A stretch of 37,331 nucleotides of DNA from Bacilli bacterium (GTDB lineage: Bacteria > Bacillota_I > Bacilli_A > RF39 > UBA660): contig JAFXTH010000007.1 of NCBI GenBank assembly GCA_017525035.1, forward strand, positions 1-37,331, given 5' to 3'. The translations under genes and the position numbers were made by a program. How positions within the stretch are numbered: position 1 is the stretch's first letter; each line of letters begins with the position of its first letter. The notes under the pieces were generated by a model that did no database searches, was not told where the DNA came from, and saw only the letters and a program-made list of their open reading frames with translations. Below, piece by piece: positions 1-37,331 of the stretch.

Positions 1-370
1 ATCCTTCAGCTTCGTTCTTCTTTCCTGTTCCTGTTCCTTTATATCCGGCCTTACAACTACTATGATTTGTACCACCTGTACAATAATATCCGTTTTGGCA
101 TGTTGTACATCCTGTGTTTCCTTCTCCTGTGTTATAGCTTCCTGCTGGACATGTTGTACATGTTGTGCTTGCTGCACTAGAACTGTATGTTCCGGCTGAG
201 CATATTGAACATCCTTCAGCCTCGTTCTTCTTTCCTGTTCCTGTTCCTTTATATCCGGCCTTACATGCTGTTGTATTTGTTCCACCTGTACAATAATATC
301 CATTTGGACATGTTGTACATCCTGTGTTTCCTGTTCCAGTATTATAGCTTCCTGCTGCACATGTTGTACA
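1..370 (-). repeat. 210-bp in-frame tandem repeat in Cys-rich region
   Basis: Bases 1-160 and 211-370 match closely at an offset of exactly 210 bp, equal to 70 codons. The unit encodes Cys-rich segments such as CTTCPAGSYNTG and KAGYKGTGTGKKNEAEG. The array runs off the left edge, so the copy number is unknown. Confidence 0.85.
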
Positions 371-3001
371 ACTTCCTGCTCCAGCACCACTATATGTTCC
401 AGCTGCACAAGCAGTACAACTTGTTGCTCCTGCTGCTGCAAATGTTCCAGCTGGGCATGTATCCCATTGTGCATATATTGTTTGATTTTGTGTAACTGTT
501 ACTGTTGTTGTTGCTGTTACAGCACTTCCACCAGTTTGTGATGTTGTCCATCCAGTGAAAATGTGTCCTGCCCATGTTGGTGTACATAATGTACCATATT
601 GAGAATTGTAATTAATTGTCTTTGTTGTACATCCGCTTCCACCATTATTATTATATGTAAGTGTCATTGCACTATTTTTTTCTACTGTAATTGAACATGT
701 TCTTTCTGTTCCTGCTACGTCTTTAATGTATCCTGTGTAAGTAGTTGTTGTATCAGTAGAGTGTACTATTGTTTTACTTCCTGTTACACTTCCAATACCA
801 TATGATCCTACTCCACTTCCACCAGTATCTGTTGCAGTGTCGAATGATACTGTAGCATTACCTATGAATCTTCCATTTCCTGCATATTTAACACCCTCTG
901 CTTTTAATGTACATGCAGGTGGTTGTTTATCTATATTTGATACTGTAATTGTACAAGTTCCTACTGTTCCTGGTGAATTTTTAACTTTTGCTGTGTATGT
1001 TCCGTTTGTTCCTACAACTTTTGTTTTTGTTCCATTGTATGTTGTTCCACCATCCCATGAATAAGATACTATTGAACTTGCTCCATGGCTTTGTCCTGTT
1101 ACAGTTAATGTTATATCTTGATTTGTCCAATTTGTATTACTTGATGAAATTGTACATGTTGGTGTTGTAACGTCAACTTTTGCACTAAAGCTTGATGTTG
1201 CACTCATTGTTCCTGCAGCATTTCCAACTTTATATCTTATATAGAAGATGCCTGCTTTAGAAGCTATTGCACTTGACTTAACACCTGTTCCGATAACTGT
1301 TGATGGATCACAAGTATTATTGTTATCTATACAATAGTAAATTGTTGCTCCACTTATACCTACATTACCGCTTGTTAATACGAAATCTAGATAACTTGCT
1401 GACCATTCTCCGTTTGCTACAGTTGTATTTGTTCCATGCTTTGTAACTGCAATTGTTACTGTTGGGTTGTTTTTATCTATTCCTATAATTGAATAATCTA
1501 CTGGGTCTGATAATATGTTACCAGCATTCTTTGATACTAATTTATTTGAAGTATTTCTTGCAAATGATTTTTCATCAGTTGTTTGGAATGTTGCTCCTCC
1601 ATCAAAAGAGTATCCAGTTGTTCTAACTCCTGTATCAATTGCATCAATCTTAATTGTTACATCTTTATTAGTAAATATTCCACCATCTGTTGTTAATAAT
1701 TCTATTTTTGCTATATCAAAAGTTACTCCAGATATTGATCCTAACTTAAATGACATTTCTCTATAGTTACCTGATGGTACTACAAACTCGATTTTCTTTG
1801 TTCCACTTGTCATTGTTGCTGTTACTGAATCGTTTGATGTTCCAACATATGTAAGTGTTGCATTTTGTGAATTAGTAATATTACTATTTAATGTAATAAT
1901 TACTCTGTCCACATTTGTGTATTTATCTAAGTTGCTTATTGTAAGTACTGGATTAGTACTTGTTGTTGTTAATTTTGATCCGTTTTCTGTAAGTCCAGAT
2001 AACGTCTTCTTTTCTCCGTTTGGGAATATTTGATATTTATATCTAAAATCAAATTTAGGTTTTTCTGCACCTACTCTTATATTTTTACTACAGATTCCTT
2101 CGTTACCAGCTTGGTCTTTAACATAACCAATTACTGTTGTAATTCCAGATTTGATAGATAATGATGTTTCTTTATTATAATCTCTATCAGCTAGACTAGT
2201 ACCAATACCATATGTTAGTACTCCACTATCTGTATCTTCCCAGTTCTTTAATTTAACTGTTACTTCATTAGTATACCAACCTAGGTCTGCATCGTAATTA
2301 CCTTCTACTTCTAACTCACATGTTGGCATTGTCTTATCTACGTATACTCTAACTGGGCAATCAGTTTTTCTACCACTCTTGTCTACGATTGATATTGTTG
2401 ATTCTTTTGTTGTTGTAGTAAATGTTTTAGTAAATGCTGATCTTGTACATCCTGTTGTTGCATCACTACATTTTACTGAAATTGCTCTGTTAGTATTAGA
2501 CCATCTTCCATTTGCTGCTTCTCCAATTACTTGACCGCAGACTGGATCGTCGTTATCGTATGTATATGTTGTACAAAGGGCCTTATCTGTTTTATATTGT
2601 CCACAGTATAAACAGGCAGTGTATTCATAATCTCTTCCTGTATTAGCTATTTCAACATAACTTAGGTCACCATCACAAAATCCTTCTTCTTGTGGATTTT
2701 TCATAAGTTCAACGTAACCTTTGTTTACTAGTTCATTTAAGTACAATAAGTTTTTTTCATTTTCACTAGGTAAGTCGCATTCTAACTCTTCCCCATTAAT
2801 ACATTTAATGACTTGGTTTTTTGCTGCATCTTCCATACTGTGCTCATATGATAGATATGCTGTATTTCTAGAATCTTCTATATATTTTGCTACAGATGGA
2901 ACTGCAATTAAAGCAATGATACCAATTATGATAATAACTGCTATCATTTCTATTAATGTGAATGCTTTCTCTACTTTTTTTCTACATTTTACCGAATTCA
3001 T
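1..3001 (-). CDS. Giant surface protein with type IV pilin-like N-terminus, Ig-like and Cys-rich repeats (C-terminus off window)
   Basis: The reading frame is open from an ATG at 3001 to the left edge, giving 1000 residues without a stop, so the C-terminus is missing. The N-terminus is a class III (prepilin) signal: a short basic leader, then AFTLIEM with Glu at +5 and Pro at +22 of a hydrophobic helix. The next ~750 residues look like tandem Ig-like/HYR-type domains with paired cysteines; one carries a YYC..NNTC motif shared with the neighbouring 3101-6322 protein. An InlB-type repeat ends near residue 845 (IYAQWDTCPAG). From there to the edge is a Cys-rich region with CPAGTY/CTTC motifs resembling TNFR/ephrin-receptor-like repeats. 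A good ribosome site (GAGAGGG) precedes the ATG. The architecture suggests a pilus-associated or surface-displayed adhesin. The fold calls come from family patterns and the function is inferred. Confidence 0.8.
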   Translation of the reverse strand, partial: MNSVKCRKKVEKAFTLIEMIAVIIIIGIIALIAVPSVAKYIEDSRNTAYLSYEHSMEDAAKNQVIKCINGEELECDLPSENEKNLLYLNELVNKGYVELMKNPQEEGFCDGDLSYVEIANTGRDYEYTACLYCGQYKTDKALCTTYTYDNDDPVCGQVIGEAANGRWSNTNRAISVKCSDATTGCTRSAFTKTFTTTTKESTISIVDKSGRKTDCPVRVYVDKTMPTCELEVEGNYDADLGWYTNEVTVKLKNWEDTDSGVLTYGIGTSLADRDYNKETSLSIKSGITTVIGYVKDQAGNEGICSKNIRVGAEKPKFDFRYKYQIFPNGEKKTLSGLTENGSKLTTTSTNPVLTISNLDKYTNVDRVIITLNSNITNSQNATLTYVGTSNDSVTATMTSGTKKIEFVVPSGNYREMSFKLGSISGVTFDIAKIELLTTDGGIFTNKDVTIKIDAIDTGVRTTGYSFDGGATFQTTDEKSFARNTSNKLVSKNAGNILSDPVDYSIIGIDKNNPTVTIAVTKHGTNTTVANGEWSASYLDFVLTSGNVGISGATIYYCIDNNNTCDPSTVIGTGVKSSAIASKAGIFYIRYKVGNAAGTMSATSSFSAKVDVTTPTCTISSSNTNWTNQDITLTVTGQSHGASSIVSYSWDGGTTYNGTKTKVVGTNGTYTAKVKNSPGTVGTCTITVSNIDKQPPACTLKAEGVKYAGNGRFIGNATVSFDTATDTGGSGVGSYGIGSVTGSKTIVHSTDTTTTYTGYIKDVAGTERTCSITVEKNSAMTLTYNNNGGSGCTTKTINYNSQYGTLCTPTWAGHIFTGWTTSQTGGSAVTATTTVTVTQNQTIYAQWDTCPAGTFAAAGATSCTACAAGTYSGAGAGSCTTCAAGSYNTGTGNTGCTTCPNGYYCTGGTNTTACKAGYKGTGTGKKNEAEGCSICSAGTYSSSAASTTCTTCPAGSYNTGEGNTGCTTCQNGYYCTGGTNHSSCKAGYKGTGTGKKNEAEG

Positions 3002-3045
3002 AAGTATACCCTCTCTATTTTATTGTCAATTTTTATTCTATATCA

Positions 3046-3074
3046 ATTATAATTCATAATTTAAAACTTTACAA
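3046..3074 (-). promoter_or_regulatory. Promoter of the pilin-like surface protein gene
   Basis: Read on the minus strand: -35 TTGTAA at 3069-3074, a 17-bp spacer, and -10 TATAAT at 3046-3051. It lies 45 bp upstream of the ATG and just downstream of the preceding gene's terminator, so the surface protein probably forms its own transcription unit. Confidence 0.6.
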
Positions 3075-3087
3075 CTAAGAAAAATAA

Positions 3088-3112
3088 AAAAACGATTAAA
3101 TTAATCGTTTTT
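3088..3112 (-). terminator. Intrinsic terminator of the 3101-6322 gene
   Basis: A 12-base arm (AAAAACGATTAA) is followed, one base later, by its exact complement, and on the minus strand by a run of T. The stop codon at 3101-3103 lies inside the hairpin. Confidence 0.75.
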
Positions 3113-6100
3113 CCATTTAGCATGAAACTTAATATTTTCTTTCAGAATATAATTTTCATTTATTTGTTTATCACTAATATACCAGCCTAAGAAAGTAGAA
3201 TTGTCTTTTTTAGGAATGCAAAGGTTACCAATTGATTCATCTTTTTCTCCTATTTGTTTATCGCAGCCATATCCACCAGCATTATCAAAAGTTATTGTAT
3301 AACCTTCTTTTACCCATTTTGCATATGCATTTATATTACCTGTTACTGTTGTCGTTTCGTTTATTAATATTCTTTTATTATTTACTTCTTTATACCAACC
3401 AGCAAAGGTATAACCATTTCTTGTTGGTGTGCATAACCTGCCCCATTCTTCTTTGTAGTTTTTAGTTGTCTTACTACAACTTTCAACATCATAAGTAATT
3501 GAATATTTATTTATTGACCACTTAGCAGTTAGTGTATGATTTTTTGTTTGTTCTACTTTAGTATTGCTTTCTATCTTTTTGTTTTCTAAATACCAACCTA
3601 GGAAAGTATAACCTGTTCTAACAGGAGTACATAGGTTCCCATAGTCACCATTATAATTAACTTCTTTTGAAGAGCAAAGTGATCCACCATTATTATCATA
3701 TTCAACAATTAACTTACTGTTTTTCTTAAGCGATATGTCACAAGTATTAGTATTACCAGCTTTATCTTTTATATACCCTCTATATGTAATTGTAGTGTCA
3801 CTATTTTTATTATATTTTATTTCTTTAGCTCCATCATATTTGTTTAATCCATAACTATCTATTTCATAATTATCGCTTGCTTTATTAAACTTGATAGTTA
3901 CTTCATCAACATATTCATCATCGTTTTTGTCTCCTACTGCTACTAATTCACAAACTGGTTTTTCTTTGTCTATATTATCTACTTCAATAGAACACTTTGC
4001 TATGTTTCCAGCATTGTTTTTGATATAAGCATCAATATGTTGATTTTCTTTTATTATTTTTTCATTATTACTATTATATTTAATGCCATCCCACGAATAA
4101 GAATTTATTTTGCTAATTCCAACATTAGAAACGTTTATTGTTAATTTAATATCTTCATTAGTTAATTCATTTTTATTCTTTGTAATTACGCATATAGGAG
4201 TTGTTATGTCTATTTTTACTTTAAATGTTTTTATTGGAGATTTAATATTTGAATCATTCTTTGCAAAATATCTAATGTAATATATTCCTTCTTTGTCGAT
4301 GCTTTCTTTGTTGTTTTGCATAACCTCTATATCTGGTGTACACATATTTTCTTTATCAATGCAGGAATAAATTGTTGTGTTACTTAATGCTTTGTTTTTC
4401 AAAACAAATTCAAAATCTACTGCGCTAATTTGCCATGTATCATCTTCAACAACTTCTTTATCATCATTAGTTACAATAATATCAACATCTGGTGTTTGTT
4501 CATCAACTTTGGCTATATAAGAATATATTTCTGACATAACATTTGCTTCATTAACTATTCTATATCTAATGTAGTAAATTCCTCTTTCATCAATATAATC
4601 ATTTATTATTTTATTTTCTTCTATTTCTGTATTAGGAATACATGTATTATCTTTATCTTCACAATAATAAATTTTTGATTTACTAAATCTATTTATTAGA
4701 TTAAATTCAAAAATTAATCCTTTATTTGTCCATGTATCACTTTCAATTATTCCTTCATCATTTTTAGCAACTAAATTAATTTTTCCTGGTTCTTTATCTA
4801 TTTTTGCTTCATAAGAAAATATCTCACTGCTTAGCATAGATTCATTATCAATTCTATATCTTATGTAGTAAATACCTTCTTCTTGATTAAAGATATTTAT
4901 TAATCTATTACTACTTACTTCCATATTTGGAACACAAGTATTATTTAAATCTTTACAATATTTAATTGTTCTTTTGCTAATGCTTTTAGAAACATCAACA
5001 AATTTGTAAGATAAATTATCATCTTGCCAACTATCGATTTTTTCAATTTCTTCATCTTTACTATTTGTTACTTTTAAATCAACTTTTGGTACTTCTTTAT
5101 CTATTTTTAATTTGAAAGACTTGATACTTGATTTAAGCCCTGATTTATTCTCAATATAATATCTTATGTATGATATGCCATTGTTTCTTTCTTTTTTTGT
5201 TAGTTCCATATCAACTACTTCAATATTTGGAATACAAGTGTTATTTTCATCTTCGCAGTAATAAACTGTTGCTCCTTTCATAGATGATATTTCATAAATT
5301 CTAAATGAAACGTCTTCATTTGACCATTCATCATTTTTAATATAAAGTTTTGAATCTTCTTTTAATACTTCTATTTCTGCTTCAGGTGTTTTAGATTCAA
5401 CATTTGCTTCAAAAGAATAAATGCTACTTTTTGCTTTAGAATTACTTACAACCTGATATCTTATGTAGTATGTTCCATTTAATATGTTATAACTTGTTAA
5501 TTTCTTTTTATAAACTGTTTTAGGAATACATGTGTTATTAACATCTTGACAATAATAGATTGTTGCACCACTAAAGCCGCTTGTTAGATCATAGAATGAG
5601 AAGTTAAGGCCTTTATTTGACCATGTAGTACTTTTAACTTCTTTTTTACTGTCTTTTTTTGTAGCTTTTATTTTAACACTAGGTATTTCTTTATCTATTC
5701 CAGTTATCTTTATTTTCTCATTTTTTGAAAGTGAATTAACGCTTACTATATCTTCAGTGTTTTCGCTATAAATTTTAACATTTTTATAATTGATTCCTAG
5801 TAAATAAACACTTACATCTTGATTAGTTAATATGTTTCCATGCTTAGTTAATAACTCTACTTTATCAAGCCTTATTATCTCTAGTAAATCACTACCATAT
5901 ACACTTATTTTTAGGTCTCTAAAAGTATCTTTAGGTATGTCAAAAATTATTTGCTTTTCACCCTTTTTAAGTATTTTTTCTACTTTGTTAATTTTATCTG
6001 CTGTATACGTTATTTTAATAGTTATATCTTTTTTCATAGCATCTTTCAAAGTTATAGCTATCTTTTCTATATCCTTGTATCTAGAAAGTCCTTGATAGAA

Positions 6101-6322
6101 TATATAACTATCTTTATTCATTGCTAAATAATCACGAGATTTTTTTATATTTCCATATTCGTAATCTTCATTTCCATTTGATATTAAATATCCATAATAA
6201 ACATCGTAATCAACTCTAGTTGGTATGTTATGTGAAAGTGATGGTTCCATAGAATATGCCAAAGTATTAACAGGCACTAATAAAGTTGTTAAAAACAATA
6301 TAGTTATCAATAACTTTTTCAT
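3101..6322 (-). CDS. Secreted repeat protein: Ig-like repeats with YYC..NTC motif plus three InlB B-repeats
   Basis: This is a 1073-residue protein with an N-terminal signal peptide (MKKLLITILFLTTLLVPVNTLAYS). The ATG at 6322 is preferred over one 13 codons upstream because the ribosome site GAAGGTGAG lies between them. Roughly residues 210-710 contain five tandem copies of a ~97-residue module. Each has a Trp-Ser-like start, a motif like IYYCEDxxNTCIPN, then GxYYIRYxxxN. Two Ig/HYR-like segments follow. The C-terminus has three Listeria-Bacteroides (InlB B/Flg_new) repeats with GYTFxGWY cores, each carrying two cysteines. There is no LPXTG motif, transmembrane anchor or SLH domain, so it is probably released or held non-covalently. 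The YYC module recurs once in the pilin-like protein downstream. Likely an adhesin or surface-layer component; function is inferred. Confidence 0.8.
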   Translation of the reverse strand: MKKLLITILFLTTLLVPVNTLAYSMEPSLSHNIPTRVDYDVYYGYLISNGNEDYEYGNIKKSRDYLAMNKDSYIFYQGLSRYKDIEKIAITLKDAMKKDITIKITYTADKINKVEKILKKGEKQIIFDIPKDTFRDLKISVYGSDLLEIIRLDKVELLTKHGNILTNQDVSVYLLGINYKNVKIYSENTEDIVSVNSLSKNEKIKITGIDKEIPSVKIKATKKDSKKEVKSTTWSNKGLNFSFYDLTSGFSGATIYYCQDVNNTCIPKTVYKKKLTSYNILNGTYYIRYQVVSNSKAKSSIYSFEANVESKTPEAEIEVLKEDSKLYIKNDEWSNEDVSFRIYEISSMKGATVYYCEDENNTCIPNIEVVDMELTKKERNNGISYIRYYIENKSGLKSSIKSFKLKIDKEVPKVDLKVTNSKDEEIEKIDSWQDDNLSYKFVDVSKSISKRTIKYCKDLNNTCVPNMEVSSNRLINIFNQEEGIYYIRYRIDNESMLSSEIFSYEAKIDKEPGKINLVAKNDEGIIESDTWTNKGLIFEFNLINRFSKSKIYYCEDKDNTCIPNTEIEENKIINDYIDERGIYYIRYRIVNEANVMSEIYSYIAKVDEQTPDVDIIVTNDDKEVVEDDTWQISAVDFEFVLKNKALSNTTIYSCIDKENMCTPDIEVMQNNKESIDKEGIYYIRYFAKNDSNIKSPIKTFKVKIDITTPICVITKNKNELTNEDIKLTINVSNVGISKINSYSWDGIKYNSNNEKIIKENQHIDAYIKNNAGNIAKCSIEVDNIDKEKPVCELVAVGDKNDDEYVDEVTIKFNKASDNYEIDSYGLNKYDGAKEIKYNKNSDTTITYRGYIKDKAGNTNTCDISLKKNSKLIVEYDNNGGSLCSSKEVNYNGDYGNLCTPVRTGYTFLGWYLENKKIESNTKVEQTKNHTLTAKWSINKYSITYDVESCSKTTKNYKEEWGRLCTPTRNGYTFAGWYKEVNNKRILINETTTVTGNINAYAKWVKEGYTITFDNAGGYGCDKQIGEKDESIGNLCIPKKDNSTFLGWYISDKQINENYILKENIKFHAKWKND

Positions 6323-6388
6323 ATGAAACTCACCTTCTTTCTTAGCTTTATATAATAACATATTTTGATTTCCATTTTTACAATTATT

Positions 6389-6418
6389 ATTATATCTTTT
6401 TTGCTATTTTAATTTCAA
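6389..6418 (-). promoter_or_regulatory. Promoter of the 3101-6322 gene
   Basis: Minus strand: -35 TTGAAA at 6413-6418, an 18-bp spacer and a perfect -10 TATAAT at 6389-6394, upstream of the ATG at 6322. It sits divergently from the autolysin promoter in the same 206-bp gap. Confidence 0.5.
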
Positions 6419-6430
6419 TTGTCTTTTTAC

Positions 6431-6454
6431 GTGTCCAATTGTGTATTATAGTGT
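6431..6454 (+). promoter_or_regulatory. 10-bp-phased GTGT direct repeats, candidate regulator site
   Basis: GTGT occurs at 6431, 6441 and 6451, exactly one helical turn apart, with TTGT following at 6461. The repeats lie about 20-40 bp upstream of the -35 of the glucosaminidase operon. The spacing fits a response regulator binding one face of DNA, but the repeats do not match the WalR consensus. The regulator is unknown. Confidence 0.35.
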
Positions 6455-6472
6455 CTATTTTTGTATATTAAA

Positions 6473-6502
6473 GTGGCATTTAGTAGTTATTTATTGTATA
6501 AT
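6473..6502 (+). promoter_or_regulatory. Promoter of the glucosaminidase-cohesin-LCP operon
   Basis: A perfect -10 TATAAT lies at 6497-6502, with a weak -35 GTGGCA at 6473-6478 and an 18-bp spacer. A strong ribosome site GGAGGTGG (6518-6525) precedes the ATG at 6529. The poor -35 suggests activator dependence. Confidence 0.5.
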
Positions 6503-6528
6503 TTTGTTAAGTAGAATGGAGGTGGATT

Positions 6529-8721
6529 ATGAAAAGTAAGTTCTTATTTTACTTGTTCTTAATAACTTTGTTATTAACACCTGGTATTTATGCAAACGCT
6601 GAAAAGGTTACAACTGGTAGAGTTGCTGCTACTAATAATTTAAATATTAGAAGCGGTCCTGGTACTGGTTATAACAAAGTTGGAACTGCCATTTATAATA
6701 CTTACGTTACTATACTTGAATATTCATCAACTGGTAATGGATGTAATGATAAATGGGTAAAAATACTAAGTTCATCAAATGTTCAAGGTTATGTATGCTC
6801 TACATATCTTGCTGATATTGAAACAAAAGACGTTGTTGAAACACCACTTACACCAACTGGTGAGAGAATGGCAAATATGACTGATGAAGAATTTGAGACT
6901 TATTTAACTGAACAAGGATTTCCTGAAACATATAAGGTTAAATTAAGAGCACTTCATAAAAAACATCCAACTTGGATCTTTAAAGGTGTTAAATCAAAAT
7001 ATAATTGGACTGCTGCTTTAAACACTCAAGATATATCTGGAACAAGTTTATTAAATGTTAATCCTACATATGCTGCTAATGGTTATGAAGGATATTTATC
7101 AACTGCAGCTGCTGATTATAATCACAATACTGATAAGTTCATTGCACACGATGGAACATATTGGTTCCAAGCAAACAGAAAAACAATCGCATACTACTTA
7201 GACCCAAGAAACTTCTTAGATGAAAAACAAATATTTATGTTTGAAGAATTATTCTATTATCCAAGTTATCAGACTTTGGATTTAGTTAAATATACTTTAT
7301 CTTCAGAATTTTTAAAACAATTTGCTTCTTACTTTGTTAAAGGTGCACAAGCTTCTGGTGTTTCACCAATTTATCTAGCAGCTTTATCAAAACAAGAAGT
7401 TGGTACATCAAATACTAATATATGTACAAATGGAAAAGCTGGTGTTATTGAAGGAGTTGATTACACAGGTTATTATAACTTCTTTAACATAGGAGCTTAT
7501 TCATCAACTAATCCAAAATTACAATCATTAAAACGTGCAAAAAGTGAAGGATGGAATACCCAAGAAAAATCAATTGTTAATGGTTCTAAGTTTGTTTCAA
7601 ACAACTACGTTAACTGTGGGCAATATACATCATATTTTCAAAAGTTTAATTTAGCACCAACAGCAACAAAAGAAACATGGCACCAATATACAACAAATAT
7701 ATCTGCCCTAGTTTCACCAGCAATATCAACATACAATGCTTATAAAAACTTTGGATTAATTGAAAAAGATTTTATATTTGCAATTCCTATATATAATAGT
7801 ATGCCAGATTCAACATCATTACCTAAACTTGGAAATCCTAACAACTGGCTAAAGTCATTAAAGGTTAATGGTGCATTAGTCACTAACTTCAATAGTGATA
7901 CATTAAACTACACTGTCAATATTGCTTATGCAGAAACAGTAACCATAGATGCTACAAAAATAAATTCAAAGGCAACTGTTAAAGGTGTTGGTACTATAGC
8001 ATTAACTGAAGACACTACTGTTTTAAGTGTTGTTGTAACAGCTCAAAATGGTGCAGTTAGAACTTATAAATTAACTATTAAGAGAGCACCTAAACCAGCC
8101 GATACTGGTAACAACACTGATACAAATCCAAATACGAATACAACAACTAACACTAATACAAACACAAATACAAACACTAACACTAATACAACAACTAACA
8201 CTAACACTAACACTAATACGAATACGAATACAAACACTAATACAAGTACAGATAATGGATCAAATACAAATACACAACCAACTATAGATTTAAACGAAGT
8301 TCTAAAAGCTTCTGGATATAACTATACAGATAAATATTTAACAAAGGTTACTTTCGGAACTGGTGTTAATACAATTATTGCAAACTTAACTAAAAAATAT
8401 AATACAGTTACAATTAATATAAAAGATAAAAAAGGAAATGCTAAAACAAGTGGAACAGTTGTAACTGGAGATAAAGTAATTATCGCTGATGGTGAAAATA
8501 CTAAAACATTAGAAATAGTTATTTATGGTGATACAAGTGGAGACGGGAAAATAAGTGGAATTGATTTATTAAACACTCAAAAGCATATACTTGGTAAAGC
8601 TAAGTTGCAAGGTGCATATTTAAAAGCAGCTGATACTAATAAAGATGGTAAGATAAGCGGAATTGATTTATTAAATATGCAAAAACATGTTTTAGGTAAA
8701 TTAATAATAAGTCAAAACTAA
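6529..8721 (+). CDS. Secreted SH3b-glucosaminidase autolysin with C-terminal dockerin
   Basis: 730 residues. A signal peptide ends near residue 24 (ANA). Residues ~27-95 form a bacterial SH3 domain (NLNIRSGPGTGYN), a wall-binding module. Residues ~130-420 resemble the LytD/GH73-type endo-beta-N-acetylglucosaminidase domain (YYLDPRNFL, LAALSKQEVGTSN, YYNFFNIGAY). Glu290 in SKQEVG is the best candidate catalytic acid. Residues ~445-522 are a cadherin-like beta-sandwich ending TAQNGAVRTYKL. An Asn/Thr-rich linker (~530-580) follows. Residues ~665-727 are a type I dockerin with two calcium loops, DTSGDGKISGID and DTNKDGKISGID, each followed by LLN.QKH.LGK. The enzyme should cleave peptidoglycan glycan strands. 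The dockerin probably docks onto the cohesin-like protein encoded 13 bp downstream. A dockerin on an autolysin is unusual. Confidence 0.88.
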   Translation: MKSKFLFYLFLITLLLTPGIYANAEKVTTGRVAATNNLNIRSGPGTGYNKVGTAIYNTYVTILEYSSTGNGCNDKWVKILSSSNVQGYVCSTYLADIETKDVVETPLTPTGERMANMTDEEFETYLTEQGFPETYKVKLRALHKKHPTWIFKGVKSKYNWTAALNTQDISGTSLLNVNPTYAANGYEGYLSTAAADYNHNTDKFIAHDGTYWFQANRKTIAYYLDPRNFLDEKQIFMFEELFYYPSYQTLDLVKYTLSSEFLKQFASYFVKGAQASGVSPIYLAALSKQEVGTSNTNICTNGKAGVIEGVDYTGYYNFFNIGAYSSTNPKLQSLKRAKSEGWNTQEKSIVNGSKFVSNNYVNCGQYTSYFQKFNLAPTATKETWHQYTTNISALVSPAISTYNAYKNFGLIEKDFIFAIPIYNSMPDSTSLPKLGNPNNWLKSLKVNGALVTNFNSDTLNYTVNIAYAETVTIDATKINSKATVKGVGTIALTEDTTVLSVVVTAQNGAVRTYKLTIKRAPKPADTGNNTDTNPNTNTTTNTNTNTNTNTNTNTTTNTNTNTNTNTNTNTNTSTDNGSNTNTQPTIDLNEVLKASGYNYTDKYLTKVTFGTGVNTIIANLTKKYNTVTINIKDKKGNAKTSGTVVTGDKVIIADGENTKTLEIVIYGDTSGDGKISGIDLLNTQKHILGKAKLQGAYLKAADTNKDGKISGIDLLNMQKHVLGKLIISQN
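8117..8271 (+). repeat. Hexanucleotide-like Asn/Thr-coding low-complexity tract
   Basis: Near-repeats of AACACT/AATACA/AATACG encode an (NT)n linker between the cadherin-like domain and the dockerin region. The units are multiples of three, so slippage would change linker length without shifting the frame. Confidence 0.8.
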
Positions 8722-8734
8722 CAGGAGGTCTTAA

Positions 8735-10312
8735 ATGAAAATAATCAAAAAAATATATCTATCTATTATTGCACTTGTTGCTTTCATAGGTACAGTAATG
8801 ATTGTTCATGCTGCTAGCATGTCACTTAGTGAAACACTTAGTACTACAAGTACAGTAGTTGGAAACACGGTAACAGTAACAGTAAGAATATCTAGTACAG
8901 CACCTCTTGGATATGTTAACTACTCTATGAGCTATGATTCAAGTAAGCTAACATTAACTAGTGGAACTCAAAACAATGCATTATATAGCTTTACTGGATC
9001 AGAAAAACAAACAACAATAACTTTTAAGTTTAGAGCAAAATCAAGTGGTAGTGCTTATGTATCATTTAAAGTTAATGAAGCACTAGATTTCAATGGTAAT
9101 AATTTATCAGGAACTAAAAGTGTTTCAAGAACAATAACTATAAGAACACAAGCTGAGATAGAAGCTAGTTACAGTAAAAACAACAATTTGTCAAAATTAT
9201 CAATTAGTTCAGGAACTCTTTCACCTGCATTTAATAAAAATACTTTAGCTTATAGTGCAGAAGTTCCTAACGAAGTAACACAAATAACTGTCTCTGGATC
9301 AAAAGAAGATTCAAGAAGCTATGTTGACGGATTAAAAACTTATAATCTAGAAGAAGGTATTAATAAGATTAATGTTAAAGTAACTGCACAAAATGGTAGC
9401 TCTAAAACATATACAATTAATGTAACTAGAAAAGAGTTAGCACCTATAGTCGTAAATGTTGATGGAAAAGAATATAACGTTGTTAGAAAAAAAGCTTTAA
9501 TCGAAAGTCCTAATACGAACTATGAAGAAACAACGATTAAGATTGATGAAGAAGAAAATATTCCTGCATTCTTTAACAAAATCACTAACACTACCCTAGT
9601 TGGATTAAAAGATAGTGAAGGAAATATTGAACTATATGAATATAAAGATTCTGATTACAGATTATATAAAGAATATTCATTTGATTCAATAATAGTTACA
9701 GCAGCATCTGCAAAGAATATTCCAGAAGGATATATTAAATCAACAATTAAACTTGGTGAAGAAGATGTTGTAGCATACAAAAGTGAAACAAATGATGACT
9801 TCTATTTAATAAATGCTATAAATATAGCTACTGGTGAAGAAAACTTATATCAATATGATAAAAAAGAAAATACTATTCAAATATTTAATACAGATTTATT
9901 AAATCAACTAGATTCATTAGAAAGTAAAAATAGTAAATACACATATGTAATTATTGGATTAGGTGCCCTACTAATAATTACTTATATAGCTCTACTAATA
10001 AGCAGTATTAGAAAACCTAAAAAGAAAAAGATACCTAATGAAGTAGAAATTAAAGAAGAAAAGAAAAAAGAGAAAAAAGAAGAATTACCTAAACCTTCAA
10101 TAGAAGATGCTTTGTTAGAAGATGATGAAATAAAAGAAGATAAAACTGCAAAGATAGAAAATATTAAAGAAGTTGAAGTCAAAGAAAAGAAGAAAAGACA
10201 AACAAAAATGAAAAAAAATGAAACTTTTGATGAAGAAATAGAGAAATTTCCTAAAAAAGATGATAAAATTAAAGAAGATATTTCAAATAATACAAAAAAG
10301 AAAAAGAAATAA
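8735..10312 (+). CDS. Membrane-anchored cohesin-like surface protein
   Basis: 525 residues, starting 13 bp after the glucosaminidase with ribosome site AGGAGGTC. A signal peptide (~1-27) precedes a cohesin-like beta-sandwich (~28-140): VGNTVTVTVRIS, then GYVNYSMSYDSSKL, then TITFKFRAKSSGSAYVSF. This is the order of strands seen in type I/II cohesins. A cadherin-like domain (~150-235) ends TAQNGSSKTYTINVTR and is related to the one in the upstream enzyme. The ~240-395 region is unrecognised and acidic. A transmembrane helix (~403-425) is followed by a ~100-residue Lys/Glu-rich cytoplasmic tail. The adjacent dockerin enzyme is the obvious partner: this would be a one-site scaffoldin that holds the autolysin at the membrane. 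Module recognition is by pattern; binding is inferred. The charged tail could contact a cytoplasmic partner. Confidence 0.8.
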   Translation: MKIIKKIYLSIIALVAFIGTVMIVHAASMSLSETLSTTSTVVGNTVTVTVRISSTAPLGYVNYSMSYDSSKLTLTSGTQNNALYSFTGSEKQTTITFKFRAKSSGSAYVSFKVNEALDFNGNNLSGTKSVSRTITIRTQAEIEASYSKNNNLSKLSISSGTLSPAFNKNTLAYSAEVPNEVTQITVSGSKEDSRSYVDGLKTYNLEEGINKINVKVTAQNGSSKTYTINVTRKELAPIVVNVDGKEYNVVRKKALIESPNTNYEETTIKIDEEENIPAFFNKITNTTLVGLKDSEGNIELYEYKDSDYRLYKEYSFDSIIVTAASAKNIPEGYIKSTIKLGEEDVVAYKSETNDDFYLINAINIATGEENLYQYDKKENTIQIFNTDLLNQLDSLESKNSKYTYVIIGLGALLIITYIALLISSIRKPKKKKIPNEVEIKEEKKKEKKEELPKPSIEDALLEDDEIKEDKTAKIENIKEVEVKEKKKRQTKMKKNETFDEEIEKFPKKDDKIKEDISNNTKKKKK

Positions 10313-10324
10313 TCTTCTTTTTTT
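10301..10324 (+). other. Weak A/U hairpin between cohesin and LCP genes, possible attenuator
   Basis: AAAAAGAA (10301-10308) can pair with TTCTTTTT (10315-10322) around a 6-base loop, followed by two more T. The stem spans the stop codon. Having only one G-C pair makes it weak, so partial attenuation before the LCP gene is possible but uncertain. Confidence 0.3.
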
Positions 10325-10336
10325 GATGGAGGCATT

Positions 10337-12592
10337 ATGAAGAAAAAAGCAAAATTACAATATAGTAATATTTTAGCAATTGTATTTATCATTGCATCTA
10401 TATATTTAATTCAAGCAATATTACTATTTAAGAAAATAGAAACAGGAATTAGATATTTCATTATTGGAGTTATATTAATAATTGATATACTCATATTCGT
10501 TAAATTATTCTTTTCTAAAAAGAAAAAGAAGAAAAAGAAAAAGATTATTGCATCAGTAGTATTCCTAGTCTTCTCTATCCTATTTATTTTCTTAGGATAT
10601 AATCTTAATAAGATTTATTCTTATTTCTCTAATTTAAATAAAAAAGTTGTATATTCAATAAGTTTAGTTACATTAAAAGAAAATAAAATAACTGATCCAT
10701 CTAAACTAAAAGATGTTAAGATTGGTGTTAATACTGAAGAAGAACATAAACTTGCTGAAGATATTATTAAAAAGTATGCACTTGATAAGAATAATGAATT
10801 AGTTGAATATCAAGACTATCGTAAAATGATTCTTGATTTGTATGATGGTAAAGTTCAGTATATATTCTTACAAACAAACTATGTGGATATTTATAGCACA
10901 GATGAAAACTTTGAAAATATCGGTGAAAAGATTATTACAATAGATACTTCTCAAAAAGAAGTTACAAAAGAAGAAGTACAACTAAGTGGAAGTTCAAAAG
11001 ATGTATCTGAACCATTTACTGTATTATTAATTGGTATTGATTCTACTGTTAATGGACTTCAAAATGCTGATTCATTCAATGGTGACTCACTTATCGTAGT
11101 AACGTTTAATCCATCAACAATGCATGCTACTATGTTAAGTATACCAAGAGATAGTTATGTACCTATAACATGTATGGGTGGTATTGATAATAAGATTACT
11201 CACTCTGCTTCTGGTGGAGCTAAGTGTGTTATTAATACAATACAAAACTTCTTAGATATTAAAATAGATTATTATATGAAAATTAACTTTACTGGAGTTG
11301 TTGACTTAGTTAATGCCGTTGGTGGTATTGAAGTTGACGTTCCTTATAAAATATGTGAACAAAACAGTAAAAGACAATTTGGTAAGAAAATGGTATATAT
11401 CAATGCTGGACATCAAACATTAAATGGTGAACAGGCACTAGCATATGCAAGAAATAGAAAAAGCAATTCTAATTACTGTAGTAAAGAATGGACAACAGGA
11501 GTTAGAAATGACTTTGTAAGAGCAGAACATCAACAAGAAGTAATTCAAGCTATATTAAATAAGATGAAAAACTTCAGTAGCATCGGAGACCTAGAAAAGA
11601 TATTATCAGTAATATCTAAAAACTTTGATACTAATATGAGCGAATCAACAATATTCTCATTCTACAACATAGGTAAAGATGTATTACTATCATCATCAAG
11701 TGATTCAGTTATAACAATTGATAAATTATACTTAGACGGCGATGGACAAATGATTTTTGATGAAAGAAGTGGTTTAGTACTATGGGATTACATCTTAAAT
11801 CAAAGAAGCTTATCTGAAGTTAAACAAGCATTAAAGAATAATCTTTCTGGTAAGAAACAAGAATTAATTAAGTCATTCTCATATAAATATGGAGAAAATT
11901 ATTCAGTTAGAGTAATTGGTAAGGGATATTATGATACTAAAAAGTATACCCTACTTCCTGATATGACTGGATGGACATTAACTAAAGCTCAAAAATGGTT
12001 AAAGGATGCAGGTCTTACTGTAGAAGTACAATATACTGAATCTAATAAAGAAAACAACATTGTACTAGAGCAACAATATCCAGCATCAAAAAGAATTGAT
12101 TTAATACCTAATAAAAAGGTTATATTAAAAATTGCTAGAAAAGGTGGTTCATCTAATACAAATCAAATTGATTGCTTAATAGATGAAGAAAATGAAAAAT
12201 GTATCGTTCCAGATTTTGTTGGTAAGAACGTTGATTACTTCAATAACTGGGCTGGTGGATTCTCAAATATGCTTGATTACAAACCATTATATGAAGAAAC
12301 TAGTGCAAAGCCAGCAAACGAAATACTTAAACAATCTGTTGAAAGCGGAACAACTGTTAGTGAATTATTAAATAGTGGTAAGACATTATACATAACTTAT
12401 GCAATTGCACCAAAAGAAAATAATGAAAATACTAACACTACAACAAATACAACAGATCCATCTGGTGGGGACCCAAATACTAACACAACAACGAACACTA
12501 CACCAGATCCAACACCAAACACTAATGAGACTCCTGGTGGTAATGAAAATCCTACACCTGGAACAAATGAAACACCTAGTGGGAATGAATAA
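10337..12592 (+). CDS. LCP (LytR-CpsA-Psr) family protein with SBP-like domain and two PASTA domains
   Basis: 751 residues; ribosome site GGAGG lies before the ATG. Three N-terminal transmembrane helices (~12-31, 40-59, 70-91) are split by Lys-rich runs. Residues ~100-200 resemble a small periplasmic-binding-protein-like domain (DVKIGVNTEEE). The LCP domain (~225-390) shows FTVLLIGIDS, GDSLIVVTFNP, LSIPRDSYVP and ALAYARNRK, the Arg/Asp set that binds the polyprenyl-pyrophosphate donor. Two PASTA-like domains follow (~535-600, starting LLPDMTGWT; ~615-690, starting CIVPDFVGKN), then an Asn/Thr/Pro-rich tail. LCP proteins transfer teichoic acids, capsule or other glycopolymers onto peptidoglycan outside the membrane. 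PASTA domains bind peptidoglycan or muropeptides in PrkC-type kinases and PBPs and are unusual here. Its place in this operon suggests coordinated wall assembly and turnover. Confidence 0.88.
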   Translation: MKKKAKLQYSNILAIVFIIASIYLIQAILLFKKIETGIRYFIIGVILIIDILIFVKLFFSKKKKKKKKKIIASVVFLVFSILFIFLGYNLNKIYSYFSNLNKKVVYSISLVTLKENKITDPSKLKDVKIGVNTEEEHKLAEDIIKKYALDKNNELVEYQDYRKMILDLYDGKVQYIFLQTNYVDIYSTDENFENIGEKIITIDTSQKEVTKEEVQLSGSSKDVSEPFTVLLIGIDSTVNGLQNADSFNGDSLIVVTFNPSTMHATMLSIPRDSYVPITCMGGIDNKITHSASGGAKCVINTIQNFLDIKIDYYMKINFTGVVDLVNAVGGIEVDVPYKICEQNSKRQFGKKMVYINAGHQTLNGEQALAYARNRKSNSNYCSKEWTTGVRNDFVRAEHQQEVIQAILNKMKNFSSIGDLEKILSVISKNFDTNMSESTIFSFYNIGKDVLLSSSSDSVITIDKLYLDGDGQMIFDERSGLVLWDYILNQRSLSEVKQALKNNLSGKKQELIKSFSYKYGENYSVRVIGKGYYDTKKYTLLPDMTGWTLTKAQKWLKDAGLTVEVQYTESNKENNIVLEQQYPASKRIDLIPNKKVILKIARKGGSSNTNQIDCLIDEENEKCIVPDFVGKNVDYFNNWAGGFSNMLDYKPLYEETSAKPANEILKQSVESGTTVSELLNSGKTLYITYAIAPKENNENTNTTTNTTDPSGGDPNTNTTTNTTPDPTPNTNETPGGNENPTPGTNETPSGNE

Positions 12593-12624
12593 AGAAGTGA
12601 TGTACAATTCACTTCTTTTCTTTT
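12591..12624 (+). terminator. Intrinsic terminator of the envelope operon
   Basis: AAAGAAGTGA (12591-12600) pairs perfectly with TCACTTCTTT (12609-12618) around an 8-base loop and is followed by a T-rich run. The stem begins within the LCP stop codon. Confidence 0.85.
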
Positions 12625-12631
12625 ATTAATA

Positions 12632-12660
12632 TAGACAAAATATTATTTTCATAGTATAAT
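12632..12660 (+). promoter_or_regulatory. Promoter of the RNase J gene
   Basis: -35 TAGACA at 12632-12637, a 17-bp spacer and a perfect -10 TATAAT at 12655-12660. This is a near-consensus sigma-A promoter directly after the previous terminator. Confidence 0.75.
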
Positions 12661-12707
12661 TGCTTAGTTAGTTCTTTATAAATGAAGAAAGGAGTTTATT
12701 AAAATTT

Positions 12708-14381
12708 ATGATTAAAAAAACAAACGATACTAAAATTATTATTTTAGGTGGTTTGGGTGAAGTCGGAAAAAACATGTATTGTGTAATGCATGATGACGAA
12801 ATTCTTATTATTGACGCAGGTATTAGTTTCCCAGATGCTGGGCTTTTAGGTATAGATTATGTCTTACCAGACTTTTCTTTTTTAAAACAAAATCAAAATA
12901 AGATAAAAGCACTACTTATAACACATGGTCATGAAGATCACATTGGTGCTATACCATTTCTAATACAATCATTAGAAATACCGGCTATTTATGCCCCAAA
13001 TCAGGCTAAAGAATTAATTGCTTTAAAGTTACAAGATAGAAATATTAGATATGACAATTTATTCGCATATGACGATAAAACTGTATTAGAGTTTAATCAT
13101 TTCCAAGTAGAGTTCTTTAGAACAACTCACTCTATTCCAGATTCACATGGTATTCTTGTTAAGACACCAGATGGTAATATCGTAACAACAGGAGACTTTA
13201 AATTTGATTTTACTCCTATTGGTCCAATTGCTGACTTACATAAGATGGCAAGAATTGGAGAAGAAGGCGTTGATGTTCTAATTAGCGATTCTACTAATGC
13301 ATTAAACGAAGGTATAAGTTTGAGTGAAGCAAGAGTAGATAATGCATTAAATGATATATTTGATAAACATACTACTCAAAGAATAATAATTGCAACATTT
13401 GCTTCTAATATATATAGATTAAAACATATAGTTGAAACATGTTATAACCATGGTAGAAAACTATGTGTATTTGGAAGAAGTATGGAAAATAATATAAAGA
13501 TATCTATTGAGGGTGGTTATATTGAACATCCTGATATCTTAATTGATCCTGAAGAAGCAAACAATTTAAAACCTCAAGAAGTTACAATTCTATGTACTGG
13601 TTCTCAAGGTGAACCTTTAGCTGCTTTATCAAGAATAGCTAATGGAACACATAAGCAAATTAAGTTAAGACCAGATGATGTTGTAGTATTCTCATCTTCA
13701 CCTATTCCTGGTAATGCTATGAGTATTGGTCATACTATTAACAAACTATATTTACAAGGCGTAGAAGTATATACTACTCAATCATTATCCGATATACATA
13801 CTTCTGGGCATGCTAATATGGAAGAATTAAAACTTATGATTAGATTAATAAAACCAAAGTATTTAATGCCATTCCATGGTGATTATAGAATGCTAAAAAG
13901 CCATGCTAACCTAGGTATTGATTGTGGTATTCCAAAAGAAAATACGTTCGTACTTAGAAATGGTGATGTATTAAGTCTTGATAATCACGTAATTACAAAA
14001 GATGTTCCAGTTCAAGCTAGTGATGTGTTTATCGATAGCAATAGACTTGAAGAAATCAATAGTGCCGTACTTCACGATAGAAAGATAATGGCTAGTGATG
14101 GAATACTAGTTGTAATTGCAAATATCGATATGAAAAAGAAAGAATTATTAATACATCCTAATATAACAACTAGAGGATTTGTATTAATTAATGAAAATGA
14201 AGAGCTTTTAAATAAAATAGAAGCAATGGCTGAAAAGATAATTGTTGAAAAATTAAAAGAAGGAAACGTTACATTTAATGACATCAAGAGTCAAATAACT
14301 GCTGACTTATTTCCTTACATATATGAACTAACAGCAAGAAAGCCAATTATCTTACCAGTTATATTAGATATTAAGAGATAA
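12708..14381 (+). CDS. rnjA: Ribonuclease J (metallo-beta-lactamase/beta-CASP)
   Basis: 557 residues, a normal length for RNase J. The metallo-beta-lactamase core carries the zinc motif THGHEDHIG near residue 75, the later TTHSIPDSHG histidine motif, and TTGDFKFD. The beta-CASP segment includes FASNIYRLKHI, then CTGSQGEP and SSSPIPGN. PFHGDYRML and a C-terminal domain follow. RNase J is a 5'-3' exo- and endoribonuclease of mRNA turnover and rRNA maturation. RNase Y is encoded nearby on the other strand, so both main low-GC mRNA-decay nucleases are here. The ribosome site AAAGGAG lies about 13 bases before the ATG, longer than usual, but no other in-frame start fits. Whether it is J1 or J2 cannot be settled from this window. 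Confidence 0.93.
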   Translation: MIKKTNDTKIIILGGLGEVGKNMYCVMHDDEILIIDAGISFPDAGLLGIDYVLPDFSFLKQNQNKIKALLITHGHEDHIGAIPFLIQSLEIPAIYAPNQAKELIALKLQDRNIRYDNLFAYDDKTVLEFNHFQVEFFRTTHSIPDSHGILVKTPDGNIVTTGDFKFDFTPIGPIADLHKMARIGEEGVDVLISDSTNALNEGISLSEARVDNALNDIFDKHTTQRIIIATFASNIYRLKHIVETCYNHGRKLCVFGRSMENNIKISIEGGYIEHPDILIDPEEANNLKPQEVTILCTGSQGEPLAALSRIANGTHKQIKLRPDDVVVFSSSPIPGNAMSIGHTINKLYLQGVEVYTTQSLSDIHTSGHANMEELKLMIRLIKPKYLMPFHGDYRMLKSHANLGIDCGIPKENTFVLRNGDVLSLDNHVITKDVPVQASDVFIDSNRLEEINSAVLHDRKIMASDGILVVIANIDMKKKELLIHPNITTRGFVLINENEELLNKIEAMAEKIIVEKLKEGNVTFNDIKSQITADLFPYIYELTARKPIILPVILDIKR

Positions 14382-14411
14382 AAAAATATCCACAGAATTG
14401 TGGATATTTTT
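14382..14411. terminator. Bidirectional terminator between convergent genes
   Basis: A perfect 13-bp stem (AAAAATATCCACA with TGTGGATATTTTT) with a 4-base loop has T-runs on both strands. It fills the 31-bp gap between the stop codons of RNase J (+) and the 14413-15120 gene (-). Confidence 0.9.
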
Positions 14412-14412
14412 A

Positions 14413-15120
14413 TTATTCAACTATTTTATTCTTTTTACTTTTGTTCATAAATATTAATACAATAACCGTAATTAATAATAAACCATTTGCACCAAGAGAA
14501 ATATAGAATAACATATCTTTGTTTTCTTTTTCATTTTCTTTTGGTTTTTCTTCAGTATTTGTAGGCTCTTGCTCTTGTTCTTTTTCTTGTTCTTTTTCTT
14601 GTTCTTCTTCTGGAACTTTTGTTGTATCAATTTCAATACAGTTAGTAACTGGGGCTTTTGATATTTTTACTGTTGGACTAACTATAAAATCGTGATCATT
14701 TGATTCAATTTTGATATTAGTTTCTCCTTCTTTAACTGCAGTAAATCTTAATACAACTACTGGAACTGTGTCATCATCAATAATACCTTCTGGGCTATCC
14801 ATCTTAACTTTAATAGTAATTTTACCGTTAGACACTTTAACTTGTTTTAAATTGCTTTGTTCCTTTGGTTCATCATTAACAATCTTGTATGTTGTATCAG
14901 GGCTAATTGTAATCATACTTTCATCTGTTCTAAGCTTTGTAGCATCGTATGTTATTACCCAGTTATATTCCTTATCATATGATACTGGAATATTTACTTG
15001 TACTTCCCCGTTTTCAAATACTTTTTCATTGTAGTATGAATGTAATATTTGCATATCTGCTTTTACTACCATTGGTATTAATAAAATTGGTAGCATTAAT
15101 AAAATTAATAATTTTTTCAT
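14413..15120 (-). CDS. Membrane-anchored protein with possible cohesin-like extracellular domain
   Basis: 235 residues with strong ribosome site AGGAGGAG. A signal peptide (~1-21, ending VKA) is followed by a ~130-residue beta-rich domain: GEVQVNIPVSYD, YNWVITYDATKL, then VVVLRFTAVKEGETNIKI. The ITYDATKL and LRFTAVKEG...I blocks match the spacing of the YD..KL and F.vk..G blocks of cohesin-like domains, as in the 8735-10312 protein. A Glu/Lys/Gln-rich spacer (EQEKEQEKEQEQEP) leads to a C-terminal transmembrane helix (~206-227) and a short basic tail. The topology is outside, one helix, short cytoplasmic end. It could be a second dockerin receptor. Fold assignment is tentative and structure prediction would decide it. 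Confidence 0.6.
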   Translation of the reverse strand: MKKLLILLMLPILLIPMVVKADMQILHSYYNEKVFENGEVQVNIPVSYDKEYNWVITYDATKLRTDESMITISPDTTYKIVNDEPKEQSNLKQVKVSNGKITIKVKMDSPEGIIDDDTVPVVVLRFTAVKEGETNIKIESNDHDFIVSPTVKISKAPVTNCIEIDTTKVPEEEQEKEQEKEQEQEPTNTEEKPKENEKENKDMLFYISLGANGLLLITVIVLIFMNKSKKNKIVE

Positions 15121-15145
15121 TTTCTTCTCCTCCTATATTAATTTA

Positions 15146-15154
15146 ATTATATCA
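15146..15154 (-). promoter_or_regulatory. Extended -10 promoter of the 14413-15120 gene
   Basis: Minus strand TGATATAAT is a perfect extended -10. No convincing -35 is seen, because its place is taken by the T-run of the RNase Y terminator. Confidence 0.55.
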
Positions 15155-15163
15155 CAAACAAAA

Positions 15164-15191
15164 AAGAAGAGGCATTATTTTGCTTCTTCTT
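15164..15191 (-). terminator. Intrinsic terminator of rny
   Basis: On the minus strand AAGAAGAAGC pairs with GCCTCTTCTT (one G-U pair) and is followed by TTTTTT. The rny stop codon (15175-15177) lies in the loop. Confidence 0.75.
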
Positions 15192-16725
15192 GTGCTCTCG
15201 TTTCTCTTACTACTGTAACTTTAATAGTTCCAGGATATTGCATTGTTGATTCAATCTTTTCTTTAACATCCCTTGCAATCTTATGAGCTCCTAAATCATC
15301 AACTTCTTCAGGTTTAACAATTACTCTTAATTCTCTTCCTGCTTGAACTGCGAATGTCTTGTCAATTCCTGGCATATCATTTGCAACATTTTCAAGTTGT
15401 TCAAGTCTCTTGATATAGTTTTCTAATGAGTCATTTCTTGCACCTGGGCGTGATGCAGATAAAGCATCAGCGATTGCTACTATTACAGCAATTGTTGATT
15501 TAGCTTCAGTATCACCATGATGTGATGCAATTGAGTTAACAACTACTTCATTCTCATGGAATCTCTTAGCTATTTCTACACCAATTTCTACATGGCTTCC
15601 TTCAACTTCGTGGTCGATTGCTTTACCAATGTCATGAAGTAAACCAGCTCTTTTAGCAAGTTGTACATTTTCTCCAAATTCACTAGCAAGTAATCCAGAT
15701 AAATGTGCAACTTCAATTGAGTGTTGTAATGCATTTTGTCCAAAGCTTGTTCTGAAATGCAATTTACCAATAATTTCAATTAATTCAGGATCTACTTTTG
15801 TAAGTCCTAATTCAAATAAAGCATCATTACCAAATTCAACAATCTTTTGTTTCATTTCTTTGCATACTTTATCATATAACTCTTCTATTCTTGTTGGATG
15901 AATTCTTCCATCTTTAATTAATGTTTCAAGAGTTACTCTTGCAATTTCTCTTCTTAGTGGGTCAAATGATGAAAGTACTACTGCCTCAGGTGTATCGTCA
16001 ATAATTAAATCCACACCAGTGATAGCTTCGATAGTTCTTATATTTCTTCCTTCCCTACCAATTATTCTACCCTTCATTTCATCATCAGGTAGGTTTACAA
16101 CTGTTACAGTTTGTTCATTAGCAATATCTGCAGCATATCTTTGCATTGAAATAGCAATTAAGTTTTTAGCTTTCTTATCTGCTTCAAGTTTAGCTTCGTC
16201 TTCACGCTCTTTAATGTATTCAGATATTTCTTTAGACATTGTTTCTTCAACTTTCTTCATAACAAGTTTCTTAGCTTCATCCTTAGATAACTTAGAAATC
16301 TTAGAAAGTTGGTCAAGTTCTTCTTGTTTTAGTTCTTCTAATTTTGCATATTCTAATTGGATATCTTTTTGAGATTCTATAATTGATTTTTCTTTTTCTT
16401 CTAATGCTAATTCTCTTTTTTGGAATAGCTCATCACGCTTATCCATGTTATTTTCTCTTTGAATTAGTCTATCTTCAGAAACTTTAAGTTCTTCTTTTTT
16501 CTCTTTTATTTCTTTGTCCGCATCGATTTTTAATTTATGTATTTCTTCTTTTGCTTCGAAAAGCGAATCTCTCTTAGCTTTTTCAGCATCCTTTTTAGCT
16601 TTATCAATTATTTCTTCAGCTTTTTTATTAGAATTATTTACCTTATTATTGTTAATAAGATAATTAACAAAAAATCCTACTGATACTCCAACTACAACTA
16701 GCAAAATAGAGATCAAAATGTCCAT
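15175..16725 (-). CDS. rny: Ribonuclease Y
   Basis: 516 residues, the usual length. An N-terminal membrane helix (~3-24) is followed by a long charged coiled coil (~30-195). A KH RNA-binding domain (~205-270) contains the [11 protein letters not shown] loop. The HD domain has [25 protein letters not shown] (HD near residue 366) and SHVEIG, the metal ligands of the endonuclease. RNase Y is the membrane-bound endoribonuclease that starts mRNA decay in Firmicutes and forms degradosome contacts. The ATG is preceded by GGAGG. It is a single gene with its own promoter and terminator, so expression looks independent of its neighbours. In many Bacilli recA and rny lie close together; here an unrecognised 706-codon gene sits between them. 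Confidence 0.96.
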
Positions 16726-16795
16726 ATTCTTTCCTCCATTTTTCCTATTTGTATATTAAAAATTTATTTAATTAAAATTTAATATCACTACTTCT

Positions 16796-16824
16796 ATTGT
16801 AGGATGTTTAATAGATAAAGTCAA
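16796..16824 (-). promoter_or_regulatory. Promoter of rny
   Basis: Minus strand: -35 TTGACT (16819-16824), a 17-bp spacer and -10 TACAAT (16796-16801). The leader is about 65 bases long; nothing structured was recognised in it. Confidence 0.75.
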
Positions 16825-16839
16825 AGTTTTTTTATAATA

Positions 16840-16872
16840 AAAAAGAATTAGCTATAATTACTAACTCTTTTT
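16840..16872 (-). terminator. Intrinsic terminator of the 16861-18981 gene
   Basis: AAAAAGAATTAG (16840-16851) pairs with CTAACTCTTTTT (16861-16872) with one G-U pair around a 9-base loop. The stop codon (16861-16863) forms part of the stem. Confidence 0.75.
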
Positions 16873-18981
16873 GTATTGTTCTACTGTTTCTCTTAGCTTT
16901 TCATATGGTTCTCTATCAAGCATTTGATTATTTTCATAAGCTTTTATTGACTGATATATTATGCTTCTAACATTATTTATTATGTCTCTAAATAATCCAT
17001 ATTGAGTCATATCAAATATTTCAGAATCTATTCTTCTCATTCTCTCAAATGTTACAAATCCAAGCGCTTTATAACTATCTAACTGTCGTAAAAATTCTTC
17101 TGAAGGGTTATATGGTTTAAGCGATTCTAACAATTGTTTATACTCGGCATGATATCTAAAGTATAGGCTAGCTGCAGCTTCTTTATACATTTCTTTTGTT
17201 TCTGTTCTACCATAGTCATTTCTGTTATAAATATTTACAGTATTTGTTATACCTTCAAGATCTCTTAATCTATAATGCTTTTCTGTTGGATTTCTTTTAA
17301 CTGTTTCATATTCAGTAATATTATCTTTTATCTGCGTGATTAATTCAACATCAAATCTATTCCTATTCAACATATTGCTAAGTGCAACTTTTAAATCCAT
17401 CATTGTTTTCTTCTCAATAAAGTCTTTTGTTACCGCTATATGAACGGTTAGTCTTCTTATTAAATTAATAATAACTTCTTTAATTGATATAAAGCCATCA
17501 TCATTTAGATCATAACGTTTGATCTTCTTTCTTTCAGCGCCCTTAGTTGATTCTTCATTTGTCAAAGGCTTAGGCCACATAAATTCAGAAGATGTTTTTT
17601 GCTCAGTAGTTGCAAAAGCAGGCTTCTCTTCTTTTACACCACGCCCAAAGCTTTCGATCATATTACTGCTTATTGCTGTATGTACTTCAAGATCAGGATC
17701 TAACCCTTGATTAAGAGCATGCAGTCTTCTAACACGTCTTTTAAACTCCTCAGGAACGGTTTTAAAAAGTTCTTCTTGTACATCAGGGCTGCCAAGGTAT
17801 GGTTCTACAATGTCTGCTAAAGATGCTAAAGATATTGTTCCTATTTTCATTTTAATAATACTAAGCTGTGATGGTTCAATATCTCTTAAATCTGCTAATT
17901 TTTCTAAATGTTCATAATTAGGATGAGTTCTAGGAATTATTCCTTTTCTTATTAATATTTCCGCAATTAATGAATTTCTTGCATACATACATAAGTTTTG
18001 AAAATAGTCATTATATGTATTCATCTTTAATCCTGCATGTGATATTCCATAGAATCCTGTTCCTACTTTGGAAGTGCCATAAACAGGAGGTTCAAAAGCA
18101 TTTCGCCATTCTGGGTGTCTATTCATTATCTCCTCGATAATAACTAATCTAAGTTTAAAATCATTACTATTTGAATATAAAATTGTTGTATCTGCACTTG
18201 CTACATTACTTTTAAACATTCCCTTGCAATCGTAGCTTATATTGCGCCTAATGCATGCTTGTGCATATTCTTTCAAAAATTGAAATAATACTTCTTCATT
18301 ATGACAATTTAAATATATTCTTTCGTTATATGCAGATGATTCATTTATTTGATTATAAGCGCCTGTGTGCTCTGCTCTAAAGTTCATCATTGTATGATAT
18401 AACTTATACAAACCAAAGTTAGCAAGCAGTTCAGGATCTCTTGCGTCTTTAGTATATATTTGATTAAGATTTTTCATCTTCCTTACAACTTCTAATAAAG
18501 CTGTATCGTTATCTACTATTGCTCTTAATTGGTTTATTTCCTCACTATCTAAACCTCTATAGTGTTTTTGTAATTCATCAAGATTTTCAATTATTGTTTT
18601 TAATAAGTCTACTAATACTCTTTCTTCAGTACCAGGATTTGCTTGAACAAAATTTGATGAATTATCTCCAATTAGTCTTATATTTCTTATGTTAAGTGTA
18701 GGTTTATTAAATACAATTTCCATAATACCTGCGCATATTCTAGGATCATCTAAAGGGTCAGGTATGTTGGCTAAAAAGTCACCATTTAATTGTCTTGCTA
18801 CATATTTTGCTCTTATTTCACTTATTCTAGGATCGGCATTTGAAACTTCTAATATATTTCTACCATAGTATCTAGCCATCGCTTCTTCTTTAGTATAGAA
18901 TTCTTCTCTATATACTTCATTATTTACTTCACTATAGATAACAAATCTATTAGATTCAAATACTAAAAAGAATATTCCCAT
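16861..18981 (-). CDS. Unrecognised 706-residue cytoplasmic protein with EF-hand-like loop
   Basis: I do not recognise this family. The ATG at 18981 is chosen because AGGA lies 10 bases upstream; a GTG three codons earlier would overlap that site. There is no signal peptide or convincing membrane helix; the first residues (GIFFLVFES) look like a buried strand. The protein looks mostly helical and charged. Near residue 490 a canonical EF-hand-type loop, DLNDDGFISIKE, follows a basic KKIKRY segment, so calcium binding is possible. The EF-hand-like segment lies roughly two thirds along. The gene sits alone between recA and rny, with a terminator and an extended -10 promoter of its own. Base composition matches its neighbours, so there is no sign of recent transfer. 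Function unknown. Confidence 0.75.
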   Translation of the reverse strand: MGIFFLVFESNRFVIYSEVNNEVYREEFYTKEEAMARYYGRNILEVSNADPRISEIRAKYVARQLNGDFLANIPDPLDDPRICAGIMEIVFNKPTLNIRNIRLIGDNSSNFVQANPGTEERVLVDLLKTIIENLDELQKHYRGLDSEEINQLRAIVDNDTALLEVVRKMKNLNQIYTKDARDPELLANFGLYKLYHTMMNFRAEHTGAYNQINESSAYNERIYLNCHNEEVLFQFLKEYAQACIRRNISYDCKGMFKSNVASADTTILYSNSNDFKLRLVIIEEIMNRHPEWRNAFEPPVYGTSKVGTGFYGISHAGLKMNTYNDYFQNLCMYARNSLIAEILIRKGIIPRTHPNYEHLEKLADLRDIEPSQLSIIKMKIGTISLASLADIVEPYLGSPDVQEELFKTVPEEFKRRVRRLHALNQGLDPDLEVHTAISSNMIESFGRGVKEEKPAFATTEQKTSSEFMWPKPLTNEESTKGAERKKIKRYDLNDDGFISIKEVIINLIRRLTVHIAVTKDFIEKKTMMDLKVALSNMLNRNRFDVELITQIKDNITEYETVKRNPTEKHYRLRDLEGITNTVNIYNRNDYGRTETKEMYKEAAASLYFRYHAEYKQLLESLKPYNPSEEFLRQLDSYKALGFVTFERMRRIDSEIFDMTQYGLFRDIINNVRSIIYQSIKAYENNQMLDREPYEKLRETVEQYKKS

Positions 18982-19004
18982 GACTATCACTTCCTATCAT
19001 ATTA

Positions 19005-19013
19005 ATTATAACA
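19005..19013 (-). promoter_or_regulatory. Extended -10 promoter of the 16861-18981 gene
   Basis: Minus strand TGTTATAAT directly follows the T-run of the recA terminator. It is about 25 bases upstream of the ATG, giving a very short leader. Confidence 0.55.
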
Positions 19014-19015
19014 AA

Positions 19016-19042
19016 AAAAGTTAATCTTTACGATTAACTTTT
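19016..19042 (-). terminator. Intrinsic terminator of recA
   Basis: An 11-bp perfect stem (AAAAGTTAATC with GATTAACTTTT, loop of 5) is followed on the minus strand by a T-run, two bases beyond the recA stop codon. Confidence 0.85.
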
Positions 19043-19044
19043 AA

Positions 19045-20061
19045 TTATTTTTCTTTTTTGCTATCTTTTGCACCTACACCGTAATACTCACGAGTTTTTG
19101 CTTCGATTTCATTGCATAATGCTGTATTTTCTTTAAGAAGAAGTTTAACATTTTCTTTTCCTTGTCCAATCTTCTCACCATTGTATGCAAACCATGCTCC
19201 ACTTTTTTCAATAATACCAGCATTCGTTGCAAGTTCAATTAATTCTCCTTCTTTAGAAACACCTTCACCATACATGATATCAACATTTGCTGTCTTAAAT
19301 GGTGGTGCTACTTTATTTTTAACTACCTTAATTGAAGTCTTGCTTCCTAAAACTTGATCTCCTACCTTAATTTGTTCGCTTCTTCTTACTTCTAATCTTA
19401 TTGTTGAATAGAATTTTAAAGCACGTCCTCCAGGAGTAGTTTCAGGGTTACCAAACATAACTCCTACTTTTTCACGTAATTGGTTTATAAAAATACAAAT
19501 TGTTTTAGTTTTATTAATAGCTCCAGATAGTTTTCTTAAAGCTTGGCTCATTAGTCTTGCTTGAAGACCTACGTGTGAATCACCCATCTCACCATCAATT
19601 TCAGCTTGTGGTACTAATGCTGCTACTGAGTCAATAACGATAATACTAACTGCTTCGCTTCTTACTAAAGCCTCACATATTTCTAATGCTTGTTCTCCTG
19701 TATCTGGTTGTGATAATAATAATTCATTTATATTAACACCCAAGTTCTTAGCATATGTTGGGTCAAGTGCATGTTCTGCGTCAATGAATGCTGCTCTTCC
19801 TCCTGCTTTTTGTACTTCTGCAATTGCATGTAATGCAAAAGTAGTTTTACCACTAGACTCAGGTCCATATATTTCTATTATTCTTCCTTTTGGATATCCT
19901 CCAACACCTAAAGCTATATCAAGTGATAATGATCCACTAGAACAAACATCAACTTCCATGTGTTTGCTTTCCCCTAGTCTCATTATTGATCCTTTACCAA
20001 ATTGTTTTTCTATATCACTTAATACTTGTTCAAGTGCCTTATCTTTATCTATAGTTGCCAT
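19045..20061 (-). CDS. recA: Recombinase RecA
   Basis: 338 residues. The start at 20061 ([10 protein letters not shown]) is preferred over an upstream in-frame ATG because the ribosome site GGAGG lies between them. Landmarks are the RecA start ([14 protein letters not shown]), Walker A GPESSGKT near residue 65, the Walker B-type strand [12 protein letters not shown], the L1/L2 DNA-binding loop region ([32 protein letters not shown]) and a lysine-rich C-terminus. RecA forms ATP-dependent filaments on single-stranded DNA, drives strand exchange and promotes LexA self-cleavage. A candidate LexA box lies just upstream of its -35, so SOS induction is likely. It has its own promoter and terminator. 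Confidence 0.98.
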
Positions 20062-20095
20062 ATTAATATTCCTCCACATATTTACTTACAAAATA

Positions 20096-20124
20096 ATAAT
20101 ACACTAATAAAAATAAAAAAGCAA
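20096..20124 (-). promoter_or_regulatory. Promoter of recA
   Basis: Minus strand: -35 TTGCTT (20119-20124), a 17-bp spacer and -10 TATTAT (20096-20101). The ribosome site and ATG follow within 40 bp. Confidence 0.7.
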
Positions 20125-20132
20125 GACTTTTT

Positions 20133-20146
20133 CATACATTTGTTCG
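20133..20146 (-). promoter_or_regulatory. Candidate LexA (SOS) box upstream of recA
   Basis: Minus strand CGAACAAATGTATG matches the Bacillus LexA/DinR consensus CGAACRNRYGTTYG at all but one position. It lies 8 bp upstream of the recA -35, where bound LexA could block RNA polymerase. Confidence 0.65.
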
Positions 20147-20183
20147 ATTTTACATTTTGCTCTTGTAAAATAAGCATAAAAAA

Positions 20184-20205
20184 AGAATTTCTATTAAGAA
20201 ATTCT
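20184..20205 (-). terminator. Intrinsic terminator of pgsA
   Basis: AGAATTTC and GAAATTCT form an 8-bp stem with a 6-base loop, followed on the minus strand by a run of seven T. It is just past the pgsA stop codon. Confidence 0.8.
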
Positions 20206-20210
20206 ATATT

Positions 20211-20813
20211 TTATTTACTATTTTCGTCAATAATTAACTTTTTATTTATTCTATAATATTGAATCATTGATACGATAGACATTACTGTTGCAAAGTATAA
20301 GAAGAAATCTGCAACTGCCCATGATTTAATTTCGAATGGTAAGTTACTAAAGAACTTAAGTGTTACACCAACCATTAATGAAGCAGTTTTTATTTTTCCA
20401 CTTCCAATTGCTGCAACTACTTTCCCGCGTGATGCTGCTTCCATTTTTATAGCATTAACAATTATGTCTCTTAATACTATTACTACTGGAATAATTACAG
20501 GTATCATTTGATCTGCTGCAAGTATTATTAATACTGAATTTACTAATACTTTATCAGCAATTGCATCTAACATTTTACCTGTATTTGTAACAAGTCCTTT
20601 TTTTCTAGCTATATATCCATCTAACCAGTCAGTTATACTTGCTATTACAAATAGTATTCCTGCTACTATATATGTCCATTCAAGTGTTATTCCTTCAATT
20701 GTTGGACCCTTAGGTATTTCAATTCCTAAGTTATAAAATGGTGTACATAGTATTGCAATTATTATTACTGATAATATCAATCTTGTTATTGTTAATTTAT
20801 TAGGCAAGTTCAT
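20211..20813 (-). CDS. pgsA: CDP-diacylglycerol-glycerol-3-phosphate phosphatidyltransferase
   Basis: 200 residues. The start at 20813 (MNLPNKLTITRL) is chosen because GAGGTGG sits just before it. It carries the CDP-alcohol phosphotransferase signature DG..AR(8)G...D...D, seen as DGYIARKKGL and then GKMLDAIADKV. Several membrane helices surround this motif (for example TYIVAGILFVIASI and MIPVIIPVVIVL). The enzyme makes phosphatidylglycerol phosphate from CDP-diacylglycerol and glycerol-3-phosphate at the cytoplasmic membrane, the committed step to phosphatidylglycerol. It overlaps the end of the upstream RodZ-like gene by 14 bp, implying translational coupling. A rodZ-like gene next to pgsA is common in Firmicutes. 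Confidence 0.95.
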   Translation of the reverse strand: MNLPNKLTITRLILSVIIIAILCTPFYNLGIEIPKGPTIEGITLEWTYIVAGILFVIASITDWLDGYIARKKGLVTNTGKMLDAIADKVLVNSVLIILAADQMIPVIIPVVIVLRDIIVNAIKMEAASRGKVVAAIGSGKIKTASLMVGVTLKFFSNLPFEIKSWAVADFFLYFATVMSIVSMIQYYRINKKLIIDENSK

Positions 20814-21285
20814 AAATTCCACCTCTATCTCTTAATTCATTGGTAATAATCTTACCTCTTGGTCGTATAGCACTAAATATTAATATTATTGCTAACATTA
20901 CTAATACCACTGTTAATAACCCTACAAGAATTGGCATTCTACTTTTTTTCTTTGGTTTAACGATTGTATAAGGAGAAGCTACTTTCTTGCTTTCTTTATT
21001 ACTTTTACTTTCAGCATCTAGTATATCTTGAAGAGATATTTTAGAAGTCTTCTCAAATAAATAATCATTAAATTCGTCTATTACTTCTTCTGGGTTTAGT
21101 CCTAAGTATTTAGCATAATCTTTAACTTTATCTTTCATAGATAATACATCTTTAAATGCTCTTGTATTACCTTCTTCTATACTTTCAAGTAAGAAGCCAT
21201 CGATATTTAAGTCTTGAGCTGCTTCGTCAATACTTACACCGTTGTTCATTCTTGTCTCTTTTAAATACTCACCAAGCTCTTTCAT
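20800..21285 (-). CDS. rodZ: RodZ-like helix-turn-helix membrane protein
   Basis: 161 residues; GAGGTG precedes the ATG at 21285. The N-terminal ~75 residues form a Xre/HTH_25 domain (LGEYLKETRMNNGVSIDEAAQDLNI, ending in KDYAKYLGLNP), the cytoplasmic part that contacts MreB in RodZ. A linker leads to KPKKKSRMPI and one transmembrane helix (~124-144: ILVGLLTVVLVMLAIILIFSA). Only ~18 residues lie outside, so the long extracellular domain of full-length RodZ is absent. It probably takes part in cell-shape control. The short form and the rnpB-rodZ-pgsA arrangement resemble other low-GC genomes. No separate promoter is visible after rnpB. Confidence 0.75.
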   Translation of the reverse strand: MKELGEYLKETRMNNGVSIDEAAQDLNIDGFLLESIEEGNTRAFKDVLSMKDKVKDYAKYLGLNPEEVIDEFNDYLFEKTSKISLQDILDAESKSNKESKKVASPYTIVKPKKKSRMPILVGLLTVVLVMLAIILIFSAIRPRGKIITNELRDRGGIYELA

Positions 21286-21309
21286 AAACACCTCATTAAA
21301 AAAATAAAT

Positions 21310-21659
21310 AATACTTAATAAGCCATGTTCTGTACCTATTTCTAGGTGGCAAACATTTATCTGCTAAAATAGCCCCTAACTTGGTTCTTATTCCCTAATT
21401 AAAGCTCCTCTACCAAAATTTGAGTTTCTCGCTCGTGGGGTTTATCACGTTCCACATCCATCGTTTCCAACTTATTCGTCACTATGACACTTTATGACTA
21501 CTATAACCATATCCGAAGACTTAGGTTAATTCGTCGCCGTTAGCATTTCTACTACCTAGGGTTATTTTTTCCCCTAGCACGAACACTAGAATCATCACAG
21601 ATTCTGCGAGCATGGACTTTCCTCTATATCAAATGATATAGCGTTTGCCTAAAGTATTA
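21310..21659 (-). ncRNA. rnpB: RNase P RNA, Bacillus type (type B)
   Basis: The minus strand contains the universally conserved blocks in order: GAGGAAAGTCCATGCTCGC near the 5' end, TAGTGTTCGTGCTAGGG, CTTCGGATATGG, AGTGACGAA, TGGAACG..AAACCCC.CGAGCGAGAAA, CAAATTTTGGTAG and ACAGAACATGGCTTAT at the 3' end. The CAAATTTTGGTAG and loop arrangement match the Bacillus subtilis type B molecule. The terminal P1 helix is AATACTT (21652-21658) pairing with AAGTATT (21310-21316), which sets the ends. It is about 350 nt long, somewhat shorter than in B. subtilis. The RNA is the catalytic subunit that matures tRNA 5' ends. Its first bases overlap the gpsB stop codon, so it is probably processed from a shared transcript. 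Confidence 0.96.
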
Positions 21660-22001
21660 TTCATCTTTACCGTATACTATTTTCTCAAGTTGAGATAATC
21701 TTTTCATAATATCAACATTAGAAACAACTTTGCCAGTATTTCCTTCATCATCATCGCTAGTCTTAGCTATTTCCAAGCTAGTTTTAAGATTTCTGTTTTC
21801 TTGTTTTAAAGCCATTATCTCATCTAACAATTCTTCTTTTTCTTTATCTTTTTCCTTAAGAATTTTAACGAATTGTTCATAATCACTGATAATAAGATCA
21901 AGATATTGATCTACTTCTTTTAATCTATAACCTCTCGTGTCTATTTTGAATTCTTTTTCTAAAATATCTTTTGGAGATAAATTAAATTGTTCTTGATACA
22001 T
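21657..22001 (-). CDS. gpsB: Cell-division regulator GpsB (DivIVA-like)
   Basis: 114 residues. The N-terminal DivIVA/GpsB domain (~5-60) shows LSPKDILEKEF, DTRGYRLKEVDQYLD and a following coiled coil. A short C-terminal domain ends DIMKRLSQLEKIVYGK, typical of GpsB trimerisation helices. GpsB is a cytoplasmic membrane-associated adaptor that moves PBP1A between side wall and septum. PBP1A is encoded divergently 745 bp away behind recU, and gpsB directly precedes rnpB, as in Bacillus subtilis. The length and the C-terminal domain favour GpsB over the longer DivIVA. Confidence 0.92.
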   Translation of the reverse strand: MYQEQFNLSPKDILEKEFKIDTRGYRLKEVDQYLDLIISDYEQFVKILKEKDKEKEELLDEIMALKQENRNLKTSLEIAKTSDDDEGNTGKVVSNVDIMKRLSQLEKIVYGKDE

Positions 22002-22026
22002 AATATCACCAATCCCTTACTCTCTT

Positions 22027-22055
22027 ATTATCTTATAAAATACTTTGTTTGTCAA
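22027..22055 (-). promoter_or_regulatory. Promoter of gpsB-rnpB-rodZ-pgsA
   Basis: Minus strand: consensus -35 TTGACA (22050-22055), a 17-bp spacer and -10 GATAAT (22027-22032). No terminator is seen between here and the one after pgsA. Confidence 0.75.
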
Positions 22056-22112
22056 ATACAAGAGCACTAAAATAGTGGTTAAATTATAAAGATGAAATAT
22101 GACTTAAAAATA

Positions 22113-22141
22113 TAGAAAAAAAATATTTTATATAGTATAAT
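22113..22141 (+). promoter_or_regulatory. Promoter of recU-ponA
   Basis: -35 TAGAAA (22113-22118), a 17-bp spacer and a perfect -10 TATAAT (22136-22141). A 5-bp hairpin GATGT/ACATC (22150-22165) sits immediately before the recU ribosome site. Confidence 0.55.
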
Positions 22142-22177
22142 CATATAAGGATGTGTAAAAACATCTAGGTGATTTTA

Positions 22178-22756
22178 ATGAATTATCCTAAGGGAGTTAA
22201 GAATAACAATACAGAAAACTATATAAAGTTTGATAATAGAGGTATGGGGCTTGAAAGTGATATCAATCTAACTAATCAATATTATATTGATAAAGGGATT
22301 GCTTATATCTATAAGAAGCCTACTCCTATTCAAGTTACTAAAGTTGATTATAAAAACAATAGTATGATTATCAAAGAAGCATATTTTAAAGAACCATCTA
22401 CTACAGATTATAATGGTTTATATAAAGGTATGTATATTGACTTCGAAGCTAAAGAGACTACTAGTAAAACTTCTTTTCCTCTAGCAAATATACATAAACA
22501 TCAAATAAATCATATTAAGAATATAGCTAATAATGGTGGAATAGTCTTTTTAATAGTTAGATTTGTTTCTTTAGATAAGAACTTTATTTTGATGGGTAAA
22601 GATTTTATAGATTTCTTGAATAATAATGATAGAAAATCTATTCCCTTAGATTATTTTGAAGAAAAGGGTTCAATTGTAGACATATCTTATATGCCTAGAT
22701 TAGATTATTTAAAAGTTATAGATAAGATATTGGGAGGCACAACAAATGGCAAATAA
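22178..22756 (+). CDS. recU: Holliday junction resolvase RecU
   Basis: 192 residues from the ATG at 22178, which fits TAGGTG better than an in-frame GTG overlapping that site. Family landmarks are the N-terminal NRGMGLESDINLTNQYY, KPTPIQVTKVDY, the catalytic block GLYKGMYIDFEAKET (the acidic/Lys nuclease core), FPLANIHKHQINHI and GGIVFLIVRF. RecU cleaves four-way DNA junctions during recombination and chromosome segregation. It overlaps the PBP1A gene by 11 bp, the classic Firmicute recU-ponA pair, so the two are translationally coupled. Confidence 0.95.
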   Translation: MNYPKGVKNNNTENYIKFDNRGMGLESDINLTNQYYIDKGIAYIYKKPTPIQVTKVDYKNNSMIIKEAYFKEPSTTDYNGLYKGMYIDFEAKETTSKTSFPLANIHKHQINHIKNIANNGGIVFLIVRFVSLDKNFILMGKDFIDFLNNNDRKSIPLDYFEEKGSIVDISYMPRLDYLKVIDKILGGTTNGK

Positions 22757-25601
22757 AAAGAAAAAAAGTAAAGTAGTTAATACTAAAATACATATAAAGA
22801 ATAGTGTTAAAGAATTAGCAATCTTTGTAGCACTTATGGTAATCCTAGGTTTAATATTTATGAACTTAGCATTTACTGCAATTATGGTATTAGGTGTCCT
22901 ATTAATAATATGGGTATCTAAGTTACTTGAGAAAAAGAAGAAAAAGAAATGGTTTAGAATTTTGATAAATTCATTTGCAATATTATTCTTACTTGCAGCT
23001 ATTGCAGGTGTTGGTGGTGTTGCATGGTTTTTGAACTATATTGTTGAGAATGCACCAGAATTTAACGAAGATGTTCTAACAATGACTCAAACAACTAAGA
23101 TTTATGATAGTAAAGGGAAAGAAATCGCTGAGTTAGGAACTGAAAAACGTGAGATTATTACTTATGATCAATTAAACGAAGCTTTAGTTGATGCATTAGT
23201 TGCAACTGAGGATGCAAGATTCTTCCAACATAATGGTTTTGATGCGCCAAGATTTATAGCAGCATCAGTAAAACAAGGATTAGGTGATTCTAATGCCGGT
23301 GGTGCTTCTACATTAACAATGCAAGTTGCAAAAAATAGTTATAACAAAGAAAATGCAAAAGTTACTAAAGGTTTTGCAGGTATAGCTCGTAAATTTACTG
23401 ACATTTATATGGCAGTATTCAAAATAGAAAAGAATTACTCTAAGCAAGAAATTATTGAGTTCTACTTAAATAACCACTTCTTAGGTAATAACTCATATGG
23501 TATTGAGCAAGGTGCTAAAACATACTTCAATAAGCATGCTAAAGATTTAACACTTGCTGAATCTTCAATGTTAATTGGATTATTCCAAGCCCCAACAACA
23601 TACGATCCATTCAAGCATCCAGATGCTGCTGAAGAACGTCGCCAAACAGTATTATCATTAATGTTAAGACATGGTTATATTACTGAAGAAGAATATGAAA
23701 TTGCTAATGCAATTCCAGTATCAAGTTTATTAAATCCACAAACTTCTGAACAAAAGTATTGGTCATACTTAAATACAGTTGTTGAGGAAGCATATGATAA
23801 ATATGGAGTTAATCCACATACTACTTCAGTGGAGATTTATACAAATATGAATTCAAGTCACCAACAAGTTGTTGACAACATATTAAGTGGTAAGACTTAT
23901 AAATGGGAAAATCCTGTTGTTCAAGCCGGTATTGCTGTAGTTGATGTTAAAACTGGTAAAATACTTGCTATTGGTGCAGGACGTAACAGAGAAGGAAATA
24001 GATTATTTAACTATGCTACTGATACTAAACGTCAAATAGGATCAACAGCAAAACCAATATTCGATTATGGTCCAGGTATTGAATACAATAACTGGTCAAC
24101 ATTCAAATTATTTGATGATTCAAGATATTGGTATAGTTCTGGTCAAGAAATAAGAAACTCTGACCGTGGATATATGGGAATTATTACTTTAAGAACAGCA
24201 CTTGCTCAATCAAGAAATATTCCTGCTCTTAAGGCATTCCAACAAGTTAATAACCAAAAGATTTTACAATTTGCTCAATCTCTTGGTATTACGCTTGAAA
24301 AAGCTTCTGTTGAAGGAAATTACTTACATGAAGCTTATTCAATAGGTTCATTCAATGGATCTAACCCACTTGAGTTAGCTGGTGCTTATGCAGCGTTTGC
24401 TAATGGTGGTTATTATACAGAACCATATACAATTAATAAGATTGTATTTAGAGATACTGGTGTAGTTGTTACACATGATGACTCTGAAAGAAAACAAGTT
24501 ATGAGTAGTGCTACTGCATTTATGATAACTGACTGCTTGAAGACAGCTGTTAATAGTGGTCTTTCTGGAGTTGCTAAAGTAAGTGGTGTTAACGTAGCAG
24601 CTAAAACAGGTACTACAAACTACAATGCACAAACAATTTATGCTCATGGTCTTCCAAACTCAGCTATCAACGATGCTTGGGTTGTTGGATACGATCCAGA
24701 GACAGTTATATCACTTTGGTATGGATATGAACCTATCAATGACAAATATTACACAACTGCCCTTTCTGCTTACTATCAACGTCAAGGATTATTCAATGCA
24801 TTAGGAAGTAAGATATTTAAAAAGAATGGTCAAGATTTCAAAGTGCCAAGTACAGTTGTTAAAGTTGGAGTTGAAGTATCTAGTGATGTTGATAGAGAAC
24901 CAATGTTACCTAGTGAATATACACCAACAGATAAGATAGTATATGAATACTTTAAGAAAGGTACTGAACCTACTGAAGTTTCAAGTTTATATAAGAGATT
25001 AAGAGATGTAACTGGATTTAAAGCTAGTTACGATCCAGGTAGTAAGACTGTTACATTAAGATGGAATGCATCAGCACCAGAAGGAGAAGATTTAACTTCT
25101 ATATATGGTGAATACGGATATAAAGTATATAAAGGAAAACAATATTTAGGATTTACTAAGAATACTAGTATGACATTAAATAATGTTGAAGATCCAAACG
25201 GTACTTATAGAGTATCTGCTGCTTATAAGAAAAAGAGTACAGTAGATAGTGCTGGTATCACAGATACAATTAATTATACGGATCCTGCTGAATATATACT
25301 TGAATTTACAACAGCACAAGATAAGACATATAATCAAAATGAGGCTTTAGATGCTCATGATTCAAATCCATCTAAGTCTGATATTAAACTTACTAAAGAT
25401 GGAAATGTAGTTACTCCAAATGTTAAGATATCTATAACAGATAAAGCAAATAACAATGTAGCTAACATTTCAACAAGTAGCGCTAATACATATACAATTA
25501 AATATGTAGTTGAATATAATTCATATAATAAAACAATTACAAGAATTGTAAGGGTTAGAGAAGATGAACCTGAAGAAGAACCTGAACAAAGTAGTCCATA
25601 A
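22746..25601 (+). CDS. ponA: Class A penicillin-binding protein 1A (glycosyltransferase-transpeptidase)
   Basis: 951 residues; ribosome site GGGAGG. The N-terminus has basic runs around two or three hydrophobic segments (~18-58 and 73-98), more than the usual single anchor. The GT51 glycosyltransferase domain contains EDARFFQHNGFD (Glu near 155), GGASTLTMQVAKN, KQEIIEFYLN and GAKTYFNK. The transpeptidase has the acylated serine motif STAK (Ser433), SRN (Ser489) and KTGTT (Lys620). A fibronectin type III-like domain (~755-840) and an acidic tail ending EEEPEQSSP follow. It polymerises lipid II and cross-links peptidoglycan outside the membrane. GpsB, encoded divergently, is its known regulator in Bacillus. 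The FN3-like C-terminal part also occurs in B. subtilis PBP1. Confidence 0.96.
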   Translation: MANKKKKSKVVNTKIHIKNSVKELAIFVALMVILGLIFMNLAFTAIMVLGVLLIIWVSKLLEKKKKKKWFRILINSFAILFLLAAIAGVGGVAWFLNYIVENAPEFNEDVLTMTQTTKIYDSKGKEIAELGTEKREIITYDQLNEALVDALVATEDARFFQHNGFDAPRFIAASVKQGLGDSNAGGASTLTMQVAKNSYNKENAKVTKGFAGIARKFTDIYMAVFKIEKNYSKQEIIEFYLNNHFLGNNSYGIEQGAKTYFNKHAKDLTLAESSMLIGLFQAPTTYDPFKHPDAAEERRQTVLSLMLRHGYITEEEYEIANAIPVSSLLNPQTSEQKYWSYLNTVVEEAYDKYGVNPHTTSVEIYTNMNSSHQQVVDNILSGKTYKWENPVVQAGIAVVDVKTGKILAIGAGRNREGNRLFNYATDTKRQIGSTAKPIFDYGPGIEYNNWSTFKLFDDSRYWYSSGQEIRNSDRGYMGIITLRTALAQSRNIPALKAFQQVNNQKILQFAQSLGITLEKASVEGNYLHEAYSIGSFNGSNPLELAGAYAAFANGGYYTEPYTINKIVFRDTGVVVTHDDSERKQVMSSATAFMITDCLKTAVNSGLSGVAKVSGVNVAAKTGTTNYNAQTIYAHGLPNSAINDAWVVGYDPETVISLWYGYEPINDKYYTTALSAYYQRQGLFNALGSKIFKKNGQDFKVPSTVVKVGVEVSSDVDREPMLPSEYTPTDKIVYEYFKKGTEPTEVSSLYKRLRDVTGFKASYDPGSKTVTLRWNASAPEGEDLTSIYGEYGYKVYKGKQYLGFTKNTSMTLNNVEDPNGTYRVSAAYKKKSTVDSAGITDTINYTDPAEYILEFTTAQDKTYNQNEALDAHDSNPSKSDIKLTKDGNVVTPNVKISITDKANNNVANISTSSANTYTIKYVVEYNSYNKTITRIVRVREDEPEEEPEQSSP

Positions 25602-25602
25602 A

Positions 25603-25624
25603 AAGGAAGCCTAAGTGCTTCTTT
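25603..25624. terminator. Bidirectional terminator between ponA and the ZIP gene
   Basis: AAGGAAGC and GCTTCTTT form an 8-bp stem (one G-U) with a 6-base loop. T-runs lie on both sides, filling the 25-bp gap between convergent genes. Confidence 0.8.
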
Positions 25625-25626
25625 TT

Positions 25627-26367
25627 TTATATTATATAAACACTAAAAATAATTATTAAAAATCCTAAAAGCATTGATATAAATATATCTTTAATTTTTG
25701 AATATTTAATTCCTTCAACAAGTAATTCAAATATAGATAAATAAATCATTATACCTGCAGTAAAAGATAGTATAAAAGAAAAGAAATAAGTATTATTAAT
25801 TTTATCTATCAAGAAATATGCTATTAAAGCGCCTAATGGTTCTGATATAGATGATATAAATGTATAAATGAAAGCTTTCTTTTTGCTTTTAGTACTATAG
25901 TATATAGGAACTGCTATAGTTATTCCCTCTGGGATATTATGAAGTGCTATCGAAAAAGCTAACACTATTCCTAATTTTGTGTTATTAGTAGTAGATATAA
26001 AAGTAATAATACCTTCAGGTATGTTATGTATTATTAGTGCTAACATAGACGTAATACCTATCTTATATAAATTATTTTGACTTTTAAATGAAGTGTTAAT
26101 TACATGTATCAACAAAGCCCCAAATAAGCCCGATATAGCGATAATTAAGATCGATGGTATAAATAGATATACTTTTGCTAAATAAGTGTAAGAAGAAGGT
26201 ATTATATCGAATAAAGAGACAGTAAGCATGACGGAAGATGAAAACAACAAACAGTTAGATATAAGTCTTCTTTTATTCTCTGTTTTAACAAAAACAAATA
26301 AGTAACCAAACATAGTAGAAAAGCCTGCTATAAAAGTTACTACAAAGCTTAATAATAATTTATTCAT
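25627..26367 (-). CDS. ZIP-family metal ion transporter
   Basis: 246 residues with about eight hydrophobic helices. Two HNIPEG motifs, in helix 4 (ALIIHNIPEGIITF) and helix 5 (ALHNIPEGITIA), form the binuclear metal site of ZIP transporters, and SSISEPLGALIAYF follows. This matches the ZupT/GufA group, which imports zinc and other divalent cations across the cytoplasmic membrane. The specific metal cannot be told. No ribosome site is visible before the ATG, an in-frame stop lies two codons upstream, and the next useful start would delete helix 1. Translation may therefore be weak or leaderless. Confidence 0.88.
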   Translation of the reverse strand: MNKLLLSFVVTFIAGFSTMFGYLFVFVKTENKRRLISNCLLFSSSVMLTVSLFDIIPSSYTYLAKVYLFIPSILIIAISGLFGALLIHVINTSFKSQNNLYKIGITSMLALIIHNIPEGIITFISTTNNTKLGIVLAFSIALHNIPEGITIAVPIYYSTKSKKKAFIYTFISSISEPLGALIAYFLIDKINNTYFFSFILSFTAGIMIYLSIFELLVEGIKYSKIKDIFISMLLGFLIIIFSVYII

Positions 26368-26382
26368 ACATTAATATATGAA

Positions 26383-26407
26383 AAAAAGACATCTAAAATG
26401 TCTTTTT
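26383..26407 (-). terminator. Intrinsic terminator of cca-dnaD-nth
   Basis: AAAAAGACAT and ATGTCTTTTT form a perfect 10-bp stem whose 5-base loop contains the nth stop codon. On the minus strand a T-run continues beyond the stem. Confidence 0.85.
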
Positions 26408-27019
26408 ATAATACTTACAAATATCTTTTAATTTGCACAGATCACATTCAGGTTTTGCTGATTTGCAATGGTATCTTCCAAATAACACCATTTGATGATG
26501 GCGACGAGACCAATTCTTTTTATCAAAAATCTTCATTAATTTCTTTTCAATAGTTAGTACATCATCGTTATTTTTAGCTAAAGCAAGCCTTTTGCTTACT
26601 CTTGATACATGAGTATCAACTGCTATTGCTGGATAATCATATAAATTACTTAATACGACATTGGTAGTCTTTCTACCTACTCCAGGAATATTACATAACT
26701 CTTCCCTATCATTTGGTACTTTACCATCGCAATGATCTAATAAATACTTTGCTATTTCTATTACAAATATACTTTTCTTATTAACCATTCCAATAGGCTT
26801 AATAATTTCTTTGATGTCTTTTACATCTGCATTAGATAATTCTTTTAAATTTTTATATTTATTAAATAATACTTCAGTAACTTGATTAACTCTTTTATCG
26901 GTTGTTTGTGCAGATAAAACAGTTGCTATTAATAGCTCATAATCTTTATTATAATTTAATTCACATTTAGGATTAGGATATAAAGAATCAAGATATTCTT
27001 CTATTTCTTTATTCTTCAT
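26393..27019 (-). CDS. nth: Endonuclease III (DNA glycosylase/AP lyase)
   Basis: 208 residues, the normal length. It has LLIATVLSAQTTDKRVN, the helix-hairpin-helix LCNIPGVGRKTTNVVL with the catalytic Lys of GRKT, and AVDTHVSRVSKRL with the catalytic Asp. The [4Fe-4S] cluster cysteines C-x6-C-x2-C-x5-C are near the C-terminus (CKSAKPECDLCKLKDIC). It removes oxidised pyrimidines and nicks the abasic site in base-excision repair. It overlaps dnaD by 11 bp. The dnaD-nth pair is conserved in Bacillus and relatives, and its ribosome site lies inside the dnaD coding sequence. Confidence 0.96.
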   Translation of the reverse strand: MKNKEIEEYLDSLYPNPKCELNYNKDYELLIATVLSAQTTDKRVNQVTEVLFNKYKNLKELSNADVKDIKEIIKPIGMVNKKSIFVIEIAKYLLDHCDGKVPNDREELCNIPGVGRKTTNVVLSNLYDYPAIAVDTHVSRVSKRLALAKNNDDVLTIEKKLMKIFDKKNWSRRHHQMVLFGRYHCKSAKPECDLCKLKDICKYYKKTF

Positions 27020-27680
27020 CTTCGTCTTCTAACCAATTATATTCAAATATATCTTCTTTCTTTGGTTTTTCTTTTTCTCTTTCTCTAAACTCTTTTCTAT
27101 TCTTTTCTACATCTTCTTTAGTCTTTATACCTTTTTTAGCCCATTCATATAATATCTTATCAATATATCTTAAATTTGCTACTCCATTGATTACTGCTTC
27201 TTTTATAGCTTCTTTTATTATTTCATCACTATAATTATTTTCTTTCCATGCTTTTACTATTTCTATTTCTATAGGAGATAATTGCTTATTTAGTTCTTTT
27301 TCAAGAGTTTGGAACACGTCAGAAGAATCCTCTTCTTTCTTAGTTATCTCTCCTACTTCTAATAAAGATAGTTTTTCATAAAACATATCAAGAGATATGA
27401 ATTCTTCCATAATATTTTTATCATTTTTAACAACTTTAATCTCAATTAACTTCTTTTTTTGAAGTGTAGATATATAAGTCATTATTGTTTTAGCATCTGT
27501 TAGGAATTCTTCACTTAATCTATTTACATCGAAAGGCAAATCATTTCCTTTTCCATGCAAATACATTAAGAATATAAATGTTTCTAGGTCTATATCTAAT
27601 TTAGGAAACTGTTTATAAATATATGTAGGTATTACTATATTACCTGACTTAACTATATTCATCAATTTTCCATATTTCAT
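27009..27680 (-). CDS. dnaD: Replication initiation protein DnaD
   Basis: 223 residues; ribosome site GGAGGTG. The N-terminal winged-helix domain (~1-100: FIFLMYLHGKGNDLPFDVNRLSEEF, then TIMTYISTLQKKKLIEI) mediates oligomerisation. The C-terminal DnaB2/DnaD domain (~125-195) has LSPIEIEIVKAWKENNYSDEIIKEAI and the end motif NLRYIDKILYEW, matching the YxxxIxxxW signature of this fold. A charged tail follows. DnaD helps load the replicative helicase at oriC and at restart sites with DnaB/DnaI. It lies between cca (11-bp gap) and nth. Confidence 0.93.
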   Translation of the reverse strand: MKYGKLMNIVKSGNIVIPTYIYKQFPKLDIDLETFIFLMYLHGKGNDLPFDVNRLSEEFLTDAKTIMTYISTLQKKKLIEIKVVKNDKNIMEEFISLDMFYEKLSLLEVGEITKKEEDSSDVFQTLEKELNKQLSPIEIEIVKAWKENNYSDEIIKEAIKEAVINGVANLRYIDKILYEWAKKGIKTKEDVEKNRKEFREREKEKPKKEDIFEYNWLEDEDEE

Positions 27681-27691
27681 AAATACACCTC

Positions 27692-28786
27692 CTAACTGTA
27701 ATTTTGAATAATAAACTCTTCTAACTTTTCTTTATTATTTTCTAATCTATGATTTAATATTTCTTCTTCCAATTTGTTATATATTTCTCTTATATATATT
27801 CCTGGTTTTTTATTTAATATTTTTTCTATTTCACATCCAAGAATATTTATTTCTTTCTTTGATTTTATTGGAAGTGCTTCATAGATACCTACAATCTTAG
27901 ATTTATCATATCCAAGCATAGCTGCTACTATTTGGTTAGTATATAGTCCATACCTATATAATGTTTCATTTGTAATACCAGTCTTTAAGACTTCTTTAAT
28001 ATCTTTAATAATAGATTTTTCACTACTTGAGAACTCTTGTGCATATTTATCACTAAATTCAAGTGAAGCCCAAGTACCTATAATATCATTAGTAATATTA
28101 ATTTTGTCTAGATTATATATCTCTAAGTCTTGGTCTAATCCTAACTCTAATAATAAACTTACTCCATATTTAGAATTAACACTTGAGAAAATCTTATCTA
28201 ATTCTTGTTTCTTTCTAGAATATGATAAGTTCCTTAATAAACTTTTGTTTTTTATTATAGCACTTTTTACTTCATTACTTAACTCAAAATTTAATATGGT
28301 AGCAAATCTTACTGCTCTTAGTATTCTTAGTGAGTCTTGTGAGAACTTAGCATCACTATTTCCTACTGTATTGATAACTTTGTTTTCTATATCTTTTTTA
28401 CCATCAAAATAATCTAGTATTCTACCTGTTTTATCCATACATAGAGTATTCATTTTGAAGTCTCTTCTTTTTAAGTCTTCAATTAAGTCGTCTATATATT
28501 CTATTTCAATAGGTTTTCTATTATTAATATATTTTATTTCACGTCTAAAAGTAGTTATTTCAAATCTATCATTCTTTATATATATAGTAATTGATCCATA
28601 TTCTTCTTTTGGGAGTACTGAATTAGGAAATATCCCCATTATTTGCTGTGGAGTTGCGTTGGTTGCTATATCTACATCAAGTGAATTAATACCCAATACA
28701 TAATCTCTTACAAATCCTCCTACTATATATGCTTTATATCCGTTTTCTTCAATAGTATTTAATATTTTTAAAGCTTGTTTTAACAT
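27692..28786 (-). CDS. cca: CCA tRNA nucleotidyltransferase / poly(A) polymerase family
   Basis: 364 residues. The nucleotidyltransferase head carries GGFVRDYVLG and the metal-binding pair LDVDIATNA. Next come EEYGSITI, FEITTFRRE, DLKRRDFKMNTLCMD and GKKDIENKVINTVG with FSQDSLRILRAVRFA, the nucleotide-selection helix region. The remaining helical body recognises tRNA. It adds or repairs the 3'-terminal CCA of tRNAs in the cytoplasm. It is first in an operon with dnaD and nth, behind an extended -10 promoter. A poly(A) polymerase activity cannot be excluded by sequence alone, but a Bacillus-type context favours CCA addition. Confidence 0.92.
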   Translation of the reverse strand: MLKQALKILNTIEENGYKAYIVGGFVRDYVLGINSLDVDIATNATPQQIMGIFPNSVLPKEEYGSITIYIKNDRFEITTFRREIKYINNRKPIEIEYIDDLIEDLKRRDFKMNTLCMDKTGRILDYFDGKKDIENKVINTVGNSDAKFSQDSLRILRAVRFATILNFELSNEVKSAIIKNKSLLRNLSYSRKKQELDKIFSSVNSKYGVSLLLELGLDQDLEIYNLDKINITNDIIGTWASLEFSDKYAQEFSSSEKSIIKDIKEVLKTGITNETLYRYGLYTNQIVAAMLGYDKSKIVGIYEALPIKSKKEINILGCEIEKILNKKPGIYIREIYNKLEEEILNHRLENNKEKLEEFIIQNYS

Positions 28787-28801
28787 GTAATCACCACTCT
28801 A

Positions 28802-28810
28802 ATTATAACA
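28802..28810 (-). promoter_or_regulatory. Extended -10 promoter of cca-dnaD-nth
   Basis: Minus strand TGTTATAAT lies 16 bases beyond the hup terminator stem. No clear -35 is visible in the preceding T-rich stretch. Confidence 0.55.
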
Positions 28811-28825
28811 TAAAAAAGCATCAAA

Positions 28826-28845
28826 AAAAGAGCTATTGCTCTTTT
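28826..28845 (-). terminator. Intrinsic terminator of hup
   Basis: AAAAGAGC and GCTCTTTT form an 8-bp stem with a 4-base loop, followed on the minus strand by a run of T. Confidence 0.85.
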
Positions 28846-28855
28846 CTTAACTATA

Positions 28856-29128
28856 TTAGTTTACTGCGTCTTTTAATGCAGTTCCAGCTTTGAATGTAAC
28901 AGCCTTTCTTGCAGGAATTTTAACAGTAGCTCCTGTTTGAGGGTTACGTCCTTCTCTAGCTTTTCTCTTAGTTACGTTGAAAGTTCCGAATCCAGCAACT
29001 GGTACTCTTTCACCTTTCTTTAATGCTTTTGTAATTACTTCAAAAGTAGCTTCTAAAGCACGGTTTGCATCTGCTTTAGTTAAACCAGTTTTTTCAGCAA
29101 TTGCTTCAACTAATTCTGCTTTTTTCAT
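28856..29128 (-). CDS. hup: DNA-binding protein HU
   Basis: 90 residues, the exact family size. It starts MKKAELVEAIAEKTGLTKADA and has the conserved GFGTFNVTKRKAREGRNPQTG beta-arm with the Pro that intercalates in DNA. It ends KIPARKAVTFKAGTALKDAVN. HU is the abundant dimeric nucleoid protein that bends DNA without sequence specificity. A strong ribosome site GGAGGT and a single-gene unit with its own terminator fit high expression. Confidence 0.98.
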   Translation of the reverse strand: MKKAELVEAIAEKTGLTKADANRALEATFEVITKALKKGERVPVAGFGTFNVTKRKAREGRNPQTGATVKIPARKAVTFKAGTALKDAVN

Positions 29129-29173
29129 TTTATATTACCTCCATTTTTTTAAGCACAGTATGCTTACATATAC

Positions 29174-29202
29174 AAATTATCATACTTTTTTTCCAAAAGC
29201 AA
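29174..29202 (-). promoter_or_regulatory. Probable promoter of hup
   Basis: Minus strand: -35 TTGCTT (29197-29202), a 17-bp spacer ending in the TGA of an extended -10, and -10 TAATTT (29174-29179). The hexamers are imperfect, so other choices nearby remain possible. Confidence 0.4.
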
Positions 29203-29260
29203 TATATTTTGTTTGTTTTTCAACGGATTTACACCATTTTTAACCCTTTTTTTGTCTTTT

Positions 29261-29923
29261 TTACTCTTCTATTGCAATAGTTGAAATATGAGAGTAACAA
29301 TCAGGTGCTCCACTACCTCCAGTGAACTTATATCTTTCGATTTCTAGGGTAATTGTAGCCTCTTTTGTAGTGTTCATTAACTTAGTAGTATCTGCTTCAC
29401 TTAACTCATATTCTTTCATTCCAAATTCGTCAGAATCATTATAATGAACTAACTTACCATCTTTAACACAACCAATTGCGATTGCTTTACCGCTAGCATA
29501 ACTATTTCCACTAGATCCGTATGAATCAACGAATGCCATAAATTTATTGCTATTAGATTCAGTTATGTTAAAGAATACCATATCATAAGTTGGTGAATTA
29601 TCTGTTACTACATCACCACTTGTGACTTTTTTAGTTGTAACATAACCTCTTACAGTTGCTTTTCCATAGTATGAATTAGCATCATATCCTTCTGGTAGTG
29701 GTTCATTATCTACTAAAGGTTCTGGAGTTGCTGTATTTGTATTAGCGTTATCATCTTTTTTATCACTAATTGTATTTGCCTCTTTCTTATCATTATCCTT
29801 TAATTTTTCACTAAATAGAAAACCACATCCAAATGAAATGCTCATAGCGATTAATATTATTACTATAATAAATACTTTATGTCCTTTGCATTTCTTTGAT
29901 TCTTCTTGTTTTACTTCTTCCAT
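29261..29923 (-). CDS. Membrane-anchored extracellular protein of unknown function
   Basis: 220 residues; ribosome site AGGAGG. A short acidic/basic N-terminus precedes one transmembrane helix (~17-37, VFIIVIILIAMSISFGCGFLF), then a Lys/Asp/Asn/Thr-rich linker (~40-75). A ~145-residue extracellular domain begins GYDANSYYGKATVRGYV. It is beta-rich (YDMVFFNITES, KAIAIGCVKDGKL, EATITLEIERYKFTG) and contains two cysteines. I recognise no family. It is a separate unit downstream of the spoIVA terminator, so a sporulation role is not implied. Confidence 0.7.
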   Translation of the reverse strand: MEEVKQEESKKCKGHKVFIIVIILIAMSISFGCGFLFSEKLKDNDKKEANTISDKKDDNANTNTATPEPLVDNEPLPEGYDANSYYGKATVRGYVTTKKVTSGDVVTDNSPTYDMVFFNITESNSNKFMAFVDSYGSSGNSYASGKAIAIGCVKDGKLVHYNDSDEFGMKEYELSEADTTKLMNTTKEATITLEIERYKFTGGSGAPDCYSHISTIAIEE

Positions 29924-29940
29924 ATTTATCCTCCTTTTAT

Positions 29941-29949
29941 CTTATAACA
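29941..29949 (-). promoter_or_regulatory. Extended -10 promoter of the 29261-29923 gene
   Basis: Minus strand TGTTATAAG lies between the spoIVA terminator and the ribosome site. A second TATAAT lies about 10 bases upstream. Confidence 0.4.
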
Positions 29950-29965
29950 TAATTATAAAATAAAA

Positions 29966-29987
29966 ATTGCTATATTACTATAGCAAT
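29966..29987 (-). terminator. Intrinsic terminator of spoIVA
   Basis: ATTGCTATA and TATAGCAAT form a 9-bp perfect stem with a 4-base loop, followed by a T-rich run on the minus strand. The spoIVA stop codon (29970-29972) lies inside the stem. Confidence 0.8.
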
Positions 29988-31445
29988 TAAATTATTAGAA
30001 CCTTTATTTACTATCTTAGTAAGAGTTTGAGATAGCTTATATCTAATGTTTTCAGGCATTAAAGATATCTTTGATTGAATACCTTCTTGAACTATTACGT
30101 CTAGGCTTCTTCCAAATATTTCACTCTTCCAAATATTTTGTGGATTAGTCTCATAATCTTTCATTAAATAGTTAATTAATTCTTTGCTTTGTAATTCGCT
30201 TCCAATGATTGGCTCAAATGTTGAATTAACGTCTACCCTAATCATGTGGATTGATGGTGCTACTGCTTTTAACTTAACTCCGTATCTATTTCCTTGTTTA
30301 ATAATTTCAGGCGTATCCAATTTCATATCTTTAAGAGTTGGGCTTGCAACTCCATAACCAGTTTGTTTAACCATTTTTAAAGCATACTTAATTTGATCAT
30401 ATTCTTTCTTTGCTTCATCATAATCTTGGAATAATTTTAATAATTCTGCTTTATTTTTAATGTCAGTGTTGATGATGCCTTTCAGTGTTTCATTATATAG
30501 TTCATCTTTTGCTTCTAAGTTAATTGTTACAACACCTGTTGATGGATCAACTGATGAAATATAAGCTTTAGATATATTTTCATTATTTTGAAACTTATTG
30601 GTAATATTTTCTATATCTTTTAATTTATCTACTTCACAAATACTTTCTTTAATAGACTCAATAAAACTTTTTTTAACTTGATTATTAGAACTTAAGATGG
30701 TAATCCATTCAGGCATGTTATATCTTACTTCCAATATAGGGAATTCATATAAAGCTTCTTTTAAGATATTGTAAATATCCTTTTCATTCATTGTATCTAT
30801 ATTAATAGGAAGTACAGGGACCTTATATTCTTCTTTTAAACTATCCGCAAGACGCTCTGTTTCAGGTAACATCGGATGTGTTGTGTTTAATACGACAATA
30901 AAAGGTTTTCCAATGCTTTGCAATTCACTTACAACTCGCTCTTCAGCTTCTTTGTAATCATTTCTATCAAATTCACCGATAGAGCCATCTGTTGCAATAA
31001 CAATACCTATTGTCGAATGTTCTTTAATAACTTTTTCTGTGCCTAGTTCTGCTGCCTCTACAAAAGGAATAGCGTCATCATACCATGGACATTTAACCAT
31101 TCTTGGCCCATTTTCATCTTCCGCTCCTTTAACATTATTGATTAAGTATCCAACACAGTCTATTAATCTAATGTTGCAGGAAAAGTCATCAATATTAATT
31201 TTAGCTGCTGTATTAGGTACAAACTTAGGTTCAATAGTCATTATTGTTTTACCACTAGCACTTTGTGGTATTTCATCTAATGCTCTTTTTCTCTCATATT
31301 CATCCTTTATATTAGGAACTACTAAGGTTTCAATTACTTTCTTTATAAAAGTACTCTTACCAGTTCTTACTGCTCCTACTACTCCTAAATAAACATCTCC
31401 ACCAGTTCTTAATGCTATATTTTTAAGTATTTCTTGTTTATCCAT
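29970..31445 (-). CDS. spoIVA: Stage IV sporulation protein A, spore-coat ATPase
   Basis: 491 residues, essentially the family length. The ATG at 31445 (MDKQEILKNIALRTGGD) follows a ribosome site (GAGG); an upstream in-frame ATG is rejected. The TRAFAC-type ATPase domain has Walker A GAVRTGKST (Lys30), SASGKTIMTIEPKFVPN, RLIDCVGY, EDENGPRMV, EHSTIGIVIATDGSIG and VVLNTTHP. The middle and C-terminal domains keep YDQIKYALKMVKQTGYG, LKAVAPSIHMI, IFGRSLDVIVQEGI and LIAIVI at the end, close to Bacillus subtilis SpoIVA. In sporulating mother cells it polymerises on the forespore outer membrane, hydrolysing ATP, as the base of the coat. Its presence argues for endospore formation. A sigma-E-like promoter is upstream. 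Confidence 0.97.
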   Translation of the reverse strand: MDKQEILKNIALRTGGDVYLGVVGAVRTGKSTFIKKVIETLVVPNIKDEYERKRALDEIPQSASGKTIMTIEPKFVPNTAAKINIDDFSCNIRLIDCVGYLINNVKGAEDENGPRMVKCPWYDDAIPFVEAAELGTEKVIKEHSTIGIVIATDGSIGEFDRNDYKEAEERVVSELQSIGKPFIVVLNTTHPMLPETERLADSLKEEYKVPVLPINIDTMNEKDIYNILKEALYEFPILEVRYNMPEWITILSSNNQVKKSFIESIKESICEVDKLKDIENITNKFQNNENISKAYISSVDPSTGVVTINLEAKDELYNETLKGIINTDIKNKAELLKLFQDYDEAKKEYDQIKYALKMVKQTGYGVASPTLKDMKLDTPEIIKQGNRYGVKLKAVAPSIHMIRVDVNSTFEPIIGSELQSKELINYLMKDYETNPQNIWKSEIFGRSLDVIVQEGIQSKISLMPENIRYKLSQTLTKIVNKGSNNLIAIVI

Positions 31446-31472
31446 ATATACCTCTTTCTTTCTATTCAATAA

Positions 31473-31500
31473 ATTATATGAATAAACATTATTTATATAC
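31473..31500 (-). promoter_or_regulatory. Candidate sigma-E-type promoter of spoIVA
   Basis: Minus strand: GTATATAA (31493-31500), a 12-bp gap and CATATAAT (31473-31480), resembling the ATA.. and CATACAAT elements of Bacillus sigma-E promoters. The -10 could also be read as sigma-A, so the assignment leans on known SpoIVA regulation. Confidence 0.35.
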
Positions 31501-31508
31501 ATAAAAAA

Positions 31509-31530
31509 AAGTAACTGATATCAGTTACTT
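31509..31530 (-). terminator. Intrinsic terminator of the 31536-32144 gene
   Basis: AAGTAACTGATATCAGTTACTT is a perfect palindrome whose centre forms the loop. On the minus strand a run of eight T follows; the stop codon lies 5 bases upstream. Confidence 0.8.
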
Positions 31531-31535
31531 ATTTA

Positions 31536-32144
31536 TTATTCTGCTTGTGGTTGTTCAGTTGGTTCAATTACTATTGTTGGTTCTTCAACTGGTGGTTCTT
31601 CAACTGGTGGTTCTGCTGGTTGTTCTGCTGGTTCTTCAACTGGAGGTTCTTCAACTGGTTCATCAGTATAATATTTGAAATTATATTCTGATAAATCTTT
31701 TGATCCTTCAGGCCATCCTGTTAAATCAACATCCCATTTTTCAGTTCCGTATGTAATAACTGTTTGAAGTGTTTCAGTATTTGTTTCATATACTTTATCG
31801 AATAAAATTAAGAATGTACCATTTTCTCCACGAGCTATTACGTGTACTTCTCCTAAAGTCCATGCTTCTTCAGCATATTTTTCTGCTTTTGCTTTTATTA
31901 CTACTTCAATAGCTTCTTCATCAGTTAAATCAACTGGTACTACATTTCTCTTAGCTGGTTCTTCTTGTTTTTCAGCCTTTTCTTTTTTACCAATAAGACT
32001 ATTATTGTTACCTGTAACGATAAGAACTACACCAGCAAGAATTAGTAATACAGCTATAGCCATAATTATTAAAGGTGTGTTATTTTTCTTTGCTACTGTT
32101 TTTTGTTCAACAACTTCATTTGTTACATTTTCATTATTTTCCAT
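31536..32144 (-). CDS. Membrane-anchored protein with C-terminal PVEEP repeats
   Basis: 202 residues; ribosome site AGGAGCG. A polar N-terminus is followed by one transmembrane helix (~24-45, PLIIMAIAVLLILAGVVLIVTG) and a basic/Gln linker. A ~90-residue domain follows (EEAIEVVIKAKAEKYAEEAWTLGEVHVIARGENGTFLILFDKVYETNTETLQTVITYG). The C-terminus is a Pro/Glu/Val repeat (EEPPVEEPAEQPAEPP), a rigid wall-spanning type of sequence. Family not recognised. Two tandem sigma-A-like promoters and its own terminator indicate vegetative expression. Confidence 0.75.
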   Translation of the reverse strand: MENNENVTNEVVEQKTVAKKNNTPLIIMAIAVLLILAGVVLIVTGNNNSLIGKKEKAEKQEEPAKRNVVPVDLTDEEAIEVVIKAKAEKYAEEAWTLGEVHVIARGENGTFLILFDKVYETNTETLQTVITYGTEKWDVDLTGWPEGSKDLSEYNFKYYTDEPVEEPPVEEPAEQPAEPPVEEPPVEEPTIVIEPTEQPQAE

Positions 32145-32173
32145 ATAATCGCTCCTTTTATTTTTATAATTTG

Positions 32174-32202
32174 ATTATAGTAAATTGCAATGTAAATAGC
32201 AA
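32174..32202 (-). promoter_or_regulatory. Proximal promoter of the 31536-32144 gene
   Basis: Minus strand: -35 TTGCTA (32197-32202), a 17-bp spacer and a perfect -10 TATAAT (32174-32179). Confidence 0.65.
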
Positions 32203-32208
32203 TAAAAT

Positions 32209-32237
32209 AATGTAAATATGACACTTCTTTACGTCAA
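32209..32237 (-). promoter_or_regulatory. Distal promoter of the 31536-32144 gene
   Basis: Minus strand: -35 TTGACG (32232-32237), a 17-bp spacer and -10 TACATT (32209-32214), directly upstream of the proximal promoter. Confidence 0.5.
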
Positions 32238-32253
32238 TGAGCTTTTGATAAAA

Positions 32254-32280
32254 AAACTATGCTATTTTTCAGCATAGTTT
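32254..32280 (-). terminator. Intrinsic terminator of the 32262-32747 gene
   Basis: AAACTATGCT and AGCATAGTTT form a perfect 10-bp stem. The stop codon (32262-32264) begins in the stem. On the minus strand it is followed by a T-run. Confidence 0.85.
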
Positions 32281-32747
32281 AATTTAATTACTACATGACT
32301 TGGTTCAATAACGCTATTTTCATCTTTATCGTTATGACTAATCGTTAATTTAAATAACTTAGAACTATTCTTTTCTAATGTTTCTCCAATAGAAACATTT
32401 TCATATTCTATCTTTATGTCATCTTTGTCATATAGGATGACAATATTTTCTAAGATAGCATCTATTGTCCCTTTGTTTTTGACATTTACTAAATATACAA
32501 TTTTTGAATCTTTCCCATCTAGGTAAGGTCTTATTAATAATTGATTATCATTAATTGTTGATCCTAAATCTTTAGCATCATCAGTTTCTACTGCTTCAAT
32601 AGAAGATATTTCAACACTCCAAAAAGTGTTTATTGAAGTGCTCATCTTTTGTTTATCAACTTTTGCAAGAGACACAGCAACTGCTAAAAAGGCAAACATT
32701 ATGATTATTGTTAGTATTGCTGATAAACTATTTTTGCTTATCTTCAT
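32262..32747 (-). CDS. Small secreted or membrane-anchored beta-rich protein, possibly TasA/camelysin-like
   Basis: 161 residues; ribosome site GGAGATGG. An N-terminal hydrophobic segment (~9-28, AILTIIIMFAFLAVAVSLAKV) serves as signal peptide or anchor. The mature part has TFWSVEISSIEAVE, a short variable stretch, then IVYLVNVKNKGTIDAILENIVI. That order (a W..EI...IE strand pair followed by a Y.V.VKN.GTIDA strand) resembles TasA/camelysin-type and related Firmicute surface proteins. No SipW gene is in the window, so the link is weak. Function unknown; a surface or matrix role is an inference. Confidence 0.65.
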   Translation of the reverse strand: MKISKNSLSAILTIIIMFAFLAVAVSLAKVDKQKMSTSINTFWSVEISSIEAVETDDAKDLGSTINDNQLLIRPYLDGKDSKIVYLVNVKNKGTIDAILENIVILYDKDDIKIEYENVSIGETLEKNSSKLFKLTISHNDKDENSVIEPSHVVIKLNYAEK

Positions 32748-32769
32748 ATCTTACCATCTCCTATTTTTA

Positions 32770-32798
32770 ATAGTAATATATTATGGGATAATTGTCAA
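32770..32798 (-). promoter_or_regulatory. Promoter of the 32262-32747 gene
   Basis: Minus strand: consensus -35 TTGACA (32793-32798), a 17-bp spacer and -10 TACTAT (32770-32775). It starts directly after the spoVIF-like stop codon. Confidence 0.6.
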
Positions 32799-32800
32799 TT

Positions 32801-33040
32801 CTATACCATCTTATCTATATTACTAGGAACCTTATCATTTACGATTGTATTTATTATCTTTTGTTTTTTCTCGTCTGTTACTTTTGTATTAGTAATAATA
32901 GATAAATTATCAATTAATTCACTAAGTGTTTTCTCGTCTTTCATATTTCCATTTTGTAATTTATTAGCAAGAGATAGTATTGTGTTTTTATCTACATTAG
33001 TTTTATCCTCTATCTTTTTAAATAATGAATCTTTAAACAT
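32801..33040 (-). CDS. SpoVIF-like (stage VI sporulation protein F) small protein
   Basis: 79 residues. The pattern FKKIEDKTNVDKNTILSLANKLQ, then NMKDEKTLSELIDNLS and a C-terminal IVNDKV matches the SpoVIF/YjcC family, in which a K-T-x-V start, LA..LQ..N and KDEKT are conserved. In Bacillus the protein is made late in the mother cell and is needed for coat maturation through GerE-dependent genes. With SpoIVA nearby, a sporulation role is plausible. Its ribosome site AGGAGG is buried in the 3' arm of a strong hairpin whose T-run abuts the ATG. The call rests on short similarity and should be checked by profile search. Confidence 0.6.
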   Translation of the reverse strand: MFKDSLFKKIEDKTNVDKNTILSLANKLQNGNMKDEKTLSELIDNLSIITNTKVTDEKKQKIINTIVNDKVPSNIDKMV

Positions 33041-33043
33041 AAA

Positions 33044-33073
33044 AACCTCCTACATAATTATATGTAAGAGGTT
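33044..33073 (-). promoter_or_regulatory. Terminator-like hairpin that sequesters the spoVIF-like ribosome site
   Basis: On the minus strand AACCTCTTACATA pairs with TATGTAGGAGGTT (13 bp, one G-U, loop of 4) and is followed by TTTTT and then the ATG. The AGGAGG is wholly inside the stem. It may end the upstream transcript and also limit translation of the SpoVIF-like protein. Confidence 0.65.
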
Positions 33074-33081
33074 ATTTTTGT

Positions 33082-33447
33082 TTACTTATCAGCACTTTCA
33101 GCAATACTAATTGCTTTCATTATTCTATCTTCAGCATTTTCCCAAATATTAGATACTCTTGCTAAAGCATCAGCATATTTATTTAATAAGAATATGGCAT
33201 TATAGTATTCGTTATCAGTTTTTTCAAAAGCACTTTTAAGTTGCATTGTCATTTTTGGTCCAAGTGCAACTTTAGCTTCTTCCCATGCCATTTTTTCTTC
33301 TTTGTCTGCTTCAAGAAGTTCTTTAATAGCATCATTTAATTTTACAGATAATGATTTTAATTCAGAAGGATCAACATTTAATGAGCTTCCATCCTTGAAT
33401 GTGTTAGTAGGTAGTGAATTTGCTTTCATAATTTCAAATAAATCCAT
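33082..33447 (-). CDS. Small helical protein, WXG100-like, second of a pair
   Basis: 121 residues with no signal peptide or membrane helix. It is highly helical and charged, with LSVKLNDAIKELLEADKEEKMAWEEAKVALGPKM in the middle and NKYADALARVSNIWENAEDRI near the end. The length, the helix-turn-helix with an aromatic turn and the pairing with another ~100-residue protein resemble ESX/WXG100 secretion substrates, but the turn is WEEAKVALGP rather than W-x-G, and no clear YxxxD/E export motif is seen. It follows the 33457-33747 gene by 9 bp, so they form one operon. Function uncertain. Confidence 0.65.
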   Translation of the reverse strand: MDLFEIMKANSLPTNTFKDGSSLNVDPSELKSLSVKLNDAIKELLEADKEEKMAWEEAKVALGPKMTMQLKSAFEKTDNEYYNAIFLLNKYADALARVSNIWENAEDRIMKAISIAESADK

Positions 33448-33456
33448 ATGTTACAC

Positions 33457-33747
33457 CTATGCTAACGTGTTTTGAATCTCTTCTTGTGATTCTGTTAATA
33501 TTTTAGCAGTATCATCTAAGAATTTGATTTGCGCCATCATTTCGCCTTTTCTATCTACTAGTTCATTATTTATAGCATTTAATACTTGCTCACGGCTATT
33601 CTTTGCCTGTAAGCTATTCCAACTACTTTCAGATTGTATGACTATGTTTTTAACTTTTTCTAGTGCCATCGTGTATTTATCCGATGCCGCAAGCATTTTG
33701 CCTTTTGCACTATTAATGTCACCAATCGTCGTTACACTAAGAGCCAT
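33457..33747 (-). CDS. Small helical protein, WXG100-like, first of a pair
   Basis: 96 residues from the ATG at 33747, chosen because AAGGAGG lies just before it; an in-frame start six codons upstream would include that site. Two long helices flank a turn, SESSWNSLQAKNSREQV, placed mid-protein like the W-x-G turn of WXG100 proteins (here W-N-S). Total length is typical of that family. There is no signal peptide. A near-consensus promoter drives it together with the next gene. No EssC, YukD or other type VII secretion gene lies in the window. Could be an ESX-type substrate or an unrelated helical pair. Confidence 0.65.
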   Translation of the reverse strand: MALSVTTIGDINSAKGKMLAASDKYTMALEKVKNIVIQSESSWNSLQAKNSREQVLNAINNELVDRKGEMMAQIKFLDDTAKILTESQEEIQNTLA

Positions 33748-33776
33748 AATGTGCCTCCTTATCATTATCTAATCTA

Positions 33777-33805
33777 ATTTTATTATTGTTTCAAGTAAGT
33801 GTCAA
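33777..33805 (-). promoter_or_regulatory. Promoter of the WXG100-like pair
   Basis: Minus strand: consensus -35 TTGACA (33800-33805), a 17-bp spacer and -10 TAAAAT (33777-33782). This is one of the strongest predicted promoters in the window. Confidence 0.7.
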
Positions 33806-33820
33806 CAATTTATAAGTAAA

Positions 33821-33840
33821 AAAGATGGTTGCCCATCTTT
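33821..33840 (-). terminator. Intrinsic terminator of the 33839-34723 gene
   Basis: AAAGATGG and CCATCTTT form an 8-bp stem with a 4-base loop, followed by a short T-run on the minus strand. The stop codon (33839-33841) overlaps the stem. Confidence 0.75.
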
Positions 33841-34723
33841 ACTTTACTTCTTCAGTTGATACGTAGATATAACTACCATCAGCTTGTTTTTTAAATGTAT
33901 GCTTATAGTTTGTTGCAACATTTGCATACTTTTTTATAACCTCAGATCCGAAAGAAGTTCTTCCAGTTTTAAAATAATCTTTACCTAAAATTATTTCATC
34001 GTTTATCTTAATATCCGCATTACTGTATTTATATAGTGAATAATTATATGTATTTAAATCCTTTGCGTTAAAGTTAGTTGTATCGAGTCTTAAATTTATA
34101 TATTTTTCATAAATATACAAGTATTTTTCACTCTTCTCAGCTTTAGTAATAGCTTTTGCATTTACGTAATTAGTCATTCCGAAGTATTCAGTATAGTCAT
34201 TATAAACTTCATCCTCTGGTCCATGATTTAAGCATTCATAAGTACTATTGTTTAACGTACAACTTAAATACATATTACCGTTGATTGTCTTTGGTAAATT
34301 TGTGTATTTACTACCATATAGTTTCTTAACTTCCTCTAGTAAATTGCTAGATTCAATTGCCATATCGCAATTGCTGTTATTTGCTAGTTCTTCTTCAGTG
34401 CAGTGTCTAGTTTTATCCATACTTATAGAACTAAGAGCATTACCATAAATTACTTCATTACCTATATCATTTAAAGTTACTTTTTTATTTTGATATACAT
34501 AGAAGCTTTTAGATAAATCAATATTTTCAATAGATATTAGGTTTGCTATTAATAGTGTTACATCACTATCAATAATGGTTTCCTCTACTACTTCATTTTC
34601 ATGATCATCTTTTATTGGTTCAGGTACTTTGCTTTCCTCTTTTGGTTTTAGGAAAAGCAAAGTACCTGCTACTATTAAAATTATTCCGACTATTATCACA
34701 CATAAAGATTTTTTGCTCTTCAT
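33839..34723 (-). CDS. Membrane-anchored extracellular protein of unknown function
   Basis: 294 residues from the ATG at 34723, preceded by GGGGGAG; an upstream in-frame TTG is rejected. One transmembrane helix (~6-24, LCVIIVGIILIVAGTLLFL) follows a basic start. An acidic linker (~25-52) and a ~240-residue extracellular domain follow. It contains four cysteines, including LSCTLNNSTYECLNHG, and a C-terminal half rich in Tyr (YLYIYEKYINLRLDT). No family recognised. It starts 18 bases after the stop of the large Cys-rich protein, with no terminator between, so the two are probably cotranscribed and may act together. Confidence 0.75.
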   Translation of the reverse strand: MKSKKSLCVIIVGIILIVAGTLLFLKPKEESKVPEPIKDDHENEVVEETIIDSDVTLLIANLISIENIDLSKSFYVYQNKKVTLNDIGNEVIYGNALSSISMDKTRHCTEEELANNSNCDMAIESSNLLEEVKKLYGSKYTNLPKTINGNMYLSCTLNNSTYECLNHGPEDEVYNDYTEYFGMTNYVNAKAITKAEKSEKYLYIYEKYINLRLDTTNFNAKDLNTYNYSLYKYSNADIKINDEIILGKDYFKTGRTSFGSEVIKKYANVATNYKHTFKKQADGSYIYVSTEEVK

Positions 34724-34741
34724 ATTATCTCCCCCTATCAA

Positions 34742-37331
34742 CTATGGTGTATATACACTTGTACATATGTGAGTAGTATTATTCATTGTATCACCAGCAG
34801 CACATGTATAAACTAGTGTTGCAGTTTTTGTATCAGTACCTGTACATGTTGTTTCATCTATTTGCTTTCTACAATCACAGTGGTTTGGAGATGAACTTGG
34901 TCTACATCCTGTTTGTGATACAGCAGCTATGTTACTTCCATAGCAGTGAGAACCAGTTCCTGCTGTACATGTCCATCCTGTTGATGTACATGATGCTCCA
35001 TTACCTGTTCTAGTAAATGTTTCAACACAATAACCACCAATATATTCTCCAGGACAGCATGTATATGTATATGATTTTGTACATGATGTATTACTCAATG
35101 TATATCCTGCTGGGCAAGTATAACTTGAAGATGCTGCATATGTTTTCAAACATGTTCCATTAGCTTGATAAGTATATCCATCTTTACAGCTTGGTCTCCA
35201 TGTTGCATATAACGTTAAGTTTGAAGTCGATGTCCATGCCCCTTGGTTAGTATTTAAGTTATGAGTTATACTACCAGTTGATGTTGTTGACCAACCTGTT
35301 TGAACATAGGCTGTTCTTGTAAATACTGCTGCTTTTGATGTCCATGCTGAATCATATGTAACTGTTTGAGTTTGATCATTACCTGTTCCACCATTAGCTT
35401 TATATGTAACTGTATATTGATTTGCATTACATTTATTTGATGATAATGTATATCCTGTTGAACATGTTTTAGCGCTACACAAGTTAGTTACTGAGTTTGC
35501 TGTCCAACTTGCTGTATTCCATGCTGTTACTTTATTCTTATTTGAACAATCTGCGTTACAACTTGTTTGTCCTGTTCCATTTGTTGTTTTACCAGTACAA
35601 GCTGTACATGCACTTGCTCCTGCTGCACTATATGATCCAACTGCACATGCTACATCTGCATTGATTCCTGTACAATAGTGTCCTGCAGTACATTTATTAC
35701 AAGCGTTATCTCTTGTACTTCCTGTTGTAACATTGCTCTTTCCTACATATCCTGCTGGACATCCGTGTCTATCTGTTTTACCAGCACAGTAATATCCTTG
35801 TCCACAGTTGCTACATACTTTATTACCTTCTGTTGTGTTATATGTTCCTGCTGCACATTCAGTACATGTACTTGTTCCACCGTATGTTACATTGTGTGAT
35901 GCTTTATAATATCCAGCCGCACATTTTGTTCCTGTTGAGTCTTTTGCTTTATTAACATATTGTCCATCTGGAACAATCATTAAACATTTTGCTTCTGATA
36001 CTTTGTTTGCAACGGCTGTTCCATCTCTATATCCTGCTGGACATTGTGTACATGTACTTCTTTGTCCATATTTAACCCAATGTTCACCATTATAGTATCC
36101 CTTTGCACATTCTGTTGCGTTTGCATCGTTTGCTTTATCAACAAAGTATCCTGCTGTAACTTTCTTTTGACAGTCACCAATAGCTCCTACTGGTTCTCCA
36201 TCTCTATATCCTGCTGGACATTGTACACAAGCTGTTCCTACAGCATCTGTATAATATCCTGTTCCACATTTTTGATATACTGCGTATAATGTTACATCTT
36301 TTGTAACTGTATGTGATGTTATTGCACTTGTTGCAGTTTTACTTGTATTCCATCCAATCATCTTATATGCTACTTTTCTTGCTGTTGGTGTTAAATCTGC
36401 AAGCTCTGTTTCTCTTTTTATTTCACTTGCCTTAGTTGGTCCGCTATTTCCGCCATTTCTATCATATGTTACTAAATAATAATGTGAACTTGTTTGATAT
36501 GTTAATCCTGAATGGTCTACAGCCTTTAAGTACCATACTCCAGTTGAAGGTACTGTTCCTGAACTAGTCCATTCACTTAAATAATTTAATCCTTCACCTT
36601 CTGCACTATTTGCATCTTTACCAAAATATACTTTTACTAATTTTGATGTTGCATCAGTACATTTTAATGTTGAATGCTCTGTTATTGAACAACTTGGTAT
36701 TACTGAGTCTTTTCTTACTTTAATACTACATCTTGCATAGTTTTGAGCTTTGTCCTCAACAAATCCATAATACCAAACATATTGACTTTCATCTGGATGA
36801 ACAATTTCTAAACTACTTGTTCTTGATGATTGATTATATGGTGTTGTTCCTCTTCTTATTGAGTTAAATTCAATACCACTTTTTGCTTCTAGTATTGTAC
36901 TTGCTTGATCTTTTAATACATCAAAACCAATCTTTATGTTTGAATTATACCAATCATTTTTACCAGGTGTTCCTTGTGTTACTACTAGCGAACATGCTGG
37001 TGCAGTTTTATCTATTCTTATGATTAATGGTACTGTTTCCTTACTTATATTTCCTTCGTTATCTACTACTCTGAATGCTACTTCTTCATTCATCTCTTGT
37101 CTATAGTCAACATGACATGATCCATCAGGTTTAATGTCATCACAAATATTTTTCCATTGCCCGCCTTTGCTCCATTGATATTGTGTTACTTTCTCTCCTG
37201 ATTCTGAATAGAATGTTGATCCTGATGTAAAGTCGATATTCACTTCTTGAGCCCATTGTCCTGATGAATATAATGACTTATCTGTATCTTCTGTTACTGT
37301 TGTTTCAACAATCTTTTTTGCATATACATTC
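34742..37331 (-). CDS. Large Cys-rich surface protein with InlB-type repeats (N-terminus off window)
   Basis: The frame is open to the right edge, giving 863 visible residues; a GTG at 37243 is internal, not the start. The visible part begins with Ig/HYR-like domains (IRIDKTAPACSLVV, GFVEDKAQNYARCSI). An InlB-type repeat (YDRNGGNSGPT, MIGWNTSKTATS) is followed by a ~300-residue Cys-rich region with CPAGYRDG, CAAGTYNTTEGN and GQGYYCAGKTDRHGCPAGY motifs. A second InlB repeat (YKANGGTGN, TGWSTTSTG) and a Cys-rich tail (CPAGYTLSNTSC, CCPGEY) come last. There is no C-terminal transmembrane helix or LPXTG, so anchoring must lie in the missing N-terminus. The architecture parallels the protein at 1-3001, which starts with a pilin-like signal. 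Likely an adhesin-like surface protein. Confidence 0.8.
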   Translation of the reverse strand, partial: NVYAKKIVETTVTEDTDKSLYSSGQWAQEVNIDFTSGSTFYSESGEKVTQYQWSKGGQWKNICDDIKPDGSCHVDYRQEMNEEVAFRVVDNEGNISKETVPLIIRIDKTAPACSLVVTQGTPGKNDWYNSNIKIGFDVLKDQASTILEAKSGIEFNSIRRGTTPYNQSSRTSSLEIVHPDESQYVWYYGFVEDKAQNYARCSIKVRKDSVIPSCSITEHSTLKCTDATSKLVKVYFGKDANSAEGEGLNYLSEWTSSGTVPSTGVWYLKAVDHSGLTYQTSSHYYLVTYDRNGGNSGPTKASEIKRETELADLTPTARKVAYKMIGWNTSKTATSAITSHTVTKDVTLYAVYQKCGTGYYTDAVGTACVQCPAGYRDGEPVGAIGDCQKKVTAGYFVDKANDANATECAKGYYNGEHWVKYGQRSTCTQCPAGYRDGTAVANKVSEAKCLMIVPDGQYVNKAKDSTGTKCAAGYYKASHNVTYGGTSTCTECAAGTYNTTEGNKVCSNCGQGYYCAGKTDRHGCPAGYVGKSNVTTGSTRDNACNKCTAGHYCTGINADVACAVGSYSAAGASACTACTGKTTNGTGQTSCNADCSNKNKVTAWNTASWTANSVTNLCSAKTCSTGYTLSSNKCNANQYTVTYKANGGTGNDQTQTVTYDSAWTSKAAVFTRTAYVQTGWSTTSTGSITHNLNTNQGAWTSTSNLTLYATWRPSCKDGYTYQANGTCLKTYAASSSYTCPAGYTLSNTSCTKSYTYTCCPGEYIGGYCVETFTRTGNGASCTSTGWTCTAGTGSHCYGSNIAAVSQTGCRPSSSPNHCDCRKQIDETTCTGTDTKTATLVYTCAAGDTMNNTTHICTSVYTP

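Follow-up and report, generated by a model that had tools for sequence, protein, structure and literature searches.

An apparent private plug-and-socket pair for a wall-cutting enzyme on the membrane of a small-genome gut bacterium

Within the window (the whole 37,331-nt stretch of DNA that was analysed), two genes separated by only 13 bp encode a secreted enzyme bearing a dockerin and a membrane-anchored protein bearing a cohesin-like domain (Table 1). The product of gene 1 consists of a signal peptide, an SH3 domain, the catalytic domain, a cadherin-like domain, an Asn/Thr linker, a pre-dockerin module, and a C-terminal dockerin. Gene 2 is followed by gene 3, and the spacing of the three genes, their ribosome-binding sites, and the terminator-like end are consistent with a single unit. 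An original prediction, made from this DNA alone, had described two open reading frames 13 bp apart; both are present and encode proteins of 730 and 525 aa.

Table 1. Features of the operon and of the tract exchanged within it
Feature	Position	Strand	Basis
Ribosome-binding site GGAGG, immediately 5' of gene 1		+	
Gene 1, secreted SagB-like glucosaminidase (autolysin; distant homology), 730 aa	6529..8721	+	ORF call, profile matches, relatives
SH3_3 domain of gene 1, residues 37-94	6637..6810	+	Pfam, 42.9 bits
Glucosaminidase catalytic domain of gene 1, residues about 195-413	7111..7767	+	NF052642 SagB, PDB 6fxo, invariant residues
Specificity cassette: dockerin, intergene, signal peptide, cohesin, most of the cadherin-like domain	8509..9400	+	Sliding identity, conflicting trees
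Type I dockerin of gene 1, two repeats, loops DTSGDGKISGID and DTNKDGKISGID	8524..8694	+	Pfam, 47.3 bits
Ribosome-binding site AGGAGG, 5' of gene 2		+	
Gene 2, membrane-anchored cohesin protein, 525 aa	8735..10312	+	
Cohesin domain of gene 2, residues about 28-138, proposed dockerin socket	8816..9148	+	Pfam, PDB profile, fold match
Cadherin-like beta-sandwich of gene 2, residues 152-233	9188..9433	+	PF12733, 46.9 bits
Membrane-proximal extracellular region of gene 2, residues about 237-385, beta-rich, no family name found	9443..9889	+	Alignment, model
Transmembrane helix (about residues 399-421) and Lys/Glu-rich cytoplasmic tail of gene 2	9929..10309	+	
Gene 3, LytR-CpsA-Psr (LCP) glycopolymer ligase with PASTA domain	10337..12592	+	Pfam, 139.6 and 43.8 bits
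Terminator-like hairpin at operon end	12591..12618	+	Consensus scan only

Profile and PDB matches relate the glucosaminidase of gene 1 to both SagB and Atl. Its catalytic domain matches the SagB model NF052642 (E 7e-19, 68.1 bits) and the autolysin structure 6fxo (E 5e-18), and Glu290 (7396-7398) and N317 are invariant across 59 relatives, 53 of which match the SagB model. The score of the window's own protein is far below the cut-off of that model (425), and a SagB-like role is thus inferred from distant homology only. With the SH3_3 domain, these matches bear out the secreted SH3b-glucosaminidase of the original prediction, as do those for the two complete calcium loops placed at its end: Pfam Dockerin_1 (PF00404) recognizes residues 666-722, two tandem calcium-loop/helix repeats, well above its cut-off of 22.9 bits. 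Each repeat carries Gly and Ile at recognition positions 10 and 11 (GI/GI). This dockerin is the only one found in the 1.25-Mb assembly, which is 88% complete. An AlphaFold2 model of the complete gene 1 protein was poor (mean pLDDT 49.8) and was therefore excluded from the fold searches.

Assignment of the N-terminal domain of gene 2 as a cohesin draws on Pfam, a PDB profile comparison, and the predicted fold. Pfam Cohesin (PF00963) scores 26.7 bits in a genome search and a borderline 24.2 bits (cut-off 24.1) with the first 260 aa, and it is not listed in a scan of the whole 525-aa protein. A profile built from 73 relatives has cellulosomal cohesins as its top PDB matches (3l8q, E 4e-6). The AlphaFold2 model of the domain (pLDDT about 90) has the nine-strand jelly-roll fold of a cohesin, aligning best with the cohesin-like module 2jh2 of Clostridium perfringens (Z 11.7, 2.3 Å over 111 residues) and also with 1g1k (Z 10.0). 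The fold alone is not specific for cohesins, since Ig-like domains without a dockerin partner score Z 10-11 in the same list. The predicted cohesin-like domain is thus upheld by all three approaches, although Pfam supports it only narrowly, and structure prediction did not reveal the non-cohesin fold that would have refuted it. The remaining parts of the protein, a related cadherin-like domain, one helix, and a Lys/Glu-rich tail, are present as described. The helix spans residues 386-425 in the AlphaFold2 model; the membrane-proximal region is conserved in 28 relatives, and the cytoplasmic tail is variable or short among them.

Members of the gene 2 family were found in 286 of the 386 genomes sampled from the bacterial family, about three quarters, and related gene pairs are present in further families of the class. 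When loci were picked by gene 2 alone, a dockerin gene lay immediately upstream in 120 of 120; when all gene 2 loci are taken together the figure is 146 of 148. In one of the two exceptions (L030) the locus is at a contig edge and the dockerin was found upstream in another search; in the other (L031) the dockerin gene is downstream. The enzyme itself is present in all 20 genomes with gene 2 that were compared and in none of 20 without it. Homologous operons having the dockerin without the cohesin, which would have spoken against the pairing, are contradicted by these counts, and the gene pair proposed for comparison across related genomes proves to be conserved. In two other families (f13 and f19) a dockerin gene lies upstream in 16 of 16 loci, the type of enzyme not being established. 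As a separate matter, the idea that the tether substitutes for missing sortases was ruled out, because the window's assembly encodes sortases, as do 35 of 36 genomes examined from its family.

Dockerin specificity is known to be determined by positions 10 and 11 (PMC8063739). Among 125 dockerins, the residues of the two repeats agree at positions 10, 11, 13, 14, 17, 18, and 21 (kappa 0.76-0.96), with values of 0.85 and 0.76 at 10/11 that meet the signature expected for dual binding, but they do not agree at positions 4, 7, 16, and 19 (kappa 0-0.17). Gene conversion could account for part of this concerted change. Variation in the recognition residues tracks that in the cohesin domain encoded by the following gene (Spearman 0.76; partial Mantel r 0.738, p 0.001) but not that in the cadherin-like, membrane-proximal, or enzyme parts (-0.02, 0.02, and 0.06); within type A alone (see below) the partial r is 0.45 (p 0.001). 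In five loci dockerin Leu14 is replaced by Gly, and in all five the cohesin residues Leu/Ile58-Gly59 have become Met58-Val/Ser59, an apparent exchange of size across the two proteins. Only a weak excess of the coupled cohesin residues falls on the known dockerin face (p 0.049), with strands assigned to faces from the model and general knowledge.

Four dockerin types (A-D) pair with four types of cohesin domain (A-D). On an operon tree built without the dockerin and cohesin domains, the two change type jointly about 16 times, and joint change of the two is seen across more than 100 related genera. The scanned type B, C, and D domains are not recognized as cohesins by Pfam but are related to type A by profile comparison (hhalign 94-98%); consequently, they are treated as diverged forms rather than as proven cohesins. 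At two loci with LLRK (L186 and L200), crude typing gives a type C dockerin, although the cohesin domains group with type A or close to it.

A tract of about 0.9 kb that spans the boundary of the two genes has a history different from that of its flanks (AU p 5.7e-16 and 2.3e-5). DNA identity between the window and the sister genome G010 falls from about 85% to about 60-65% within this tract, and comparison with G004 gives the opposite pattern. Because the sequence for the dockerin closes gene 1 at its 3' end and that for the cohesin lies at the 5' end of gene 2, a single short stretch of recombination is enough to exchange the two together, and the computational analysis shows that the window's own lineage underwent one such switch of dockerin plus cohesin. 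A broader reading, in which diversifying selection acts on the pair as an exchangeable specificity cassette, with at least four orthogonal matched types recombining between otherwise fixed operons, remains tentative and may well not hold. Related gut bacteria would then keep private couplings of a core wall enzyme, whether for insulation from dockerin pairs in the same cell, for recognition of own versus foreign enzyme, or for escape from something that targets the exposed socket.

These computational results give good, though not conclusive, grounds for considering genes 1 and 2 a dedicated, insulated tether by which a SagB-like hydrolase is kept at the membrane. Binding is inferred, as there are no binding data. 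The glucosaminidase would be secreted and would then dock by its C-terminal dockerin onto the N-terminal cohesin of gene 2, with calcium, whose need is likewise inferred, holding the dockerin fold. Docking would keep the enzyme at the membrane's outer face, again an inferred location, where it may trim or release new glycan strands in the manner of the membrane-held SagB-SpdC complex. The tether to a peptidoglycan hydrolase that had been foreseen thus gains computational support from co-variation, joint switching, and recombination as a block; binding, localization, and control of timing are not shown.

A rather different role, in which the enzyme is released to attack other bacteria and the membrane protein holds stray or neighboring enzyme for self-protection or kin recognition, the types being immunity-like specificities, is unlikely but not negligible. 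Strong diversification, paired switching, and exchange of matched cassettes resemble toxin-immunity or recognition loci, and a lysis complex formed by wall hydrolases with dockerins has been suggested for cellulosome bacteria (PMC6403190). However, a SagB-like enzyme with an SH3 wall-binding domain, co-operonic with an LCP ligase, is in a housekeeping setting, and the genomes compared have either both enzyme and partner or neither. It is less probable still that several dockerin proteins share the membrane cohesin as a general docking site, in a minimal surface display of the cellulosome kind with the autolysin as just one client. Lone membrane cohesins could serve many clients, and relatives do have further dockerin proteins, including papain-like proteases and an M6 peptidase. 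Against this, the window's assembly yields one dockerin only, and in about a dozen relatives the recognition residues of the operon dockerin recur on no other dockerin examined in the same genome, many of which adjoin a cohesin-type gene of their own. The one-to-one character first suggested for the tether is supported by this uniqueness, and the pair would be insulated accordingly from other dockerins of the cell. The dockerin might instead bind a second membrane cohesin (C11), encoded next to a polysaccharide deacetylase, leaving the gene 2 domain as a co-travelling structural Ig-like domain. C11 and gene 2, each with one cohesin match and together accounting for all of those in the assembly, are alike in overall architecture, and C11 has the higher Pfam Cohesin score (31.2 versus 26.7 bits). 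Yet it is the gene 2 domain that co-varies with the dockerin, matches it in type, and switches and recombines with it, and the C11 paralogues of the window's genome (G000) and of G010 are 79% identical despite the changed dockerin; although the comparison of eight genomes has too little power, this partnership is very improbable. Finally, a non-functional calcium-binding tail beside a surface protein joined to it by operon function only, which the absence of biochemical data either way permits, is scarcely credible, as it leaves unexplained the Gly14/Val59 swap, joint switching, and a specific co-variation in which the remaining domains of the two proteins take no part.

The chemistry of cohesin-dockerin pairing is already known, and wall hydrolases require control. 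The proposed tether resembles the type I pairs of cellulosomes (C. thermocellum, C. cellulolyticum) in its Dockerin_1 module with two calcium loops and mirrored 10/11 positions, in its cohesin fold, and in coupling a secreted enzyme to a surface protein. Unlike a cellulosome, it has no scaffoldin with several cohesins and no set of dockerin-bearing enzymes that degrade plant polysaccharides (gene 2 has one cohesin, and one dockerin was found in the 88% complete assembly); instead, one cohesin on a single-pass membrane anchor faces one client, a wall hydrolase, encoded next to it in the same operon. In Staphylococcus aureus, SagB, a distantly similar glucosaminidase of the same family that is itself membrane-associated, is held by SpdC, a CAAX-protease homologue that orients its active site (PMC10581084). 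The window's enzyme would also have a partner at the membrane, but it lacks a membrane anchor of its own and would be gripped by a cohesin; gene 2, with one C-terminal helix only, has no match to an SpdC/CAAX-protease domain. Cohesin and dockerin (X82) modules of C. perfringens link secreted enzymes into multi-enzyme complexes (PMC12997984); these are likewise single cohesins outside cellulosomes and provide the closest fold matches (2jh2, 2w1n, and 2vo8), whereas the cohesin of gene 2 sits on a membrane protein. Dockerin-bearing wall hydrolases, similar in this respect to gene 1, are proposed to join scaffoldins in Ruminococcus champanellensis, the "lyticome" idea (reviewed in PMC6403190), rather than a dedicated one-to-one membrane partner. 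The literature searched yielded no account of an autolysin tether at the membrane whose specificity cassette can be exchanged.

A private plug-and-socket pair thus appears to hold a wall-cutting enzyme on the membrane of this bacterium, and joint change of plug and socket in more than 100 genera, sometimes by the swap of a single cassette, suggests a widespread way of controlling a wall enzyme. If this is true, the operons offer a clear case in which interacting domains of two different genes are exchanged as one recombination unit, and a natural library of more than 100 matched pairs, several of them mutually distinct, that could be used in protein engineering. Cohesin-dockerin coupling would extend from digestion complexes to the bacterium's own wall, and a modular, genetically readable restraint of a wall hydrolase would be present in roughly three of every four genomes sampled from a large uncultured family of gut bacteria.

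The original prediction described a dockerin-bearing autolysin (gene 1) followed after 13 bp by a membrane-anchored cohesin-like protein (gene 2), and the ORFs, the domain contents and the gap are all present. With gene 3, 24 bp further on, they lie head to tail, each preceded by a GGAGG-type ribosome site. A terminator-like hairpin is found directly 3' of gene 3 and none at either gene junction (1/2 or 2/3), as judged from consensus matches only. The nearest relatives of the gene 1 glucosaminidase domain are SagB and Atl. The module immediately preceding the dockerin is possibly an X-module-like companion of it; co-variation of this module with the gene 2 cohesin was not found.

Features of the operon, its surroundings and related loci
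Feature	Position	Strand	Description
Upstream gene	3101-6361	-	Divergent from operon; large secreted protein, many repeats, three List_Bact_rpt domains
Gene 1	6529-8721	+	Secreted; SH3_3, glucosaminidase, cadherin-like domain, Asn/Thr linker, small conserved module, Dockerin_1
Gene 1 module	8302-8520 (residues 592-664)		Conserved, immediately before dockerin
Cassette	8509 to about 9400		Dockerin and cohesin
Gene 2	8735-10312	+	Signal peptide, cohesin, cadherin-like domain, conserved membrane-proximal region, one helix, Lys/Glu-rich tail
Gene 3	10337-12592	+	LCP glycopolymer ligase with PASTA domain
L247 (genome G025)	592-1869		Gene 2 relative
L247 (genome G025)	1841-4714		Dockerin-bearing M6 peptidase
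L002 (G000:C11)	499-1941	-	Second membrane protein of the window's assembly: N-terminal cohesin, cadherin-like domains, one helix, charged tail

The predicted cohesin-like fold of the gene 2 domain was recovered by structure prediction (AlphaFold2 pLDDT about 90) and fold search, in which 2jh2, a cohesin-like module from C. perfringens, ranks first (Z 11.7) and many cellulosomal cohesins align at Z 9.5-10. However, fold alone cannot settle the identity, because unrelated Ig-like domains likewise score Z 10-11. Against a Pfam Cohesin cut-off of 24.1 bits, gene 2 scores 26.7 bits when the whole genome is scanned and 24.2 bits when only its first 260 residues are; Cohesin is not listed by Pfam for the full-length protein. 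A profile built from 73 gene 2 relatives has cellulosomal cohesins as its top solved-structure matches (3l8q, E 4e-6). It is this sequence evidence, together with co-variation, that identifies the domain as a cohesin.

Relatives of gene 2 are present in 286 of the family's 386 genomes (119 of 150 genera, by tally), most of them draft assemblies, and extend to certain other families within the class. The predicted gene pair recurs across them: at 120 loci selected on gene 2 alone, the same-strand gene directly upstream always has a dockerin at its 3' end; adding 28 earlier loci brings the total to 146 of 148. One exception (L030) begins at a contig edge, and its upstream dockerin was found in a separate search; in the other (L031, genome G025), a dockerin-bearing M6 peptidase gene lies downstream, with matching type B domains, and the anchor appears to have gained a new client. 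Dockerin_1 and the predicted catalytic Glu290 of the glucosaminidase are present in every one of the 59 upstream proteins that were scanned, and 53 of these match SagB. An enzyme match is found in 20/20 family genomes with gene 2 and in 0/20 without it.

Matched dockerin repeats are a signature of dual-mode binding. Here the repeats agree at positions 10, 11, 13, 14, 17, 18 and 21 (kappa 0.76-0.96), which vary strongly between genomes, and hardly agree at positions 4, 7, 16 and 19. Positions 10 and 11 are established specificity determinants (PMC8063739). Distances between recognition residues, a set picked partly after the symmetry result was known, track those between the cohesins encoded by the adjacent gene (Spearman 0.76; partial r 0.738, p 0.001, with the cadherin-like, membrane-proximal and enzyme parts removed), and show no link to those three parts (-0.02, 0.02 and 0.06). 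The partial correlation is 0.63 for the whole dockerin and 0.45 (p 0.001) within the largest type alone. A size swap is seen at 5/5 loci, where dockerin Leu14 is replaced by Gly together with cohesin Gly59 by Val or Ser and residue 58 by Met; these loci group in a single region of the operon tree and therefore are not five independent events. In six dockerins (L107, L111, L180, L203, L209 and L217) the second calcium loop is degenerate and the recognition residues are largely kept, which suggests that in this repeat binding is under stronger selection than calcium.

Four dockerin types are distinguished, A (LLxxQK), B (YVxxKN), C (LLxxRQ) and D (YL/ALxxLR), and independently clustered cohesin domains form the same groups with almost no exceptions. 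On an operon tree built solely from the remaining parts of both proteins, about 16 changes of type are counted, several of them forced by well-supported branches; types A, B, B, C, C and D all occur within a single clade. Loci L178 and L128 show 83% identity across the membrane-proximal region and 24% across the cohesin domain, with no dockerin recognition residues in common. The window and sister genome G010 share about 85% DNA identity along the operon and about 60-65% over the cassette, whereas the pattern is reversed with G004 (dockerin 98% and cohesin 81% identical, flanks more divergent). Judged by these identities, the window's own operon is the carrier of a cassette swap. Cassette and backbone trees conflict (AU p 5.7e-16 and 2.3e-5), the tested groups having been named after the identity profile was inspected. 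Because the dockerin is last in gene 1 and the cohesin first in gene 2, a matched pair can move in one recombination tract.

The window's assembly, 88% complete, contains a single dockerin. Further dockerins were compared by eye in about a dozen relatives; their clients include a phosphodiester glycosidase as well as papain-like cysteine proteases, and none of the listed sequences carries the recognition residues of the operon dockerin. Since these residues differ and many of the further dockerins adjoin their own cohesin-type membrane gene, the family seems, from sequence, to run several private couplings in parallel, the autolysin pair being the conserved one. Papain-like cysteine proteases at L218, L221, L225 and L226 end in dockerins of other types, and at the last three a cohesin-type membrane gene lies directly 3', apparently a further sort of private pair within this family. 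One small genome (G030, L240-L246) encodes some ten dockerin proteins, all belonging to a single other kind (TLIDLIQYRLYMV/SLVDLIAARKLLV and similar), and small cohesin-like ORFs occur close by at L242; this set is classed, without binding data, as a separate multi-client system. The C11 cohesin protein is conserved in the genus, and its gene adjoins a polysaccharide deacetylase gene whose product lacks a dockerin.

Pairing of cohesins with dockerins is well established, and wall hydrolases that carry dockerins are on record from cellulosome bacteria (PMC6403190). Neither an autolysin with a one-to-one membrane cohesin nor an exchange of matched cohesin-dockerin cassettes between operons was found described in the literature searched, which is not proof of novelty because only open-licence papers were covered.

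The domains, operon, conservation, co-variation, co-switching and recombination are computational observations. From established knowledge, without binding data or a complex model, it is inferred that the gene 1 dockerin would dock on the gene 2 cohesin with calcium, which would place the enzyme on the outside of the membrane. Among working systems SagB-SpdC comes closest: there a glucosaminidase from the family of the gene 1 enzyme is held by a membrane protein so that it cuts new glycan strands to length (PMC10581084). The adjoining LCP ligase is consistent with a wall-building setting. Diversification of the coupling may provide insulation from other pairs, own-versus-foreign recognition, or escape from an agent that targets the socket; all three are possible.
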